Source: Oscillibacter ruminantium GH1
GTDB taxonomy: Bacteria; Bacillota; Clostridia; Oscillospirales; Oscillospiraceae
Length of the DNA stretch: 64,000 bases
NCBI RefSeq assembly: GCF_000307265.1
Contig: NZ_DF158899.1
Location: forward strand, 1-64,000
Direction of reading: 5' to 3'
A model generated the notes under the pieces. It saw only the letters and a program-made list of their open reading frames with translations, was not told the origin of the DNA and searched no databases. The position numbers and the translations under genes were made by a program. Position 1 is the first letter of the stretch; each line of letters begins with the position of its first letter. Below, piece after piece: positions 1-64,000 of the stretch.

Positions 1-32
1 CCGTCGTCCGTCTCTTTCGGAACAGCCTGATT

Positions 33-62
33 AGGTTACCACAGTTTCCGGTGGTTTGTCAA
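33..62 (-). promoter_or_regulatory. candidate promoter reading out of the left edge
   Basis: On the minus strand a perfect TTGACA (57-62) is followed after 18 bases by the weak -10 TAACCT (33-38), with an A-rich run just upstream. The transcribed gene would lie left of base 1. The weak -10 keeps confidence low. Confidence 0.4.
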
Positions 63-128
63 GCACTTTTTTCAAGAACTTAACTTCCCCTTTTCAGTTC
101 CGCCGCAGCTCTCGCCGACAGCTTTGTT

Positions 129-157
129 AGAATACCAGCCTTGGCCCCAATTGTCAA
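129..157 (-). promoter_or_regulatory. sigma-A promoter, upstream member of a tandem pair
   Basis: Minus-strand TTGACA (152-157), 17-base spacer, TATTCT (129-134), preceded by an A-rich stretch. With the promoter at 33-62 it forms a tandem pair, an arrangement common before rRNA and tRNA operons. The target gene is outside the window. Confidence 0.55.
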
Positions 158-307
158 CCCTTTTTCGACTCTTTTTTCGCTTTTACTCATATTCACCATT
201 ATCCGCCCTTATACCACCCCTCCCTATGGCTATTTTTTACAGACCAGCCTGCCAGTTCGCCTTCTTTTGCGTGTGATCGACTCATTTTCCTTTTTTCTGT
301 GTGCCGG

Positions 308-336
308 TTGCGGTGGTGCTGCAAAAATGATATGAT
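308..336 (+). promoter_or_regulatory. promoter of the AEC transporter gene
   Basis: TTGCGG (308-313), 17 bases, TATGAT (331-336). The predicted start of transcription is about 55 bases before the ATG at 398. Bases 160-300 hold no recognisable gene. Confidence 0.55.
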
Positions 337-397
337 GATTTCATTGCAAAATTTAATATATTGTGCAGGAAGAGCTGCACAAAGAGGAGTTTCTACA

Positions 398-1342
398 ATG
401 TTTGAAAATTTCATGACGGCGCTGCGCGTCGTACTGCCGCTTGCCTTCCTCATGGGAATCGGCGTTCTGGTCCGAAAAGCCAAGGTGGTTGACCGGCCCA
501 CGATGCGAAAGGTAGACAGCCTGTGCTTTCGTCTTTTCATGCCCACGCTGCTGTTCAAAAACATCTATGAGTCGGATCTGCTTCACAATGTTGACGGCTG
601 GGGCTTTTTATATGTACTGCTCTGCCTGCTGATTCTCTTTTTTATCGCCGGCATTTTTCTTCCCCGCAGGCTGCTGACGGACAGCGCCAGCGCCGCGGCA
701 GTGGGCCAGGCGCTGATTCGCCCCAACTATATTCTATTTGGTATCGCGGTGGCGGAATCCATCTTTGGCGAGGGCGGCGCAGGCACAGTAGCATTGTTCG
801 GAGCACTAATTGTTCCAATGATTAATGTATGCTCCACACTAATTCTGGAGTTAAATCGCTCCGGCAGCGCTGATTTGAAAAAGCTGTTTCTCTCCGTCCT
901 GAAAAACCCCATGATCATTGCAACACTTTTGGCATTGGCATTGCAGGCTTTGCGCATTCAAATTCCGGACCTGCTCTACGGCGTGATCAAAGATGTGGCA
1001 GGCGTTACCACCACCATTGCGTTTATCTCTCTGGGAGTCAGTTTGGATCTTGGACAGGCCCTTTCCAATCGCCGCACGCTGATTTTGGCTGTATTGGCGC
1101 GTATGGTTCTGATTCCGCTGATCTTCATGCCCCTCAGCATTGCGCTGGGTTTCCGGGACGGAACACTGTGCGCTCTGATGATCTTTTTCGGCGCCCCAAC
1201 CGCAGTCTCTTCCTATCCCATGGCGGTGGCCATGGATGCCGACGGCCCTCTGGCGGGGCAATTGGTGTGCTGTACCACTGTGGTATCCATCTTTACAATT
1301 TTCTGCTGCACGTTTATCCTGCGCACGCTGGGCCTAATGTGA
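398..1342 (+). CDS. AEC family transporter (auxin efflux carrier type)
   Basis: Membrane permease of 314 residues with about ten hydrophobic segments in the two-half layout of the auxin efflux carrier family (PF03547). Bacterial members export or exchange small carboxylates such as malate; the substrate cannot be read here. The open frame extends upstream to 299, but the ATG at 398 has an AGAGGAG site (383-389) at proper spacing and opens directly into the first membrane segment, so I chose it. Single gene with its own promoter and terminator. Confidence 0.88.
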   Translation: MFENFMTALRVVLPLAFLMGIGVLVRKAKVVDRPTMRKVDSLCFRLFMPTLLFKNIYESDLLHNVDGWGFLYVLLCLLILFFIAGIFLPRRLLTDSASAAAVGQALIRPNYILFGIAVAESIFGEGGAGTVALFGALIVPMINVCSTLILELNRSGSADLKKLFLSVLKNPMIIATLLALALQALRIQIPDLLYGVIKDVAGVTTTIAFISLGVSLDLGQALSNRRTLILAVLARMVLIPLIFMPLSIALGFRDGTLCALMIFFGAPTAVSSYPMAVAMDADGPLAGQLVCCTTVVSIFTIFCCTFILRTLGLM

Positions 1343-1395
1343 CGGCTTATGCGCTTCCCTATACATTATATACGCTAAACCTTTTTGACAGGCTG

Positions 1396-1425
1396 AGCCC
1401 CGGCATCCAAAAGGATGCCGGGGCT
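1396..1425 (+). terminator. rho-independent terminator after the AEC gene
   Basis: A 13-bp perfect stem (AGCCCCGGCATCC with its complement) closes an AAAA loop and is followed by GCTTTT. It separates the transporter from the convergent metal-efflux operon. Confidence 0.8.
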
Positions 1426-1478
1426 GCTTTTCACAGTCAGCATATAAGTTCAGAAGCCAAAAGCGTTTGCCCGGCGCA

Positions 1479-1838
1479 TCACTCCTCAATATGCTCCTGC
1501 CCTTGGGCAATGATGGCTCGCACATGGTCGTCCGCCAGAGAGTAAAACACAGACTTTCCATCCCGGCGGCTTTTCACCAGCTTGTTCTGCTTCAAGATCT
1601 TCAGCTGATGAGAGATGGCGGACTGCGTCATATTCAGTGCCGACGCCAAATCGCACACACACACCTCCGCCTCAAATAACACAAACAAAATTCGGATGCG
1701 GGTGGAATCGCCGAATATCTTGAACAGTTCCGCCAGATCGTACAGCTCCGTTTCCTCCGGCATTGTCTCATTAATGATCTTTAGCAATTCTTCGTGGACT
1801 TCTGTGCTCTCACAGCAGAGATTCTCTTTCTCTGTCAT
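1479..1838 (-). CDS. ArsR/SmtB family metal-sensing repressor
   Basis: Winged-helix repressor of 119 residues. The recognition helix is around TQSAISHQLK (71-80). Both classical metal sites appear present: a CVC pair at 60-62, as in CadC-type alpha-3 sites, and D103, H105, H116, E119, spaced exactly as the SmtB/CzrA alpha-5 zinc site. This predicts release of DNA on binding Zn, Cd or Pb. It is the last gene of a minus-strand operon after the HMA protein and efflux ATPase, 12 bases after the ATPase stop, and probably autoregulates through the operator at 4016-4034. Start ATG has GAGGAGG upstream. Confidence 0.9.
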   Translation of the reverse strand: MTEKENLCCESTEVHEELLKIINETMPEETELYDLAELFKIFGDSTRIRILFVLFEAEVCVCDLASALNMTQSAISHQLKILKQNKLVKSRRDGKSVFYSLADDHVRAIIAQGQEHIEE

Positions 1839-1850
1839 GCAATTTCCTCC

Positions 1851-3716
1851 TCAAAGTTTCTTCACTAGCAACGCCCGAATGGCGTTGAGCACCGCCAGAA
1901 CCATTACACCCACGTCGGCAAAAATAGCCACCCACATATTCGCAAGACCCACAGCACCCAGCAGCAGACATACCATTTTAATTCCAATAGCCAAATAGAT
2001 GTTCTCGTAGACGATGCGCATACATTTGCGGGCAATGCGGATTGCGCTGACCATCTTCATCGGGTCGTCGTCCATCAGGACAATGTCCGCAGCCTCGATG
2101 GCGGCGTCGGACCCCAGCGCGCCCATGGCAACGCCGATATCCGCCCGAGAGAGCACCGGTGCATCGTTGATGCCGTCTCCCACAAAGGCCAGCTTCTCCT
2201 TATCTCCCTTTTTAGCAAGCAGCGCCTCAATCTTATCCACCTTGTCGGCAGGAAGCAGTTCACTGTGAACCTCGTCCACGCCCAGCTCCCGTGCCACCTG
2301 CTGCGCCACCCGGTCCGCATCACCGGTGAGCATCACGGTCTTTTTCACTCCAACTTTTTGCAGCTCACGAATGGCCTGCGCGGAGGTGGGCTTTGCCACG
2401 TCAGAAATCAGGATATGCCCCGCATAAATCCCGTCCACCGCCACATGAACCACGGTTCCCACCTGATGGCAGGAAATGGCGGTCAGCCCGATTTTGTGCA
2501 TCAGCTTGTCGTTGCCCACCGCCACACTGACGCCGTCCACCTTGGCAGTAACGCCGTTGCCGCTGATTTCCTCCACATTCGTCACGCGGCTGCGGTCAAT
2601 CGTTTTTCCGCAGGCTTCCTTCAGACTTCGGCTGATTGGATGAGAGGAATAGCTCTCTGCCAGCGCCGCGTATTCCAGCAGCCTTTCGTTCTCCATCTGG
2701 CTGTGATGGATGCCCACCACCTCAAAAACGCCCCGGGTCAAAGTCCCGGTCTTGTCAAAAACCACGTACTTCGTCTGCGCCAGCGTCTCCAGATAGTTGG
2801 AACCTTTGATCAGCACACCGGCCCGGCTGGCTCCGCCAATGCCTGCGAAAAAGCTCAAGGGAATGCTGATGACCAGTGCGCAGGGACAGCTGATAACCAA
2901 GAAAGTCAAGGCGCGGTAAATCCACAGTCCCCATTGCGCCGTCCCGCCCATCAACATCTGGATTACCGGCGGCACCACGGCCAGCGCTAAAGCACCATAG
3001 CAGACGGCAGGGGTATAATAGCGCGCAAAGCGGGAGATAAACCGCTCGGACTGAGATTTTTTGGAGTTGGCGTTTTCCACCAAATCCAGAATCTTGGACA
3101 CCGTGGACTCTCCAAACGCCTTGGTTGTGCGGATTTTCAAAACGCCGGTCATGTTGATGCAGCCGCTGATGACCGCGTCGCCGACCCGAACCTCGCGGGG
3201 CAGGCTCTCTCCGGTCAGGGCGCTGGTGTTCAGCGTAGCATTTCCCTCCTCCACAACGCCGTCGATGGGGATTTTTTCGCCGGGCTGGACCACGATCACC
3301 GTGCCGATTTCCACCTCGTCCGGGTCCACCTGCTCCAGTCCATGCTCTCCTTCAATATTGGCGTAATCGGGGCGAATATCCATCAGCTGGCTGATATTTT
3401 TGCGGCTCTTGCCCACGGCATAGCTCTGGAACAGCTCGCCAATCTGATAGAACAGCATCACGGCTACGCCTTCCGTATACTCCCCCAGAACAATGGCGCC
3501 CACTGTGGCTACCGCCATCAAGAAGTTCTCGTCGAAAACCTGCTTGTTGCGGATACCCTTCAAGGCTTTCAGCAAAATGTCATAGCCCACCACGAGATAG
3601 GGAATGAGATACAGAGCCAGCCGCGCATATCCAGTCACATTCAGCTGACCCAGTATCACGATCAGCACTGCGGTGACCAAAATCCGCGCCAGCATCTTTT
3701 TTTGTTTCTTGTTCAC
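1851..3716 (-). CDS. P1B-type heavy-metal efflux ATPase (Zn/Cd/Pb group)
   Basis: Metal-exporting ATPase of 621 residues in the inner membrane. Visible motifs are TGES (about 168-171), the CPC membrane metal site in SCPCALVIS (about 277-279), the phosphorylated Asp in DKTGTLT (about 321) and GDGIND. The last helices carry the Lys and Asp (GIKMVCLL, FADVGVM) typical of the ZntA/CadA group. The usual N-terminal HMA domain is missing; a separate HMA protein is encoded just upstream at 3768-3986. The frame opens with TTG at 3731, but that codon lies within a GGAGGAAAG ribosome site, so the GTG at 3716 is the likely start. Confidence 0.9.
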   Translation of the reverse strand: MNKKQKKMLARILVTAVLIVILGQLNVTGYARLALYLIPYLVVGYDILLKALKGIRNKQVFDENFLMAVATVGAIVLGEYTEGVAVMLFYQIGELFQSYAVGKSRKNISQLMDIRPDYANIEGEHGLEQVDPDEVEIGTVIVVQPGEKIPIDGVVEEGNATLNTSALTGESLPREVRVGDAVISGCINMTGVLKIRTTKAFGESTVSKILDLVENANSKKSQSERFISRFARYYTPAVCYGALALAVVPPVIQMLMGGTAQWGLWIYRALTFLVISCPCALVISIPLSFFAGIGGASRAGVLIKGSNYLETLAQTKYVVFDKTGTLTRGVFEVVGIHHSQMENERLLEYAALAESYSSHPISRSLKEACGKTIDRSRVTNVEEISGNGVTAKVDGVSVAVGNDKLMHKIGLTAISCHQVGTVVHVAVDGIYAGHILISDVAKPTSAQAIRELQKVGVKKTVMLTGDADRVAQQVARELGVDEVHSELLPADKVDKIEALLAKKGDKEKLAFVGDGINDAPVLSRADIGVAMGALGSDAAIEAADIVLMDDDPMKMVSAIRIARKCMRIVYENIYLAIGIKMVCLLLGAVGLANMWVAIFADVGVMVLAVLNAIRALLVKKL

Positions 3717-3767
3717 TGGTCTTTCCTCCAAGCCAAAGATTGGGGATCAACATCCCCGGGGAAACAC

Positions 3768-3986
3768 TTACAGGAAGATCTCGCAGTCGTCCTCAATCTT
3801 CTTGCAGTTTTTGCGGACCTCCTGCATAACCGCCTTAGGCTCCTGTCCGTCCTCGAACTCCACAATCATTTTCAGCGCCATGAAGTTTACCGTTGCATTG
3901 GCAACGCCGTGTGTCTTTTGGGCGGCCTCCTCCATCTTGTTGGCACAGTTGGCGCAATCCACGTCGATTTTATAAGTTTTTTTCAT
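3768..3986 (-). CDS. free-standing HMA metal-binding protein
   Basis: Protein of 72 residues with the heavy-metal-associated (ferredoxin-like) fold. The ligand motif is CANC at 13-16 after a first beta strand, and a second acidic, cysteine-containing half ends at the C-terminus. It is the first gene of the ATPase operon. It probably delivers cytosolic metal to the downstream ATPase, standing in for that enzyme's missing N-terminal domain. Strong ribosome site AAAGGGG before the ATG. Confidence 0.85.
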   Translation of the reverse strand: MKKTYKIDVDCANCANKMEEAAQKTHGVANATVNFMALKMIVEFEDGQEPKAVMQEVRKNCKKIEDDCEIFL

Positions 3987-4015
3987 AGCCGGTTCCCCTT
4001 TCCACTCAAATTAAC

Positions 4016-4034
4016 ATATGAGCATTTGTTCATT
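4016..4034 (-). promoter_or_regulatory. ArsR-type operator of the metal-efflux operon
   Basis: TGAGCA (4019-4024) and TGTTCA (4027-4032) form a 6-2-6 imperfect inverted repeat inside a longer ATATGA...TCATT arrangement, like known SmtB/CzrA/CadC operators. It lies just downstream of the predicted transcription start, where binding would block elongation or polymerase escape. Confidence 0.65.
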
Positions 4035-4044
4035 CGTTGTTTGT

Positions 4045-4073
4045 ATTCTATGCCAACAACGGCAAATTGTCAA
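4045..4073 (-). promoter_or_regulatory. promoter of the HMA-ATPase-ArsR operon
   Basis: Minus-strand TTGACA (4068-4073), 17 bases, TAGAAT (4045-4050), about 60 bases upstream of the HMA gene. A near-consensus sigma-A promoter with the operator directly downstream. Confidence 0.75.
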
Positions 4074-4159
4074 GTCTATTTTCTTCTCCCTTTTCAATAT
4101 TTTTGACGTGCAGACGGTGTACCTGTAAAATATTCGTTCAGAAAGTAGCTACTTTTGTA

Positions 4160-4380
4160 AATTTATGCTATAATAACCGCAAAACGGCCGTGATACGCGC
4201 ATTTACCGCTTCGCAGGCGGGTATTTTAACCGAAAAATAAAGTACGACGGTGCTTCGTGCTTGTGCTATAATAGCCACAGAGCGGCTGCTATCCGCGCAA
4301 CCGCCTGCTTCACAGGCGGGTGTTCAAGTAAAAAATAAGATCGCACAGCGGCGCTTTACGCCTGTGCTATCATACATAAA
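4160..4380 (+). repeat. tandem ~100-bp imperfect repeats with extended -10 elements
   Basis: Two full units and the start of a third share the layout TGCTATAAT, a G/C-rich segment, a hairpin near CCGC-TTCRCA-GGCGG, then an A-rich run. The -10 hexamers are at 4169, 4267 and 4368, giving periods of 98 and 101 bases. The first two are TG-extended -10 elements without a convincing -35; the third is TATCAT. Unit 2 has a perfect 7-bp hairpin CCGCCTG...CAGGCGG. No coding frame is convincing. This fills the gap before the gene at 4416. Confidence 0.6.
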
Positions 4381-4415
4381 TCCAAGTACGATTCAATTGG
4401 GGGAGGCCGACACAT

Positions 4416-4847
4416 ATGATGGAGCTTTTGGAAAACCATTTGCTGATTAATTCGCTGATCGCTTGGGCGGCGGCGCAGATTATTAAGACAATTATCTATG
4501 CTTCAGTCAATCGAACGCTGGATTTTCACCGGCTGGTGGGTGACGGCGGAATGCCCAGCGGTCATTCCGCAACGGTCACAGCTTTAGCCGTTACAGCGGG
4601 ATTGGAATACGGCGTCGATTCCGCCATATTCGCGGTGGCGACAATTTTGGCCGTTATTGTCATGCACGACGCTATGGGCATCCGGCTGGAAGCCGGGCGG
4701 CATGCAAAAGCACTTAATGAACTTTTGGAGTTGTTCAGCAGCGACATTAAGAGCGATGAAAAAATGAAGGAAATTCTTGGACATACGCCCTTGCAAGTGG
4801 CGTTCGGTGCGCTGCTGGGGCTGGCTGTGGCCCTGCTTTTGGGTTAA
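4416..4847 (+). CDS. divergent PAP2 family protein (DUF212/YuiD-like)
   Basis: Small membrane protein of 143 residues with the DUF212 signature GDGGMPSGHSA (about 43-53) and a later HDAMGIRLEAGRHA (about 88-101). These resemble the phosphatase motifs of PAP2 enzymes but in a shorter protein. Homologues include B. subtilis YuiD. A lipid phosphatase role is inferred, not shown. Ribosome site GGGGGAGG precedes ATGATG; either ATG is possible. Transcription may start in the repeated -10 elements upstream. Confidence 0.85.
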   Translation: MMELLENHLLINSLIAWAAAQIIKTIIYASVNRTLDFHRLVGDGGMPSGHSATVTALAVTAGLEYGVDSAIFAVATILAVIVMHDAMGIRLEAGRHAKALNELLELFSSDIKSDEKMKEILGHTPLQVAFGALLGLAVALLLG

Positions 4848-4900
4848 ATACGCGAACCATCCGGTCTGCTCTTAGACAGCCAAGTTTTCAATCAGTACAA

Positions 4901-4937
4901 AAAAGCCGATTCCCAATCAGATTGGGAATCGGCTTTT
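4901..4937 (-). terminator. bidirectional terminator
   Basis: Stem AAAAGCCGATTCCCAAT with its exact complement around a CAG loop, flanked by A and T runs on both sides. It ends the PAP2-like gene on the plus strand and the fprA operon on the minus strand. Confidence 0.85.
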
Positions 4938-4986
4938 CAAATGAATTGAGCGCGATTTCAGGAGGCAGTCGCCTTTCGTTTTGCAG

Positions 4987-6189
4987 TTACTTGGTAACGG
5001 AGGCGGCGATGGCATCCGCCATTGCATCCAAATCAGGCATGTTCTGCTCCTGCAGAGAGGACGCCAGCGTCATGCCCTCATCCAGAATCTCCATGTGCTT
5101 GAGATCCTCTAGACAGGCACGCATCAGGCTTCCGGAGCGGGGCGCCCAAGAACCATTTTCCATAATGGCGCAGGTGCGGTTTTGAAGATTCAGGGCCTTC
5201 ATGTCCGCCAGGAAGTTGTGCATCGGCGGGAAAATGCCCAGATTGTAGGTGACGGAGGCCAGCACCAGATGGCTGTACTTAAAGAGGTCGGAAATGAGAT
5301 AGCTGACATGGGTGGAGGAGACATCGTAAAGCCGAGTATTGGTGATGCCCCGCTGGCACAACTTGGCGGCCAGCAACTCCGCCGCGGCCTCTGTGTTGCC
5401 GTACATGGATGCGTAGACGATCATAACGCCCCGCTCCTCCGGCTCATAAGTGCTCCAGTGGATATATTTGTCCAGAATATATCCGATGTCCTTGCGCCAC
5501 ACCGGGCCATGGAGCGGGCAAATGTACTTGATGTCCAGTCCCCCGGCTTTTTTCAGGAGCGTCTGCACCTGTGGCCCATATTTGCCCACAATGTTGGTGT
5601 AGTAGCGGCGGGCATCGTCCAGCCAATCCCGGTCAAAATCAAACTCATCGGCAAACAGCTTGCCGTCCAGCGCCCGGAAAGAGCCAAAGGCGTCGGCAGA
5701 AAACAGCACTCCATCGGTCACGTCAAAGGTCACCATGGCCTCGGGCCAGTGAACCATGGGGGCATTGACGAAGGTAACCGTGTGCTTGCCGAAGCACCGG
5801 GTGTCCCCTTCGTGAACCTCCTCTACGCGTTCGCCCAGTTCAAATCCAAACTGATGCAGCAGGATCACGGCCTTCGGCGTGGTGATTATATTCACCTCCG
5901 GCCAGCGCAGCAAAATCTCCTCAATGGAAGCTGCGTGATCCGGCTCTACATGGTTGATGACCAAGCAGTCCAGCGGACGACCATCCAGCACCGCCGCAAT
6001 ATTCTCAAGAAACTGCCGCCCCACGGACCAGTCCGCCGTGTCAAAGAGCACGGTCTTCTCATCCAGAAGGACATAGGCGTTGTAAGACACGCCGTGGTAG
6101 AGCGGATGGATGTTTTCAAACAGAGCCAGACGGCGGTCATTGGCTCCGACCCAGTAAAGATCGTCGGTAATTTTCCGAACATTGTTCAT
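4987..6189 (-). CDS. fprA: A-type flavodiiron protein (O2/NO reductase)
   Basis: Protein of 400 residues with an N-terminal metallo-beta-lactamase-fold diiron domain (about 1-250) and a C-terminal flavodoxin domain (about 253-400). All seven diiron ligands of the family are visible: H80, E82, D84, H85, H147, D166 and H227. The FMN phosphate loop is SMYGNTE (261-267). The family reduces O2 to water or NO to N2O in the cytoplasm of anaerobes, taking electrons from rubredoxin. The gene directly upstream ends in a rubredoxin domain, so that protein is the likely electron donor. The genes are 44 bases apart with AAAGGAGG before this ATG, so they probably form one operon. Confidence 0.93.
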   Translation of the reverse strand: MNNVRKITDDLYWVGANDRRLALFENIHPLYHGVSYNAYVLLDEKTVLFDTADWSVGRQFLENIAAVLDGRPLDCLVINHVEPDHAASIEEILLRWPEVNIITTPKAVILLHQFGFELGERVEEVHEGDTRCFGKHTVTFVNAPMVHWPEAMVTFDVTDGVLFSADAFGSFRALDGKLFADEFDFDRDWLDDARRYYTNIVGKYGPQVQTLLKKAGGLDIKYICPLHGPVWRKDIGYILDKYIHWSTYEPEERGVMIVYASMYGNTEAAAELLAAKLCQRGITNTRLYDVSSTHVSYLISDLFKYSHLVLASVTYNLGIFPPMHNFLADMKALNLQNRTCAIMENGSWAPRSGSLMRACLEDLKHMEILDEGMTLASSLQEQNMPDLDAMADAIAASVTK

Positions 6190-6233
6190 AACGCGATACC
6201 TCCTTTAAAATATCAGCTAAAATATCAGCAAAT

Positions 6234-8144
6234 TTACACGTCGATTTTAATGAACTGGTCGGTCGACTCGCCGCAGTGGGGGCAGCTCCAGCCATCCGGC
6301 AGTTCGCCAAACGGCGTACCGGGACGGACGTCGCCTTCCTCGTCTCCCACCAGCAGATCGTATTCATAGCCGCAACCGTTGCAAACGTATAGCTCTCTGG
6401 GCTGTGCAGTCTTCTTCGCCGTGGCGCGCTTCATCTTGACCATGGGCGGCGCAGGCTGTTTTTCTCCGGTGTCCAGCGCGGCAGTCAGCAGAGGCAGAAT
6501 CTCGTTCACATCGCCCACAATTCCGTAGTCACAGTTTTTGAAAATCTTCGCGTTGGGATCAAGATTGATTGCCACAATGGTGGAGGCATCCCGAATCCCC
6601 TTGAGATGCTGGCCCGCGCCGGAGATTCCGCAGGCGATATACAGATTACCCTTGAATTTCTGGCCGGACATGCCTACATAGCGATTCAGCGGGACATATT
6701 TCAAAGTCTCCGCCACAGGACGGGAGGAACCGACAGCTGCGCCCGCGGCCTTTGCCAAGTCCTCAATGAGCTTCATGTTCTCCTTGGGGCCAATGCCCTT
6801 ACCGGCGGAAACCACTCGCTCCGCCTGCGCGATGGGCGTATCCATCGGGATACCCACCGTGAAGTCATAGCCGTCCTTTTTCAGATCCGCCACCAGCGCG
6901 CTCACGCGCTCATCCGTAGTTCCTTCGGTAAACAGGATCTTTTTCCGCACACCGGTTTCAGGGCCGCGCTTGCTATGAACCGCGGGCTGATCCGCCTTGG
7001 CGATCCGGCCCAGAACGTGGGACGCGATGACCACCCGCTGAATTTCGTTGGTTCCCTCGTAGATGGTGGTGATTTTGGCATCGCGGTACATCCGCTCCAC
7101 TTCCATCCCCTTGAGATAACCGGTGCCGCCGAAAATCTGCACCGCCTCATTGGTAACTTCCAGCGCAATATCCGAAGCATACTGCTTTGCCATGGCGGAC
7201 TCCATGCCGTAAGGTGCGTGTTCATCCTTCAGCGCGGCGGCAGAGTATACCAGCAGACGAGCAGCCCGGAGTTTCGTTGCCATATCTGCGATCTTAAAGG
7301 CGACGGCTTGCTGCTGACAGATGGGGCGGCCAAACTGAACCCGCTCCTTGGTGTATTCCACAGCGGCCTCAAAAGCCCCCTGTGCAATGCCCAGTGCCTG
7401 TGCCGCAATGCCGATGCGCCCGCCGTCCAGCGTGGCCATAGCAATATTAAAGCCCTTGCCCTCCTTGCCCAGAAGATTTTCTTTGGGCACCTTTACGTTG
7501 TTGAAAATCAGCTCGCAGGTTGCGGAGGACCGTATTCCCATTTTATCATAGTGATCGCCAAAAGCAAAGCCTTCCCAACCCTTTTCCACGATAAAAGCAG
7601 AGATGCCCTTGACCCCGATATCCGGCGTGGTGACGGCAAAGACCACATAGGTATCCGCCTCGCCGCCGTTGGTAATAAAGATTTTCCCGCCGTTGAGCAG
7701 CCAGTGGTCGCCCATATCCTCAGCAGTCGTCTCGGTGCCGCCGGCATCAGACCCCGCATTCGGCTCCGTCAGGCCAAACGCGCCAATCTTTTTGCCGGAG
7801 CACAGATCGGGCAGATACTTTTTCTTCTGCTCCTCCGTGCCATAGGCCCAGATCGGCCAAGTCCCAAGGGATGTGTGGGCCGACAGAATGACGCCGACGC
7901 CGCCGTCCACCCGGGCCAGCTCCTCCACCGCGATGGCATAGCTGAGAACATCCAGTCCCGCGCCGCCGTACTTTTTTTCATAGGGAAGCCCCATGAGCCC
8001 CAGCTTTCCCATACTACGGACTGCGTCGGCAGGAAAAGTATTCTCCTTATCCAGCATAAACGCAATGGGTTTGATTTCGCTCTCCGCAAATTCCCGTACC
8101 TTTGCCCGCAGGGTCTCCTGCGCTTCGGTTGTTTGATAGAACAT
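6234..8144 (-). CDS. acyl-CoA dehydrogenase / ETF-alpha FAD domain / rubredoxin fusion
   Basis: Three-part redox protein of 636 residues. Residues 1-385 are a complete acyl-CoA dehydrogenase with the catalytic Glu in YEGTNE (E363) and the typical LTEPNAGSD region. Residues about 400-560 match the C-terminal FAD-binding domain of ETF alpha: SAGKGIG (446-452), GSSRPV (472-477), GISGAGQH (506-513) and DYGIVGD (539-545). Residues about 583-636 are a rubredoxin with Cys 588, 591, 621 and 624. The ETF beta subunit and the ETF alpha N-terminal domain are absent. The order suggests electrons flow from acyl-CoA through two FADs to the iron centre and on to FprA, encoded next. The acyl substrate is unknown. 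Ribosome site GAAGGAGG precedes ATG. Confidence 0.93.
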   Translation of the reverse strand: MFYQTTEAQETLRAKVREFAESEIKPIAFMLDKENTFPADAVRSMGKLGLMGLPYEKKYGGAGLDVLSYAIAVEELARVDGGVGVILSAHTSLGTWPIWAYGTEEQKKKYLPDLCSGKKIGAFGLTEPNAGSDAGGTETTAEDMGDHWLLNGGKIFITNGGEADTYVVFAVTTPDIGVKGISAFIVEKGWEGFAFGDHYDKMGIRSSATCELIFNNVKVPKENLLGKEGKGFNIAMATLDGGRIGIAAQALGIAQGAFEAAVEYTKERVQFGRPICQQQAVAFKIADMATKLRAARLLVYSAAALKDEHAPYGMESAMAKQYASDIALEVTNEAVQIFGGTGYLKGMEVERMYRDAKITTIYEGTNEIQRVVIASHVLGRIAKADQPAVHSKRGPETGVRKKILFTEGTTDERVSALVADLKKDGYDFTVGIPMDTPIAQAERVVSAGKGIGPKENMKLIEDLAKAAGAAVGSSRPVAETLKYVPLNRYVGMSGQKFKGNLYIACGISGAGQHLKGIRDASTIVAINLDPNAKIFKNCDYGIVGDVNEILPLLTAALDTGEKQPAPPMVKMKRATAKKTAQPRELYVCNGCGYEYDLLVGDEEGDVRPGTPFGELPDGWSCPHCGESTDQFIKIDV

Positions 8145-8209
8145 ATGCTGACCTCCTTCTTGAACTCCTATTCATCTCACGGCAAACCGCAACAAGTTTT
8201 CTATTTATT

Positions 8210-8237
8210 AGTATATAAGGAATTCCTTGTTTGCAAA
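8210..8237 (-). promoter_or_regulatory. candidate promoter with palindromic operator before the acyl-CoA dehydrogenase fusion
   Basis: Minus-strand TTTGCA (8232-8237), 16 bases, TATACT (8210-8215). The spacer contains the perfect 12-bp palindrome AAGGAATTCCTT (8217-8228). The region 8150-8430 is very A/T rich and otherwise holds only the inverted repeat CACCATTTT/AAAATGGTG (8285-8314). No gene was seen in it. Confidence 0.45.
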
Positions 8238-8433
8238 GTGATATTTGCAACTGTATTTATATTTTATAAATTTGTCGATTTACACACCATTTTTGTGCAT
8301 TTTGTAAAATGGTGCTTTATTTCAAAGTAAGCATCTTCCGCATCCTCAATCACATTTTTCTCTGACAAAACACTTTAAAAATCCTCTATTCAGAGATCGA
8401 GTATCTAAGATTCCAAAACCGTTCTCCATAAAA

Positions 8434-8482
8434 AGCAGCGCGCCCCCGGCGGAAAGTTCCGTCGGGGTGCGCTTCTGCTGCT
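8434..8482 (-). terminator. terminator of the nucleobase permease gene
   Basis: A long hairpin from AGCAGC to GCTGCT with a G/C-rich centre, followed on the minus strand by TTTTTA. It lies about 75 bases after the permease stop. Confidence 0.75.
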
Positions 8483-8557
8483 AAAAACAGTGAATTTTAA
8501 AATTTAAAATCAGGCGCTCTGTTTGAGTGGTTCGGTGAGCCTTTAAACCAAACGGAC

Positions 8558-9949
8558 TTACTTCTTCTCCACCGTCTCCGGGGTCAGAGCGTCAATGTCC
8601 TTCAATTCGATTTTCTTAGGCAGTGCAAGGGAAAGAACCATTGCCACCACAAACACACCAGCCACCGGATTCCCGGAGAAAATGTCGCCGATGACCTGCG
8701 GCATATGGGCGAAGAATCCATCCACCTGCGTCACACCGATGCCGATGGCAAAGGATGCGGCGGCAATCAGCGTATTGCGCTGATCCAGACCGCACTGGCT
8801 TAACATGGTCACACCGGAGACAATGATCGCACCGAACATAATGACCGTGCAGCCACCCAGCACACAGCTGGGCAGTGTGGAGAAAAATGCACCGATGGGC
8901 GGAAACAGCCCCGCGATTACCAGTGTCAACGCACCAAACATAATGGTAAAGCGGTTGACCACCTTGGTCATGGCCACAAGCCCAACATTTTGGCTGAAGG
9001 ACGTGATGGGGGTGCAGCCGAAAAGTCCGCCGGAAACCGCAGAGATGAAGCCGTCGCAGCAAAGGGACCCGGAAAGTTCCTTCTCTGTGATATCCCGGCC
9101 AAGACCGCCAGTACACACGGCGGTGGTATCGCCGATTGTCTCCGCCGCCGACACGAAAAACACCAGCGTTACCGAAATAATCGCGCCCAGCTCAAATTTA
9201 GGCATATAGTGCAGCATCATGGGGAAGGAGATTACGCCCAGCTCCCCTACCGTGTCACCAATCGAGTCAAAATTCACCATGCCAAAGCAGATTGCAGCGA
9301 TGTACCCCACGACCAGCCCGAACAGCACGTACAGCTGTTTCCAAAAGCCCTTGGCAACAGCCTGAAAAATCAAGCAGGCCGCCAGCGTGATCGTTCCCAC
9401 CAAAAGGTTTTGCCAGCTGCCAAATTCAAAGGCGTCCGACGCGCCATAGGAACTGATTCCAACACCCAAAAGCGAAAAGCCGATGGTCGTCACCACGCAG
9501 GCAGAAACAATGGGGGCTACAAACCGCCGCCAGTATTTCACGGTCAGTCCCAAAATGCCCTCGATACAGCCGCCGACGATGATCGCGCCGATCATAATCC
9601 CGTAGTCCCGCGCCGCCACCACCATCATGGCGGAGACAAACGTAAAGCTGACGCCCATGACCACCGGAAGCCGGGAGCCAATGCGCCAAAGAGGATAGAG
9701 CTGGATCAGCGTGCCGATTCCGGCAATCATCATGGCATTCTGAATCAGCCGAGCCACCTCTACCGCAGTAAAGGACGCTCCATCGTACATGGCCACCGAA
9801 GCCACCAGAATGATCGGTGCAACATTGGATACGAACATGGCCAACACATGCTGCAAGCCGAAGGGGATTGCTTTTCCAATTGGGACGCGGCCGTCCAGTT
9901 TGTAGATATTCTCGATCTTCGCTTCCTGTTTTGTGTTTGGGTCCCTCAT
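8558..9949 (-). CDS. uracil-xanthine permease family (NCS2) transporter
   Basis: Membrane transporter of 463 residues, close to family length, with about twelve to fourteen hydrophobic segments. Motifs include PFGLQHVLAMF near the start and a central segment SAAETIGDTTAVCTGGLGRD (about 290-310), typical of NCS2 nucleobase:cation symporters. Xanthine, uric acid or uracil are the plausible substrates. The long frame begins 21 codons upstream; ATG at 9949 was chosen because AAAGGAG precedes it. A purine role is suggested by the nearby 8-oxoguanine-deaminase-like gene at 12040, though they are not in one operon. The mRNA carries a leader of about 109 nt. Confidence 0.88.
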   Translation of the reverse strand: MRDPNTKQEAKIENIYKLDGRVPIGKAIPFGLQHVLAMFVSNVAPIILVASVAMYDGASFTAVEVARLIQNAMMIAGIGTLIQLYPLWRIGSRLPVVMGVSFTFVSAMMVVAARDYGIMIGAIIVGGCIEGILGLTVKYWRRFVAPIVSACVVTTIGFSLLGVGISSYGASDAFEFGSWQNLLVGTITLAACLIFQAVAKGFWKQLYVLFGLVVGYIAAICFGMVNFDSIGDTVGELGVISFPMMLHYMPKFELGAIISVTLVFFVSAAETIGDTTAVCTGGLGRDITEKELSGSLCCDGFISAVSGGLFGCTPITSFSQNVGLVAMTKVVNRFTIMFGALTLVIAGLFPPIGAFFSTLPSCVLGGCTVIMFGAIIVSGVTMLSQCGLDQRNTLIAAASFAIGIGVTQVDGFFAHMPQVIGDIFSGNPVAGVFVVAMVLSLALPKKIELKDIDALTPETVEKK

Positions 9950-10058
9950 CCTAAAGACTCCTTTTATTTTATTGGCCAAAACCAACTGCGTTGGCGGATA
10001 TCCTCCGGGCACGAAAAGGTGCTCAAAAGTTGCCCGTGATCTTCCCTACGTTGGCCTT
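9950..10058 (-). other. structured 5' leader of the NCS2 permease mRNA
   Basis: Between the predicted transcription start and the ATG the RNA can form several helices. GGCCAA (complement of 10051-10056) can pair with TTGGCC (complement of 9972-9977). CGGGCA/TGCCCG arms lie at 10006-10011 and 10031-10036. CCAAC-GCA-GTTGG lies at 9982-9994. The order (outer stem enclosing two hairpins) resembles a regulatory RNA, but it does not match the purine riboswitch core I know. Confidence 0.4.
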
Positions 10059-10064
10059 GGTTAT

Positions 10065-10093
10065 AGTATAAAAGGTTGACCTATTAATTGCAA
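10065..10093 (-). promoter_or_regulatory. promoter of the NCS2 permease gene
   Basis: Minus-strand TTGCAA (10088-10093), 17 bases, TATACT (10065-10070). The stretch from here to 10245 holds no gene, only a weak hairpin AGGGCT...AGCCCT. Confidence 0.65.
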
Positions 10094-10245
10094 TACTTTT
10101 TGTTAGTTTTGCTAAAACATTTTTTGGATTTATTTCCGTGTCCGATACCGGATATTTCTCTATCGAACCCCGCGCTGCTTTTTCCCATATTTCACAGTTC
10201 CGCAAATTCAGGGCTGTTTCTCCCTGAAAACAAAGCCCTAACCGC

Positions 10246-10288
10246 CAGCAGGAAGCGGCATGGCCAAAGGCCATGCCGCTTCCTGCTG
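10246..10288 (-). terminator. terminator after the serine dehydratase operon
   Basis: Twenty-base-pair perfect stem around an AAA loop, one of the strongest hairpins in the window. It follows the sdaAA stop on the minus strand. A better T run lies on the plus-strand side (TGTTTTTT), so it could work in both directions. Confidence 0.75.
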
Positions 10289-10356
10289 AATCTGTTTTTT
10301 GAGAGTTCTCCCGCCAAGGAAGATCAATTCCGCCGCAAAAGTGCGCCGGAGCTGAT

Positions 10357-11241
10357 TTAATCAGCTGTTCCCCCGCGCTGCATCTTTTCCTTGATTTCCC
10401 GTCCAAAGGGCGTGTCTGCAAGACCGCCCAGAGCCGTCTCCCGAAACTCCACCGGCATCCGCCGACCCACCGCGCCCATGCAGTCGATCACCTGATCCAC
10501 GGGAATGCGGCTCTCCACGCCCGCGATGGCCATATCCGCACAGCTGACGGCGTTCACCGCCCCGATTACGTTTCGCTTCACGCAGGGAACCTCCACCAGT
10601 CCCGCCACCGGATCACATACAAGACCCATCAAATTCTTCAGCGCCATGGCGGTGGCATGACCGATCTGGGCACAGGTTCCGCCCCGAAGGGCCGTCAGCG
10701 TCCCCGCCGCCATGGCGGAGGCAGTTCCAATCTCCGCTTGGCAGCCGCCGGAGGCCCCGGCGATGCAGGCTCGATAACCCACCACCGCACCAATTCCCGC
10801 CGCCACGTACAATCCACGAAGAATGGCTTCCTCGTCAAAATCCCCCCGGTGATACAACGGAATCAAAACTGCCGGCAAAACGCCGCAGGCTCCCGCCGTG
10901 GGCGCCGCCACAATTTTACGCATACAGGCGTTGGATTCGCCGGTGCAAAGTGCCGTTGCGATGACTTCTGTCAGGTACTCACCGGAAAGGGCAGTCCTCT
11001 CTGCCGCGTAACAACGCATCCGCTTTCCGTCTCCGCCCACCAGTCCACTGGCGGAGCGGCGGTCACCCCGATAAGTGTCATCCGCCTCCAGCATGGCCCG
11101 CCAAGTGAGCCGCATTTTTTCCATGGACTGCTCCGCCGTGGCCTCGCGTTCCTCCATGTCGGTGTCCATCACCACTTCCCAAAACTGCTTGCCGCTTGCA
11201 TCAGCGGCGTCAAAAATCTCCTGCATGGAATCCAGCGCCAT
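10357..11241 (-). CDS. sdaAA: L-serine dehydratase, iron-sulfur-dependent, alpha subunit
   Basis: Catalytic subunit of 294 residues that converts L-serine to pyruvate and ammonia using an oxygen-sensitive [4Fe-4S] cluster. Conserved segments include APTAGACGVLPA, GASGGCQAEIG and CDPVAGLVEVPCVKRN, which hold the cluster cysteines. In Clostridia the enzyme is split in two; the beta subunit gene lies immediately upstream and the stop/start codons share one base. Together they feed serine carbon into pyruvate fermentation. Confidence 0.93.
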   Translation of the reverse strand: MALDSMQEIFDAADASGKQFWEVVMDTDMEEREATAEQSMEKMRLTWRAMLEADDTYRGDRRSASGLVGGDGKRMRCYAAERTALSGEYLTEVIATALCTGESNACMRKIVAAPTAGACGVLPAVLIPLYHRGDFDEEAILRGLYVAAGIGAVVGYRACIAGASGGCQAEIGTASAMAAGTLTALRGGTCAQIGHATAMALKNLMGLVCDPVAGLVEVPCVKRNVIGAVNAVSCADMAIAGVESRIPVDQVIDCMGAVGRRMPVEFRETALGGLADTPFGREIKEKMQRGGTAD

Positions 11242-11909
11242 TATGCGTCCTCCCTCTCGTAATACGTCACATGAATCACGTCCTGCAGCTCCTCGATCAG
11301 CGTCCGCACGACTGGCGGCACCTGCTGATCCGTCTCAATGACCATCAGCACGCTGCCGCCCCGCTTCGCCCGACAGAGATTCATATTGGCGATGTTCACT
11401 CCCCCTTGTTCCAGCTCTCGGGTCACTTCCGCCAGCTTGCCCGGCACATCAGTGGAGCGGATGATGAGGGTGTTGAATGCGCCGGTAAAGTTCACATCGA
11501 TGCCATTGAGCTTGTCCACTCGGATGCGCCCGCCGCCGGTGGACGCGGCCTGCAGCTCCAGCGTCTGCCCTGCCCCGTCAGAGACGGTCAGCAGCGCGGT
11601 GTTGGGATGGGCCTCCTTCAGCTCCACATTGCGGAAGGAAAATGCAAGCCCTGCCTGCTTTGCCAGATCAAAGCTCAGCGGAATCTGCAGATCGTCCGGC
11701 TTCATGCCTAAAAGGCCCGCCACCAGCGCCCGGTCCGTGCCGTGGCCGGGCCCTGTCTCCGCAAAGGAGCCGTGCAGCCCGATCTCCGCCGTTTTCGGCG
11801 GGCTTCCCAGCAGCGCCCGGGCCATCTTTCCGATTCGCACCGCGCCTGCCGTATGAGAGCTTGACGGCCCCACCATAATGGGACCTAAAATATCAAAAAT
11901 ATCCAACAC
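11241..11909 (-). CDS. sdaAB: L-serine dehydratase, iron-sulfur-dependent, beta subunit
   Basis: Subunit of 222 residues with the family start FDILGPIMVGPSSSHTAGAVRIG and a C-terminal ACT domain (about 148-222). The ACT domain usually binds the amino acid as a regulator. First gene of the two-gene operon, translationally coupled to sdaAA. Ribosome site GGGGGAG before the start. Confidence 0.92.
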   Translation of the reverse strand: MLDIFDILGPIMVGPSSSHTAGAVRIGKMARALLGSPPKTAEIGLHGSFAETGPGHGTDRALVAGLLGMKPDDLQIPLSFDLAKQAGLAFSFRNVELKEAHPNTALLTVSDGAGQTLELQAASTGGGRIRVDKLNGIDVNFTGAFNTLIIRSTDVPGKLAEVTRELEQGGVNIANMNLCRAKRGGSVLMVIETDQQVPPVVRTLIEELQDVIHVTYYEREDA

Positions 11910-11944
11910 GGGAGTTCTCCCCCTTTAATTCAAAAATTAATTTC

Positions 11945-11973
11945 AGCTTACCACAAACTTTATCAGGTTTCAA
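11945..11973 (-). promoter_or_regulatory. promoter of sdaAB-sdaAA
   Basis: Minus-strand TTGAAA (11968-11973), 17 bases, TAAGCT (11945-11950). It lies back to back with the plus-strand promoter at 11975-12002, so the two may compete. Confidence 0.45.
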
Positions 11974-11974
11974 G

Positions 11975-12002
11975 TTGCTTTTTTTCACGCATCTGGTAGA
12001 AT
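11975..12002 (+). promoter_or_regulatory. promoter of the amidohydrolase gene
   Basis: TTGCTT (11975-11980), 16 bases, TAGAAT (11997-12002). Transcription would start near 12009, which excludes the upstream in-frame ATG at 12001 as a start codon. Confidence 0.55.
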
Positions 12003-12039
12003 GGTAAAAAGCCGTCCCAATTTGAAAGGAGCTGCTCTC

Positions 12040-13398
12040 ATGCCCTCTCTGCTGATTAAAAATCTTGCCGCTCTGGTGACCTGCGACGACGGGGACCGGG
12101 TTTTGAATAACACGGACCTCTACTGCGAAAATGGTGTGATCCGCGCCATAGGGCCTGCCCTGCCCCAATCTGCCGACAAGACGATCGACGGGTCCCATCT
12201 CTGGTGCTATCCCGGTCTTGTCAACACCCATCACCATCTCTATCAGGTCTTCTCCCGAAATCTGCCTCAAGTCCAGAATCTGGAGCTGTTTGACTGGCTC
12301 ACAACTCTGTACGAGATATGGAAGGGGCTGGGCGGCGAGGTTATCCGCCTTTCCACGCTGACGGGCTGCGGGGAGCTTTTGAAGCACGGCTGCACCACCG
12401 TCTTTGACCATCACTATGTCTTTCCCAACCGCGCTGGGGATTTGACCGGCGTTCAGTTTGCCGCGGCGGCGGAATTGGGCGTCCGCTTCCATGCCTCCCG
12501 CGGAAGTATGGATCTCTCCAAAAAGGACGGCGGACTGCCGCCGGACAGCGTGGTTCAGACGGTGGATGAGATCATGAAGGACTCTGCCCGCTGCGTGGAG
12601 ACGTATCATGATGCGTCCTTTGGCTCCATGCGCCAAGTGGCGCTGGCCCCCTGCTCGCCTTTCTCCGTCTCATCGGAGTTGCTGCGCCAAAGCGCCATTC
12701 TCGCCCGGCAATACGGCGTTCGGCTCCACACCCATCTGGCGGAGACGAAGGACGAGGAACGTTTCACTCTGGAAAAATTCCATATGCGGCCGTTGGAGTA
12801 CATGGTGTCTCTTGGCTGGATGGGGCCGGATGTGTGGTTCGCTCACGGTATCCACTTCAACGAGGAAGAGCTGAGGGAGTTGGCACGAACCTCTACCGGC
12901 GTGGCCCACTGCCCCATTTCCAACATGAAGCTCTCCTCCGGTGTGGCGCAGGTGCCGGAAATGCTGAAGCTGGGCGTCCCCGTGGGTCTTGCGGTAGACG
13001 GCTCTGCCAGCAACGACGGCTCGTCCCTGATGGAGGAACTGCGGGTAGCCTACCTGCTCCATCGGCTGCGTTCCAGCGCCGCCGCGCCCAGCGGATACGA
13101 CATGTTGAAAATCGCCACCTGCGGCAGCGCGCGTCTGCTGGGCCGAACAGACATCGGTTCTTTGGAGATCGGCAAGTGCGCAGACTTCTTCTTGGTGGAT
13201 TCCCGACGGCTGGAGTTGGTCGGCGGTGAATACGATCCCGCCTCCGTTCTGGCCACGGTGGGCCTCCGCGGGCCAGTGGACACGACGGTGATCAACGGTA
13301 AAATCGTTGTTCAGGACGGGCGGCTGGTCACCGTGGACGAGGACGCCGTCGCCGCCGAGGCACGGCAGGTCTGCCGGAATTACCTCGCCAAAGCATAA
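12040..13398 (+). CDS. amidohydrolase, 8-oxoguanine deaminase-like
   Basis: Cytoplasmic metal-dependent deaminase of 452 residues in the amidohydrolase superfamily (AtzB/TrzN/SsnA branch). Metal and catalytic residues are visible in NTHHHLYQ (HxH motif, about 64-67), LHTHLAET, AHGIHF and VDGSASNDGSS. The long HHLYQVFSRNLP stretch is characteristic of 8-oxoguanine and hydroxyatrazine-type deaminases. Its role is probably purine salvage or oxidised-base breakdown; the exact substrate is inferred. Start ATG has GAAAGGAG upstream. Confidence 0.82.
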   Translation: MPSLLIKNLAALVTCDDGDRVLNNTDLYCENGVIRAIGPALPQSADKTIDGSHLWCYPGLVNTHHHLYQVFSRNLPQVQNLELFDWLTTLYEIWKGLGGEVIRLSTLTGCGELLKHGCTTVFDHHYVFPNRAGDLTGVQFAAAAELGVRFHASRGSMDLSKKDGGLPPDSVVQTVDEIMKDSARCVETYHDASFGSMRQVALAPCSPFSVSSELLRQSAILARQYGVRLHTHLAETKDEERFTLEKFHMRPLEYMVSLGWMGPDVWFAHGIHFNEEELRELARTSTGVAHCPISNMKLSSGVAQVPEMLKLGVPVGLAVDGSASNDGSSLMEELRVAYLLHRLRSSAAAPSGYDMLKIATCGSARLLGRTDIGSLEIGKCADFFLVDSRRLELVGGEYDPASVLATVGLRGPVDTTVINGKIVVQDGRLVTVDEDAVAAEARQVCRNYLAKA

Positions 13399-13405
13399 TG
13401 ACAAG

Positions 13406-13440
13406 CGCACCCCTGCGGCTCACTAAGCGGCAGGGGTGCG
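13406..13440 (+). terminator. bidirectional terminator
   Basis: CGCACCCCTGC and its complement form an 11-bp stem followed by TTGATTTTT. It sits between two convergent genes and can serve both. Confidence 0.75.
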
Positions 13441-13447
13441 TTGATTT

Positions 13448-14113
13448 TTAGTGAGTCGCCCGATACTTATCCATCAGCTCGGCAAAAAGCTCTCCGTTGC
13501 TGGGCGGCGTATAGGTAATGGCGTTGGCCCCGGCGCGAATGGTGTTGAGGATACTCTCCTCCGTGGGGCCGCCGGTGGCGATGATGGGAACCTCAGGAAA
13601 CTGTCGGCGGATGTGGGCCACAATCTCCGGCGTCCGATCCGCGCCGGACACGTTGAGAAAATCGGCTCCGGCTTCAATCCGTCCCCGGACGTCCGTATCC
13701 TCTGACACCACGGTAATGACCACGGGGATATCCACCTCTTCTTTAATCTGGCTGATAACCTCATTGGCCGTGGGGGCGTTCAGTACCACGCCATAGGCCC
13801 CTTGGTGCTCCGCTTGGATCGCCAGCTTAACAGCCCGCGCGCCGGTGGTGATACCGCCGCCTACGCCCACAAACACCGGCACGTCTGATACCGTGATAAT
13901 GGCTTGGGCTATGATAGGCTGAGGGGTGAAGGGGTAGACGGCGATGATGGCATCGGCATTGATGTTTTTCACAATGGCCACATCCGTAGAAAACGCCAGC
14001 GATTTGATGCGCCGCCCAAAAACGCGAATGCCGCTGCACTCACTGATGCAGAGGGGCAGCGTCACCGAGTGGCTGCGCAGTGTCCCGGTATAGGTTGGAA
14101 TGTACTTTGCCAT
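13448..14113 (-). CDS. uncharacterised beta/alpha-barrel protein
   Basis: Protein of 221 residues. It shows the pattern of a phosphate-binding TIM barrel: VFVGVGGGITTG (strand 3/4 turn), IPVVITVVSEDTD, ADFLNVSGA and a C-terminal VPIIATGGPTEESI followed by GANAITYTPPS. Close relatives in Clostridia are simply called hydrolase; I cannot assign a reaction. Single gene, with ATG at 14113 chosen over a 49-codon extension because AAAGGAG precedes it. Confidence 0.7.
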   Translation of the reverse strand: MAKYIPTYTGTLRSHSVTLPLCISECSGIRVFGRRIKSLAFSTDVAIVKNINADAIIAVYPFTPQPIIAQAIITVSDVPVFVGVGGGITTGARAVKLAIQAEHQGAYGVVLNAPTANEVISQIKEEVDIPVVITVVSEDTDVRGRIEAGADFLNVSGADRTPEIVAHIRRQFPEVPIIATGGPTEESILNTIRAGANAITYTPPSNGELFAELMDKYRATH

Positions 14114-14174
14114 AGGAGCACTCCTTTCATCACTTTTGAGGATTTTTTGGAAAAAATTGCAAATTTTCATTTCT

Positions 14175-14203
14175 ATTTTATCATGACTATGCGTGGAACA
14201 CAA
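14175..14203 (-). promoter_or_regulatory. promoter of the TIM-barrel gene
   Basis: Minus-strand TTGTGT (14198-14203), 17 bases, TAAAAT (14175-14180), about 60 bases before the ATG. Confidence 0.55.
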
Positions 14204-14292
14204 GTAAAACCGCCGTAAAAATGCTTGCGTATTTTCCTGTTGTGGTATATGGTGGATCACAAGAATACGAGCTCCGAAAAGGAGGCGCTTTT

Positions 14293-14829
14293 ATGGGACG
14301 TTTTTCCATTCTTGTGGGAGATATTACCCAGTCGGACGCAGAGGCCATTGTCAATGCGGCCAACGAATCCCTGCTGGGGGGCAGCGGTGTGGACGGAGCC
14401 ATCCATCGCGCTGCGGGACCGGAACTGCTGGCGGAGTGTCGCACACTTCACGGCTGTCCCACCGGACAGGCAAAGCTGACAAAGGGCTACCAGCTGAAGG
14501 CGCGCTATGTGCTTCACACACCCGGTCCCGTCTGGCAGGGCGGCGAACACGATGAGGCGGCGCTGCTGGCCTCCTGTTACCGCTCCTGTCTCCAGTTGGC
14601 GGAAGAAAATGGCATCCAGTCGGTGGACTTTCCCTGTATCTCCACCGGGGTTTTCGGCTACCCGGCGGCTCAGGCCGCATCAGTCTCTCTGCGGGCAATC
14701 ATGGACTTTCTCCGTGACCATGACACGCCCCAGCAGGTGCGCGTGGTCTGCCACACGGAGGAGGCCGCCAAAGTTTTGCGTCAGATGTACAACTTCTGGT
14801 TTGCCGGTACCAAGGCGGACCGACTGTAA
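14293..14829 (+). CDS. macrodomain protein (O-acetyl-ADP-ribose deacetylase type)
   Basis: Single-domain macro protein of 178 residues. It carries AIVNAANESLLGGSGVDGAIHRAAG (about 19-43) and the second ADP-ribose contact region SVDFPCISTGVFGYP (about 113-127). The family removes ADP-ribose or acetyl groups from ADP-ribosylated targets; this subgroup resembles YmdB. Start ATG at 14293 follows AAAAGGAGG. Divergent from the TIM-barrel gene. Confidence 0.9.
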   Translation: MGRFSILVGDITQSDAEAIVNAANESLLGGSGVDGAIHRAAGPELLAECRTLHGCPTGQAKLTKGYQLKARYVLHTPGPVWQGGEHDEAALLASCYRSCLQLAEENGIQSVDFPCISTGVFGYPAAQAASVSLRAIMDFLRDHDTPQQVRVVCHTEEAAKVLRQMYNFWFAGTKADRL

Positions 14830-14843
14830 TCAAAAATCGAAAC

Positions 14844-14879
14844 AGCGCCCGATTCCGGTACCTGCCGAAATCAGGCGCT
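14844..14879 (-). terminator. hairpin between macrodomain and EamA genes
   Basis: AGCGCCCGATT pairs with AATCAGGCGCT with one mismatch. The T run is short, so terminator activity is probable but not certain. Confidence 0.5.
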
Positions 14880-14909
14880 TTCCCATTGTTTCCATATGGA
14901 TGCGGAGAG

Positions 14910-15815
14910 TTACGCGTCGAACACGCCCAAAATCACGATGCCCACGATCACAGTCGCCACCGCCGCATAGTGTTTCACGGAGAGCTTTTCCTTCAGGAAG
15001 ATACGGCTCCACAGCACAGAGGCCACACAGTAGGCAGAGATAATGGGCGCGGCCATCATGACATGGTCCTCGTCGCCGATGGCATAGATATAAGCGAACT
15101 GGCCCGCTGTTTCGCACAGGGCACCCACGTACTTCGCGCCCTCCTGCTTGGGGACCAGCGGCTGCTTTTTCACCAGCACCACGTAGATAAAGCAAACCAC
15201 GGCACAAAGGAAAAAGGTCAGCTCATAGGCCGCGTTGGCGGAATCCTCGTTCAGCTTCCGCAAAACCAGAGAGTCCGCAAAGGTTCCCAGCGCATCCAGC
15301 AGACAGTATAGCACCGGCAGCACCAGAGCCAGCGCGGACTTTGCATACTTATAGTTGGACGCCTCCTGCCGCAAAGCCCGCAGGCCGTCATCCTCCCGAG
15401 CTTCCACAATGCCGAGGCCCACCACGCCCGCGCACACCAGCGCCACGGCGATCAGCTGCCAACCGCTCACATCGCCGATGCCGCCGGTAATCAGAATCAA
15501 CACGGCTACCAATGCTCCCGAGGAATTGCAGATGGGCGACGAGATGGACAGCTCGATATAGCGAAGGCCTACATAGCCGATGGTCATAGACAAAATATAC
15601 AGTGCGGAAACAGGCAGATACGTCAGTATAACAGAAACGGAAATCTCCGTCCCGCCGATAAAAATCTCATAGGCCGCGTGGATTCCCATAACCACGCCCA
15701 CGGCCATGACCATTTTCAAGTGGGCGTATTTATCCTGCCCGCGGCAGCCGATCTTAGAAAAGAGATCCGACCCACTCCAGCAGAGCAGGGTGATGATTGA
15801 AAGCCAAAACCACAT
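14910..15815 (-). CDS. EamA/DMT family transporter
   Basis: Membrane protein of 301 residues with about ten hydrophobic segments in two repeats, the drug/metabolite transporter pattern. N-terminal WFWLSIITLLCWSGSDLFSK and a second-half segment with APIISAYCVASVLWSR fit EamA domains. The substrate is unknown. A weak AGGAG site precedes the ATG. It follows the ynbB-like gene by 107 bases on the same strand; a TATAAT in this gap (15839-15844) suggests a separate promoter, though no good -35 is present. Confidence 0.85.
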   Translation of the reverse strand: MWFWLSIITLLCWSGSDLFSKIGCRGQDKYAHLKMVMAVGVVMGIHAAYEIFIGGTEISVSVILTYLPVSALYILSMTIGYVGLRYIELSISSPICNSSGALVAVLILITGGIGDVSGWQLIAVALVCAGVVGLGIVEAREDDGLRALRQEASNYKYAKSALALVLPVLYCLLDALGTFADSLVLRKLNEDSANAAYELTFFLCAVVCFIYVVLVKKQPLVPKQEGAKYVGALCETAGQFAYIYAIGDEDHVMMAAPIISAYCVASVLWSRIFLKEKLSVKHYAAVATVIVGIVILGVFDA

Positions 15816-15922
15816 AAGAGAAAACTCCTAAACATACATTATAATATTAGAATGTTCTTATTTCTTAACGAGTTTTGACCGGAGGCGGACGCCGCCGAAA
15901 AAAATGGTTGGGCATCGACATG

Positions 15923-17203
15923 TTATAATTTTACGATGCCAGCTTCCACCAGCTTTTCAAGGCTCATGAGAATGCCCAGCTTTGCGTGATACCAAGTCAA
16001 CCCACCCTGAAAATATACGGCATAAGGCTCCCGGATAGGACCGTCGGCGGAAAGTTCAATGGAACTGCCCTGAATAAAGGCCCCCGCCGCCATAATGACC
16101 TCCGAGTCGTAGCCCGGCATGGCCCAAGGTTCCGGGGTGACATAGCTGTCCACCGGCGCAGCGGACTGAATGCCCTTGCAGAAGGCCACCATCGCCTCTG
16201 CCGAACCCAGCGTCACCGCCTGAATGATGTCGTGGCGATCCTCCAACCCGCCCGGAACACAGGCAAAGCCCAACTTTTCATAGACGTTGGCGGCGAAAAT
16301 CGCACCCTTCAACGCGCCGGACACCACCGTGGGCGACAGGAACAGTCCCTGATAAAACGAGGGCATCAGCCCCAAATTCGCGCCGACCTCCTGCCCCAGT
16401 CCGGGAGCAGAAAGGCGGTAGGCACACCGCTCCACGCACTCCTTCGTGCCACAGATATAGCCGCCGATGGGGGCAAGTCCGCCGCCGGGGTTTTTGATGA
16501 GGCTGCCCACCACCATGTCGGCTCCCAGATCAGAAGGCTCCAGCACCTCTACAAATTCACCGTAGCAATTGTCCACCATGCACTTTACGTCCGGCTTCAC
16601 ACCCTTACAGAAGGTAATCAGTTCCCCAATCTGCGCCACGGAAAAGCTGGGCCGGGTGGCATACCCCTTGGAACGCTGAATGGTGATGAGTTTGGTGCGA
16701 TCGTTAATTTTGGCACGAATCGCTTCATAATCAAACGTACCGTCGGGTCTTAAGTCCGCCTGCGCATAGGTCACGCCGTACTCCTTTAAAGAGCACTTGC
16801 TCTCCCGGATACCGATGACCTCCTCCAGCGTGTCATAGGGTGCACCCACAGGAGAAAGCAGTTCGTCCCCAGGCAGAAGGTTGGCGGAAAGCGCCACCGT
16901 CAGCGCGTGGGTGCCGCAGGTAATCTGGGGACGCACCAGAGCCGCCTCGGTGTGAAACACGTCGGCATACACCCGTTCCAAATTGTCCCGGCCCTCATCG
17001 TCATAACCATAGCCGGTGGTGGCGGCAAAATGAGTGGCGTTCACCCGGTTTTTCTGCATAGCCAGCAGAACCTTTCCCTGATTGTGCTCCGCCACGGCGT
17101 CGATCTCCTCGAACCGGGGTCTCAGGTCCCGCAGCACCGCTTCGCCATATTCATATACAGCCCGGCTTACACCCAGCTGTTCATACATCATCTCGTTATT
17201 CAA
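15923..17203 (-). CDS. methionine gamma-lyase / aluminum-resistance family PLP enzyme (YnbB-like)
   Basis: PLP-dependent Cys/Met-metabolism fold protein of 426 residues. The probable PLP lysine is in TIQRSKGYATR (about 183-193), preceded by CGTHALTVAL (about 96-105), a cofactor-binding turn. Members are annotated as cystathionine beta-lyases linked to aluminum resistance, but the true reaction is poorly known. The frame begins with TTG at 17203 behind GGAG; an ATG pair three codons later lacks a site of its own. Confidence 0.82.
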   Translation of the reverse strand: MNNEMMYEQLGVSRAVYEYGEAVLRDLRPRFEEIDAVAEHNQGKVLLAMQKNRVNATHFAATTGYGYDDEGRDNLERVYADVFHTEAALVRPQITCGTHALTVALSANLLPGDELLSPVGAPYDTLEEVIGIRESKCSLKEYGVTYAQADLRPDGTFDYEAIRAKINDRTKLITIQRSKGYATRPSFSVAQIGELITFCKGVKPDVKCMVDNCYGEFVEVLEPSDLGADMVVGSLIKNPGGGLAPIGGYICGTKECVERCAYRLSAPGLGQEVGANLGLMPSFYQGLFLSPTVVSGALKGAIFAANVYEKLGFACVPGGLEDRHDIIQAVTLGSAEAMVAFCKGIQSAAPVDSYVTPEPWAMPGYDSEVIMAAGAFIQGSSIELSADGPIREPYAVYFQGGLTWYHAKLGILMSLEKLVEAGIVKL

Positions 17204-17417
17204 GTTTCTCCATTCCTCCGCCGTCTTCAGATTTGCCGGGCAGTCCCGGCGGAAATCAACGGCTTTTCTACTTTACCATAGGCATCCAAAAAACGCAAGG
17301 AAAAGGACCCCATTGGCGTCCCTGCGATTTGTTGGCAGTGGGATTTATATCCTTACCAAAAGAAAAAAGCAGAAATATTATCCATGAATATACACTCCAT
17401 AAATTAACAAATTTTTG

Positions 17418-17446
17418 GTGACAATTGAAATATTTCCTGCTATACT
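17418..17446 (+). promoter_or_regulatory. promoter of the diguanylate cyclase gene
   Basis: GTGACA (17418-17423), 17 bases, TATACT (17441-17446), preceded by an A/T-rich stretch. No gene was seen between 17204 and this promoter. Confidence 0.65.
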
Positions 17447-17505
17447 GATTTCGTTCGTATAGTTTCTTAAAAACAACCTCATATTCCGCAGACAGGGGGA
17501 CAGGC

Positions 17506-18654
17506 ATGTCAAAGAGCAAGCTGACAGACAGTCAGATCGTACAGCAAAAGTATCGGGACATCACCAATGCCTGGATGAACATTCACCTGTTGATTCTGAC
17601 CGGAACGATTCTCGTGTCTGTGGTGATGGAATTTCTGATCTATTTTGTGCTGGGCCCTTCTCAAATTTCCAGTTCTCCTGTGCGATACATCCTGCGGTAT
17701 ATTCTGGCGCCTTTGGGTCTCAATCTGACTTTGCTGATTGCCGCCCTCCTCATCCGCCGTAAGAAAGGGCTCAGTGAGTCCTTGCAAGTCGGGGCGGTTT
17801 CCCTTGCCACGGCGGGAACAGCCCTGACGCTTTATACAGTACATAGCTTCTTTCCTGCCATGATACTTGCACTGGTTGTGCCGGTGGTACTGACCATCCT
17901 CTATGGGCGGGTCCGCTTGACCGCGCTCACCAGCGCGGTGTGTATCGGAGGAAAGCTGATCTCCGACCTCTTTTTTCAGTGGGACCCCGATGTCGCCCCC
18001 ATCAGCCTGCTTGGTGCGGCTTCGGCAGATCAGGTCGTTTGTCTTGTTTTACTTCTTTTCTGCTGCATGATCTCCCTCCTTCTGGTGCGGATGGACCGCC
18101 AACGAATGGACTTTAGCTTGAATATTATGCTGGAGCAGCAGCGTTTGCGGGAAAAAACAGTCACCGACAGCCTCACTCGCGTGGGAAACCGGCGGGCGCT
18201 GCGGGAGGCACTGCAAAAAATGGAGCGCCGCAAAAACGAACGCTGGTTTTTCATTATGATGGACATGGATCAGTTCAAACAGATCAACGACGAATTTGGA
18301 CACAGCCGGGGCGACTATTATTTGCAGTCTCTGGGCCGCATTCTTTTGCGTTATGAAGGCGATACATTCCAGCCTTTCCGTTTCGGCGGCGACGAGTTCT
18401 GTGCTATTCTCCACGGTCGTGATGCGGAAGAGACCGTTGCTTTCTGCCGTCGGCTTCAGTCCGACTATGCTCGCATCGTCGCGGCGGAAAACGATCATCT
18501 CTCCTGTGGCATCAGCATCGGAGTGACGGCCTGCCATCCCGGCGAAAGCGCGCAGATGCTCCTGAATCAGGCCGACAGAGCGTTGTACCGGGCAAAAGCA
18601 ACCCACTGCGGCAGTATTTGCATCTGGGGTTCAGAGCTTGAAAAGGCAGAGTAA
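17506..18654 (+). CDS. membrane-anchored GGDEF diguanylate cyclase
   Basis: Protein of 382 residues. An N-terminal region (about 24-205) holds six probable membrane helices without a recognised sensory domain. The C-terminal GGDEF domain (about 215-375) has DSLTRVGNRRA, MMDMDQFKQIND and an intact FGGDEF active site, so it should make cyclic di-GMP. It shares a convergent terminator with the chemoreceptor gene, suggesting a shared motility/surface theme but no operon. Start ATG follows AGGGGGAC. Confidence 0.9.
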   Translation: MSKSKLTDSQIVQQKYRDITNAWMNIHLLILTGTILVSVVMEFLIYFVLGPSQISSSPVRYILRYILAPLGLNLTLLIAALLIRRKKGLSESLQVGAVSLATAGTALTLYTVHSFFPAMILALVVPVVLTILYGRVRLTALTSAVCIGGKLISDLFFQWDPDVAPISLLGAASADQVVCLVLLLFCCMISLLLVRMDRQRMDFSLNIMLEQQRLREKTVTDSLTRVGNRRALREALQKMERRKNERWFFIMMDMDQFKQINDEFGHSRGDYYLQSLGRILLRYEGDTFQPFRFGGDEFCAILHGRDAEETVAFCRRLQSDYARIVAAENDHLSCGISIGVTACHPGESAQMLLNQADRALYRAKATHCGSICIWGSELEKAE

Positions 18655-18710
18655 TTTCCGTTGCTGCCCAGTACCGTGTTTTCCCGTTTGCCCATTATCC
18701 TTTCAAACCA

Positions 18711-18743
18711 ATCGCGCCGTCCGCAATCAGCGGACGGCGCGAT
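18711..18743 (+). terminator. bidirectional terminator
   Basis: A 14-bp perfect stem ATCGCGCCGTCCGC and complement around AATCA, followed by TTTTTC. It serves the cyclase gene and the convergent chemoreceptor gene. Confidence 0.85.
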
Positions 18744-18783
18744 TTTTCATACTATGCAGAGCGTGGGAAATTTGAAAAACAAA

Positions 18784-20874
18784 TCAACCTTCCTTCAGTT
18801 TAAAACGACTCACCAGCTCCCGCAGCATTTGTGCCTGCGCAGACAGTTCCTCACTGGATGCGGCTGTTTCCTCCGCGGTGGCGCTGTTGGTCTGGACAAC
18901 CCGGGAAATCTGATCGACGCCCTGAGAAACCTGATCAATGGAGTGAGCCTGCCGGTCAGATGCCTGCGCAATCTGATCCACGGACTGGGTAACGGAATTC
19001 ATATCTTCCACTGTGGAGCGGAGAGATGCGGCGGTCTGGTCTGCCAGAGCACTGCCGCGCTGAACGGCCTCGGTGGAAGCCTGAATCAAATTTGCGGTAC
19101 CCTTGGCGGCCTCCGCGGATTTGGAAGCAAGGTTTCGCACCTCATCCGCCACCACGGCGAAGCCGCGTCCGGCAGCTCCGGCCCGGGCAGCCTCAATGGC
19201 AGCGTTCAGCGCCAGAATATTGGTCTGGAACGCAATGTCGTCGATTGACTTGATGATTTTACCGATTTGCCCGGAGCGTTCGTTGATATCGCTCATAGCA
19301 GAAATCAATTGCTGCATCCGATCGTTACTCTCCGACACACGGCCCGCCGCAGCATCCACGTCGCCGCTGGCCTTTCGAGAGTCGGCAGCGTTGGCTCTCA
19401 CCTGCTGAGATAGTTCAGCAATGGTGGCGGACAGCTCCTCCACAGAGGATGCCTGTTCCGTGGCGCCCTGAGATAGGGTCTGCGCCCCAGCGGAGAGCTG
19501 ATCCGCACCCACGGAAACTTGATCCGACGCCTGATTGATCTGGGCCAGCGTCTCGTTTAGAGACACCGAGATATTTTCCAGCGCCGCCTTAATTCGGGCG
19601 AATTCACCCACATATTCGCGGGTCAAGGTAAAGACCAGATTTCCCTTGGCAATCTCGTCTAGAACGGTGGAAATTTCATCAATGTAATCCACGTAGTCGT
19701 GGAGGCGGTTTACCGTTTTGCCAAAGTTGGACGACAGCGTACCGAACTCGTCGTTGGAACGGTGATCCAGCTTGGCGGTTAAATCTCCGTCGGCAATGCG
19801 GCTGGCAACATCGTCCAGTTTTTTCACGGGAACAATTACGATTCGGCGAATCAGGATAAAGACCAGCGCGATCATGAGTGCAATGGCAACGACGGCAATC
19901 ACAGAGATCAAGGTCGTTAACGTCGTCAAATCCTGCAAAATCTCCGTTTTGGGCGCGTAAGTCACCGTGATCCAGTTGCATCCAGGCACCTGCTCCAAGT
20001 CCATGCAGACTTCCTTTCCATCAGCCTTGCAGGTCTGGAGTCCGAACGCTCCGCTGGCAATCAGCCGGGTAAGATCAGCATAGAAGGAGTTGGCGGATTG
20101 GTCAGCCAGAAGTGTCCCCACCAGAGCCTCGTCGCGGTGCCCGATAATCATGTTGGTGTTGGCGTCAATCAAAAATGCGCCGCCGGTCTGCTCAATCTGT
20201 ACCTGTTTGACAATATCAGAGATGGCGCCCAGCTGTATGTCCGCCGCGGCTACGCCGCGGGTGCCGCCATTTTTGTAGTGCAAAGCGGCGGAGGCGCTGA
20301 CAACGTTTTCTCCCGTAATAACGTCCTGATAGGCGGAGCCGAATATAAAGCTGTTGGACAGCAGTCCCTCTTTATACCAGACCTTCTCTCTGGGATCATA
20401 TCCCGAGTCGGGAACATAGCTGGCATGAACAAACTCCCCCGCAGTGGTGGCGAAATAAATGCCACCGGGAAACGCGCTGTCGGGGTCAGCCGAATGGCGG
20501 AGATAAGCCTTTTCTTCGTCCGGCGTCATGGTGATGTACTCCAGCGTGTCCCGCTGCATATCCAGCGTGGCGGTGATATCGTTCATCCACGCCTGAACCA
20601 TGCTGACCACACTATCCGTATTGGCGGACAGCAGTGCATCGCTCTTCTTCAGCAAGATTTCAGAAACAGCGGACTGAACCGTCAGCACGATTCCGCCCAC
20701 CACAACAATGATAATGGGAACTAAGGCGACCAGCAGCTTTGCCTGAATACCGAAATTCTTTTTTCCGTCAGGGCTTTTAGCCGGCAGGTCTTCCTCCTTC
20801 TTTTTTTTCGTGAATTTTGGAAAGCCCTTGAAACTGAGTTTCTTTACATGTTCTCTCTCCAGCAAATTTTTCAT
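18784..20874 (-). CDS. methyl-accepting chemotaxis protein with Cache sensor
   Basis: Chemoreceptor of 696 residues. Order: charged N-terminal tail rich in Lys (1-45), membrane helix (about 47-68), extracellular double Cache-like ligand domain (about 70-320), second helix (about 325-350), HAMP (about 350-405), and the cytoplasmic signalling coiled coil. The hairpin tip motif with [15 protein letters not shown] and [13 protein letters not shown] is intact. The ligand is unknown; such Cache domains often bind amino acids or carboxylates. The basic N-terminal tail before the first helix is longer than usual. The mRNA has a long structured leader. Confidence 0.92.
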
Positions 20875-21094
20875 CTCTTCTTCGACCTTTCCTCACCCCA
20901 AATATACCCGTTCATTCCCCTCTAAATGTGCTGGATCCCGTTTTGAAAAGCGCGGAATCCGGAAGAAAATGGTCAGCTTCACATGGACAGTGGGAAGCTG
21001 GCAATGACCTCCGAGCAACACCTGTATAAACGGGCTTCTTCCATTTCCGCGATTGGCCCGGTCCTGTGCCGGAAAACCACGAGATAACGAAATT
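20875..21094 (-). ncRNA. candidate structured leader RNA of the chemoreceptor gene
   Basis: About 220 nt separate the predicted transcription start from the ATG. On the minus strand CGCGGAA and GGAAGAA (21045-21051 and 21036-21042) pair exactly with TTCTTCC and TTCCGCG (20961-20967 and 20951-20957), leaving a small internal loop. Inside is a perfect hairpin CAGCTTC/GAAGCTG (20974-20980 and 20994-21000), which competes with GGTCA/TGACC (20971-20975 and 21005-21009). I see no conserved core of the known cyclic-di-GMP riboswitches. Confidence 0.45.
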
Positions 21095-21100
21095 ATATAC

Positions 21101-21129
21101 ATTATAACAGTTAATTTGTGTCATGACAA
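21101..21129 (-). promoter_or_regulatory. promoter of the chemoreceptor gene
   Basis: Minus-strand TTGTCA (21124-21129), 17 bases, TATAAT (21101-21106). The -35 overlaps the palindrome TGTCATGACA (21119-21128), a possible repressor site. No gene was seen between this promoter and 21358. Confidence 0.7.
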
Positions 21130-21358
21130 GCTAGATATGGAAGATATCACAAATAAATTCAAATTTAGAAAAAATACGCAAGTGCCCCAAAAACCTGTCA
21201 CCAAGTGCCTTGCTTTGGACAGTGCAGCTGTTCGTCTTCCTCTGCTTGGAATGCGCCCGGTCATAAACAATTCCTCATATTATCGGTCTTTTTTCCTGCG
21301 GTGATCTCGCAGCAAACGCCGCATCATCGCCAAAAATAAATTACAACCCCTTTTATGA

Positions 21359-21387
21359 TTGCACCGTCTAGCAAGTTGTGCTAAAAT
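21359..21387 (+). promoter_or_regulatory. promoter of sfsA
   Basis: TTGCAC (21359-21364), 17 bases, TAAAAT (21382-21387) with a TG extension. About 40 bases before the sfsA ATG. Confidence 0.65.
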
Positions 21388-21431
21388 AAAAGTCACGTTT
21401 TGCGCCCAGCGGCGCGGGGAGGGGAACACAG

Positions 21432-22112
21432 ATGCGGTATGGAACCGTGCTTTCCGGTCGTTTTGCCGAGAGGCCGAACCGTTTTATCGCTCTGGTAGAT
21501 ACAGCGGAGGGTCGTCAGGTCTGCCATGTGAAAAACACAGGCCGCTGTCGGGAACTTCTGGTTCCCGGGGCGACGGTCTATCTGGAACGGGCCGAAAACC
21601 CGAACCGGAAAACCGCCTATGACCTGATCGCGGTGGAAAAAGGCAGTCTGCTTATCAACATGGACGCGCAGGCTCCCAACCGGGTTTTTGGAGAGTGGGC
21701 CGCCGTCGGCGGCTTTCTTCCGGATGTTATCTCGGTGCATCCAGAGTATACCTACGGTGCGTCCCGCATCGACTTTTGTCTGGATACGAGCCGAGGTCCG
21801 CATCTGGTAGAGGTCAAGGGCGTCACACTGGAAGAAAACAGACACGCCTGTTTTCCGGATGCTCCCACAGAGCGGGGCGTCAAGCATATTCATGAGCTGC
21901 AAAAGGCGGTGGAGCAGGGTCTTTCGGCTACGCTGTTTTTTGTGGTGCAGATGGCAGGGATGCTGGATGTATCCCCCAACGACACAACCCACCCGGCTTT
22001 CGGCGCGGCACTGCGGACGGCAGCAGCCGCCGGTGTGCAGGTCCGGGCGTTTGACTGTGCAGTGACGCCGGACAGCATCGCGATCCATGGGGAGATCCCC
22101 GTCATTCTATAA
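21432..22112 (+). CDS. sfsA: SfsA family DNA/RNA nuclease-like protein
   Basis: Protein of 226 residues, the usual family length. It shows the N-terminal OB-fold-like region with RPNRFIALVD and HVKNTGRC, and a C-terminal PD-(D/E)XK-like core around RIDFCLD and LVEVKGVTLEEN (about 108-132). First described as a sugar-fermentation stimulator in E. coli; its molecular role is still unclear. Start ATG follows GGGGAGGGG. mntP starts 25 bases after its stop. Confidence 0.92.
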   Translation: MRYGTVLSGRFAERPNRFIALVDTAEGRQVCHVKNTGRCRELLVPGATVYLERAENPNRKTAYDLIAVEKGSLLINMDAQAPNRVFGEWAAVGGFLPDVISVHPEYTYGASRIDFCLDTSRGPHLVEVKGVTLEENRHACFPDAPTERGVKHIHELQKAVEQGLSATLFFVVQMAGMLDVSPNDTTHPAFGAALRTAAAAGVQVRAFDCAVTPDSIAIHGEIPVIL

Positions 22113-22137
22113 TTTGTCAGGATGGGAGCGAAATTTC

Positions 22138-22713
22138 TTGGGACTGCTTGAACTCTTACTAATCGGCATAGGGCTGTCGATGGACGCTTTTGCCGTGGCC
22201 ATTTGTCAGGGCCTGTGTATGCGAAAAATCAACTGGAACTACACGTTTGTGATTGCCCTGTTTTTCGGTGGATTTCAGGCACTGATGCCGTTTTTGGGCT
22301 GGCTTCTCGGCTCGCAGTTTGCTGGATATATTCAAAGCGTGGATCACTGGGTGGCCTTCGTGCTGCTGCTGCTTATCGGCGGCAACATGGTGCGGGAGAG
22401 CCTGAGCAAAGAGGAGGAGGCCACAGAGTGCGCCGTGGAAGAGCGCATAAACCTGAAACGCCTGACGGTTCTGGCGGTGGCCACCAGCATCGACGCACTG
22501 GCAGTCGGCGTGACTTTTGCATTTCTGGACGTAGAAATTATCTCGGCGATTTCCATTATTGGAACGACCACATTTTTCCTGTCCCTGATCGGCGTGGTCG
22601 TTGGGAATTTCTTCGGCGCGCGCTACAAGCGCCGCGCAGAGCTGACCGGCGGGGTGATTTTGATTCTGCTGGGCACAAAGATTTTGCTGGAGCATTTGGG
22701 TATTTTTGCTTGA
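22138..22713 (+). CDS. mntP: manganese efflux pump MntP
   Basis: Membrane protein of 191 residues with six hydrophobic segments. The family signature GIGLSMDAFAVAICQGL is at 8-24 and a second conserved segment TSIDALAVGVTF follows at about 118-129. MntP exports excess Mn2+. A frame opening at 22087 overlaps sfsA, but TTG at 22138 behind GGGAG gives the canonical start MGLLELLLIGIGLS. No Mn riboswitch was seen; it is probably read through from sfsA. Confidence 0.9.
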   Translation: MGLLELLLIGIGLSMDAFAVAICQGLCMRKINWNYTFVIALFFGGFQALMPFLGWLLGSQFAGYIQSVDHWVAFVLLLLIGGNMVRESLSKEEEATECAVEERINLKRLTVLAVATSIDALAVGVTFAFLDVEIISAISIIGTTTFFLSLIGVVVGNFFGARYKRRAELTGGVILILLGTKILLEHLGIFA

Positions 22714-22728
22714 TGGCATATAAGAAAT

Positions 22729-22767
22729 CCCGGATAGGATGCGGACGAGAGCCGCGCCCTATCCGGG
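22729..22767 (+). terminator. terminator after mntP
   Basis: CCCGGATAGG and its complement flank a G/C-rich loop and are followed by CATTTTTTT. Confidence 0.85.
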
Positions 22768-22815
22768 CATTTTTTTACCCTGCTCTCATATTCTCCGTTC
22801 AGGAGGTGAAACGAC

Positions 22816-23766
22816 ATGGACTGTTTATGTACCATGCTGGGCGGCGTGGTCTTATTTTTATTTGGCATGACGCTGTTGAGTGACCATTTGCGGGAGCTGG
22901 GCGGCGGGCGGGCGGAACGCTTGCTGCGCCGCGCGACAAACAGCCGTTGGCGGGGCGCGGCACTGGGCTTTGCCGTGACGGCGGTGGTCCAGTCCTCCTC
23001 CGCAGTGACGGTGCTGGCGGTATCTTTGGCGGATGTGGGCATTTTGAGCCTGCGTCAAACCGTTCCGGTTCTGATCGGCAGCAACGTGGGAACCACAGCC
23101 ACAGCGTGGCTGCTGTGCCTGCGCACAGGGCCGGGTGCAATCGCCCCGATGCTGACAGTGGCGGTCGCGTGCATCGGCCTTTTGCTCTATCTACTGATTC
23201 CAACTCGCCGGGCTTGGGGCGGGTTGCTGCTGGGGCTTTTTCTCCTTCTAAGCGGAATGGAGCAGATGTCCGCCGCTGCCGCTCCGCTGGCGAGAACAGA
23301 GGCTTTCCGCAGTCTAACCGCTCTGGCAGACCGACCGGTGCTGGCCGTTCTAGCAGGAGCGGCGGTCACCGGCGTTCTGCAAAGCTCCAGCGCTGCAATC
23401 GGGCTGTTGCAGGCATTCTCTGCCACAGGGACAATTCCTTGGGGAATCGGAGTCCCGCTGGTTCTGGGCGGAAACATCGGCACCTGCGTCACGGTACTGC
23501 TGGCCGCCATCGGCGGCGGGAAAAACGCAAAGCGTGCGGCTCTTGCCCACCTGCGGTTTAACCTGCTGGGAACCGCCGTACTGCTGCCGCTGTGGCTGGG
23601 CTTTGGAAGGCCGCTGCTGGAACTGCCCATCACTCCGGTGGGCATTGCGGCTGTTCACACGGGGTTCAACCTGATCTCGGCAGCGCTGCTTTTACCGCTG
23701 TCCGACCATTTGGCGGGGTTTGTACCGCTCCCTGCCGGAAATAGGAATCAGGCTAAGCGGGTCTAA
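22816..23766 (+). CDS. Na+/phosphate cotransporter family protein
   Basis: Membrane protein of 316 residues with the two inverted Na/Pi cotransport repeats. The QSSSA motif occurs twice, in VVQSSSAVTVLAV and VLQSSSAAIGLLQ, followed by IGSNVGTTATA and LGGNIGTCVTV. The PhoU-like cytoplasmic tail of longer family members is absent. Substrate taken as inorganic phosphate from the family. Ribosome site AGGAGGTG before ATG. Confidence 0.88.
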   Translation: MDCLCTMLGGVVLFLFGMTLLSDHLRELGGGRAERLLRRATNSRWRGAALGFAVTAVVQSSSAVTVLAVSLADVGILSLRQTVPVLIGSNVGTTATAWLLCLRTGPGAIAPMLTVAVACIGLLLYLLIPTRRAWGGLLLGLFLLLSGMEQMSAAAAPLARTEAFRSLTALADRPVLAVLAGAAVTGVLQSSSAAIGLLQAFSATGTIPWGIGVPLVLGGNIGTCVTVLLAAIGGGKNAKRAALAHLRFNLLGTAVLLPLWLGFGRPLLELPITPVGIAAVHTGFNLISAALLLPLSDHLAGFVPLPAGNRNQAKRV

Positions 23767-23789
23767 TGCTTACAACGGGGGTAAAAAGA

Positions 23790-23822
23790 CACCGTGCGGG
23801 ACCGAATTGGTCCCGCACGGTG
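23790..23822 (-). terminator. bidirectional terminator between Na/Pi and gdhA
   Basis: A 14-bp perfect stem around GAATT. The minus-strand side continues GTCTTTTTAC, giving gdhA a good U run. Confidence 0.85.
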
Positions 23823-23853
23823 TGGATGTATCTAGTTTGCAGACGGGTATTTC

Positions 23854-25206
23854 TTAGAAAATGCCCTGAGCCATCATAGCATCGGCAACCTTCTGGAAGC
23901 CCACGATGTTAGCACCGGCAACCAGATCATAGCCCAAGCCGTAACGCTCGGAAACCTCGACAGAAGAATGGTAGATGTTCTTCATGATGCCCTTCAGCTT
24001 CTCATCCACTTCCTCAGCGGTCCAGTACAGACGCTCAGCGTTCTGAGCCATCTCCAGCTCGGAGACGGAAACGCCACCGGCGTTGACGGCCTTGGAGGGA
24101 GCCACGACCATGTGCTTCTGCTCCTTCAGGAACTCCAGAGCATCGTTGGTGGTGGGCATGTTGGCGACTTCGATGTAATACTTCACACCGGACTCGGCAA
24201 TCAGCTTGGCGGAATCCATCTTAACGTCGTTCTGGGTGGCGGCGGGCATGTAGATATCCACGTCCTTGACGCCCCAGCACTTCTTGCCTTCGACGAACTC
24301 GCAGCCGAACTTTTCAGCATAGGGCTTGCAGTGCATGGGATCCTTGGCGCGCATCTCGAGGATGAAGTTCAACTTCTCGTCGGTGCTCACGCCGTCGGGA
24401 TCGTGAATGTAGCCGTCGGGACCGGCAAAGTAAGTAACCTTAGCGCCCAGCTCCTTGGCCTTCTTCATGATGCCCCAGCCCACGTTGCCGTAGCCGGACA
24501 TTGCGATGCGCTTGCCCTCGATGGACTGGCCGTCATGTGCCAGGGCTTCCACCAGATAATAGACAGCGCCGTAGCCGGTGGCCTCGGGACGCAGGATGGA
24601 ACCGCCGGTGCAAACTGCTTTGCCGGACAGAGCGCCAAACTCGGAAGCGCCCACCAGACGGCGATACTGACCGTACATATAGCCGATCTCACGGCCGCCG
24701 CAGCCCAGATCGCCGGCGGGGCAGTCGATGTCCTGACCGATATGGCGATACAGCTCGCTGATAAAGGCCTGGCAGAAACGCATGACCTCAGCGTCGCTCT
24801 TGCCGCGGGGATCAAAGTCGGAGCCGCCCTTGGCGCCGCCGATGGGCAGACCGGTCATAGCATCCTTGAAGACCTGCTCAAAGCCCAGGAACTTGATAAT
24901 AGACAGGTTCACAGAGGGATCGAAACGGATGCCGCCCTTATAGGGGCCCAGCGCGCCGTTATACTGCACGCGGTAGCCGCGGTTCACCTGCCAATTGTGG
25001 TTGTCATCTTCCCAAGTCACGCGGAACTCGATGGTACGCTCGGGCTCGACAATGCGCTCCAGCAGAGCGGCCTTCTCATATTCGGGATGGGCGTCGATCA
25101 CAGGCTCCAAAGAGGACAGGACCTCTTCAACAGTCTGCAGAAATTCAGGCTCGTTGCTGTTCTTGGCTTTTGTAGCCTCCAGTACGCGGGCAAGGTAAGC
25201 ATTCAT
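23854..25206 (-). CDS. gdhA: glutamate dehydrogenase (hexameric class I)
   Basis: Enzyme of 450 residues that interconverts 2-oxoglutarate plus ammonia and glutamate. The catalytic region is visible in NRGYRVQYNGALGPYKGGIRF (quoted partly) and LPIGGAKGGSDFDP, and the dinucleotide fold in MSGYGNVGWG (about 232-241). The length fits the class with NADP-dependent clostridial and enterobacterial enzymes, but cofactor choice is not certain. The frame opens with TTG at 25209; the ATG one codon later behind GGAGGAAG is the likely start. Confidence 0.93.
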   Translation of the reverse strand: MNAYLARVLEATKAKNSNEPEFLQTVEEVLSSLEPVIDAHPEYEKAALLERIVEPERTIEFRVTWEDDNHNWQVNRGYRVQYNGALGPYKGGIRFDPSVNLSIIKFLGFEQVFKDAMTGLPIGGAKGGSDFDPRGKSDAEVMRFCQAFISELYRHIGQDIDCPAGDLGCGGREIGYMYGQYRRLVGASEFGALSGKAVCTGGSILRPEATGYGAVYYLVEALAHDGQSIEGKRIAMSGYGNVGWGIMKKAKELGAKVTYFAGPDGYIHDPDGVSTDEKLNFILEMRAKDPMHCKPYAEKFGCEFVEGKKCWGVKDVDIYMPAATQNDVKMDSAKLIAESGVKYYIEVANMPTTNDALEFLKEQKHMVVAPSKAVNAGGVSVSELEMAQNAERLYWTAEEVDEKLKGIMKNIYHSSVEVSERYGLGYDLVAGANIVGFQKVADAMMAQGIF

Positions 25207-25263
25207 CAAAAACTTCCTCCTTCATTTTTTACGCAGCGGTTTTTTGTGTAAATCAACCAAAGG

Positions 25264-25321
25264 ATACATTTCTCGCTAAATGTATTCTAGCACTTCTAAT
25301 GTATGGAAGCAAGCCTACATT
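25264..25321 (-). promoter_or_regulatory. gdhA promoter with repeated ATACATT half-sites
   Basis: Minus-strand TTGCTT (25307-25312), 17 bases, TAGAAT (25284-25289) with a TG extension. Two inverted repeats flank it: ATACATTT/AAATGTAT (25264-25271 and 25278-25285) touching the -10, and AATGTAT/TACATT (25298-25304 and 25316-25321) spanning the -35. Such spacing suggests a dimeric regulator. The rest of 25210-25420 holds nothing else I recognise. Confidence 0.6.
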
Positions 25322-25419
25322 TCTTCATATGGGCTATTTTCTTTTGGTATAACGAAAAAATTCATGCAGGTTTTTGTGCATTTCAACATAAGAATTGCAG
25401 GATTTGCTTCTTTTGAAGG

Positions 25420-25465
25420 AAGATTGTCGTTCATGGATTGACAATCTTCTACGAAACTATATAAT
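25420..25465 (+). promoter_or_regulatory. promoter and operator of the phosphoribosyltransferase gene
   Basis: TTGACA (25438-25443), 16 bases, TATAAT (25460-25465). A 9-bp perfect inverted repeat AAGATTGTC/GACAATCTT (25420-25428 and 25440-25448) overlaps the -35, so a bound protein would block polymerase. Confidence 0.65.
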
Positions 25466-25527
25466 ATTTATGTTTGGAAACCGACAACGACGACTTAAAT
25501 TCGACTGGTTTTGGGAGGCATTTTGAT

Positions 25528-26094
25528 ATGCGGCATACTTATCCGATCACCGTGGCGGGCCTGAAGCGGGACCTGCCCATCTGCAAAGTATCAGACGAGC
25601 TGTACATCGGCGCGTTTGTGGTCTTTGGCGATGCGGAGCTGACCGTGGCCTGCGCACGGGAGCTTTTGAAGCTGGTCCCCGCAGACAGCTATGATTACAT
25701 GCTCACCGCCGAGGCAAAGGGTATCCCCCTGATCCATGAAATGGCTCGCCAGTCCGGGGCGAAGAAGTATATCCTCCTGCGCAAGGGTGCCAAAGTCTAT
25801 ATGCCCGACCCCCTCCATGTGGAGGATCAGTCCATCACCACTGCCGGAACACAAAAGCTGTATATGGGCCGGGACGATGCAGATCTGATTCGCGGAAAGC
25901 GCGTGCTGCTGGTAGACGACGTGATCTCCACCGGCGGGTCCATGCAGGCCATGGAAGCATTGGTGAATCTGGCCGGAGGCTCGGTCACAGGCCGCATCGC
26001 CGTCTTGGCGGAGGGCGGCGCTCAGAACCGGAACGACATCAAATACCTCGCTCCCCTTCCGGTGTTCAACGCCGACGGAACGGTTAAGGGCTGA
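25528..26094 (+). CDS. phosphoribosyltransferase family protein (adenine type)
   Basis: Protein of 188 residues with the PRPP-binding motif VLLVDDVISTGGS (about 131-143), preceded by AEAKGIPLIHEMA, typical of adenine/xanthine phosphoribosyltransferases. It would convert a purine base and PRPP to a nucleotide; which base is not certain. Start ATG at 25528 follows GGGAGG; an 18-codon extension has no support. Confidence 0.85.
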   Translation: MRHTYPITVAGLKRDLPICKVSDELYIGAFVVFGDAELTVACARELLKLVPADSYDYMLTAEAKGIPLIHEMARQSGAKKYILLRKGAKVYMPDPLHVEDQSITTAGTQKLYMGRDDADLIRGKRVLLVDDVISTGGSMQAMEALVNLAGGSVTGRIAVLAEGGAQNRNDIKYLAPLPVFNADGTVKG

Positions 26095-26174
26095 CAAGAG
26101 AGACTCCAAATCCTTGATTTGGTTAGTCGAACTTATGCAAGGCAGCCGCGAAAAACAGCATCTAATTTTGTAAT

Positions 26175-26215
26175 ACGGCAAGGGGGCATCGTTAAAAACG
26201 GTGCCCCCTTGTCGT
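26175..26215 (+). terminator. terminator after the phosphoribosyltransferase gene
   Basis: Stem around AAGGGGGCA-CGTT with its complement, loop AAAA, followed by TTGTTC. It lies between two convergent genes. Confidence 0.7.
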
Positions 26216-26251
26216 TTGTTCTGCAGTCTTCCCAGCGGAAAGCTGTCTTGG

Positions 26252-26791
26252 TTATGGAATCGACGCACCCAGATCGTATGCCTCCTGCAATGCCGGATGT
26301 TCTTTAATCGCGCCCAGCTCTTTGACATTTCTAACAAGGACCATGCCGGCGTTTTCCAGCTTAAAGAAATTCAGCACCATCTGATACTGCATCTTGATGG
26401 GGTCGAACAATTCCGGCAGCACTGCTCCGCCCACCAGCAGCAGCGCCATTTTTTTAATTTTAAACTCATCGCGCATGGGGGTGTGAAGCCGGTCTACAAT
26501 GGCCTTCAACTGGGCGCTGATCCCATAAAAGTAGATGGGAGAGGCAATCACCATCACCTCGGCTTGGCGCAGCTTTTCGTAAATCCGGGTCATGTCGTCC
26601 TGTTGAAAACAGGCGTGTCCTTCTCTTTTGAAACAGGAGTTGCAGCCAACGCAGGGGTTCACATGATAGTCGGCGACAGACAGAATCTCCACCTCATGGT
26701 TCCTCCGCGCGCCATCGGCAAATGCCTGCGCCAGCAGCTCTGTGTTGCCGCCCCGTCTCATACTGCCAGTCAATATAACGATCCTGCTCAT
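26252..26791 (-). CDS. flavodoxin-fold NAD(P)H-dependent FMN reductase
   Basis: Protein of 179 residues of the iron-sulfur flavoprotein/FMN-reductase group. An N-terminal VILTGSMRRGGNTELL phosphate loop binds FMN, a cysteine cluster CVGCNSCFKREGHAC (about 47-61) resembles the family's Cys motif, and ASPIYFYG is the second FMN contact. It probably moves electrons between NAD(P)H and acceptors. ATG at 26791 was chosen at the family start; an upstream ATG in frame is possible. Confidence 0.85.
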   Translation of the reverse strand: MSRIVILTGSMRRGGNTELLAQAFADGARRNHEVEILSVADYHVNPCVGCNSCFKREGHACFQQDDMTRIYEKLRQAEVMVIASPIYFYGISAQLKAIVDRLHTPMRDEFKIKKMALLLVGGAVLPELFDPIKMQYQMVLNFFKLENAGMVLVRNVKELGAIKEHPALQEAYDLGASIP

Positions 26792-26928
26792 AATACGCGT
26801 ACCTCGTTTCCCTTCATTCATCGGTGCAGTCCGATGTTTTGTCTTTTTGGGCAAATCGCCCTATCCCGTTTCGGGGGTAAGCGAGGGGGACCGCATTCAG
26901 CGGCGTGGCATTTTATTATAGATACATA

Positions 26929-27501
26929 TTATAATGTAGTCTCCGTGTATTTCTCTTGGTCCCGGTCGATCTGCTTTTGGTAACGGTCGGCCTCGGAAAA
27001 GACACAACCGCAGTATTTCTGCATGTAAAATCCCAGTTCCCGCGCCCGCTGGTTCCCCGCACGAAAATTGGGGCGAAAATCCCGGTACAGGAATTTGACC
27101 CCGTATTGCTCCCCAAACCGCTCCGCCGCCTCGACAATTTTTTCGTGGTTCTGGTAGACAGAGGCCAGCAAGGTGGAGGTGAATGCCTCGTACCCGTGCT
27201 CCGCGGCGAACCGCGCCGTCTCCTCCACCCGGTGCTCATAGCAATAGGTGCAGCGGCGATCAATGTCATCCGCCACATGCCGGACAAAGTCCCGCAGGCC
27301 GTATTCCTCGCGGACAATCATCTTCATATGAATCGTGGGCGCATACTCCACCAGACAGTCCCTCCGGGCCTGATATTCCTTCCAAGGGTGGATGTTGGGG
27401 TTGTACCAAAACGCCGTGGGCTCAATGCCCTCCGCCCGCAGGGGCTCAATGCAGGACAGCGAGCAGGGCGCACAGCAGCAATGCAGCAAAACGGAATCCA
27501 T
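26929..27501 (-). CDS. queH: epoxyqueuosine reductase QueH
   Basis: Protein of 190 residues (DUF208) that performs the last step of queuosine synthesis in tRNA, reducing epoxyqueuosine. Conserved cysteines are in HCCCAPCS (C8-C10, C13), RRCTYCYEHR and YCGC, matching the iron-sulfur and metal sites of QueH. The frame starts with GTG at 27513, but ATG at 27501 behind GAGGTG fits the family. No other queuosine gene is in the window. Confidence 0.92.
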   Translation of the reverse strand: MDSVLLHCCCAPCSLSCIEPLRAEGIEPTAFWYNPNIHPWKEYQARRDCLVEYAPTIHMKMIVREEYGLRDFVRHVADDIDRRCTYCYEHRVEETARFAAEHGYEAFTSTLLASVYQNHEKIVEAAERFGEQYGVKFLYRDFRPNFRAGNQRARELGFYMQKYCGCVFSEADRYQKQIDRDQEKYTETTL

Positions 27502-27639
27502 AAAACATGTCACCTCATGGATAGTATATCAGACCGCCGGATTTCACGCAAGAGGATGCCCTCAACTCAGTGGTGTCGTTTTGTAGAGAAAACAGGCATT
27601 TTTATGACAGAATCTTAACGGCGGCAACGGATTTTGCGA

Positions 27640-27668
27640 TTGCAAATTCTGAGGAAATAGAGTAAACT
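27640..27668 (+). promoter_or_regulatory. promoter of the activase operon
   Basis: TTGCAA (27640-27645), 17 bases, TAAACT (27663-27668), about 70 bases before the start codon. Confidence 0.6.
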
Positions 27669-27737
27669 ACCTGTGTTTAACTGAGCGTAGGCTGCGGCTT
27701 TCGCGCCTTCCGGACTGACTTTAGGAGGAACATACTC

Positions 27738-30680
27738 TTGCGTGTTGGATTGGACGTCGGTTCCACCACTATCAAATGCGTGGTGTTGGACGACGATGAA
27801 AAAATCATTTACTCTACATATGAGCGCCATTACAGTCATATTTTAGAGAAATCAGAAGAACTGCTGCGCCGAACGGCGCAGCAGTACGTCCCCCATGGAC
27901 GGGCGCTGCTCTCCATCTCCGGTTCCGCCGGAATGGGTATGGCGGAGGGCGTGTCCGTCCCCTTTGTCCAGGAGGTATTTGCCACCCGTGTGGCTGTAAA
28001 CCGTCTGGTGCCCGGCACCGACGTGGTCGTGGAGCTTGGCGGCGAGGACGCCAAGATTCTTTTTTTGACCAACGGATTGGAAGTCCGCATGAACGGCTCC
28101 TGCGCCGGAGGCACGGGAGCATTCATTGACCAGATGGCAACCCTTTTGAAAATGACCGCCGACGAGCTGGACGCCGCTGCCCAGCGGGCGGAAAAGACCT
28201 ATACCATTGCGTCCCGCTGCGGCGTATTTGCAAAGAGCGACGTGCAGCCCCTCATTAATCAGGGCGCCCAGCCGGAGGACATCGCCGCCAGCATTTATCA
28301 GGCGGTGGTGAACCAGACCATCGCGGGGCTTGCGCAAGGGCGGCCCATCAAGGGGAACCTTCTCTATTTGGGCGGCCCGCTGACCTTTTCCCGGTGCCTG
28401 CGCAGTAGCTTTGACAAGACGCTGGGCGTGGTGGGTATGTGCCCGGAAAACAGTCTGCTGTTCGTGGCTCTGGGCGCGGCCTATTACTCCGATCAGGAGT
28501 TTGATTTGATGGATGTGGCGCAGCGGCTTCAGGAACGGGGCGCTTCGGAAACCTATCGCTCCCAGCCCCCGCTGTTTGCCAATGAGGCGGAGTACGAGGC
28601 GTTCCGCGCGCGGCACGCCAAGGCATCCGTTCCCAGAGTTCCCTTTGGCGCGGATTATGCCGCCCCGGTTCATATCGGCATCGACTCCGGCTCCACCACC
28701 GTGAAGCTGGCGGTGATCGACCAAGAGTCCCGCCTTCTGTTCACAGACTATCGCCCCAATCAGGGAAACCCCATTTCTCTGATCCGCGAGGTACTTCAGC
28801 AGCTTTATGACGAGCACCCGGCCATGCAGATCGCCTCCGTCACCACCACCGGGTATGGCGAGGATCTGGCGAAGGCAGCGTTTCACGCGGATTTCGGGGT
28901 AGTGGAAACCGTGGCGCATTTCACCGCCGCGCGGCACTTCCTGCCCAATGTGGATTTCATTATCGACATTGGCGGGCAGGACATGAAGTGCTTCAAGATT
29001 GAGGACGGGGCCATCAGCAACCTCTTTTTAAATGAGGCGTGTTCCTCCGGCTGCGGCAGCTTCCTCCAGACCTTTGCGCAGGCGCTGGGCAAGGACGTGA
29101 AAGAATTTGCCCAACTGGGTCTGTTTGCGACCCGTCCGGTGGACCTCGGCAGCCGATGCACGGTGTTCATGAACTCCAGCGTAAAACAGGCCCAAAAGGA
29201 CGGAGCCACCATTGAGAACATCTCCGCGGGGCTTTCCATCAGTGTGGTAAAAAACGCCATCTACAAGGTGATCCGTGCCGCCACTCCTGAGGAGCTGGGA
29301 CGAAACATCGTGGTGCAGGGCGGTACCTTTTATAATGAGGCGGTTCTGCGGGCTTTTGAAAAAGAGATGGGGGTGGAGGTCATCCGCCCCGACATCGCCG
29401 GGCTGATGGGCGCTTTTGGCGCGGCACTGTACGGCATGGGCAAGGCGGAATCCGGGCGGCAGAGCACTCTTTTAAGCGCGGAGTGTCTGCGTACCTTCAC
29501 GCAGGAAACCCGCAGCGAAACCTGCGGCCGGTGCGGCAACAACTGCCAGCTCACCGTCAACACCTTCTCCGACGGGTCCACCTTCCTCAGCGGAAACCGG
29601 TGCGACCGCCCTGTTACCGGAAAGGCTGACTCGGGTGAGCGGAATCTCTACGCCTACAAGCGCAAACTGCTGCTGGACTATAAGCCTGTCCCCGGAAAGC
29701 GGGGAAAGATTGGCCTACCCTTGTGCCTGAACAACTATGAACTGCTGCCCTTCTGGCACGCATTTTTCACAAAGCTGGGCTTTTCCGTGTACCACAGCCC
29801 GCTGTCCAGCCGGGACCTGTACCTGAAGGGGCAGGGAACCATCCCCAGCGACACGGCCTGTTTCCCCGCGAAGCTGGCCCACGGTCACATTCAGCTTTTA
29901 TGCAAGCTCAATCTGGACGCTATTTTCTATCCCTGCATGACCTATAACATTGACGAGGGCAAGGGCGACAATCACTACAACTGCCCCGTGGTGGCTTATT
30001 ATCCGGAGGTCATCGCCGGGAACTGCCCGGAGATCCGGGACGTGAAATTCATTTATGACTATGTCGGCATTCATCGGCCCAAGGACTTCGTGCGCAAGAT
30101 GTACGGAATTTTGGCAAAGTATTTTTCCGGCATTTCTCGCGGAGAAGTTCGGCAGGCCGCCGACGCGGGATATGCCGAGTATGCCCACCACATGGCCCAG
30201 ATTCGTAAAGAAGGTGCGCGCATCATCGATCAGGCCCGGGCGGAGGGACGGCGCATCGTGGTTCTTGCGGGTCGGCCCTATCATGTGGACCCGGAGGTGA
30301 ACCACGGCATCGACACGCTGCTGACGCAATACGGCGCGGCGGTGGTAACGGAGGACTCCATCTCCGACCGGGTGGATCGGTTCCCCACCTCGGTTTTGAA
30401 TCAGTGGACCTATCATTCCCGGCTGTACGCGGCGGCGAAATACTGCACCACGCAAAAAGACATGGACCTTGTCCAGCTGGTGAGCTTTGGCTGCGGCGTG
30501 GACGCCATCACCACCGACGAGACTCGCGAGATTTTGCAGGAAGGCGGAAAGCTCTACACCCAGCTGAAGATCGACGAGATCACAAATCTGGGCGCGGTGC
30601 GCATCCGTCTGCGGAGTCTGTTCGCCGCGCTGGAGGAGCAGGAAGAAAAGCGCCGCCGGATGCAGCGAAAGGAGAACTGA
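27738..30680 (+). CDS. 2-hydroxyacyl-CoA dehydratase activase-like protein, double ASKHA domain
   Basis: Protein of 980 residues. Two BadF/BcrA-type ATPase domains lie in tandem: the first opens GLDVGSTTIKCVVLD (about 3-17), the second GIDSGSTTVKLAVID (about 315-329). Each carries the cysteine motif that binds the shared [4Fe-4S] cluster in activases: SCAGGTGAF and ACSSGCGSF. A C-terminal DUF2229-like region (about 650-980) follows. Activases donate low-potential electrons, driven by ATP, to 2-hydroxyacyl-CoA dehydratases. TTG start behind AGGAGG. The partner gene begins three bases after the stop. Confidence 0.88.
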   Translation: MRVGLDVGSTTIKCVVLDDDEKIIYSTYERHYSHILEKSEELLRRTAQQYVPHGRALLSISGSAGMGMAEGVSVPFVQEVFATRVAVNRLVPGTDVVVELGGEDAKILFLTNGLEVRMNGSCAGGTGAFIDQMATLLKMTADELDAAAQRAEKTYTIASRCGVFAKSDVQPLINQGAQPEDIAASIYQAVVNQTIAGLAQGRPIKGNLLYLGGPLTFSRCLRSSFDKTLGVVGMCPENSLLFVALGAAYYSDQEFDLMDVAQRLQERGASETYRSQPPLFANEAEYEAFRARHAKASVPRVPFGADYAAPVHIGIDSGSTTVKLAVIDQESRLLFTDYRPNQGNPISLIREVLQQLYDEHPAMQIASVTTTGYGEDLAKAAFHADFGVVETVAHFTAARHFLPNVDFIIDIGGQDMKCFKIEDGAISNLFLNEACSSGCGSFLQTFAQALGKDVKEFAQLGLFATRPVDLGSRCTVFMNSSVKQAQKDGATIENISAGLSISVVKNAIYKVIRAATPEELGRNIVVQGGTFYNEAVLRAFEKEMGVEVIRPDIAGLMGAFGAALYGMGKAESGRQSTLLSAECLRTFTQETRSETCGRCGNNCQLTVNTFSDGSTFLSGNRCDRPVTGKADSGERNLYAYKRKLLLDYKPVPGKRGKIGLPLCLNNYELLPFWHAFFTKLGFSVYHSPLSSRDLYLKGQGTIPSDTACFPAKLAHGHIQLLCKLNLDAIFYPCMTYNIDEGKGDNHYNCPVVAYYPEVIAGNCPEIRDVKFIYDYVGIHRPKDFVRKMYGILAKYFSGISRGEVRQAADAGYAEYAHHMAQIRKEGARIIDQARAEGRRIVVLAGRPYHVDPEVNHGIDTLLTQYGAAVVTEDSISDRVDRFPTSVLNQWTYHSRLYAAAKYCTTQKDMDLVQLVSFGCGVDAITTDETREILQEGGKLYTQLKIDEITNLGAVRIRLRSLFAALEEQEEKRRRMQRKEN

Positions 30681-30683
30681 GTC

Positions 30684-31994
30684 ATGGAGAACACTTATCC
30701 CAAGTTTACCCCGGAAATGAAGAAGACCCATAAAATTCTGATTCCCAACATGGCTCCCATTCAGTTCCGAATTCTGGCCGCAGCCATGGAACAGCAGGGT
30801 TATACCTGCGAACTGCTGGGCAACTGCGGCTCCCATGTGGCGGAGAACGGCCTCAAATATGTTCATAACGACACCTGCTACCCCGCTCTGCTGGTCATCG
30901 GCCAGTTTTTAGACGCGTTGGAATCGGGAAAATACGATTTGGATCACACCGCTCTGGTCATCACCCAAACCGGCGGCGGCTGCCGTGCGTCCAACTACAT
31001 TCATCTGCTGCGCAAAGCGCTGGAGCGGGCTGGTTTCGGGCAGATTCCTGTGGCCAGCTTGAACTTCTCGGGTCTTGAAAAGGACTCCGGCTTTCCCATG
31101 ACGGTGGTACTGCTGCGCCAGCTGCTGGCCTCCATTTATTATGGAGACCTTCTGGTGGCGCTGCGCGCTCAGACCGTCCCCTATGAACTGCACAAAGGCG
31201 ATGCGGACGCCATGCTTGAAAAGTGGCTGACCATCATTTGCGGCCATATTCGGGTGGGCCGCGGCTATTCCAATCACGAGATTCGCTCTGCCATGCCCAA
31301 AATGGCAGCGGACTTTGCCACCATTCCCGTCCACCGGACGCCGAAGGTGAAGGTGGGCGTGGTTGGGGAAATCTATGTAAAATATTCCCCCTTGGGCAAC
31401 AACGATCTGGAAAAATTTCTGGAATCTCAGGACTGCGAGGTAAACCTCCCGGGGCTGATGGGCTTTGTGCAGTATTGCTGTTACAACCCCTCGGAGACAG
31501 CGCAGCTGTACGGCGGGAGTTTTTTTGAAAAGCACCTGTCCGGCCTGATTCTCAGCTATCTTTCTGGAACGGAGCGCGTCATGATCGACGCGTTGAAGCA
31601 AAACGGCTTTCACGCACCGCTTCCATTCAAGGAGCTGACCAAGCTGGCCAACGGCGTGATCGGTCACGGAAACAAGATGGGCGAGGGCTGGCTCCTCACC
31701 GCCGAGATGATCGAACTGGTGCGCGCAGGCTATGAAAACATTATCTGCGCCCAGCCCTTTGGATGCCTTCCCAACCACATTTGCGGAAAGGGTATGGTGA
31801 ATCGAATTCGGGAACTGTATCCAACGGCAAACATTACGCCCATTGATTATGACCCCAGCGCCACCCGCGTCAATCAGGAAAACCGCATCAAGCTGATGCT
31901 GGCGGTTGGCCGGGAGCGGTTGGAGGGCGGCGCAAAGCCTGCGGAGTTTGCACCGCAGCCCTTGGAACCGGAGCGGGAGGCCCTTGGAGTCTGA
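30684..31994 (+). CDS. 2-hydroxyacyl-CoA dehydratase-like subunit
   Basis: Protein of 436 residues of the 2-hydroxyglutaryl-CoA dehydratase (HgdB/FldB-type) superfamily. Cysteines likely to hold an iron-sulfur cluster occur in HNDTCYPALLVIG, QTGGGCRASNY and AQPFGCLPNHICGKG. In many Clostridia this protein and the activase above are one polypeptide of about 1,400 residues; here they are two coupled genes. The substrate is unknown and it may be an electron-handling protein rather than a dehydratase. Ribosome site AAAGGAG lies inside the end of the preceding gene. Confidence 0.83.
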   Translation: MENTYPKFTPEMKKTHKILIPNMAPIQFRILAAAMEQQGYTCELLGNCGSHVAENGLKYVHNDTCYPALLVIGQFLDALESGKYDLDHTALVITQTGGGCRASNYIHLLRKALERAGFGQIPVASLNFSGLEKDSGFPMTVVLLRQLLASIYYGDLLVALRAQTVPYELHKGDADAMLEKWLTIICGHIRVGRGYSNHEIRSAMPKMAADFATIPVHRTPKVKVGVVGEIYVKYSPLGNNDLEKFLESQDCEVNLPGLMGFVQYCCYNPSETAQLYGGSFFEKHLSGLILSYLSGTERVMIDALKQNGFHAPLPFKELTKLANGVIGHGNKMGEGWLLTAEMIELVRAGYENIICAQPFGCLPNHICGKGMVNRIRELYPTANITPIDYDPSATRVNQENRIKLMLAVGRERLEGGAKPAEFAPQPLEPEREALGV

Positions 31995-32088
31995 GGTTCG
32001 GCAAGCGGACAAATCCACCAGCCGTATTTTTTTGGGGTTGACGCGGCTCCGGAATACTGTAATCGTGCTGAAAACCAATTAAGAAGGC

Positions 32089-32114
32089 GGTCTGACTGGA
32101 TATCCAGTCAGACC
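32089..32114 (+). terminator. terminator after the activase operon
   Basis: A 26-base perfect palindrome (arms GGTCTGACTGGAT and complement) followed by a C/T-rich run. The rest of 31995-32258 holds no gene. Confidence 0.6.
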
Positions 32115-32258
32115 ACCCTTTCCCTTTCTTCCAATGGAATATTTATTGCCGCTTGCAAAAACTTTTAAGAAATTTGAAGCAAACGTGAATTTTTCGCCCC
32201 CTTGCTTTAAAGAAATCATGTGGCAACCGGCCGGTCAAACTTTTAAACCACATCAAAA

Positions 32259-32274
32259 AAGCCAGCCGCCATCC
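32259..32274 (+). terminator. left arm of a terminator split by an insertion
   Basis: AAGCCAGCCGCCATCC here and its exact complement at 33012-33027 are the two arms of one 16-bp hairpin. Its AAAA loop was invaded by the IS3-family remnant, so the arms are now about 740 bases apart. Confidence 0.7.
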
Positions 32275-32315
32275 AAAAGGTGACGTGACCCCAAAAAGTT
32301 AGACAAATATATAAA

Positions 32316-32597
32316 TCAAGCATTCAAGAGGGCTTGTTGTCTGTGAATAGCAGGCGGCAAGCCCTTTAGCTTTGCCTTGCCGCGACGGTTATTATAATAG
32401 TCCAGATAGTCAATGAGTTCTTTTTTGAAATGCTCCATGGATTTGTTTTCATGGTAGATCACTGCAATTACCGCTTTTGCGTCACCATATTTGTCAGCCT
32501 TGTTCAGTCGTTTTTCGTGGTAGTAATAGGTTGCACGCGCAAGATGAGAAACTTCCAGAAGGATATCCAACTTGAATGTTTGCCTTAGTTCTCGCAT
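32316..32597 (-). pseudogene. IS3 transposase orfB remnant, internal deletion
   Basis: A 93-residue frame joins the start of orfB (MRELRQTFKLDILLEVSHLARATYYYH, quoted partly) to its end (ELIDYLDYYNNRRGKAKLKG). A normal orfB is about 280 residues; the middle DDE integrase core is gone. The join lies near residue 50. Without the DDE residues it cannot catalyse transposition. The start overlaps the orfA stop by one base. Confidence 0.85.
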
Positions 32598-32947
32598 TAC
32601 CAGCGTTTTTTGCGCGTTTGCCGCCCGTCTTCCAAAACCAAGGCTTGCAAGTTTTTTAGGTACGCATTCTCTGCTCGAAGACGCTGCACCTCTGCCAGCA
32701 TATCTTCCTCAGCTTTTGGCGGCAGCTTGGCTGGGCGGCCTTTGCTGCCGCGTCCACGATGCTCAACAGCAAGGCCTTCCGCTCCTTCTGTCAGGTAAAT
32801 GCTCTCCCATTTTTGAATCTGTCCTCGGGCTGTGATGCCGAATGCTCTCATGGCTTCATTGTAGCCTATATGTTCTTTCTGCATAGTTTCAATCACCATG
32901 GCTTTATACTCCGGCGTATATCGTTTGTTCGGTACTCCTTTTGGCAT
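32597..32947 (-). CDS. IS3 transposase orfA (helix-turn-helix)
   Basis: Protein of 116 residues that opens MPKGVPNKRYTPEYK, with a helix-turn-helix around EAMRAFGI and a C-terminal leucine-zipper-like segment EDMLAEVQRLRAENAYLKNL. It would bind the element's ends. A TTG five codons earlier is in frame, but ATG at 32947 matches family starts. The RNA just upstream can fold through CCCCAATTGT and ACAATTGGGG. Confidence 0.8.
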   Translation of the reverse strand: MPKGVPNKRYTPEYKAMVIETMQKEHIGYNEAMRAFGITARGQIQKWESIYLTEGAEGLAVEHRGRGSKGRPAKLPPKAEEDMLAEVQRLRAENAYLKNLQALVLEDGRQTRKKRW

Positions 32948-33011
32948 ACAAAAACACCCCAATTGTCATTCAGTATATCATACTGTCTAACAATTGGGGG
33001 TCACTTCAAAA

Positions 33012-33027
33012 GGATGGCGGCTGGCTT
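33012..33027 (+). terminator. right arm of the split terminator
   Basis: GGATGGCGGCTGGCTT, exact complement of 32259-32274. See the left arm. Confidence 0.7.
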
Positions 33028-33078
33028 CGTATAACTTCATTTAAAACCGCAAAATGGGCTTTGCAAGGCGGCGCATGT

Positions 33079-33537
33079 TTACTTCAGCAATCGGCGCACC
33101 AACTCCGGCGGCACGTCCATCCGTTTTGCCACGCCCTCCTCCGTCAGTCCGGCGTCTCGAAAGCGGCGGGCCACCGCCGTCAAAGGCTCCGCCACCTCGA
33201 TCACATGACGATCCGGATCGTACAGCCGCACAGCCCGCTGGCCCCAGCGGTGTTCAATCGGCGGGTGAACCAGATCCACATCCTCCAGCGTGGTCAAAAA
33301 TGCATCGTAATCCTCCGTCTCAAAATAGAGTTCGGAGGCATTGCCGCCATAGGTCAAATCAGAAGGTTTCCGTTCAATGAAATCCAGCCAGCTCTCCTCC
33401 GTCTGAAGAGAGATGCCGCCGGTAAGCGTCACATTGGCCCCAAAATCAGCGGTCTTATGCAGCCCCAGCACTTTTTGGTAAAAGTTCAGCGATCTTTGCA
33501 AATCCTTTACCACCAACAACGGGCTTTTGTATTTCAT
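33079..33537 (-). CDS. VOC (glyoxalase/bleomycin resistance) family protein
   Basis: Protein of 152 residues. A two-repeat VOC fold covers about 1-115, opening KSPLLVVKDLQRSLNFYQKVLG and ending YDPDRHVIEVAEP with a possible metal Glu. A short helical tail (about 120-152), LTEEGVAKRMDVPPELVRRLL, resembles a helix-turn-helix and is unusual for this family. No substrate can be named. Ribosome site GAGGGGGAGGG before ATG. Last gene of the minus-strand run after spoIIR. Confidence 0.82.
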   Translation of the reverse strand: MKYKSPLLVVKDLQRSLNFYQKVLGLHKTADFGANVTLTGGISLQTEESWLDFIERKPSDLTYGGNASELYFETEDYDAFLTTLEDVDLVHPPIEHRWGQRAVRLYDPDRHVIEVAEPLTAVARRFRDAGLTEEGVAKRMDVPPELVRRLLK

Positions 33538-33569
33538 TTCGGTCCCTCCCCCTCAAATCTATCCGCAAA

Positions 33570-34208
33570 TCATGAAAGTTTTGCTTTCAACGCTTCCCAA
33601 ATCTCAATGGACTTGAACTTCAACACATAGCCCTCCCCGGCTTCTGTGATGAGCTTTACATCATCGTCACTCAATCCGGCGGACATGGCGGTCTGCGCCA
33701 AATCGGTGGTAGCGGCCGTACATAACGGCGGGAACACCACACACCACCAGTTATGGCCCTCTCCCGCGCCGATGACCACCCGCAGCGCCAGATAATCCCC
33801 GGCAGGCAGCGTAAAATCATCGTATTCCCGCGTGGGGAATGTGGTGTCGGCCAACTCTGCGGTCACGGAATAGTCATACCCTTCTGCGGCAATCTCTTCC
33901 GCTGCAAGGCGCTCAAACTCTGGCAGCGATTCCCGCAGCGTGATTTCCGCCTCATCTCGATTCTCTGACTGCTCCAAGATCTCCGTGGCCCGAGCCAAAA
34001 TTTTATCCCGCACCTGAAGTTTCAGGGCCTGGTCCTCTTCCGAATCGGAGTTTGCCAGAATGTGGAGCCGCACCACGCGATCCGCCAGCGCCTGCTGGCG
34101 GTGCAGAGAAACAGTCCCCCAGATCAGCGCCGCGGCCAGACCGATCCCCAAAGCAATTTCCAAAACACGGCGCACATGGCGATTGCGCCGTTCCTTCGTC
34201 TGTTCCAT
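33570..34208 (-). CDS. spoIIR: stage II sporulation protein R
   Basis: Signalling protein of 212 residues made in the forespore and secreted to trigger SpoIIGA-dependent activation of sigma-E in the mother cell. It has a single N-terminal membrane segment (about 18-36) and the family core VRLHILANSDSEEDQALKLQVRDKIL, quoted partly, plus NWWCVVFPPLC near 155. ATG at 34208 was chosen behind AAGGACGGAAAC. It is evidence that the organism is or was an endospore former. A candidate sigma-F promoter lies at 34278-34306. Confidence 0.9.
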   Translation of the reverse strand: MEQTKERRNRHVRRVLEIALGIGLAAALIWGTVSLHRQQALADRVVRLHILANSDSEEDQALKLQVRDKILARATEILEQSENRDEAEITLRESLPEFERLAAEEIAAEGYDYSVTAELADTTFPTREYDDFTLPAGDYLALRVVIGAGEGHNWWCVVFPPLCTAATTDLAQTAMSAGLSDDDVKLITEAGEGYVLKFKSIEIWEALKAKLS

Positions 34209-34277
34209 GTTGTTTCCGTCCTTTTCCGTTCCCGCCCACAGGCAGGAGATGTACGGGCCAAATGGCCTCTCGGATAA

Positions 34278-34306
34278 ATTCTGGACAGAAACAGTAAAAT
34301 TCATAC
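34278..34306 (-). promoter_or_regulatory. candidate sigma-F promoter of spoIIR
   Basis: Minus-strand GTATG (34302-34306), 15 bases, GTCCAGAAT (34278-34286). This matches the sigma-F pattern GYATA-15-GGnnAnAnT with one mismatch in each half. It lies between the ispE stop and spoIIR. Confidence 0.4.
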
Positions 34307-34309
34307 CTT

Positions 34310-35167
34310 TTACAAGGGGCGGGTCAAAAACGTCTGGCTATGGAGATCGCGCAACTCCTCAAATGCCCGCTGGGCGCTGCCGGGGCTTTGAAAAAGTCCG
34401 AACACCGTGGGGCCGGAGCCGGTCATCAGCGCATTCTCCGCACCGCAGCGCCGCAGACGCTCCTTGATGTCCTGAATGACCTCCGTCTCCTTGGGCGAGA
34501 GCACTTCCTCAAACACATTCGCCATTTCTTTAGCCACTGCCCCCACATCTCCGCTTTGCAACGCGGCGTACATCGCGTCATGATTCGGGCGATGGCGCAG
34601 ATCTCCCACTCGGACGCGCCCAAACAGCTCCGGCGTGGAAAGGCCGAACTCCGGCTTGCACACCACGATCACACAAGGCGGCAGGGCAGGCCAGTCTGTC
34701 AGCCGCTCTCCCCGGCCCTCCGCCAAAGCAGTGTCGCCTCGGATGCAGTAAGGCACATCGCTGCCAATCTGCTCTCCCAGCGCCTCCATCTGACCGTCCG
34801 TCAGGTCCGGACGCAGCAGGGTTCGCAGCGCCCGCAGCACCGCTGCCGCGTCGGAGCTGCCACCCGCCATTCCCGCCTGAGACGGAATGTGTTTTTCAAT
34901 TGAAATCTCTGCTCCCGGCGTCTGTTGAATCCGGTTAAAAAAGGCCCGGGCGGCTTTCCCGGCCAAATTGTCCTCTCCCTCGGGCAGGTCTGTGCCGGGG
35001 ACGCGAACGCGGATCGCTCCATCCTCCCGCAGGCGTACCGTCACCCGGTCGCACAGTTCCACGGAGGTCATCACCATTTTTAAATCGTGGTATCCGTCCT
35101 CCCGCCGCCGGAGAATATCCAGCGTCAGATTCAGTTTTGCTGGAGCTAACAGTGTCAGTTCGTTCAT
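34310..35167 (-). CDS. ispE: 4-diphosphocytidyl-2-C-methyl-D-erythritol kinase
   Basis: GHMP kinase of 285 residues in the MEP isoprenoid pathway, phosphorylating CDP-methylerythritol. Seen are the substrate motif APAKLNLTLDI near the start, the ATP loop IPSQAGMAGGSSDAAAVLRAL (about 88-108, quoted for position) and the C-terminal MTGSGPTVFG. ATG at 35167 overlaps the stop of the upstream SLOG gene by four bases, so they are coupled; GGAGG precedes it. Confidence 0.93.
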   Translation of the reverse strand: MNELTLLAPAKLNLTLDILRRREDGYHDLKMVMTSVELCDRVTVRLREDGAIRVRVPGTDLPEGEDNLAGKAARAFFNRIQQTPGAEISIEKHIPSQAGMAGGSSDAAAVLRALRTLLRPDLTDGQMEALGEQIGSDVPYCIRGDTALAEGRGERLTDWPALPPCVIVVCKPEFGLSTPELFGRVRVGDLRHRPNHDAMYAALQSGDVGAVAKEMANVFEEVLSPKETEVIQDIKERLRRCGAENALMTGSGPTVFGLFQSPGSAQRAFEELRDLHSQTFLTRPL

Positions 35168-35679
35168 TCCGCTTCCTCCACAATGGGCAGGTCCATCACG
35201 TCCAGTCCACACCGCATCGCGTATTCTATCGTATAGCGAGTGCCGCCGGAAGTGCCGTCAAACATAGCGATCAAAAGCGCGGCATGATCCACCATATAAC
35301 GATCCCGGCGCTGCATACAGCTGGGGCTGTATGCGGCAGAAACCATCGTTTCATAGTCGCACTGCTCCAAAAGCCGTTGATAGCGCGTCCGCTCCGTCTC
35401 GGGCCATGCATTCGCCTGCGAGGGGCAGGGAATCGCAGCCTCCAGCGTGATCTCCGGATAACGCTTTTTCAGTTCCAGCACACATTCGCAGGCATACAGG
35501 TCGCATCCCTGCGCCATGCCGCAGAGGAAATGACAGTACCCCTCGCTGCATGCGGCCTCCACCGCATCGAAAAGCCGCCGCTTCAGGTCCACACATCGTG
35601 GGTCTTCCTCTGCATACCCCCAGGGCAGCTTCCCCGGCCGGTGACCTGTAAAGCAGCAGGCCGACTGTCTTCCCCGCAC
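35164..35679 (-). CDS. SLOG family protein (DUF1273)
   Basis: Protein of 171 residues with the Rossmann-like SLOG fold. The signature CCFTGHRPGKLPWG is near the N-terminus, followed by CGMAQGCDLYA (a nucleotide-binding turn) and FDGTSGGTRYTIEYA at the end. Relatives include B. subtilis YpsA, linked to nucleotide binding and cell division. I chose GTG at 35679 because GAGGGGAG precedes it; GTG at 35700 is an alternative. First gene of the SLOG-ispE run, behind a promoter with a LexA-like box. Confidence 0.8.
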   Translation of the reverse strand: MRGRQSACCFTGHRPGKLPWGYAEEDPRCVDLKRRLFDAVEAACSEGYCHFLCGMAQGCDLYACECVLELKKRYPEITLEAAIPCPSQANAWPETERTRYQRLLEQCDYETMVSAAYSPSCMQRRDRYMVDHAALLIAMFDGTSGGTRYTIEYAMRCGLDVMDLPIVEEAE

Positions 35680-35738
35680 GCGCGATCGCTCCCCTCTCAC
35701 CGACTGGTCTTTCTTTTAGCCGACGCAGATTTTCTCTC

Positions 35739-35767
35739 ATTATAGAACAAGCGTTCTTATTTGTAAA
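35739..35767 (-). promoter_or_regulatory. promoter of SLOG-ispE with a LexA-like box
   Basis: Minus-strand TTTACA (35762-35767), 17 bases, TATAAT (35739-35744). The spacer contains GAAC-GCTT-GTTC (35745-35756), close to the Gram-positive LexA (DinR) box core GAAC-4-GTTC. Confidence 0.6.
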
Positions 35768-35833
35768 GCTAATTTTTAAAAGTTAAAAAAGTTGCATAAA
35801 ATGCGTGTATTTGTTCCCGGTTTGATTTTCCTC

Positions 35834-35862
35834 TTGCTTTTTCTCCCTGCCCGTCGTATACT
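35834..35862 (+). promoter_or_regulatory. promoter of the FMN riboswitch-ribU transcript
   Basis: TTGCTT (35834-35839), 17 bases, TATACT (35857-35862), about 25 bases before the riboswitch. Confidence 0.65.
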
Positions 35863-35887
35863 GTGTGCAGAAGCAACTGAATACGTG

Positions 35888-36025
35888 TCTTCAGGGCGGG
35901 GTGCGATTCCCCACCGGCGGTATAGTCCGCGACCGGCCATCCGAAAGGATGTCCGCTGACCCGGTGAAACTCCGGGACCGACAGTGAAGCCTCCATGCGG
36001 AGGCGACAGTCTGGATGGAAGAAGA
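35888..36025 (+). ncRNA. FMN riboswitch (RFN element)
   Basis: The conserved core is clear: TCTTCAGGGCGGGGTG at the start, CCCCACCGGCGGT, then TGACCCGGTGAAACTCCGG, ACCGACAGTGAAG and the closing GGATGGAAGAAGA that pairs with the start. It senses FMN and controls ribU downstream. Confidence 0.95.
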
Positions 36026-36036
36026 TTCTTGCGGCA

Positions 36037-36058
36037 GAGCCGCGCTTTGAGCGCGCTC
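36037..36058 (+). terminator. regulated terminator of the FMN riboswitch
   Basis: GAGC-GCGCT and complements form a hairpin with one bulge, followed by CTTTGTTGCTT. It would end transcription when FMN is bound. Confidence 0.6.
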
Positions 36059-36131
36059 CTTTGTTGCTTGGTTCACCTTAGAGAGACGGCGTACTGAGGT
36101 GTCTTCAAGCTAATTAAAGGAGTGTATTTTC

Positions 36132-36755
36132 ATGTCTCAACTGGAAAGCGCAGCGAACCGCCGTTCACTTGCAAAGTCCCGCACCCATCGACTCACTGTC
36201 GCCGCTATGCTCAGCGCTGTGGCAACAGTGCTGATGTTCGTGGATTTCTCGGTTCCGTTTATGCCCGCGTTCATTAAGCTGGATATTTCAGAGCTGCCTG
36301 CCCTGCTGGCCTCGTTCAGCATCGGACCGTGGTACGGCGTGGCGGTGTGTCTGGTGAAAAATATCATCAACTGCCTGCGGACCTCTACCGGCGGCGTGGG
36401 CGAGCTGTGCAACTTCATGCTGGGAGCCATCTTTGTGGGCATTGCGGGAGTTGTTTACCAACGGTTCCATAAGCGCAAGAGCCGCAAGGGCGCATTTCTC
36501 GGCGCGCTGATCGGCGCCGCAGCCATGGCGGTGTTGTCTGTGCCCGTGAATTACTACCTGACATATCCTATCTACGCAAAGTTCATGCCCATTGACACCA
36601 TCGTGGGGATGTATCAGGCCATCCGGCCCTCTGCCAACGGTCTTTTGGACTGTTTGGTTACGTTTAACATGCCCTTCACCTTTTTAAAGGGGATTTTGGA
36701 CGTGGCGCTGTGCTTCCTGATCTACAAACCACTGTCCCCCCTGCTGCACAGATAA
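36132..36755 (+). CDS. ribU: riboflavin ECF transporter S component
   Basis: Membrane protein of 207 residues with about six hydrophobic segments. LDISELPALLASFSIGP and KNIINCLRTSTGGVGELCNF (about 75-94) are the riboflavin-binding and ECF-coupling regions of RibU. It binds riboflavin and works with shared ECF ATPases encoded elsewhere. The FMN riboswitch in its leader supports the call strongly. Start ATG follows AAAGGAG. Confidence 0.94.
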   Translation: MSQLESAANRRSLAKSRTHRLTVAAMLSAVATVLMFVDFSVPFMPAFIKLDISELPALLASFSIGPWYGVAVCLVKNIINCLRTSTGGVGELCNFMLGAIFVGIAGVVYQRFHKRKSRKGAFLGALIGAAAMAVLSVPVNYYLTYPIYAKFMPIDTIVGMYQAIRPSANGLLDCLVTFNMPFTFLKGILDVALCFLIYKPLSPLLHR

Positions 36756-36769
36756 GAACCTTCATTCGC

Positions 36770-36798
36770 ATGGCAGGCGGCTTCTTGTCGCCTGCCAT
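36770..36798 (+). terminator. terminator after ribU
   Basis: ATGGCAGGCG and its complement around a nine-base loop, followed by CGCTTTTTCC. Confidence 0.7.
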
Positions 36799-36825
36799 CG
36801 CTTTTTCCGAAAGGAGCGAATTCCC

Positions 36826-38736
36826 TTGAGCAAAGAAATCCTGATTCCTCAGACCGAACCGGCGGACACCGACGCGACTCCCGTTGCACCGCCTAAAAAA
36901 GCCTCCCGTCTGCGCATGTGGCTGCGGCGGGTTCTGCACGATGACCGCACCCCTGCACGGCTTCTCTTTTTACTGGGGCCATGGGTGGCGTACTTATGCG
37001 TGGAGTATTTGAACGAAAACGACCCGTTTACCGCGCTGAACGCGACTCAGCTTCTCTTTTCCGCCCTGTGGTACTATCTGATCTTCTGGGTTGCGCGGAT
37101 GGTGCTGGGTCGGCCCAAGGCCGGAGCGCGGGTTGCCGTGCTGCTCTGTTTTCTGTTTGGCCTTGCCAATCATTATGTTCTGGAGTTCCGGGGGCGCATC
37201 ATTTTCCCCGTGGATTTGATGACCTTGGGCACTGCCGCAAACGTGGCCGCCAGTTATGATTATACGCCGGACAAAAACGTCTGGATCGCGACGGCCATTC
37301 TCGTGGTCTATCTCCTTTTGCTGGCCCTGCCGCCGAAGCAGGCCAAGGGACGGCAGAAGCTGAAAAAAATCACCGCAGTTGGTTCTTGGGCGGCAATTTT
37401 TCTCTTTCTATATGCCTTTTTCTGCACACCTCTGCTGCCCACGGTGGGAATCTGGGCGCAGCAGTGGAAGACGCAGGCCAACGGCTTTTTGCTGAATTTT
37501 ATGACCGCCCTGCGGTATAGCTTTGTCTCGGCGCCGGAGGATTACTCTCCCGATATTGCGCAGCGCATTGCCGACGGGTCTGCCGCCGGAATGGCAACCG
37601 ACGCGGAGCCGCCGGAAAATCTGCTGGTCATTATGAACGAATCCTTTGCGGATCTGGGTGCCAGCTTCCCAAATCTGGAGTTGACGGAGGACCCCCTGCC
37701 CTTTTACCACTCTCTGACGGAAAACACGGTCAAGGGAATGATGGTTTCTCCCGTCACCGGCGGCGGAACCGCCAACGTGGAGTTCGAGTATCTAACCGGA
37801 GATTCGCTGGCATTTCTGCCCTCCTCCACTGTGGCCTATCAATTGTACTGCTATGAGGGAATGCCCTCCTTAGTTTCACAAATGAACGATTTGGGCTATC
37901 ACACCGTCTCTTTCCACCCCTACCTTTCCTCCGGCTGGAACCGCACGTCCGTTTACGACTGGATGGGCTTTGACCGGCAGATGTATCAGGAGGACGTGGT
38001 GGACCCCCAGTACATTCGCAATTACATCAGCGATGCGTCGGACTATGAGCAGCTCTATCGTCTCACCGACGAGACGAACGGCCCTCTGTTTACCTTTAAC
38101 GTCACCATGCAGAACCACAGCGGCTACGCACAGGGCTGGAACAATCTGGAGCGCAGCGTGGAGCTGGCAGGCGACAGCCGAGGCGCTTCCGCCGTGGCGG
38201 CCCAATATTTCTCCCTTATTAAGGAGAGCGACAACGCTTTGAAAACGCTGATCGAGCACTATCAGAGTTCTGACGAGCGGACCATGATCGTCTTTTTTGG
38301 CGACCATCAGCCGCCGCTGGGCAACGACTTCTACGAAAAGCTGTACGGAAAAAAACTGGACAACCGCACCACGGAGGAGGTTTTCCAGCAATATGAGGTT
38401 CCGTTTTTCATCTGGGCCAACTACGATATTCCGGAGCAGGACGGCCTGACCATCAGCTCTAACCTGCTGGGCGCGCTGACCATGGAACTGGCCGGTATCG
38501 AGCTGACCGGCTATGAGCAGCTTCACACCAAGCTGCTGGACGCGCTACCTGTCAACACCACCATCGGCTTCCGCCGCCCGGACGGCACGCTGCTCAGCGA
38601 CGTTGACGAAAGCGCCCTCTCCCAGAGCGAGGATGAGCTTTATAACGATTACCGCATTATGGCCTATAACCACCTATTCGATGACAAAAATCAACCGGAG
38701 GGATATTTTGGTCCGTATCCGGATTCCGAAAACTAA
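36826..38736 (+). CDS. LTA synthase family sulfatase-fold membrane enzyme
   Basis: Protein of 636 residues. Five N-terminal membrane helices (about 42-210) precede an extracellular sulfatase-type domain (about 260-600). NESFADLG begins the metal site and the catalytic Thr lies in GGGTANVEFEYLTG (about 315-328); FFGDHQPPLG holds further metal ligands. It should transfer glycerol phosphate or a related group onto an envelope polymer. The substrate, such as lipoteichoic acid, is inferred. TTG start behind AAAGGAG. Confidence 0.88.
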   Translation: MSKEILIPQTEPADTDATPVAPPKKASRLRMWLRRVLHDDRTPARLLFLLGPWVAYLCVEYLNENDPFTALNATQLLFSALWYYLIFWVARMVLGRPKAGARVAVLLCFLFGLANHYVLEFRGRIIFPVDLMTLGTAANVAASYDYTPDKNVWIATAILVVYLLLLALPPKQAKGRQKLKKITAVGSWAAIFLFLYAFFCTPLLPTVGIWAQQWKTQANGFLLNFMTALRYSFVSAPEDYSPDIAQRIADGSAAGMATDAEPPENLLVIMNESFADLGASFPNLELTEDPLPFYHSLTENTVKGMMVSPVTGGGTANVEFEYLTGDSLAFLPSSTVAYQLYCYEGMPSLVSQMNDLGYHTVSFHPYLSSGWNRTSVYDWMGFDRQMYQEDVVDPQYIRNYISDASDYEQLYRLTDETNGPLFTFNVTMQNHSGYAQGWNNLERSVELAGDSRGASAVAAQYFSLIKESDNALKTLIEHYQSSDERTMIVFFGDHQPPLGNDFYEKLYGKKLDNRTTEEVFQQYEVPFFIWANYDIPEQDGLTISSNLLGALTMELAGIELTGYEQLHTKLLDALPVNTTIGFRRPDGTLLSDVDESALSQSEDELYNDYRIMAYNHLFDDKNQPEGYFGPYPDSEN

Positions 38737-38764
38737 AACCCGACCCAATGGAGCGGGGTAAAGA

Positions 38765-38802
38765 AGCCGGACGGCAGGGACAAAAGTCTCTGTCGTCCGG
38801 CT
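38765..38802 (+). terminator. bidirectional terminator
   Basis: A 17-bp stem with two mismatches, AAAA loop, then CTTTTTTA. It separates the convergent LTA-synthase-like and TtcA-like genes. Confidence 0.8.
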
Positions 38803-38807
38803 CTTTT

Positions 38808-39650
38808 TTATTGATCGTAGTAATCCAAAAAGGAGTATTCCCTGCCCCGGAACTTGACGCCCACCATGGTATCCAGCTGAACCCCGTGGATCGCGGCAAA
38901 AATGGACTTCTCCACATTGGGATTCGTTTTTTTCATCTCTCGGAGCAGAAATTTCATCTCCTGACGCTTGCTGTGTCCCACGCCATCCTCCGCAGCGTCC
39001 CGCGCCTCTGTAAAGCGGCAGGCACACTGGAGAAACCGCAGTTGGTTATAATTCTTCCAAGCGATGACGGCGTCCTCATGGACGCAGTACAGCGGACGAA
39101 TCAGCTCCATGCCGGGAAAATTCTTGCTATGGAGCTTGGGCGGCATGGCCTGAATCTGCGCCCCATACAACAGGGCCATCAGGGTTGTCTCCACCACGTC
39201 GGAAAAATGGTGGCCCAGCGCAATTTTATTGCAGCCCAGTTCCTGCGCCTTGGCATAGAGAAATCCCCGGCGCATCCGCGCGCAGAGATAACAGGGATTT
39301 TTGTCCACCTGCACCGTCACATCGAAGATATCGCTGTTGAAAATCGTCACCGGTATCTCCAATTTCGCGGCGTTTTCCTCCAGCAGCTGCCGATTTTCGG
39401 GCGCGTACCCGGGGTCCATCACCATAAAAACCAATTCAAAGGGCTGATCTGTATGGTGCTGCAATTCCTGCATCAGCTTTGCCAGCAGCACGGAATCCTT
39501 TCCGCCGGAAATGCACACGGCGATCTTATCTCCCGGCGCAATCAGCTCATACCGCTTTACCGCCGCGATAAAGGGGTTCCACAGCGTCTTGCGGTACTTT
39601 TTAATGATGCTCCGCTCCGCCACCTCGCAGGGCGTTAGTTCTCTTGCCAT
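38808..39650 (-). CDS. TtcA-like tRNA thiolation family ATPase
   Basis: Protein of 280 residues of the PP-loop ATPase family. The ATP motif is CISGGKDSVLLAK (about 46-58), a CYLCARMRR cysteine pair is at about 120-128, and GHHFSDVVET follows. TtcA adds sulfur to cytidine 32 of tRNA; paralogues act elsewhere, so the call stays at family level. A CACRFTEARDAA segment supplies another cysteine. ATG at 39650 follows TGGAG; a 68-codon extension is not supported. No gene was seen in 39651-39919. Confidence 0.83.
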   Translation of the reverse strand: MARELTPCEVAERSIIKKYRKTLWNPFIAAVKRYELIAPGDKIAVCISGGKDSVLLAKLMQELQHHTDQPFELVFMVMDPGYAPENRQLLEENAAKLEIPVTIFNSDIFDVTVQVDKNPCYLCARMRRGFLYAKAQELGCNKIALGHHFSDVVETTLMALLYGAQIQAMPPKLHSKNFPGMELIRPLYCVHEDAVIAWKNYNQLRFLQCACRFTEARDAAEDGVGHSKRQEMKFLLREMKKTNPNVEKSIFAAIHGVQLDTMVGVKFRGREYSFLDYYDQ

Positions 39651-39836
39651 CTTTTGTTCTCCAGAAATCTTATTTAAATTTAATGCGCGATTTCCACTTG
39701 GCAGGGTTCGCGTTCCCCGTACTCTTTGTCTTTTCGCGCCCCGGTTCCCTGTTTTATTCGGAAAAAGGAGAGTCCGCCCGCAAGGATCAGCGGCCTCGCC
39801 GCAGGTGGGTACGCATTCCGTATCTCCCATCTTCCT

Positions 39837-39862
39837 CAAAATAAATGCCCGCATTTATTTTG
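39837..39862. repeat. AT-rich inverted repeat
   Basis: CAAAATAAATGC-CC-GCATTTATTTTG, 12-bp perfect arms with a two-base loop, upstream of the TtcA-like gene on the minus strand. It could be an operator or a small hairpin. Role unknown. Confidence 0.45.
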
Positions 39863-39919
39863 AAAATGAGCGAGCTTTCGCCGCAGGCCAAAACGAGAGA
39901 TATGGAACTTGCCCCTCCA

Positions 39920-41488
39920 CTAGAGCCAGATTGCCCCCAACTTCAAAATCGACGAAACCACACGCCGATACCAAGGGCGCTTTTTCCATTCCTCCATGGT
40001 ATAGGGAGTGCTCTCCGCCATGATCCCATCCATATCCTCCAGCAATTCTTCCACCGCCGGCATGTCATACATCATGGCCGCGCACTCGAAATGGAGCTGG
40101 AAAGACCGATAGTCCATGTTGGTACTGCCCACCAAAGCCATTTTCCGGTCCACCAAAATACTTTTGGCGTGGATGAAGCCGGGGGCATACTTGTAGATTT
40201 TCACGCCATGGCTCAACAGCTCTCCCCAATAAGTCTCCGCCACCATATAGGCGTACCGCTTATCCGGAATCGCAGGCACCATCAGCCGAACATCCACGCC
40301 GGAATCCGCCGCGATGCACAGAGCCAGCTGCATCGCTTCTTCCACCGCGTAATACGGCGTTGTGATGTAAAGGAACCGGGTGGACGCGGAAATCAACTGC
40401 AGGAATGTGTCCTCCATCGGGTTGTCCGGGTTATTCAGCGGCCCGTCGATAAACGCCTGACAAAAGCCCTCGCCCGCCGGGCCCGCTATCCGGGCGCGGT
40501 AGTAGTCGTCTTCGTTGGGCAGAGTCCCGCCGATCATCTCCCACATCTGGATAAACTGAGCCGCAAGGCCCCACGCGCCGTCTCCCTCGATGCGGACAGT
40601 GGAGTCCTTCCACCGGCCGAACCGCTCAAACAAATTCGCGTACTCGTCAGCCAGATTGATGCCGCCGGTATAGGCACAGTAGCCGTCGATCACGGCGACC
40701 TTTCGGTGGTCCCGGTAGTTAAAGTAAATGCGGTTGACATAGCGGTGAACCGGGTTAAAGACCTGCACCTCGATTCCCGCGTCTTGAAGCGCCTGAAGCG
40801 CGCTATCGGAAAATCGGGTGAGATTTCCAAAGTCGTCAAAAATAATGTGGATCTCCACGCCCGCGGCGGCCCGCTCTTTCAGCGCCGCAAAAATCCGATC
40901 CCAGATTTTCCCCTCGGCGATGATAAAATACTCCAGGAAAACATACGTCTCGGCCTTTTGAATGTGGTTAATTAAATCGTCAAAAAACGCCATTCCGTCT
41001 CCAAAATACTTGGCGGAGGTGTTTTTATACAGGAGAAAATCCCGCTTTTGAAGATAGGCCGCCACGCGGCCCATGGCTGCGTCCTGTTTGGTAAGGCGCG
41101 CCACGTTGGACTCGCTTTCCCGGCGGGCACTCTCCCGTTCAGCAGGAGGGGGAACCCGTTTCAAACTCAGCGTCTTGGCCTGATGCGTACCGCCCCAGAG
41201 AAGAAACAGCAGCATACCTGACACCGGAAGCACCAGCAGCAAACACATCCAGCTGAGCTTATAGCTGGGACTGCCTGAGCGAAGAAACACGTTGATAGCC
41301 ATGACGATGCCCAGCAGCTCCAAGGCGGCATAGGCAATATTGGCATATTGCCTCAGCAGGCGGGTGAGGAGCAGCGTCACGACGATTTGGGCCAGCACCG
41401 TCAGCACGCACATGGCGATGCTGGACGCGGCAGAAATCCGCCGCTCAATTCGTTGGTCCCGGGTCTGCCTGTCTCTCGCCTGACGCAT
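39920..41488 (-). CDS. cls: cardiolipin synthase
   Basis: Membrane enzyme of 522 residues that joins two phosphatidylglycerols. Two N-terminal helices are followed by two phospholipase D motifs, HRKVAVIDG (about 251) and HAKSILVDRKMALVGSTN (about 432). Both HxK catalytic groups are intact. ATG at 41488 follows GAGGAGAG; an 11-codon extension was rejected. Next to pncB but with 52 bases between, so joint transcription is possible. Confidence 0.92.
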   Translation of the reverse strand: MRQARDRQTRDQRIERRISAASSIAMCVLTVLAQIVVTLLLTRLLRQYANIAYAALELLGIVMAINVFLRSGSPSYKLSWMCLLLVLPVSGMLLFLLWGGTHQAKTLSLKRVPPPAERESARRESESNVARLTKQDAAMGRVAAYLQKRDFLLYKNTSAKYFGDGMAFFDDLINHIQKAETYVFLEYFIIAEGKIWDRIFAALKERAAAGVEIHIIFDDFGNLTRFSDSALQALQDAGIEVQVFNPVHRYVNRIYFNYRDHRKVAVIDGYCAYTGGINLADEYANLFERFGRWKDSTVRIEGDGAWGLAAQFIQMWEMIGGTLPNEDDYYRARIAGPAGEGFCQAFIDGPLNNPDNPMEDTFLQLISASTRFLYITTPYYAVEEAMQLALCIAADSGVDVRLMVPAIPDKRYAYMVAETYWGELLSHGVKIYKYAPGFIHAKSILVDRKMALVGSTNMDYRSFQLHFECAAMMYDMPAVEELLEDMDGIMAESTPYTMEEWKKRPWYRRVVSSILKLGAIWL

Positions 41489-41540
41489 AGTCTCTCCTCT
41501 CATCCGTGGCGCGGCCACCATGCGGCCCGCATTTTGATGC

Positions 41541-42989
41541 TTACTTTCTCTGGTTCAGCAGCTCCTGCTTGATGTCCCACAGCTTTTGGGACAGGTCGAT
41601 ATAATATTTATGGGGATAGTCGAACCGCTTCACCTCATCCCAAAGGGTATCCACCTGCTGGGCGCAGTAGGCCTGAATGTCCTTGAGCTTTGGCTGCTGA
41701 TAAACCAGCTTGCCGCCAAGATACACCGGCACCTGCAAAACCCGCGCGGTAAAATTCGTCAGGGTCTTCCTCTTCCATGTGGCGCTGGGATCAAACAACT
41801 CCAGCGGCTTCGTCTCGTCCAGTTCCTCGTCGTGGAGACAGATATAGTCCGCTTCAGCCTTGCCGGTGGCCCGGTCAAAAATGCGGTAGGTCTTTTTAAA
41901 ATGGGGAATGGTGATCTTGCTCACGTTTTCGCTGACCTTGATCTTGGGGATGATGTTCCCCTGATTGTCCTCAACGGCTGCCAGCTTGTACACTCCGCCG
42001 AATACCGGCTCGCTGCGGGCGGTAATCATCCGCTCGCCCACGCCGAACGCGTCAATCTGCGCACCCTGAAGCAGCAAGTCCTGAATCAGATACTCGTCCA
42101 GCGCGTTGGACACGGAAATCTCGCAGCCGGGCCAGCCCGCGTCGTCCAGCATCTTGCGGGCCTCCCGCGTCAGATACGCCATATCGCCGGAGTCCAGACG
42201 GATGCCGCACTTTTGGATGCCCATGGGCCGCAGCACCTCGTTAAAGGCGCGGATGGCGTCCGGCACGCCGGACTTAAGGGTATTATAGGTGTCCACCAAA
42301 AGCGTTGCGTTGGTGGGATAGAGCTGGCAATAGGTCTTAAACGCCTCATACTGGCTGTCAAACATCTGGACCCACGCGTGGGCCATGGTTCCCCCTGCGG
42401 GAACACCGTACAGCTGGTCGGAGATGGTGCAGGCTGTTCCCTTGCACCCGGCGATATACGCAGCCCGTGCGCCGGTAATGGCGCCGTCTGTTCCCTGCGC
42501 CCGGCGGGACCCGAATTCCAGCACCGTGCGGCCTCGGGCAGCACGGACGATGCGGTTTGCCTTGGTGGCGATCAGGCTCTGGTGGTTCACGGCCAGCAGC
42601 AAAAACGTTTCAATGATTTGGGCCTGAATGGCTGGGGCGCGGACGGTCACAATGGGTTCCCGCGGAAAAATCGGTGTTCCCTCCGGGACGGCGTACAGGT
42701 CGCCGGTGAATTTGAAGTTTTTCAGATAATCCAGAAATTCCTCGGAAAACAGATTCCGTCCCCGGAGGTAGGCAATATCCTCTTCTGAAAAATGCAGATC
42801 TTCAATATATTCTATGATCTGATCCAGTCCGGCAGCCAGAGCGAAACCGCCCTTATCCGGCACATCCCGGAAAAACACGTCGAAATAGGTCATGCGGTCT
42901 TTCAACCCCGCCTGGAGATAACCGTTTCCCATGGTCAGTTCGTAGAAATCGCACAGCATGGACATATTAAGTTTCTCGCGGACGCTCAT
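41541..42989 (-). CDS. pncB: nicotinate phosphoribosyltransferase
   Basis: Enzyme of 482 residues converting nicotinate and PRPP to nicotinate mononucleotide for NAD salvage. The start MLCDFYELTMGNGYL, the segment EFGSRRAQG (about 166) and SNALDEYLI near 300 match the family. ATG at 42989 behind GAGGTG was chosen. Its promoter at 43038-43066 is divergent from that of the pantothenate kinase. Confidence 0.93.
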   Translation of the reverse strand: MSVREKLNMSMLCDFYELTMGNGYLQAGLKDRMTYFDVFFRDVPDKGGFALAAGLDQIIEYIEDLHFSEEDIAYLRGRNLFSEEFLDYLKNFKFTGDLYAVPEGTPIFPREPIVTVRAPAIQAQIIETFLLLAVNHQSLIATKANRIVRAARGRTVLEFGSRRAQGTDGAITGARAAYIAGCKGTACTISDQLYGVPAGGTMAHAWVQMFDSQYEAFKTYCQLYPTNATLLVDTYNTLKSGVPDAIRAFNEVLRPMGIQKCGIRLDSGDMAYLTREARKMLDDAGWPGCEISVSNALDEYLIQDLLLQGAQIDAFGVGERMITARSEPVFGGVYKLAAVEDNQGNIIPKIKVSENVSKITIPHFKKTYRIFDRATGKAEADYICLHDEELDETKPLELFDPSATWKRKTLTNFTARVLQVPVYLGGKLVYQQPKLKDIQAYCAQQVDTLWDEVKRFDYPHKYYIDLSQKLWDIKQELLNQRK

Positions 42990-43037
42990 ATCGCACCTCA
43001 AAAATGTACTCCGCTCTCGACGGAGGTAATTGCATTA

Positions 43038-43066
43038 ATTATAGCGCTCTTTTTCAGGAAAATCAA
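43038..43066 (-). promoter_or_regulatory. promoter of pncB
   Basis: Minus-strand TTGATT (43061-43066), 17 bases, TATAAT (43038-43043). Confidence 0.65.
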
Positions 43067-43106
43067 CGCTCTGTCTGTTTTCTGTCAAACATTTGGCAAT
43101 TTTCGA

Positions 43107-43135
43107 TTGACAATCCACTTCTCCTCCCCTATGAT
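43107..43135 (+). promoter_or_regulatory. promoter of the pantothenate kinase gene
   Basis: TTGACA (43107-43112), 17 bases, TATGAT (43130-43135). A good sigma-A promoter about 70 bases before the ATG. Confidence 0.7.
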
Positions 43136-43212
43136 ACATACCATACTCTTATATCTCAGCGGACGCCCGGCCAGTTCGGCCTCGCCCGCGGCAGCGAAAG
43201 GGCCTGAATACC

Positions 43213-44046
43213 ATGGGCATGATTTTAGGGATTGACATCGGCGGCTCCACCACAAAGATCGTGGGGCTGGACGGACAGGGAGCGCCGGGCGCTATGCTCC
43301 GCGTCCGGGCGGAGGATCAGCTCACGTCCCTGTATGGGGCGCTGGGCAACTATCTGGCCAGCAACAAGCTGTCGCTGGGCGACGTGCAGCGGGTGGTGCT
43401 CACCGGCGTGGGCGCAGCCTATGTGGAAGGCGACATCTATGGGCTGCCCACCTGCCGGGTGGACGAGTTTACCGCCAGCGGCACCGGCGCGCTGGCCCTG
43501 TCAGACCAGTCAGAGGGCGTGGTGGTGACCATGGGGACCGGCACCGCCTTTCTCTGGGCCAGAGACGGCAAGGTGGAGCATCTTTGCGGCAGCGGCATCG
43601 GCGGCGGCACGCTGGGCGGCTTGTGCCACAAGCTGGTCGGCATGGAGCGGTTCGGCCAGATCAAGAAGCTGGCCTGCAGCGGGGATTTGAAGCAGGTGGA
43701 CCTGACCATCGCGGACATCACCACCGGACCTGCCAAGACCCTGAACCCGGAGATGACCGCCGCCAACTTCGGCAATTTGGCGGAAGACGCATCCTCCGCA
43801 GATTTAGCGGCCGGGGCCGTGAACCTGGTGCTTCAAGCCATCGGCACCATGACAGTGCTGGCCTCCCGGCTGTGCGGCACGAAAACGGTGATTCTCACCG
43901 GCTCCATGACTACGCTGGATCAGGTCGCCCCCACTTTTCAGGTTTTTGAAAAGCTCTATGGCATCCACTATATCATTCCCGAAAACGCTACCTTTGCAAC
44001 CGCTATCGGCGCGGGTTTGTGCAGCCTGAAAAAAGCGGGGCTGTGA
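43213..44046 (+). CDS. coaW: type II pantothenate kinase
   Basis: Protein of 277 residues of the ASKHA fold that phosphorylates pantothenate, the first step to coenzyme A. It shows GIDIGGSTTKIVGLD (about 6-20), VTMGTGTAF and SGIGGGTLGGLCHKLVG (about 124-140), the type II signature rather than the general activase family. Start ATG at 43213, or the ATG two codons on. Confidence 0.88.
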   Translation: MGMILGIDIGGSTTKIVGLDGQGAPGAMLRVRAEDQLTSLYGALGNYLASNKLSLGDVQRVVLTGVGAAYVEGDIYGLPTCRVDEFTASGTGALALSDQSEGVVVTMGTGTAFLWARDGKVEHLCGSGIGGGTLGGLCHKLVGMERFGQIKKLACSGDLKQVDLTIADITTGPAKTLNPEMTAANFGNLAEDASSADLAAGAVNLVLQAIGTMTVLASRLCGTKTVILTGSMTTLDQVAPTFQVFEKLYGIHYIIPENATFATAIGAGLCSLKKAGL

Positions 44047-44175
44047 AGCGGCTCGCCCACGGGAGCGTTTTAAGCGTCCGCTCCTCATGCGGGGCAGCGC
44101 TTCAGAAATTGGATTTTCCCGCTTCTGCCCAGCTTTCTAAAAGACTTTTCTACATCAAACAATTATGGATCCGCA

Positions 44176-44218
44176 GCGTGTGGACGGGGACTTTTCAGTC
44201 TCCGCCCGCACGCTTTTT
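44176..44218 (+). terminator. terminator after the pantothenate kinase gene
   Basis: GCGTG...GACGGGGAC and GTC-CCG-CACGC form an imperfect hairpin followed by seven T residues. Confidence 0.75.
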
Positions 44219-44292
44219 TTAGCAGTCGTCCTTTTTCGATATTTTGAACAAATTTTGCCACTAGGATTCTCTGAACTTTGCATAGCCGGTAT

Positions 44293-44349
44293 TTGACATA
44301 GCGACGCCGTTATGCTAGACTAACTGTATAAGTTAGAACCTGCTAACTT
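44293..44349 (+). promoter_or_regulatory. feo promoter with DtxR-like operator
   Basis: TTGACA (44293-44298), 17 bases, TAGACT (44316-44321). Just downstream are three half-sites: CTAACT (44320-44325), AGTTAG (44331-44336) and CTAACT (44343-44348). GTTAG-6-CTAAC resembles binding sites of DtxR-family iron repressors, consistent with iron control of feoAB. Confidence 0.6.
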
Positions 44350-44369
44350 TTTGAGGGGGAGTCGTACCG

Positions 44370-44597
44370 ATGAAACTGGACAGCTTACTAATCGGCCGGG
44401 AGGCCGTGATTACCGCCGTCGGCGGACAGGGCGCGCTGCGCTGCCGTCTGCTTGACATGGGCCTGATTCCAAAGACCGCCGTACGGGTGGAAAAGATTGC
44501 GCCTCTGGGGGACCCGCTGGAATTGCATGTGCGGGGATACTCCCTGTCTTTGCGCAAAGAGGATGCCCGAAACATCGAAGTGGAGGTCCGACCATGA
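44370..44597 (+). CDS. feoA: ferrous iron transport protein A
   Basis: Cytoplasmic SH3-like protein of 75 residues that supports FeoB. GGQGALRCRLLDMGLIPKT is the conserved core and a C-terminal strand set ends LRKEDARNIEVE. It overlaps feoB by four bases. A spaced ribosome site GAGGGGGAG precedes ATG. Confidence 0.92.
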   Translation: MKLDSLLIGREAVITAVGGQGALRCRLLDMGLIPKTAVRVEKIAPLGDPLELHVRGYSLSLRKEDARNIEVEVRP

Positions 44598-46594
44598 TTT
44601 TTGCATTGGCGGGAAACCAAAACTGCGGCAAGACCACGCTGTTCAACCAGCTCACCGGCTCCAATCAGCATGTGGGCAACTTCCCCGGCGTAACGGTGGA
44701 TCGAAAGTCCGGCGTGATTCGGGGCGAGAAGGACTGCACAGTGGTGGATCTTCCGGGCATTTATTCCATCCGGCCTTACACGCCGGAGGAGGTCGTTACG
44801 CGGGACTTCATTTTAAATGAGCGGCCCGACGGGATCATCAACATTGTGGACGCGTCCAACATCGAGCGAAACCTGTATCTGACGCTTCAGCTAATGGAAA
44901 TGCAAATTCCCATGGTGCTGGCGCTGAACATGATGGACGAGGTGCGAAAAAATGGTGGAACCATTGACGTGGCAGGCATGTCGCGGGCATTGGGCATCCC
45001 GGTGGTTCCCATCTCCGCCGTAAAAAACGAGGGCGTTGGAGAACTGGTGAAGGCGGCGGTGCAGACTGCCAAAAGCAGGACGCTTCCCGCTGTAAAGGAT
45101 TTCTGTTCCCCCGGTCCTGTCCACCGCTGCATCCATGCGGTGGCCCATCAGATCGAGGACCACGCGCAGGCCGCCCGCATCCCCGTCCGATTTGCCGCTA
45201 TGAAGTTGATTGAGGGCGACCCGGATTTTGCGGCAGGACTGGAACTGGATCAAAACGAGCTGGAGCTGATTGAGCACAGCGTGAAGGAGATGGAGACGGA
45301 GCACGGCATGGATCGCAACGCGGCTCTGGCCGACATGCGGTACGACTTCATCGAGCGAGTGTGCCGGGACACGGTGGTGAAATGCCAGCAGTCCAAGGAG
45401 CGGAGCCGAAGCGAACGGATTGACCGGGTGGTCACCCACCGCATTTGGGCGCTACCCATCTTTTTCGGCGTTATGCTGGCCATCTTTTATCTGACTTTTA
45501 ACGTGATCGGCGCCTTTCTCTCCGACCTTTTGGCGCTGGGAATCGACTCGCTGACCGTTTTGGTGGACGAGGCGCTGACCGACTACGGTTTGAACCCGGT
45601 GGTTCACTCTCTGGTGATTGACGGTGTGTTCGCAGGCGTTGGCAGTGTGCTCTCCTTCCTGCCCATCATTGTGGTGCTGTTCTTCTTCCTCTCTATATTG
45701 GAGGACACCGGTTACATGGCCCGGGTGGCCTTTGTCATGGATCAGCTGCTGCGAAAGATTGGGCTTTCGGGCCGGAGCATTGTGCCCATGCTGATTGGGT
45801 TTGGATGTTCCGTCCCCGCCATTATGTCCACCCGGACTCTGGCCTCTGAGCGGGATCGGAAAATGACGATTTTACTGACCCCCTTTATGAGCTGCTCCGC
45901 GAAAATTCCGATTTACAGCGTGTTTGCCGCCGCGTTTTTCCCGGGAAAAGGCGGGCTTGTGATGTTTTCCCTATACCTGCTGGGCATTCTGGTTGGGATT
46001 CTGGCAGCAAAGATCATGGGACGCACCGTTTACCGGGGGAACCCGATTCCTTTTGTTATGGAACTGCCGAACTATCGCTTTCCCTCTTTCAAGAGCGTGG
46101 TGCACCTTTGCTGGGACAAGGCGAAGGACTTTCTGACCCGGGCATTCACCGTTATTTTCATTGCCACCATCATTGTCTGGTTCCTCCAGACCTTTGACGC
46201 GCGGCTGAATTTGGTGGAGGACAGCGCAGACAGCCTTTTGGCGCTGGTGGGCGCGGTGGCAGCGCCTCTGTTCGCCCCGCTGGGATTTGGAGATTGGCGG
46301 GTATCCACGGCTCTGGTCACCGGCTTCATTGCCAAAGAGTCCGTGGTGTCCACGCTGGGCGTTCTCACTGGCGCGGCCGGGAATGTGACCGCAGCTCTGA
46401 GTGGACTATTTACCCCAGTTACGGCTGTCAGCTTCTTATCCTTTACACTGCTTTATACACCTTGTATTGCCGCAATTTCCGCCGTCCGGCGAGAGTTGGG
46501 CTCCGGGTGGAAGGCCGCCGGTGTTGCGGCGGGACAATGTGTGATTGCATGGGTCGTGGCGTTTGTAATCTACCACCTAGCACTGCTGTTTTGA
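44594..46594 (+). CDS. feoB: ferrous iron transporter B
   Basis: Protein of 666 residues. An N-terminal G domain has GNQNCGKTTLFN (G1), VVDLPGIYS (G3) and LNMMDE (G4), then a helical spacer and a membrane part with about eight to eleven helices (from about 285). The Gate motifs IGFGCSVPAIM and PFMSCSAKIPIY are intact. It imports Fe2+. Expected size for the Clostridia form; translationally coupled to feoA. Confidence 0.95.
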   Translation: MIFALAGNQNCGKTTLFNQLTGSNQHVGNFPGVTVDRKSGVIRGEKDCTVVDLPGIYSIRPYTPEEVVTRDFILNERPDGIINIVDASNIERNLYLTLQLMEMQIPMVLALNMMDEVRKNGGTIDVAGMSRALGIPVVPISAVKNEGVGELVKAAVQTAKSRTLPAVKDFCSPGPVHRCIHAVAHQIEDHAQAARIPVRFAAMKLIEGDPDFAAGLELDQNELELIEHSVKEMETEHGMDRNAALADMRYDFIERVCRDTVVKCQQSKERSRSERIDRVVTHRIWALPIFFGVMLAIFYLTFNVIGAFLSDLLALGIDSLTVLVDEALTDYGLNPVVHSLVIDGVFAGVGSVLSFLPIIVVLFFFLSILEDTGYMARVAFVMDQLLRKIGLSGRSIVPMLIGFGCSVPAIMSTRTLASERDRKMTILLTPFMSCSAKIPIYSVFAAAFFPGKGGLVMFSLYLLGILVGILAAKIMGRTVYRGNPIPFVMELPNYRFPSFKSVVHLCWDKAKDFLTRAFTVIFIATIIVWFLQTFDARLNLVEDSADSLLALVGAVAAPLFAPLGFGDWRVSTALVTGFIAKESVVSTLGVLTGAAGNVTAALSGLFTPVTAVSFLSFTLLYTPCIAAISAVRRELGSGWKAAGVAAGQCVIAWVVAFVIYHLALLF

Positions 46595-46609
46595 GGAGGG
46601 ATTCTTTTG

Positions 46610-46738
46610 TTGGAAGTTTTAATTTTAGCGGGGCTTGCAATCTGGCTCATCGCGGCAATCCATTCCTGCAGAAGGCATAAGGGATGCTGCGGCAGCTGTG
46701 ACGGTTGCTGCAACCACTGCGACGGCTGCGGACATTAA
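46610..46738 (+). CDS. FeoB-associated Cys-rich membrane protein
   Basis: A 42-residue frame too short for usual gene callers. It begins with one membrane helix (about 3-17, VLILAGLAIWLIAAI) and ends in a cluster CCGSCDGCCNHCDGCGH with seven cysteines. The family is found after feoB in Clostridia and may bind or hand over iron. TTG start behind GAGGAGGG, 15 bases after the feoB stop; the TTG one codon earlier is equally possible. Confidence 0.85.
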   Translation: MEVLILAGLAIWLIAAIHSCRRHKGCCGSCDGCCNHCDGCGH

Positions 46739-46870
46739 GCCGCTTTTTTGGCTGCACGGGATGCGGATTCCTTTCGATCGCGCTTTATCTGATGCTCAGT
46801 TATTCTGAAATTCCAGTACATATAAAGTAATTTTACTTTACATTATTTTTATACGTTTACCTATAAAAAG

Positions 46871-46906
46871 CTCCCCCGCGCGGTTTATTTTCAACCGCGC
46901 GGGAGA
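46871..46906 (+). terminator. terminator of the feo operon
   Basis: CTCCC/CCGCGCGGTT and complements form a strong hairpin, followed by AGTTTTTTCG. Confidence 0.8.
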
Positions 46907-46917
46907 GTTTTTTCGTT

Positions 46918-47097
46918 TTACTGTGCGCCAAGCGTCCTTTGCAAATATGCCTGCATCTCCGCCTTGGACTGAACTCCATGGGCCCCGTCGATCACAGCTT
47001 GTTTCTCCGCCTCCGACATAGACGCAAACCGCTCCATGGCGGAGATGTTCTGCGCCAGAGCCATGCCCATGCCCAGTGGCAGCTCGCTAGATTCCAT
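46918..47097 (-). CDS. conserved small protein of unknown function
   Basis: Protein of 59 residues, mostly helical, with ELPLGMGMALAQN near the start and KAEMQAYLQRTL at the end. Similar short proteins occur in other Clostridia but have no known role. Start ATG at 47097 follows GAGGTGATGG; a longer frame to 47172 overlaps the Dus stop region and was not used. It lies after dus on the same strand. Confidence 0.6.
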   Translation of the reverse strand: MESSELPLGMGMALAQNISAMERFASMSEAEKQAVIDGAHGVQSKAEMQAYLQRTLGAQ

Positions 47098-47168
47098 TTC
47101 CATCACCTCAGAGGCAGTCTGCCCTGTCCACGGAAAAAAATACGGCTTTGAGTTCCTATTTAGAGCGC

Positions 47169-48164
47169 TCACAGCGCGGTTTTCCCAGTGCCGTCCAGCG
47201 GCTTGCGCGCCTCGGTCAAAAGGTCCAAGTCCCGGAAAATGCCCGCTTCCAGATGCTCGTATTCCGCCGCGTTTCCCACCCGGCGCATCTTTTTCGCGTA
47301 CTTCTCCCCATCGTCAAAAAGATTGATGAGATAGAACCAAAGCTCCTTCATCCGCTGGGCCGCCGTTCCGGGATAGCCATAAGCCTCCCGATAACCCTGA
47401 TACAACGTCTGGGTATAGGTTTTCAGCTCCTCCCGTCCGGCGGGCGGGCCGCCCCGCAGCTTTCGCAGAAGGGCCGGGTCCGCGATCACGCCCCTGCCGA
47501 TCATCACCGTGTCCACCGTTGGGAATTTTTCCGTAAACCCATGAAAATCCGCAATGCTTACCAAATCCCCGTTGTAGGTCACGGGGGCGCGGCTTGCCTG
47601 CAATGCGTCGGCAAACACATCCAGATGCACAGGACCTTTGTAGAACTCCCCCCGCAGGCGCGGATGGACAATCAACTCCCGGATGGGATAGCGGTTGAAA
47701 ATCTTCAGCAGACGGGTAAACTCCGCCCCGTCGTTGTAACCGATTCGGGTCTTTACCGACACCGGGAGGCAGACTTTTTGGAATACCGCATCGAAAAAGG
47801 CGTCCAACTCGTCGGGGTGGAGTAAAAATCCCGCGCCCTTCCCTTTCGCGGTGACGGTGCCGGAGGGACATCCCAGATTCAGATTCACCTCGTCAAAGCC
47901 CAGTTCCCGCGCCTGTTCCGCCGCCCAGAGGAAGTCCTCCGCCCGCTTCGTCATCACCTGCGGCACGGTGGGAACCCCTGCGTTGTGCTCTGGGGACAGA
48001 TCGCGCAGTTCTTTCGCAGTCAAAATACGGTCCGACGTGGGCGAGAAAAAGGGCGTAAAATACCGGTCGGCTCCGCCGAACATCCGGCTGTGTGTCTGGC
48101 GGAACATCCAAGTGGTGATGCCCTCCAGCGGCGCGACTTCCACTTGTGGGATGAGTGTCTCCAT
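47169..48164 (-). CDS. tRNA-dihydrouridine synthase family protein
   Basis: FMN enzyme of 331 residues that reduces uridine in tRNA. APLEGITTWMFR (N-terminal barrel strand), NLNLGCPSGTVTAKGKGA (about 97-114, with the catalytic Cys), VKTRIGY and MIGRGVIADP near 220 fit the DusA/B/C family. ATG at 48164 follows AAGGAG; it shares one base with the stop of the PNPOx-like gene. Confidence 0.9.
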   Translation of the reverse strand: METLIPQVEVAPLEGITTWMFRQTHSRMFGGADRYFTPFFSPTSDRILTAKELRDLSPEHNAGVPTVPQVMTKRAEDFLWAAEQARELGFDEVNLNLGCPSGTVTAKGKGAGFLLHPDELDAFFDAVFQKVCLPVSVKTRIGYNDGAEFTRLLKIFNRYPIRELIVHPRLRGEFYKGPVHLDVFADALQASRAPVTYNGDLVSIADFHGFTEKFPTVDTVMIGRGVIADPALLRKLRGGPPAGREELKTYTQTLYQGYREAYGYPGTAAQRMKELWFYLINLFDDGEKYAKKMRRVGNAAEYEHLEAGIFRDLDLLTEARKPLDGTGKTAL

Positions 48165-48637
48165 CAAATGTGCTCCTTGCATGTCAGCTCTTCCACTTCC
48201 AGCGCGAACAGCCGCACCCGCTCCAGAACGGCGGGGTCGTAGGGAAGGTCCGCGTCGGTGTAGTAGGCCATCACCGTCTTCATGGCCGCGAGACGTTCCT
48301 GCGCCGGAACCTCATAAGTCCGCCCCGTGCCGATAACGCTCTTGTAAAGCTCCGTATAGCCGCAAGCCGTCTCCGCCCGCACCAGCCGGTGAGCGCAGTC
48401 CAGTTCAAACCCCACGCTACCGCCCTTGCGGAACAGCTCCACCTTGCGTCCCTGCGCGGCGGAGTGGAAATAAAAGATCAGCTTGCCGTCCTTTTCCTCA
48501 TAACCGAAATTCAGGGGAACAATATAAACCTGCCCCTCGTCGCAAAAGCCCACACGGCACACGCCGCATTCGTCCAGAACCTTGTAGATTTCCGCCCTGT
48601 CCGTCACCTGACGGTCTTTTCTCCGCATTTCCTGCAT
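48164..48637 (-). CDS. pyridoxamine 5'-phosphate oxidase-fold (NimA-like) protein
   Basis: Flavin split-barrel protein of 157 residues. CRVGFCDEGQVYIVPLNFGYE and LIFYFHSAAQGRKVELFRKG are the FMN-contact strands seen in the Nim/PNPOx-like group. Members bind FMN or haem; a reaction cannot be assigned, and resistance to nitroimidazoles should not be assumed. Coupled to the dus gene downstream. Confidence 0.82.
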   Translation of the reverse strand: MQEMRRKDRQVTDRAEIYKVLDECGVCRVGFCDEGQVYIVPLNFGYEEKDGKLIFYFHSAAQGRKVELFRKGGSVGFELDCAHRLVRAETACGYTELYKSVIGTGRTYEVPAQERLAAMKTVMAYYTDADLPYDPAVLERVRLFALEVEELTCKEHI

Positions 48638-48690
48638 GGCTTGAATCCCTTCCGCGCGGATACGCGCCTTTCATTTCTTTGATGTGCCTT

Positions 48691-48719
48691 AGTGTATCAA
48701 CTCACCGCTTTACCGTCAA
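48691..48719 (-). promoter_or_regulatory. promoter of the PNPOx-like/dus operon
   Basis: Minus-strand TTGACG (48714-48719), 17 bases, TACACT (48691-48696). The remaining gap to 48966 holds a T-rich run near 48782 and a TATTAT near 48843, but no gene. Confidence 0.6.
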
Positions 48720-48966
48720 GCGACTCCGCTGAATTCATCCATATTGAAATTTGAAAGCAAAACGACGGCCTCATCCGCCTGTTTTTTTAGTCTACCACCC
48801 CGGCCCGCCTCCGTCAATCTGGCGCACTGGAGAACGCTGTGGTATTATAACGGCACAAGCATCTATGGTATCACGTTTTAAATATTTACGTTGTTTTTAA
48901 AAAAGCTGAAGCATTTTGCTTTGCTGCATCGTTTGATAGACAGACGCAAGGGAGGTGTCCACCGGT

Positions 48967-49488
48967 GTGAGTATCATGACAAATCAGGAGTTCACCGCGC
49001 TGGTGGCAAATTACGAGCGGCTGGTCTACACGGTCTGTTACCGGCTGGTGCAGGACGAAGCCACAGCAGAAGACCTGACGCAGGAGGCATTCCTTGCCGC
49101 CTACACCCACCGGGACAGCTGTCCGGCGGGCTTTGAAAGGCAGTGGCTGGCGCGGATTGCCGCCAACAAGGCAAAGGATCACCTGCAAAGCGCCTATTCC
49201 CGCCACACTCTGCTCCCCGGTGACGATGCCATTCCCCCCGGCCTGTCGCCGCCTGCGGAGGACTTGGCCGTCTCCCGCAGCGAGACGGCGGCTATCACAG
49301 AAATCATCCAAAACCTTCGGGAACCTTATCGGCAGGTCTGCATTCTCCATTTTTTAAAGGAATGCACACCGGAGGAAACCGCTCTGCGGCTGGAGCGGCC
49401 GGTGAAGACCGTCCGCACACAGATTTCCCGGGGAAAGCTGCAAATTCAAGAACAGTGGAACAGGAGGTCGTCCCATGGAACTGTTTGA
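48967..49488 (+). CDS. ECF-type RNA polymerase sigma factor
   Basis: Protein of 173 residues with sigma region 2 (about 5-70, with QDEATAEDLTQEAFLAAY) and region 4 (about 115-165, LREPYRQVCILHFLKECTPEETA). Sigma-70 region 3 is absent, as in ECF factors. The next gene is a zinc-finger anti-sigma protein overlapping it by 14 bases. GTG at 48967 lies nine bases after GGAGGTG; GTG at 48955 and ATG at 48976 are alternatives. Confidence 0.9.
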   Translation: MSIMTNQEFTALVANYERLVYTVCYRLVQDEATAEDLTQEAFLAAYTHRDSCPAGFERQWLARIAANKAKDHLQSAYSRHTLLPGDDAIPPGLSPPAEDLAVSRSETAAITEIIQNLREPYRQVCILHFLKECTPEETALRLERPVKTVRTQISRGKLQIQEQWNRRSSHGTV

Positions 49489-49978
49489 TCATCGCGGGCA
49501 TCTGACGGACGATGCCCTGAAACACTTCTCCGGCGGCGGCGCGCTCTCCGAGCTTCAGCGGTTGGAGATTGCGGAGCATCTGGACTTTTGCGACGAGTGC
49601 TTAATGCGCTCCATGGCATTTTTACCGGAAGAAGCGCTGCTGACGCCGGAGCATTCCTGTCAGGACACTGTCTGGAAGCGCATCCGCCTGAGGGCCGTCC
49701 GGGTTCTCACCAGCCGATATGCCACGGCGGCAGCCGCCATTTTAATCGTGGCAACCTTGTGGAGCTTTAACATTTTCAGCGGTCTTGTGACCGGCTCCGC
49801 CGCGCTGTCAAACACTTCCCAGCACAGCCTGCGGCAAAGTAATTTTTCCGAGAGGATCGAACAGCTGGACCGATATGTGAACAGCGGATTGAACCGCTTT
49901 AACCATCTGTTTGACTTCGGCGGCGACTCCGCAACCCAAACCGATTCATCCCAATCTCAAGGAGGGCTTTCGTCATGA
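49475..49978 (+). CDS. zinc-finger anti-sigma factor
   Basis: Protein of 167 residues. The N-terminal HLDFCDEC motif (about 35-42) is the HxxxCxxC of ZAS anti-sigma domains, followed by a membrane helix (about 82-104) and an extracytoplasmic part of about 60 residues without a known domain. It should hold the ECF sigma factor at the membrane until a signal arrives. Overlaps both neighbours. Confidence 0.82.
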   Translation: MELFDHRGHLTDDALKHFSGGGALSELQRLEIAEHLDFCDECLMRSMAFLPEEALLTPEHSCQDTVWKRIRLRAVRVLTSRYATAAAAILIVATLWSFNIFSGLVTGSAALSNTSQHSLRQSNFSERIEQLDRYVNSGLNRFNHLFDFGGDSATQTDSSQSQGGLSS

Positions 49979-50661
49979 CCCGTAAAAATCCGTTTCTGCT
50001 GTTCCTCTCCGCCTGCATTCCCGGCTGCGGCCAAATGTACCAAGGGTATATGAAGCGGGGCGTATCCCTGATGTCCGCATTCGCCCTCATTACCGGCGTT
50101 GCCGCATGGCTCTATTTTGGCCAACTGGCGCTGGCGCTGCCAGTGCTGTGGCTGTATGCCTTTTTTGATACCTATAACCTCCGCCGCGCTCTGGAAAACG
50201 GGACGGAGGAGCCGGATGCTTATCTTTTCGGTCTGTCCGGCGTGGACAAGGAGCAGCTATGCCGTCTGCTGGACAAGCGGCACAGCCTGATTGGCTGGGC
50301 GCTGGTGCTTTTGGGACTGTACGGCCTGTGGCAGGCCGCGGCACACTACTTCTCCGACTTTCTTTCCAACATCTTCGGCTATGACTTTTACTGGCTCGCC
50401 AGCTATCAGCTGCCCCGGCTGGTCATCTTCCTGCTGGTGATTGCTCTGGGCGTTTGGTTTATTCGCGGCCCAAAGCAGCAGCGTGAAGACGACTTCAACG
50501 GCTTCACACCGCCGTCCTCCGGTTCCGCTTCCACTGGGGCGGCGCCGGACGGTGCGCCGGAGTTCCGCAAAGTAGTGGACAGTGTTTTGGGCGGCGCGGA
50601 TACTTCCTCCGCAAACTCCGCGGCTTCGGAAAAGGAGGGCTCCGATCATGACGGACAATGA
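49975..50661 (+). CDS. membrane protein of an ECF sigma operon, unknown function
   Basis: Protein of 228 residues with an N-terminal PFLLFLSACIPGCGQMYQGYMKRG, a TM2-like turn with two adjacent helices, then a larger helix cluster (about 105-165) and a soluble tail rich in Ser, Ala and acidic residues. Role unknown. It overlaps the anti-sigma gene by four bases and the next gene by 14, so it is part of the same operon. Confidence 0.75.
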   Translation: MTRKNPFLLFLSACIPGCGQMYQGYMKRGVSLMSAFALITGVAAWLYFGQLALALPVLWLYAFFDTYNLRRALENGTEEPDAYLFGLSGVDKEQLCRLLDKRHSLIGWALVLLGLYGLWQAAAHYFSDFLSNIFGYDFYWLASYQLPRLVIFLLVIALGVWFIRGPKQQREDDFNGFTPPSSGSASTGAAPDGAPEFRKVVDSVLGGADTSSANSAASEKEGSDHDGQ

Positions 50662-51022
50662 AGCATCCCGCGTCTGCACCGACGAACAGGAGTCTCCTCC
50701 CCCTGCCGCACCAAAAGCCGCCTCCGTCAGGGAGCGGCGGGTCGGGACGTTTACCTTCGGCATCGTGCTGGTGATTGCGGGTCTCACCATGACATCCGCC
50801 CTGTTTTTCCCCTCTCTGGATTTTCAGCTTCTAATGAAGCTCTCCCCCGCCGTGCTGATTCTGCTGGGGATTGAGGTTCTGCTCTCCACCCGGAAGGGCG
50901 GGCGCATCAAATACGACTGGCTGGGAATGCTCCTGTGCTTTGTGATCGTCATACTGGCGCTGGGTGTCTTTTTCACCTCGTGGGCCATGATCCACTTTCC
51001 GAAGGAGTATCTGTGCTGGTAA
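50648..51022 (+). CDS. small membrane protein, LiaF/LiaI-like helices
   Basis: Protein of 124 residues with three membrane segments (about 37-57, 63-80, 93-115), beginning in GTFTFGIVLVIAGLTM. This arrangement resembles the LiaI-LiaF transmembrane region of envelope-stress proteins. The N-terminal 35 residues are soluble. ATG at 50648 follows AAAAGGAGGG. Last of the four-gene ECF operon. Confidence 0.75.
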   Translation: MTDNEASRVCTDEQESPPPAAPKAASVRERRVGTFTFGIVLVIAGLTMTSALFFPSLDFQLLMKLSPAVLILLGIEVLLSTRKGGRIKYDWLGMLLCFVIVILALGVFFTSWAMIHFPKEYLCW

Positions 51023-51080
51023 CGGGCGTTTGAGGGCCGTATGCCCCTGCCCCCTAATGCGCAGCTTTCAGAATGCCGCA

Positions 51081-51110
51081 CCCGGACGCTTTTCACAAAG
51101 AGCGTCCGGG
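51081..51110 (+). terminator. terminator of the ECF operon
   Basis: CCCGGACGCT and AGCGTCCGGG form a 10-bp stem, followed by TTTTTGG. Confidence 0.85.
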
Positions 51111-51158
51111 TTTTTGGCCTGAGTTGCGTATGTCGAGTGGGCAAATTTGGCAAACTTA

Positions 51159-51187
51159 TTGTCATAGCCTGACAAAAGTGATAAAAT
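51159..51187 (+). promoter_or_regulatory. promoter and likely operator of the XRE gene
   Basis: TTGTCA (51159-51164), 17 bases, TAAAAT (51182-51187). TTGTCA-TAGCC-TGACAA (51159-51175) is a perfect inverted repeat over the -35 and could be the regulator's own site. Confidence 0.65.
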
Positions 51188-51275
51188 AAATACAACAGGA
51201 AAACATGGCGCATGATGATTTCGGCGCTGCCGCTCCGGCAAGGCCGCATCTTGCTGACTAACAGGAGGCAATTCC

Positions 51276-51722
51276 ATGATTACAATGGCACAGCGTATCC
51301 AACAGCTCCGCGCCGAGCGCGGCGTCAGCGGTCCGGCGCTTTCCGCCGCTTTGGGCCTTCCCCGGACGGCTGTTGAAAAATTTGAAACCGGCCGCCAAAC
51401 GCCCACGCAGGACCAGCAGCAAAAGCTGGCATCTTTCTTCGGCGTCTCCGCCTTTTATCTGCGGGGTGAGAGCAACGACCGCACACAAATGTCGGACTGG
51501 ATGGATGGCGCGTTTATGGACGAGCCGACCCCGGCCCCCGCACCCGCAGCTGTCCGCCCGGCAAAAAAGGCGGCTGTCAGTGAAGATGGCACGATGTTTG
51601 ACGCTTTTTTGAACAGCAAAAAATTTCAGGAGGCTCTGCGCACCACCGTACTGGACGTGCTCCGCTCTCCCGATGGACAGGCCTTGATTGAAAAAGCCGT
51701 CCGCAAGGCTGGGAGCAAGTAA
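51276..51722 (+). CDS. XRE family helix-turn-helix regulator
   Basis: Protein of 148 residues. The N-terminal HTH (about 1-62) has RIQQLRAERGVSGPALSAAL and ends KLASFFGVSAFYLRGES, the Cro/C1 pattern. A Pro/Ala linker (about 85-98) leads to a C-terminal helical segment with FDAFLNSKKFQEALR. Probably represses its own promoter. Start ATG follows AGGAGG. Confidence 0.88.
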   Translation: MITMAQRIQQLRAERGVSGPALSAALGLPRTAVEKFETGRQTPTQDQQQKLASFFGVSAFYLRGESNDRTQMSDWMDGAFMDEPTPAPAPAAVRPAKKAAVSEDGTMFDAFLNSKKFQEALRTTVLDVLRSPDGQALIEKAVRKAGSK

Positions 51723-51784
51723 CCAAAAAAAGCTGCCGCACATACCGGTCGCGGCTCATGCCGCTGATCAAGGGAGGCTATTTG

Positions 51785-52858
51785 ATGACAGATCTCCACG
51801 GCACCAGCGAATTTCTGCTGGACCAGTGTACCCGCTATCCGGCCCTCCGTCCGCAGGATTTGTTAAAGGCCCTGCACCAGAGTGCGTTTGGCTGTGGGCA
51901 TTTCCTGTCGGATGAAACGGCAGGACTGCAATTTCTTCGGGAAGAGGCCGCCGCCCCTCTCCCGGCGCTGACCGGCCCGGCGGTGGAGCCGCTGGATGGC
52001 GATTACTGCCGCGTCCACCTTAAAATGCTGCAAGACACTGCGCTGCGCCCGGAAACCCTGTTTCGGCTGTTTGCCCTCTCCGCCGCGAAGCCAAGCGATG
52101 GGGGCGAAGCCGCGCTGACGGAACGCCTTGCTTGTCTGTTGGCACTGGTGGAAAACGAAAAGCTCCCCTTTTCTCCCGTCGAGACGGCGCAGGCCGTGAC
52201 GCGCTGGCGGGAAGCCGGATATCCCGCCTGCCACCACTCCGAGGAATTCCAGCGTGCTTACGCCCCAGCCTATCGCGTCGTGCGGCGGGAATACGCCCAT
52301 CTGCTGCCACTATTGACCGAGATTGACCGTCTGATGGCGGAAAAGTCCCGGGTCATCGTGGCGCTGGAGGGCGGCAGTGCCGCGGGAAAAACCACAGCGG
52401 CGGCAATGCTCGAACAAATATACAATTGCAGTGTCTTCCACATGGATGATTTCTTTCTCCGCCCGGAGCAGCGGACAAAGGCCCGTCTGATGGAGCCGGG
52501 CGGCAATGTGGACTGGGAGCGATTCCGAGACGAGGTTCTGTCGCCCCTGACGCGAGGCGAATCCATTCTGTATCGCCGCTATAACTGCCACACCCAAACG
52601 ATTCAAGACCCGGAAACCATTGTCCCCAAGGCACTGAACATCGTGGAGGGCGCATACTGTATGCGCCCGGAGCTGGCTCCGGCTTATGATCTTTCCGCAT
52701 TTTTCTCCGTCTCGCCCGAATTGCAGCACAGCCGTATCAAAAAACGAAATACCCCGGATCTCCAGACAAAGTTTTTTGTTCTTTGGATTCCGCTGGAAAA
52801 TTCCTATTTTGACGTATTGAATATTCGCAGCCGCTGTGATCTGATTCTAGAGGCATAG
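51785..52858 (+). CDS. uridine-kinase-like P-loop protein with extra N-terminal domain
   Basis: Protein of 357 residues. The C-terminal half (about 200-357) has the Walker A motif GGSAAGKTTAAAML and FHMDDFFLRPEQR, the phosphoribulokinase/uridine kinase pattern, and a late VEGAYCMRP. The N-terminal 190 residues (with KALHQSAFGCGHFL) are unfamiliar to me. Substrate unknown. ATG at 51785 behind GGGAGG. It follows the XRE gene by 62 bases and may share its transcript. Confidence 0.82.
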   Translation: MTDLHGTSEFLLDQCTRYPALRPQDLLKALHQSAFGCGHFLSDETAGLQFLREEAAAPLPALTGPAVEPLDGDYCRVHLKMLQDTALRPETLFRLFALSAAKPSDGGEAALTERLACLLALVENEKLPFSPVETAQAVTRWREAGYPACHHSEEFQRAYAPAYRVVRREYAHLLPLLTEIDRLMAEKSRVIVALEGGSAAGKTTAAAMLEQIYNCSVFHMDDFFLRPEQRTKARLMEPGGNVDWERFRDEVLSPLTRGESILYRRYNCHTQTIQDPETIVPKALNIVEGAYCMRPELAPAYDLSAFFSVSPELQHSRIKKRNTPDLQTKFFVLWIPLENSYFDVLNIRSRCDLILEA

Positions 52859-52920
52859 GGCATTTGAAAATTACGACAACGGACCTCCCTTCAGAAGCAG
52901 GCCGTTGGGAAACAGCAGAG

Positions 52921-52950
52921 CGTCCCCGTCGGGTCATACCGACGGGGACG
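52921..52950 (+). terminator. terminator after the kinase-like gene
   Basis: CGTCCCCGTC and its complement around GGGTCATACC, followed by CTTTTTTC. Confidence 0.85.
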
Positions 52951-53144
52951 CTTTTTTCATTCAAGACAACACCGCACAGAGATTGCGCAGTCAGATTTTT
53001 CGTCAGATTGTATCGGGATTTTGCCGTCATACTGGCGTATGGCAAAAAACCCCTGTGCAAAATGGCGAAAAATATGCAAACAAGCTGTGTGCAAAGCCAT
53101 AAGGCGTTCTTTGTACGGTATTGTCTTAATTCTATTTTCAAAGC

Positions 53145-53984
53145 TCACGAGCCTTGCGTCCGCCGATTCAATCGGCTGAGAAAAAACGCGAGCATAAATC
53201 CAATGACCGCGCACACTCCTGAGAGAACAACCTCTCCCGCCCCCGTGTACTCCGTGGGGATAATCACCAGCGTAGATGCAATTACAACGCCCAGAATTCC
53301 ATGAAACGCAATGGAATAGTGTTTTTGAAACACCCAGTTTACAAGCCTTGCCAGCAGTAAAACCGTCAGCGCCATGCCCAGAAGCAGCGAGAGCAGGACG
53401 GAGAGGTCCAGTGTGGACAATCCCTGCATAATGGGCTGGTACAGGTCCAGCGCCATCAGCACCGAGGATGTGGCCAGCCCCGGCACCACAATGCCAAGAC
53501 CAAACAGCGCTCCGCTGAGAGAGAATGACCAAAACCCCGGCTCCAGATGAACCGAGAGGACGCGGCCCACATAGAACAGCCCCGCAAAAATGATTCCTGC
53601 ACAGAAAAACAGGCTGACCCAAGCGGAACGGCCGCGCCCTTCCTTTCCCGCCTCGCGAAAAAGAGAGGGAACCGTCCCCACGATCAAGCCGATAAACGCC
53701 CACGTGGTCACCGCCGCGGACACGTTCAGTGCCGCCGCAATTCCTTTGGCAAAGCCCATGAATCCAATCGTCCACCCTAAAGCCAAAGCGGGAAAAAATC
53801 GCCAATATTTCGGAAGGGCCTTTTTCGGATGAGTCAGCACCTCCATAAACGGACGATATAAGTCGAATACCACCGCCAGCACGCCTCCGGACACACCGGG
53901 CAAAATTGCGCCTGCGCCGATCAAAACGCCGCAGAGGAAGTCCCGCAGGCATCGCATGATGAAATTCGGGTCCTGTTTCCGCAC
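53145..53984 (-). CDS. DUF368 polyprenyl-phosphate transporter family protein
   Basis: Membrane protein of 279 residues with about eight helices. The family signature GAGAILPGVSGGVLAVV is near 26-42 and a repeat GLGIVVPGLATSSVL occurs at about 175-189. Members (PopT type) recycle undecaprenyl phosphate across the membrane. GTG at 53984 behind GGAGG was chosen. Confidence 0.87.
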   Translation of the reverse strand: MRKQDPNFIMRCLRDFLCGVLIGAGAILPGVSGGVLAVVFDLYRPFMEVLTHPKKALPKYWRFFPALALGWTIGFMGFAKGIAAALNVSAAVTTWAFIGLIVGTVPSLFREAGKEGRGRSAWVSLFFCAGIIFAGLFYVGRVLSVHLEPGFWSFSLSGALFGLGIVVPGLATSSVLMALDLYQPIMQGLSTLDLSVLLSLLLGMALTVLLLARLVNWVFQKHYSIAFHGILGVVIASTLVIIPTEYTGAGEVVLSGVCAVIGFMLAFFLSRLNRRTQGS

Positions 53985-54175
53985 GCGGTCCGCCTCCGTT
54001 TTGATACCGGCAATTTGCCATCTATCACATCAATCATGTACTATAACAGTTCTGCCCTAAATTTGCAATCCGATTCCCCAATTTCATTTTCTGTTATCCT
54101 TGTCCGTTGACAGTTTCCGTCATTATGCACAGTTTCATTTTCAAAATTCATGTGTTTTATAAGTTGTTTTCCCTG

Positions 54176-54204
54176 TTGACAAATCGGGAAAACTTGCGTA
54201 AACT
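54176..54204 (+). promoter_or_regulatory. promoter of the T-box-metNIQ transcript
   Basis: TTGACA (54176-54181), 17 bases, TAAACT (54199-54204). Confidence 0.7.
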
Positions 54205-54227
54205 CTAACATAACAAGTAAATACCGC

Positions 54228-54496
54228 AAAGACGATGAAGGAAAGAGTAAGCAGACAGATACGTCACAGAGAGCCTCGGTTGGTGGGAAGAGGTACGGAA
54301 GGGTTTGCCGAACATGGTTCCGGAGTTGCGTGGCCGACCGCGTAAGCGCAGGTCACGACGGGAGCGCCCGTCAAAGCGCAGGAGTGTGTTTGCACTCTTA
54401 AAGGCCGCTTCCGTGAGGAAGTGTGCGAACCAAGGTGGTACCACGGCGTTTTTACGTTCGTCCTTGATGCAGTTGCATCAGGGGCGTTTTTTATTG
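54228..54496 (+). ncRNA. T-box leader, methionine type
   Basis: Stem I carries GAAAGAGTAAGCAGA (AG bulge region), AGAGAGCC and GGTTGGTGGGA. The specifier is read as ATG (54314-54316) within CGAACATGGTTCCGG, pointing to tRNA-Met. The antiterminator has the conserved AAGGTGGTACCACGG (about 54432-54446). A terminator CCTTGATGCA/TGCATCAGGGG with T run (54459-54492) ends it. It links expression of the methionine transporter to uncharged tRNA. Confidence 0.92.
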
Positions 54497-54527
54497 CCCA
54501 ATTAATTTGAAAAGGAGCATTTTTGCT

Positions 54528-55538
54528 GTGTCCATGATCGAAATTGAGCACTTGACCAAGACCTTTCCCGGGGCCAACGCGGTCACGGCTCTGGACGATG
54601 TGAGTCTGAATATTGAAAGCGGCGAGATCTTCGGAATCATTGGTCTTTCCGGCGCGGGAAAATCCACGCTGGTGCGGTGCATGAACCTGCTGGAGCGGCC
54701 CACCTCCGGCGTTGTCCGGGTGAACGGTGCGGAGCTGACGGGGCTGGCGGATCGGAACCTGCGAAAGGCCCGTCAATCCATCGGCATGATCTTTCAGGGA
54801 TTTAACCTGCTGATGCAGCGCACTGCGCTGGACAATGTGTGCTTTCCGCTGGAGCTTGGCGGCATGAGCCGGAGCGAGGCCCGGAAAAAAGCCCGTCCCT
54901 TTTTGGAACTGGTGGGGTTGGAAGACCGGGAAAACGCCTATCCCACTCAGCTTTCCGGCGGACAGAAACAGCGGGTGGCCATCGCCCGGACACTGGTGAC
55001 GGACCCGAAGGTAATCCTGTGCGACGAAGCAACCTCCGCGCTGGACCCCACCACCACCCAATCCATTCTGGCCCTTTTAAAGGAGCTGAACGAAAAGCTG
55101 GGCGTGACCGTGGTGGTCATCACCCACGAGATGAAGGTCGTGGAGCAGATCTGCGACCGGGTGGCTATCATTGCCGACAGCCACATTGTGGAACAGGGCG
55201 CGGTGGCGGATGTGTTCCATCATCCGCAGACGGCGGCGGCACGGCAGCTTATCACCCCCAAGGGCGCGATTTCCGAGAAGAGCGCTATTCATGGCCCGCT
55301 GTACCGCATTACCTTTGACGGCAGCACCTCCGACCAGCCCATCGTCTCGGGCATGGTGCTGGCCTCCGGCGCGCCGGTGAACATCTGGTATGCCGACACC
55401 AAGGACATTGACGGCAAAGCCCACGGACAGATGCTGCTGGAGCTGCCCAAGGATCAGGTTTTGACGCAGAAAATGCTGGCGTTTTTGAAAAGCCAGCAAG
55501 TCACTTATGAGAGAGAGGAGGCCGAATATTATGACTGA
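54528..55538 (+). CDS. metN: methionine ABC transporter ATP-binding protein
   Basis: ATPase of 336 residues. GLSGAGKSTLVRC is Walker A, LSGGQKQRVAIAR the signature, VILCDEATSALDP Walker B. The C-terminal extension (about 245-336) with SDQPIVSG is the NIL regulatory domain that binds methionine in MetN. GTG at 54528 is ten bases after AAAGGAG; the ATG two codons later is the alternative. metI overlaps its end. Confidence 0.93.
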   Translation: MSMIEIEHLTKTFPGANAVTALDDVSLNIESGEIFGIIGLSGAGKSTLVRCMNLLERPTSGVVRVNGAELTGLADRNLRKARQSIGMIFQGFNLLMQRTALDNVCFPLELGGMSRSEARKKARPFLELVGLEDRENAYPTQLSGGQKQRVAIARTLVTDPKVILCDEATSALDPTTTQSILALLKELNEKLGVTVVVITHEMKVVEQICDRVAIIADSHIVEQGAVADVFHHPQTAAARQLITPKGAISEKSAIHGPLYRITFDGSTSDQPIVSGMVLASGAPVNIWYADTKDIDGKAHGQMLLELPKDQVLTQKMLAFLKSQQVTYEREEAEYYD

Positions 55539-56214
55539 AGTTTTCACATCTGGATTTTGGGCGCAATACGGCTCCCTTTTGATTCAGGGAACGCAGGATA
55601 CGCTGGTGATGACCGTGATCTCCACCGTCTTCGCCTATGTGCTTGGACTGCCTCTTGGCGTTCTTCTCAGCATTACGCAGCCACATGGCATCTGCCCACA
55701 CAAATGGCTCAACCGAATTTTGGGCTGGATCATCAATGTGGGCCGATCCCTCCCCTTCATCATCCTGATGGTTGCCATCATGGATTTCACAAAGCTGATT
55801 GTCGGCACTAAGATCGGCATTCGGGGCGCAATCGTCCCGTTGGTGATCTCCGCCGCTCCGTTTATCGCCCGCATGGTGGAAACCTCTATGGCAGAGGTGG
55901 ACGCGGGCGTGGTGGAGGCGGCGCAGGCCATGGGCGCCTCTCCCCTTCAGATCATCTGGAAGGTCTATCTGCCGGAGGCAAAGCCCTCTCTGCTGCTGGG
56001 TGGCTCCATCTCCATCATTACGATTTTGGCGTACACCGCCATTGCCGGCGCGGTGGGCGCGGGCGGTCTGGGCGACCTCGCCATTCGGTACGGTTATCAG
56101 CGCCGCACACCGTCCATGATGCTGGTCACCGTGATCCTGATTATCATTCTGGTGCAGGTCATTCAATCGGTTTTCAGTTGGCTGTCCGCAAAGATCGACA
56201 AGCGCCTGAAATAA
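55531..56214 (+). CDS. metI: methionine ABC transporter permease
   Basis: Permease of 227 residues with five helices. The ABC-permease EAA loop is MAEVDAGVVEAAQAMGASPLQIIWKV (about 127-152). It overlaps metN by eight bases; ATG at 55531 follows AGAGGAGG. Forms the membrane channel of MetNIQ. Confidence 0.93.
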   Translation: MTEVFTSGFWAQYGSLLIQGTQDTLVMTVISTVFAYVLGLPLGVLLSITQPHGICPHKWLNRILGWIINVGRSLPFIILMVAIMDFTKLIVGTKIGIRGAIVPLVISAAPFIARMVETSMAEVDAGVVEAAQAMGASPLQIIWKVYLPEAKPSLLLGGSISIITILAYTAIAGAVGAGGLGDLAIRYGYQRRTPSMMLVTVILIIILVQVIQSVFSWLSAKIDKRLK

Positions 56215-56413
56215 GGGCATTCACAACCTGTTCCCCCATCACCGGAGAAACGCAGCCGTCTTTCCGCCTCTGAGTAGCTCAAAACACGCATCATACATGC
56301 GCAGTTATTTTATTGACCATGGATTCCGGCCGGCGCGCGACGGCTGAGAACGCGGCCATTGAAATATAATCGAACATTTTAATATTTTACAGTGATTTTT
56401 ATTGGAGGAAAAT

Positions 56414-57274
56414 ATGATGAATAAGAAATTATTTGCTCTGGCGCTGGCTCTTGGCCTGACCGCTTCTTTGGCTGCTTGCGGCTCTTCCGCTCCCGCCGCC
56501 TCCGGCTCTGCCGGTTCCGTATCCGGCTCCGCCGCCGCTTCCACCCCGTCCGAGACTGTGACGCTGAAGGTCGCCGCCTCCCCCACGCCTCATGCGGAGA
56601 TTCTCAATGCCGTGAAGGGCGTTTTGGCCGAACAGGGTATTGATCTCCAGATCACCGAATACGGCGACTATGTGGTTCCCAACACCGCTGTGGAAGAGGG
56701 CGACGAAGACGCCAACTACTTCCAGCATCAGCCGTATCTGGATAATTTCAACGCTGAAAACGGCACGCATCTGGTGAGCGCCGGCGGCATTCACATCGAG
56801 CCGATGGGCGTTTACGCCGGCAAGACCACCGCGCTGGCAGACCTGCCCGACGGCGCCACCATTGCCATTCCCAACGACGCCACCAACGAGGGCCGCGCGC
56901 TGCTGCTGTTGGAGGCTCAGGGGCTCATCAAGCTGAAGGACAGCAGCAATCTGGAGTCCACTCCCAACGACATTGCGGAAAATTCCAAGAATCTGCAGTT
57001 CAAGGAACTGGAAGCTGCCATGATCCCCAACACCGTTGAGGAAGTCGATCTGTCCGTCATCAACTGCAACTATGCGCTTCAGGCCGGCTTCAACCCCGTG
57101 GAGGACGCTCTGGCCATCGAAGACTCCAACTCTCCCTATGTGAACATCATCGCCGTGAAGGAAGGCCACGAGAACGATCCCGCCATCGTGGCGCTGGTGG
57201 CCGCGCTTCAGTCCGAGACTGCCCGCGAGTTCATCACTTCCACGTATAACGGCGCCGTCGTCCCCGCGTTCTAA
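56414..57274 (+). CDS. metQ: methionine-binding lipoprotein
   Basis: Substrate-binding lipoprotein of about 286 residues. Signal peptide and lipobox LAACGSS precede a NlpA-type domain: ASPTPHAEILNAV, ITEYGDYVVPN, DANYFQHQPYLDNF. Ser/Ala-rich linker after the Cys. TTG at 56402 opens the frame; ATG at 56414 is the better start. It follows metI by 199 bases. Confidence 0.92.
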   Translation: MMNKKLFALALALGLTASLAACGSSAPAASGSAGSVSGSAAASTPSETVTLKVAASPTPHAEILNAVKGVLAEQGIDLQITEYGDYVVPNTAVEEGDEDANYFQHQPYLDNFNAENGTHLVSAGGIHIEPMGVYAGKTTALADLPDGATIAIPNDATNEGRALLLLEAQGLIKLKDSSNLESTPNDIAENSKNLQFKELEAAMIPNTVEEVDLSVINCNYALQAGFNPVEDALAIEDSNSPYVNIIAVKEGHENDPAIVALVAALQSETAREFITSTYNGAVVPAF

Positions 57275-57300
57275 GCAGAACCAGTTCATAAACAGCAAGC

Positions 57301-57330
57301 GGACCCTTCAGCCTTTTGACTGAAGGGTCC
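57301..57330 (+). terminator. terminator after metQ
   Basis: GGACCCTTCAG and CTGAAGGGTCC form a perfect 11-bp stem, followed by GGCTTTCTTTCTG. Confidence 0.75.
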
Positions 57331-57365
57331 GGCTTTCTTTCTGTTCAAAATCCAGCAACGCACAA

Positions 57366-57395
57366 ACCGCCGCGAAGTAAGTGCTTCGCGGCGGT
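57366..57395 (-). terminator. terminator between metQ and the VOC gene
   Basis: ACCGCCGCGAAG and its complement around TAAGTG, 12-bp stem, followed on the plus strand by CCTGCGTTTTT. It may also end the convergent VOC gene. Confidence 0.65.
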
Positions 57396-57404
57396 CCTGC
57401 GTTT

Positions 57405-57773
57405 TTACCGGGTGGGAATGACTTCGATCCAATACCCATCCGGGTCTGTGATGAAGTAAATCCCCATCTTTTCGTTTTCAAAGCAGATACAGCCCATCTT
57501 TTCATGACGGGAATGTTCCGCCTCGTAATCCTCGGCCTTTAGGGCCAGATGGAACTCGCATTCGCCAAGATCATACTTCTGGGGATGATCCTTAAGCCAA
57601 GTCAGTTCCAGCCGAAAGTCGGTTTTCCCGTCTCCCAGATAGACGATGATAAAGCTGCCGTCATCGGCCTCCTTGCGCTCCCCCACGGGGGTCAGCCCCA
57701 AGGCTTCCTTGTAAAAGGCCAAAGACTTGTCCAGATCGGACACATTATAGTTAAAGTGATTAAATGTCAGCAT
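57405..57773 (-). CDS. VOC family protein, lactoylglutathione-lyase-like
   Basis: Protein of 122 residues. The two-repeat VOC fold carries His, Glu, His, Glu in FNHFNYNV, FRLELTW, FHLALK and WIEVIP, the metal ligands of glyoxalase I enzymes. Since thiols differ in these bacteria the natural substrate is not certain. Ribosome site GAGGAAAAG before ATG. Confidence 0.85.
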   Translation of the reverse strand: MLTFNHFNYNVSDLDKSLAFYKEALGLTPVGERKEADDGSFIIVYLGDGKTDFRLELTWLKDHPQKYDLGECEFHLALKAEDYEAEHSRHEKMGCICFENEKMGIYFITDPDGYWIEVIPTR

Positions 57774-57805
57774 AACTTTTCCTCAAGATGCAGATTTTCG
57801 TTGGT

Positions 57806-59086
57806 TTATTTAATTGCCCGGGCCTCCACATAATAGCGCTTATCCTGCGCATGGCCCATGGAGAAGGTCTTGCGGGGCAGAACGCCGTCCGCCATCACGG
57901 TTTTGAACAGCTGTTCTTTCCCCATAGCGGGCAGCTTGAAGCCGATGTTGCCGGGCTTTGCGCCCAGCTCGTCCGTCACCTCGTCGCCGTGGATGTAGTC
58001 CACCTCGCCGGGATTCTCCTTCAAATACGCATCAATAAACGCCTGAAGCGTCCCCACCGCCAGCTGAACCTTCGGGTCCGGCACGGTGAGAAAGCCCTTG
58101 TGCCCGGCATAGGTATAGGCGATGGTGTGACCCGTGCCCTCACCCTCATGAGCGGAGGGATAGAACGCCTTAAACGCCGCCAGAACCTTTTCCGGGTCCA
58201 CGCCAAACAGCACGCGATGAATCGGCTCAAATTTCAGTGCGTCATCGTGATTATTCACCACTTCCACCAGCGCGTATCGCTCGGGCAAAGACGCCCACTG
58301 CTCCTGCGGCGTGACCTTCTTTCGGTTTTCGTAGCAGGTTTTCGCCGTGGCCAGAGAGTGATTTCCGTCGCCCACAGCAAACAGCAGCGGCGCGGCATCC
58401 TTCATGCCATATTTCTTCTCCATCTGTGCCGGGGCACACAGGCCCTCCAGCGCGTCGGCCGTGGCATCCATCTGGGCCTCGGTCAAAAGCCAGCCGGTGA
58501 GGTGGCCGCCGCCCTGCTGCAACTCGAAGTCATAGAGCTTTTCCATGCTCCCGCTCTTCCCAGCCAGAGGCTCAATCACCTTCCCGTCCGGGTCGTCGAT
58601 CAGCAGCATCACATGGGGCAGTTCAACGGGCGCGTCCTGCCGGACTTTGACCCGGGGCGGGATGCGGGAGAGGACGGTTCCCTCCGTGGCGCGGACCAGC
58701 GCGCCGGAGCCGGGCGTATAGTCATATTGGTCCAGATCAATCATACCGACCAGACCGTGGCGCACTTTCCCGTCGGACTGGGTGCGCTCCATGTAAATCA
58801 AAGACGCGGGCAGCGTTTTGAACACGCCGCTGTCCACATACCGCTTCATGGCCCCATTGATGTCAGCGATGTGCTGTTCCACATCCGGGTCGTTCAGCTT
58901 TGCCTCGGGCAGGATCAGACGGAGAGTCGAGGGGGCATCGCCCACGTTTTTTTCCACCGCTTCCCAGTATTCCGGCTGGGAGGTGAACTGATCGCAGGCC
59001 ACTACGGCCCACTTGCTCATGTCTGCGTTTTCAGGAAGCAGGATATCCGCAGGATAGAAACCCAGCTGCTTGAATTTCTTGTTCAT
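57806..59086 (-). CDS. DUF1015 family protein
   Basis: Protein of 426 residues, uncharacterised but widespread. Conserved blocks: FYPADILLPENADM, VVACDQFTSQPEYW near the start, RATEGTVLSRIPPRV in the middle and FAVGDGNHSLATAK (about 240-254), the last suggesting a nucleotide or metal site. Start ATG at 59086 follows AAAAGGAG. Single gene. Confidence 0.82.
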   Translation of the reverse strand: MNKKFKQLGFYPADILLPENADMSKWAVVACDQFTSQPEYWEAVEKNVGDAPSTLRLILPEAKLNDPDVEQHIADINGAMKRYVDSGVFKTLPASLIYMERTQSDGKVRHGLVGMIDLDQYDYTPGSGALVRATEGTVLSRIPPRVKVRQDAPVELPHVMLLIDDPDGKVIEPLAGKSGSMEKLYDFELQQGGGHLTGWLLTEAQMDATADALEGLCAPAQMEKKYGMKDAAPLLFAVGDGNHSLATAKTCYENRKKVTPQEQWASLPERYALVEVVNNHDDALKFEPIHRVLFGVDPEKVLAAFKAFYPSAHEGEGTGHTIAYTYAGHKGFLTVPDPKVQLAVGTLQAFIDAYLKENPGEVDYIHGDEVTDELGAKPGNIGFKLPAMGKEQLFKTVMADGVLPRKTFSMGHAQDKRYYVEARAIK

Positions 59087-59151
59087 ATGTGGTCTCCTTT
59101 TCCAATTTTCCAATTTTTGCGAGCGCACGCGCGCCGTCCAGTCTATTTTTC

Positions 59152-59180
59152 AGTATACTATACTCCCTCGCCGGATTCAA
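59152..59180 (-). promoter_or_regulatory. promoter of the DUF1015 gene
   Basis: Minus-strand TTGAAT (59175-59180), 17 bases, TATACT (59152-59157). Confidence 0.65.
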
Positions 59181-59277
59181 CGGGCGGGAGAAATTTTTCT
59201 GCAATTGAGTATGATTCGGCAGTTTTGGGGGCATACTGTTCCCAAATCCCAAGCAATACGTTTTAGGAGGTCTTTTT

Positions 59278-59496
59278 ATGGTCATCGACAAGATCGCACT
59301 GGTCCTCGCCATCATCGGCGCACTGAACTGGGGCGGCATCGGCCTGTTTGGTTTCGACACGGTCGCTTTCCTCTGCGGCGGACAGATGGCGGTCCTCTCC
59401 CGTATCATCTATGCGCTGGTGGGGTTGGCCGGTCTGTGGTGCATTACCCTGCTGTTCCAAAACGGCGAGGAGCGCCACGCTCATCATACAGCCTGA
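59278..59496 (+). CDS. DUF378 small membrane protein
   Basis: Protein of 72 residues with two helices. LAIIGALNWGGIGLFGFD (about 10-27) is the DUF378 signature; the tail is His-rich (EERHAHHTA). Role unknown. Strong AGGAGG before ATG. Confidence 0.88.
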   Translation: MVIDKIALVLAIIGALNWGGIGLFGFDTVAFLCGGQMAVLSRIIYALVGLAGLWCITLLFQNGEERHAHHTA

Positions 59497-59511
59497 TTTC
59501 CACCATGCGCC

Positions 59512-59551
59512 GGGTCCGAAGGGTACAGACATCGTCTGACTCTTCGGACCC
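59512..59551 (+). terminator. terminator after the DUF378 gene
   Basis: GGGTCCGAA...CAGAC and GTCTG...TTCGGACCC form a long imperfect hairpin followed by CAAATTTTTT. Confidence 0.8.
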
Positions 59552-59609
59552 CAAATTTTTTGTGCGTATTCCAAAAGGTTTTCCCCTCTTGAGTATCTGC
59601 AAAGCCAAC

Positions 59610-60167
59610 TTAACAGGATACAGCGGGACGATCCAGATATTCCGCCCCGGTCATGATCTGCGCGAAACTCCCGCTCAGAGATGCAAAGTAGATCGCCTGC
59701 ACCGTGTCCGCCGGGATTGTTCGATTTTTCCACTCCAAATCTTTAGCGGCACAGGCGTCGGAGATTAGCGTCACGGAAAAGCCAAAGTCCCGCGCCGCTC
59801 GCACGGTGGTGTCCACGCACATCTGCGTCATCATGCCGCACACCACCAACTCCGTAACGAAGTTTTTTCGAAGCTCCGCCAGCAGATCCGTCCCAAAAAA
59901 GCTGTTGGGTGTGTGTTTGATGATGACCTGCTCACCCGCCAGCGGGTTTAACCTTGGATGGATCTTTACGCCGTCCGTCTCCGGGAGAAAAAAGGCTGCC
60001 CCGCTGCCGGAAACATGCTGCACATGAAAAACAGGGCGGTTTTCTTCCCGAAAGCGCCGGAGCATCCGCTCCGTAGTCTCCAACGCGGGAAACGGGTCCC
60101 ACAGTTCAAATTTTCCCTCGGGAAAATAGTCGTTCTGGATGTCGATTATCAAAAGTGCCGTGCTCAT
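59610..60167 (-). CDS. isochorismatase-fold cysteine hydrolase
   Basis: Protein of 185 residues. LLIIDIQNDYF (about 5-15) holds the catalytic Asp, a Lys lies in VIIKHTPNSFF and the nucleophile Cys is in VVCGMMTQMCVDTTVRAA. It hydrolyses a small amide or similar bond; the substrate is unknown. The open frame runs on to 60725 without family similarity, so ATG at 60167 behind AAAGGA was chosen. An hxlR gene lies directly upstream on the same strand. Confidence 0.85.
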   Translation of the reverse strand: MSTALLIIDIQNDYFPEGKFELWDPFPALETTERMLRRFREENRPVFHVQHVSGSGAAFFLPETDGVKIHPRLNPLAGEQVIIKHTPNSFFGTDLLAELRKNFVTELVVCGMMTQMCVDTTVRAARDFGFSVTLISDACAAKDLEWKNRTIPADTVQAIYFASLSGSFAQIMTGAEYLDRPAVSC

Positions 60168-60271
60168 CGCTTCAAATCCTTTCCTGCGGGCGCTTGCAGC
60201 CCCATGGGGCATTTGCCGCGCCGCCTGTCGATGAAGCAAGCATAGCGGACTTTTCGCGGGATGTAAATTAC

Positions 60272-60652
60272 TTACTTTTTTGTGGGGTCGCCGTCGGTGC
60301 AGACGGTGGGTTCCCCCGAAGCGTCCGCTCCGTTCTGTTCCGTCAAATAGTCTGTCCCAATTTCCTGCATGATCGCCACCGCCGACAGCATTTTCTTTCC
60401 ACGCTCTGTGAGAAAATATTCCACCCGCAGCGGAAACCCGGATGCGGAAACCTTGTCCACCAAGCCGAACCGCCGAAGTTCCCCCAGCTGCTCCAGCAGC
60501 ATCTTCTGGCTGATTCCGGCAATAGCCCGCTCCAGTTCGGAAAAGGAACATCTTCCGTTCCGCAGCTGAAAAATCAGAATTGTCTTCCACTTTCCCCGGA
60601 CAATGTCGTGGACCAGTTCCAGTGGGCAGGTGTAGTTTTTTCGCAGTTTCAT
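60272..60652 (-). CDS. HxlR family transcriptional regulator
   Basis: Winged-helix protein of 126 residues. The family start CPLELVHDIVRGKWKTILIFQL is intact, followed by FSELERAIAGISQKMLLEQL and a wing LRVEYFLTERGKKM. A cysteine at position 10 is conserved in redox or aldehyde sensors. It may control the hydrolase gene after it. ATG at 60652 follows GGGGAG. Confidence 0.87.
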   Translation of the reverse strand: MKLRKNYTCPLELVHDIVRGKWKTILIFQLRNGRCSFSELERAIAGISQKMLLEQLGELRRFGLVDKVSASGFPLRVEYFLTERGKKMLSAVAIMQEIGTDYLTEQNGADASGEPTVCTDGDPTKK

Positions 60653-60676
60653 CTTTTTCTCTCCCCATTTTATCAA

Positions 60677-60705
60677 ATGATACCGCGCTGCCGGAAAAGT
60701 TGCAA
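60677..60705 (-). promoter_or_regulatory. promoter of hxlR-hydrolase
   Basis: Minus-strand TTGCAA (60700-60705), 17 bases, TATCAT (60677-60682). Confidence 0.6.
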
Positions 60706-60782
60706 GAGCATCTGCGCCGTTCCAATTCGATGCAGCGTTACCACGTTTTTAATGAATTTTATAAAATATTCAGAAATTCCCC

Positions 60783-60810
60783 TTGTCATGGAAAGGAAAA
60801 CGTTTATAAT
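60783..60810 (+). promoter_or_regulatory. promoter of pyk
   Basis: TTGTCA (60783-60788), 16 bases, TATAAT (60805-60810). Confidence 0.65.
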
Positions 60811-60865
60811 AAAAGAGGAATGTATTTTTTTGAGATTCGCTTCCAAGACATAAGGAGGTTTTTTT

Positions 60866-62608
60866 ATGAGAAAAACAAAGATCGTCTGCACGCTTGGCCC
60901 CGCCACCGACAGCGAGGAGACGCTGCGCGCCATGCTGGAATCCGGTCTGAATGTGGCGCGGTTCAACTTTTCCCACGGCAGCCATGCCGAGCATAAAAAA
61001 CGGCTGGACCTGCTGAAAAAGCTGCGCCGGGAAATGGGACTGCCCGTGGCCGCTCTGCTGGATACCAAGGGTCCGGAAATCCGCCTGCGGGACTTTAAGG
61101 ACGGCGTTGTACAGCTGAAAGAGGGACAGGAGTTCACCCTCACCACCCGGGATGTTTTGGGCGACGAGCATATCTGCGGCATCACCTATCGGGATCTACC
61201 CGGCGACGTGGAGGTTGGCAGCGCCATCCTGTTGGACGACGGGCTGATCCGCCTCACCGTGCTGGAAATCAAGGACGGGGACATTCGCTGCCGGGTGGAG
61301 AACAACGGCCCCATCAAAAACCATAAGGGTGTTAACGTCCCCGGCGTTCGGCTGTCTATGCCCTATCTGAGCCAGCAGGACAAGGAGGACATCCTCTTTG
61401 GCGCGGAGCAGGATTTCGACTTCATTGCCGCCAGCTTTGCCCGCAGCGCCGCTGACATTATGGACATTCGCCGGGTTCTCAACAGCGTCCATTCCTCCAT
61501 TCGCATCATTGCAAAAATTGAAAATCAGGAGGGCGTGAACAACCTCTCCGAAATTCTCTCCGTGTCGGACGGGATTATGGTAGCTCGGGGCGACATGGGC
61601 GTGGAGATCGACTTCACGGAAATTCCCATCATTCAAAAGGACATTATCGCCCAGTGTGTTGCCGCAGGCAAGCCCGCCATCACCGCCACGCAGATGCTGG
61701 ACTCCATGATCGAAAATCCCCGTCCCACCCGTGCGGAAATCACCGACGTGGCCAACGCGATTTACGACGGTACCTCCGCCATCATGCTCTCCGGCGAAAC
61801 TGCCGCGGGCAAGTACCCGGTGGAGGCCGTGCAGACGATGGATGCCATCGCCCTGCGGACGGAGTCAGACATCAACTATGCCAAACGGATGAAAAACGCC
61901 GCCGGAAACCGGCACTTGTCCATCGCCGCCGCCACGGCTCACGCCGCCTGTACCACTGCCGCCGACGTGGGAGCCGACGCGATCATCACCGTCAGCCAGC
62001 GGGGCACCACCGCCCGCCTTGTCAGCCGCTTCCGCCCCGCCAATCAGGTGATCGCCTGTCTGCTGAATGAGCATGTCCAGCGCCAGATGGCTCTGAGCTG
62101 GGGCGTCACGCCGATTTTGATGCCCATTGCCAGCAACACCGACGAGCTGGTGGAATTTGCTGTGGACTCCGCAACGAGTGCGGGGCTTGTCAAGCAGGGC
62201 GATCTGGTGGTAGTCACCGCAGGCGTTCCTGTGGGCGTTCCCGGCACCACCAATATGATTCGGGTTCATTTGGTAGGCGGATCCCTGTTCACCGCTGTGG
62301 GCATTGGCGGGGGGAAAGCCTCCGGCCCCCTGTGCATCTGCCACACGCCGGAGGAGGTAACTGAGAAGTCCCGCCCCGGCTGTGTACTGGTGGTTCCATA
62401 CACCACCAACGACATGCTCCCTGCCATGCGTTCCTGCGCCGCTGTCATCAGTGAGGAATCCGGCCCCAACAGCCACGCCGCCACCGTGGGTTTGACTTTG
62501 GATAAGCCTGTGATTGTGGGCGCCAACGGCGCCACCCATCTTTTGACGGACGGGATGCTGGTCAGCGTGGACTGCGCCCACGGCACTGTCCAGCGTCTGC
62601 CTCAGTAA
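60866..62608 (+). CDS. pyk: pyruvate kinase
   Basis: Glycolytic enzyme of 580 residues making pyruvate and ATP from phosphoenolpyruvate. TKIVCTLGPATD opens the barrel, DTKGPEIRL and IENQEGVNN lie in the active site, and MVARGDMGVEI with ATQMLDSMIENPRPTRAE follow. Beyond residue 475 it has the extra PEP-utiliser-like domain (with SGPNSHAATVG, about 538-548) found in many Firmicutes enzymes; the catalytic His domain here is usually not active. Strong AAGGAGG before ATG. Confidence 0.95.
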   Translation: MRKTKIVCTLGPATDSEETLRAMLESGLNVARFNFSHGSHAEHKKRLDLLKKLRREMGLPVAALLDTKGPEIRLRDFKDGVVQLKEGQEFTLTTRDVLGDEHICGITYRDLPGDVEVGSAILLDDGLIRLTVLEIKDGDIRCRVENNGPIKNHKGVNVPGVRLSMPYLSQQDKEDILFGAEQDFDFIAASFARSAADIMDIRRVLNSVHSSIRIIAKIENQEGVNNLSEILSVSDGIMVARGDMGVEIDFTEIPIIQKDIIAQCVAAGKPAITATQMLDSMIENPRPTRAEITDVANAIYDGTSAIMLSGETAAGKYPVEAVQTMDAIALRTESDINYAKRMKNAAGNRHLSIAAATAHAACTTAADVGADAIITVSQRGTTARLVSRFRPANQVIACLLNEHVQRQMALSWGVTPILMPIASNTDELVEFAVDSATSAGLVKQGDLVVVTAGVPVGVPGTTNMIRVHLVGGSLFTAVGIGGGKASGPLCICHTPEEVTEKSRPGCVLVVPYTTNDMLPAMRSCAAVISEESGPNSHAATVGLTLDKPVIVGANGATHLLTDGMLVSVDCAHGTVQRLPQ

Positions 62609-62644
62609 AAACCGCGGCTTTACAGGCCGAACGAAACGAAAGAA

Positions 62645-62674
62645 CGCGCCCCGGAAGGATGATTCCGGGGCGCG
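62645..62674 (-). terminator. bidirectional terminator
   Basis: CGCGCCCCGGAA and its complement around GGATGAT, followed by TTTTCT on the plus side. Serves pyk and lgt. Confidence 0.8.
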
Positions 62675-62687
62675 TTTTCTATGGAAT

Positions 62688-63761
62688 TCAGTGTTTGTCG
62701 GCAGGTTCGCTTTCCTCCGGACGCTCAGTCTGTGCTTCCGATGCCTCTTTCGTTTTGGAAGTCTCCGCCGCGTTCGCGGCAGAGTCGGACTCCGTCAGAA
62801 CGGTTTCCGACGCAGGTTCCAACGTCTCCGCCAGCACGCCGGTTTGCCCTGTAACGTCCGCTTCTCCGTTCGCCGCGGTGGCCGCCGCCACCTGTTTAAC
62901 CCAGAGGTCGCTGCCGTCCCGCTTTTTGATCTTGATATTATAAACCAGCGCAATCACCGCGCCGATCACCAGAACAACGCTCAGGGCCTGAGACACCCGG
63001 ATGGGCTGGCCAAACAGCGTCCAGTCAAAGAGATACAAGCTGTCCGTCCGCAGACCCTCTACCCAGCTGCGGCCAAGGCCGTACCACAGGAAATAAAAGC
63101 AGGTGTTCTCTCCGTCAAACCGGCGGGCCCGGCTGACGATGAACAGTGCCAGCAGCAGTCCCACCAGATTCCAAAGGCTCTCATAAAAGAACGTGGGGTG
63201 AACCTCGATGGTCTGGGTCTGGCTGACCCACAGCTGCATCCGCCAAGGAAGCGTGCAGTCCGTGCCGAAAGCCTCCCGGTTCATAAAGTTGCCCCACCGG
63301 CCAATGCACTGACCGAGGAACAGCCCCATGACACAAAGATCCGTCATGGCAAAGAACTTCAGCTTTTTGCGTTTGCAGAAAAGGTACGCCACCAGAAGGC
63401 CCACAATCACCGTTCCGTACATGGCGATGCCGCCGTCCCAGACGGCGATCATCCGTCCCCAGTCCAAACTCCCGTCCGCATTGCGGTACAGATCCAGATA
63501 AAAAATTACATAGTAGATGCGCGATCCGATGATGCAGCAGGGCGTGGCCCAGAGGATCATATCAATCACGTTGTCCTCTGTCAAACCAAACCGCTTCGCC
63601 TGCTTCATGCAAAGGTACAGTCCCGCCAAAAGGCCCAGAGCCAGAATAATCCCGTACCAGTAAACTCCATGGCCGATGTGAAGGGCGATAGGGTCCGGAT
63701 CAATGGTGAACCCGCCAAAAAGCCCCGGAAACCCGATGGGCATATCGCTGAGTGCTTTCAA
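62688..63761 (-). CDS. lgt: prolipoprotein diacylglyceryl transferase
   Basis: Membrane enzyme of 357 residues that adds diacylglycerol to the lipobox Cys of lipoproteins such as MetQ. About seven helices; IGRWGNFMNREAFG (about 153-166) is the Lgt signature with its essential Asn and Arg, and YGLGRSWVEGLRTD follows. After residue 280 comes a low-complexity acidic tail of about 75 residues rich in Glu, Thr and Ala, absent from most Lgt. TTG at 63761 behind AAAGGAAG was chosen. Confidence 0.93.
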   Translation of the reverse strand: MKALSDMPIGFPGLFGGFTIDPDPIALHIGHGVYWYGIILALGLLAGLYLCMKQAKRFGLTEDNVIDMILWATPCCIIGSRIYYVIFYLDLYRNADGSLDWGRMIAVWDGGIAMYGTVIVGLLVAYLFCKRKKLKFFAMTDLCVMGLFLGQCIGRWGNFMNREAFGTDCTLPWRMQLWVSQTQTIEVHPTFFYESLWNLVGLLLALFIVSRARRFDGENTCFYFLWYGLGRSWVEGLRTDSLYLFDWTLFGQPIRVSQALSVVLVIGAVIALVYNIKIKKRDGSDLWVKQVAAATAANGEADVTGQTGVLAETLEPASETVLTESDSAANAAETSKTKEASEAQTERPEESEPADKH

Positions 63762-63786
63762 ATCAGAAACTTCCTTTCACCGCGCC

Positions 63787-64000
63787 TTACTTAGGCAGAA
63801 TGGTGGACATGGCCGCGTGTTCCTCGGTCAGCTCGTCCCGAATGAAGGCAAGGACATCCTCCTCGCCAATGCCGTCAAATACCTGTGGGAAACGCAGGGC
63901 ATCGTATCCCGCGAAATGTCCCTCCGTCAGCGAAACAGCGATGTTTTCAAAGGAGTTTAGACCCCGCAGCATCGCGCCGAAGGCCGCCTTACGCACACGC
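63787..64000 (-). CDS. M16 family peptidase, C-terminal end (partial)
   Basis: The frame continues off the right edge; 71 residues are visible. AAFGAMLRGLNSFENIAVSL fits the end of the YmfH-type insulinase-like peptidases. The catalytic half is outside. It stops 25 bases before lgt, suggesting a shared transcript. Confidence 0.65.
   Translation of the reverse strand, partial: RVRKAAFGAMLRGLNSFENIAVSLTEGHFAGYDALRFPQVFDGIGEEDVLAFIRDELTEEHAAMSTILPK

What the first reader, a model, noticed from the sequence alone, without database searches (positions are those of the whole stretch)
4987..8144. A one-polypeptide electron chain from acyl-CoA to a flavodiiron oxygen reductase
Seen: the 636-residue protein joins a full acyl-CoA dehydrogenase (catalytic E363), only the FAD-binding C-terminal domain of ETF alpha, and a rubredoxin with four Cys. 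The next gene is a complete A-type flavodiiron protein whose family takes electrons from rubredoxin. Known: normal acyl-CoA dehydrogenases hand electrons to a free ETF alpha/beta pair. Inference: this two-gene operon removes O2 or NO using acyl-CoA oxidation as its direct electron source, without NADH or ETF beta. It may also keep the acyl-CoA pool oxidised. I have no evidence that this particular fusion has been characterised.
Basis: partly seen in the sequence, partly recalled or inferred. Interest (0 to 1): 0.8.

Follow-up and report, generated by a model that had tools for sequence, protein, structure and literature searches.

The report
Butyryl-CoA powered oxygen-removing enzyme pair
Two neighbouring genes of a gut-type anaerobe encode an already described kind of enzyme pair that removes oxygen with electrons from a fermentation intermediate; related bacteria of one genus keep the pair although its iron-binding electron relay has lost every iron ligand.

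Summary
The 636-aa protein (6234-8144, minus) joins a butyryl-CoA-dehydrogenase-like domain (E363), only the FAD domain of ETF alpha, and a four-Cys rubredoxin. A complete class A flavodiiron protein (FDP, 4987-6189) follows 44 nt later. The inference is largely right but not new: this pair was characterised in Fusobacterium nucleatum as butyryl-CoA:O2 oxidoreductase (BOOR; Bystrom & Wolthers 2024), with homologues reported in gut Firmicutes. I saw this in passages of a review and two other papers; the primary paper was not held. That enzyme did not reduce NO, so 'or NO' lacks support. New here, outside the window: in all 29 genomes of one unnamed genus where the fusion was found (at least two others gave no match), the rubredoxin domain is conserved but its four Cys are Asp-Ser-Ser-Ser. 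These proteins carry an Arg at the ETF-alpha FAD site that nearly all other fusions lack, and the adjacent FDP keeps its iron-ligand motifs. This natural removal of the presumed iron relay makes its necessity testable. For the window: new member of a known kind.

The parts
6234..8144 (-). BCR-type fusion protein, 636 aa: acyl-CoA dehydrogenase + ETF-alpha FAD domain + rubredoxin
   Evidence: ORF; Pfam; 22-sequence alignment
7014..8129 (-). acyl-CoA dehydrogenase domain (residues 6-377), butyryl-CoA dehydrogenase-like; E363 at 7056-7058
   Evidence: Pfam; 59% identity and Z 54.9 to C. difficile Bcd 5ol2_C; E363 column
6474..6833 (-). ETF-alpha C-terminal FAD-binding domain (residues 438-557); K449 at 6798-6800 stands where free ETF-alpha has Arg
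   Evidence: Pfam; alignments to solved ETF-alpha; column counts
6252..6389 (-). rubredoxin domain (residues 586-631), ligands C588 C591 C621 C624
   Evidence: Pfam, PF00301 hit; columns
4987..6189 (-). class A flavodiiron protein, 400 aa (ODP 5506-6087, flavodoxin 5182-5421)
   Evidence: Pfam; PF19583 hit; ligand columns; solved relatives
6190..6233 (-). 44-nt gap between the two genes, consistent with one transcript
   Evidence: coordinates; no terminator-like site on the minus strand in 4800-8560, (scan at chance level)
8235..8250 (-). TTGCAAATATCACTTT, 106 nt before the BCR start, overlapping a promoter-like pair (8237-8210); present with at most 1 mismatch upstream of BCR in L029, L030, L032, L033, L069
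   Evidence: 6 of 79 upstream regions, window included; only exact copy in the genome; promoter scan at chance level

Best explanation
The pair is a BOOR-type butyryl-CoA:O2 oxidoreductase. The dehydrogenase domain oxidises butyryl-CoA (or a similar short-chain acyl-CoA) to the enoyl-CoA. Its FAD passes electrons to the FAD of the fused ETF-alpha domain, then to the rubredoxin iron, then to the FMN and diiron site of the FDP, where O2 becomes water (two acyl-CoA per O2). It removes O2 at the cost of a weak reductant instead of NADH, and the enoyl-CoA can be re-reduced by the genome's own Bcd-Etf. Shown here: domains, key residues, gene pairing, conservation, and presence of further acyl-CoA dehydrogenase and ETF-alpha genes, a 3-hydroxyacyl-CoA dehydrogenase and RnfC in the genome. 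Inferred from F. nucleatum: activity, complex formation, O2 rather than NO, electron order.
For: Same architecture and gene order as the F. nucleatum BCR-FDP (passages of PMC12288474; PMC13404960; PMC12630350). FDP downstream on the same strand in 75 of 80 (loci), 10 of 10 (family) and 32 of 32 (class/phylum) loci, the 5 misses having 0-428 nt of contig left, and in 30 of 30 further loci with gaps of 5-13 nt. Five intact rubredoxin-less fusions show no FDP (L117 has only 557 nt of contig left). Dehydrogenase domain closest to Bcd. E363 in 109/109 and four Cys in 107/109 distinct homologues; FDP ligand columns 24/24. The genome holds three further acyl-CoA dehydrogenases with ETF-alpha genes beside them, a 3HCDH gene by one set, RnfC and three CoA-transferase-type proteins.
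Against: No activity data for this organism. No Fusobacterium sequence could be aligned directly. The substrate is not fixed by sequence. In one genus the pair persists with a rubredoxin that lacks all iron ligands, so the iron step is not universal in the family. The full-length model has only pTM 0.58, so domain geometry was not tested. The fusion is patchy (31 of 391 genomes of the class; no match in the other sampled genome of the window's genus, G082, beyond free ETF-alpha).
Confidence: 0.88

Rival explanations
1. Same machine, but the physiological donor is another short acyl-CoA (valeryl-, propionyl- or branched) rather than butyryl-CoA.
For: Relatives include Oscillibacter valericigenes records; that this species makes valerate is recalled. 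Acyl-CoA dehydrogenases of this family accept neighbouring chain lengths (recalled). No NCBIfam equivalog reached its cut-off among the 25 of 31 families shown.
Against: Closest solved relatives are butyryl-CoA dehydrogenases; the characterised homologue uses butyryl-CoA.
Confidence: 0.15
2. The FDP mainly reduces NO, with acyl-CoA as donor.
For: The closest solved FDPs by sequence are flavorubredoxin and FprA entries named NO reductases.
Against: The characterised BCR-FDP complex had no NO reductase activity. A second FDP with its own rubredoxin-like C-terminus exists in this genome and could serve NO (inference).
Confidence: 0.05
3. The rubredoxin of the fusion is a general relay to other acceptors (rubrerythrin, superoxide reductase), and the FDP is only one client.
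For: Rubredoxins serve several acceptors in anaerobes (recalled).
Against: Every rubredoxin-bearing fusion whose flank was checked, contig permitting, has the FDP downstream, and the five intact fusions without rubredoxin show none.
Confidence: 0.06

Closest known systems
Butyryl-CoA oxygen oxidoreductase (BOOR: BCR + FDP, FN1423-FN1424) of Fusobacterium nucleatum, Bystrom & Wolthers 2024
   Same: Three-domain fusion in the same order, two-gene unit with a class A FDP, same inferred electron path (passages).
   Different: Different phylum; activity and complex not shown here; no direct sequence comparison was possible.
BOOR homologues of gut Clostridia beside an Rrf2 regulator (Roseburia, Eisenbergiella, Faecalibacterium; PMC13404960, passages)
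   Same: Same gene pair; an Rrf2-family gene lies within 300 nt upstream in 33 of the 80 loci (71 of the 80 have over 450 nt upstream).
   Different: No Rrf2 gene at the window pair; the genome has four Rrf2 genes over the cut-off, all elsewhere. A different upstream element is shared with five close relatives.
Butyryl-CoA dehydrogenase-EtfAB (C. difficile 5ol2, A. fermentans 4l1f)
   Same: Dehydrogenase fold and FAD domain of ETF alpha.
   Different: Free ETF alpha/beta and NAD-linked bifurcation (recalled); the fusion has no ETF-alpha N-domain.
Class A FDP with separate rubredoxin donor (Moorella FprA 1ycf, Desulfovibrio gigas ROO 1e5d)
   Same: FDP core and ligand positions.
   Different: Donor is a rubredoxin covalently joined to an acyl-CoA dehydrogenase, not an NAD(P)H-fed rubredoxin (recalled).

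Membership tests
BOOR (BCR + FDP) | N-terminal butyryl-CoA dehydrogenase-type domain with catalytic Glu | tested here: met
   Pfam; E363; 59% identity to 5ol2_C
BOOR (BCR + FDP) | only the C-terminal FAD domain of ETF alpha | tested here: met
   PF00766 at 438-518 and no ETF N-domain hit
BOOR (BCR + FDP) | C-terminal rubredoxin with four Cys | tested here: met
   PF00301 60.4 bits; columns 588/591/621/624 (met in the window; not met in genus g455)
BOOR (BCR + FDP) | FDP gene in one transcript with BCR | tested here: inconclusive
   adjacent same-strand FDP with 44-nt gap; domains; the transcript itself was not tested
BOOR (BCR + FDP) | alpha4-beta4 complex; butyryl-CoA-dependent O2 reduction; no NO reduction | not testable with these tools
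   needs purified proteins; stated for F. nucleatum in PMC12288474
BOOR (BCR + FDP) | direct orthology to FN1423/FN1424 | not tested
Class A flavodiiron protein | metallo-beta-lactamase diiron domain plus flavodoxin domain, no further domain | tested here: met
Canonical or bifurcating acyl-CoA dehydrogenase-ETF system | complete ETF alpha and an ETF beta partner encoded nearby | tested here: not met
   no ETF N-domain in the fusion; nine flanking proteins between 299 and 14260 scanned with Pfam, none an ETF

The most novel reading that the evidence does not exclude
In one genus (g455 of family f6) the same O2 reductase works with an iron-free rubredoxin fold. The domain stays as a docking scaffold for the FDP, and electrons pass directly from the ETF-alpha FAD, retuned by an Arg and other fixed changes, to the FMN of the FDP. 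The rubredoxin iron would then be dispensable in this electron chain. The family's history would be: dehydrogenase-ETF fusion first, then rubredoxin together with FDP, then loss of the iron in one lineage.
Probability: 0.45. Interest if true: 0.75.

Novelty: new member of a known kind. Interest (0 to 1): 0.45.

Why it matters
BOOR would let butyrate-producing anaerobes remove O2 with a weak reductant and may lower butyrate output (published arguments); its presence in Oscillospiraceae bears on how gut butyrate producers survive near the oxic mucosa. The pairing data tie the rubredoxin domain to the FDP partner. The Cys-less rubredoxin of a whole genus is a natural removal of the presumed iron relay: it makes the question of what the rubredoxin iron contributes (electron relay or mere docking) directly testable with two purified proteins.

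Tried and rejected
Chance or mis-joined ORFs: rejected, since the fusion recurs in 31 of 391 class genomes with strong conservation. A decaying-domain reading of the Cys-less rubredoxin: rejected by pN/pS 0.174 in that domain against 0.160 for ETF and 0.099 for the dehydrogenase domain in the same 29 genes (0.329 for the rubredoxin of 47 Cys-bearing genes), and by Ser kept through different codon classes (column 621: TCA 15, TCT 4, AGC 5, AGT 5). A sequencing error: rejected, 29 genomes agree.

The upstream motif as a regulon signature: not supported; with up to 2 mismatches the own genome has three matches and the reversed control one. Own Rrf2 genes as unlinked copies of the BOOR-linked Rrf2: weak, 24-31% identity. 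Greedy ORF calling for neighbour tallies failed in GC-rich loci (anchor found in 76 of 122); I used tblastn instead. The full-length model (pLDDT 77.7, pTM 0.58) was too weak for inter-domain distances. The primary BOOR paper was not held. Literature searches for an iron-free or degenerate rubredoxin found nothing (0 papers; 8 papers hold at least 3 of the terms, 7 listed, judged by listing only); that is no proof that it is unpublished. The VIA-align rows shown cover only the dehydrogenase domain, so they say nothing on the other domains.

Against my novel reading: Arg at column 449 also occurs in one Cys-bearing sister gene (G933, seen as L250 and L259), and another sister (L251), nearer in the tree, has Lys, so Arg and Cys loss are not strictly linked (two changes of Arg, one of Cys). 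At least two g455 genomes (G886, G900) gave no match, and 21 unmatched genomes of that search are not listed. Neighbours were checked only for 30 of the matches. The tree that places rubredoxin-less fusions outside the rubredoxin clade has long branches and SH-aLRT 91, not starred. The Cys-less domain model is of middling confidence (pLDDT 74.3, pTM 0.49, from 29 similar rows).

Rows dropped before counts: column counts use full-length proteins only (window, 78 of 90 loci, and 32; 111 proteins, 109 distinct); alignments A1 (22) and A2 (24) are similarity-thinned picks from 78 and 79; the tree uses 38 thinned rubredoxin rows; the tree uses 15 of 29 Cys-less rows. Counts from different searches overlap in a few genes (for example L050 and L107, L079 and L172).
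Full report
WHAT IS THERE. The window (contig C4 of a 3.1 Mb genome in 29 contigs; the closest named relatives of the fusion are Oscillibacter/Dysosmobacter-type Oscillospiraceae) holds on the minus strand a 636-aa protein at 6234-8144 and a 400-aa protein at 4987-6189, 44 nt apart. Pfam splits the first into acyl-CoA dehydrogenase (6-377), the FAD domain of ETF alpha (438-518) and rubredoxin (586-631), and the second into the FDP metallo-beta-lactamase and flavodoxin domains. The dehydrogenase domain is closest to A. fermentans and C. difficile Bcd (5ol2_C: 59%, Z 54.9, 376 residues, rmsd 1.7). E363 falls on the Glu of the Y-E-G-T motif of solved Bcds. The ETF domain is 39-53% identical to 11 free ETF-alpha proteins. 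Flanking genes are unrelated: membrane transporter, ArsR regulator, P-type ATPase, DUF212, xanthine permease, serine dehydratase, amidohydrolase. A 574-aa ORF on the other strand over the same DNA (6606-8330) is most likely a shadow of the coding strand.

IT IS A KNOWN SYSTEM. A literature search led to a review by McGregor and Wolthers (PMC12288474; passages read). It reports that in F. nucleatum an FDP (FN1423) is bicistronic with a fusion of Bcd, the C-terminus of EtfA and rubredoxin (BCR). The two proteins form an alpha4-beta4 complex, couple butyryl-CoA oxidation to reduction of O2 to water, and show no NO reductase activity; many Firmicutes, butyrogenic gut species included, are said to encode BOOR. 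The primary paper is Bystrom and Wolthers 2024 (Biochemistry 63:2352), seen only as a citation (not held). A 2026 preprint (PMC13404960; passages read) finds the same pair in Roseburia, Eisenbergiella and Faecalibacterium near an Rrf2 gene. PMC12630350 (passages read) places BOOR in a cycle with Ldh/Etf/Bcd.

Using residues 395-636 as the query, rubredoxin-bearing fusions occur in 11 of 101 genomes of the family (one cut by a contig end), 31 of 391 of the class and 5 of 398 of the phylum, the own genome counted each time. One search found 492 encoded relatives in named genomes and kept 80. An FDP gene lies downstream on the same strand in 75 of those 80, and the other 5 have only 0-428 nt of contig left; in 57 the gap is at most 150 nt, in 14 it exceeds 300 nt; in most of the 12 wider gaps that I read there is an inserted ORF. 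It also lies there in 10 of 10 family loci and 32 of 32 class/phylum loci, and in 30 of 30 further loci, 5-13 nt away. In contrast, five intact relatives of 561-572 aa have the dehydrogenase and ETF domains but no rubredoxin (Pfam), and no FDP was found in their fetched loci; L117 ends 557 nt after the gene. A sixth, L204, is broken and has an FDP on the opposite strand beside it. In a tree of 46 rows the 38 rubredoxin rows are one side of a branch (SH-aLRT 91) and the five others fall outside (quick tree, long branches). One rubredoxin-less gene (L206) sits between a 3-hydroxybutyryl-CoA dehydrogenase and a butyryl-CoA:acetate CoA-transferase-like gene, the latter below its NCBIfam cut-off, which suggests a butyrate-pathway role with another electron partner. 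One search lists many more such paralogues in family f6; I did not examine their neighbours.

METABOLIC SETTING. The genome has three other acyl-CoA dehydrogenases, two ETF-alpha genes beside them, a 3HCDH gene next to one set (C4:124270), RnfC and three AcetylCoA_hyd_C proteins. A second FDP of 450 aa, 56% identical over 379 residues, ends in its own four-Cys rubredoxin-like tail. This fits the published picture in which BOOR, Bcd-Etf and Rnf cooperate.

A RETUNED FLAVIN SITE. Free ETF alpha carries an Arg in the G-R-G motif near the FAD: 11 of 11 loci here and the solved ETFs 1efp, 5ol2 and 1efv. In the fusions this column (449) is K 50, Q 41, L 10, M 3, V 2, R 2, I 1 of 109 distinct proteins. 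PMC12630350 states that this Arg, a Ser and a His contribute to the high potential of the FAD/semiquinone couple in ETFs, and cites Talfournier 2001 (title seen). What I take to be the Ser (S493) and His (H513) columns are invariant here (the correspondence is my inference from the alignment). I infer that the fused FAD is tuned away from a trapped semiquinone; whether the primary BOOR paper already says so I could not check.

AN UNEXPECTED VARIANT. The only two proteins with Arg in that set, from two genomes of genus g455, also lack all four rubredoxin Cys (sequences). A search of 130 genomes of their family gave 29 g455 loci; at least two further g455 genomes, G886 and G900, had no match. 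All 29 have Asp-Ser-Ser-Ser at the ligand columns, Arg at 449, and an FDP 5-13 nt downstream with all four ligand motifs. All 49 other rows compared, sister genera and other families, have four Cys (49 rows CCCC, 31 rows DSSS; two g455 genomes and one sister gene are counted twice). The change maps to one event (15 Cys-less rows, clade SH-aLRT 99). The altered domain still scores 52.5 and 54.3 bits with Pfam Rubredoxin (cut-off 23; two genes). Its model, built from the Cys-less rows alone (pLDDT 74.3), matches rubredoxin 1rdg at TM 0.93 by target length, rmsd 0.7. It is under purifying selection (pN/pS 0.174), with Ser kept through TCN and AGY codons. Other changes fixed in this genus include four columns of the ETF FAD domain (446, 449, 504, 507), others in BCR (314, 326, 397, 623), and FDP columns 17, 122 and 288, the last mostly Tyr elsewhere and Arg here. 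A rubredoxin variant named PFRD-XC4 (1qcv) appears among the sequence hits; that it was designed to fold without iron is recalled. I infer docking without iron and direct flavin-to-flavin transfer. The alternatives are a different metal, a free rubredoxin as relay, or loss of electron transfer with another role.

REGULATION. The window pair has no Rrf2 neighbour, unlike 33 of the 80 loci. Five close relatives, also without Rrf2 hits, share a TTGCAAA(T/A)ATCACTTT element; in the window it overlaps a promoter-like site, a scan that was at chance level. It has one exact copy in this genome. This is a lead only.

VERDICT. The window finding is real and correctly read in outline, but it is a further member of a published system. 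Its value now lies in the comparative material: rubredoxin tracks with the FDP, and one genus has dropped the iron ligands.

Noticed in passing
L198:6210-8135 (-), L199:5012-6937 (+), L221-L249 (genus g455): BOOR fusion with a conserved rubredoxin fold whose four iron-ligating Cys are Asp-Ser-Ser-Ser in all 29 g455 genomes with a match, beside an FDP with intact ligand motifs; single origin, purifying selection.
   Followed up: yes
L116:7979-9676, L117:7974-9659, L205:6472-8190 (-), L206:5117-6808, L207:4886-6571: Acyl-CoA dehydrogenase-ETF-alpha fusions without rubredoxin and without an FDP in the fetched locus; L206 lies between 3-hydroxybutyryl-CoA dehydrogenase and a butyryl-CoA:acetate CoA-transferase-like gene. 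Electron partner unknown.
   Followed up: partly
L119:7164-10158: An apparent EtfB-EtfA-dehydrogenase operon (G068) whose ETF-alpha FAD domain is 53% identical to that of the fusion, the highest of 11 free ETF alphas compared (L144 52%); possible source of the fused domain.
   Followed up: no
window 8235-8250 (-): TTGCAAATATCACTTT element upstream of BCR, shared with five close relatives that lack the upstream Rrf2 gene.
   Followed up: partly
L211:11201-12553 (-), genome C5: Second FDP of the same genome, with its own C-terminal rubredoxin-like four-Cys tail; 56% identical to the BOOR FDP over 379 residues.
   Followed up: partly
L043:8739-9575, L051:846-1682, L052:8736-9581, L057:8736-9572, L067:787-1623: A recurrent gene of about 280 codons inserted between BCR and FDP in some Oscillospiraceae; function not assigned.
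   Followed up: no
L063, L065, L066, L068: Lachnoanaerobaculum (Lachnospiraceae) proteins are 78-79% identical to the window protein and L063 falls among Oscillospiraceae rows in the tree, suggesting horizontal transfer of the pair.
   Followed up: no
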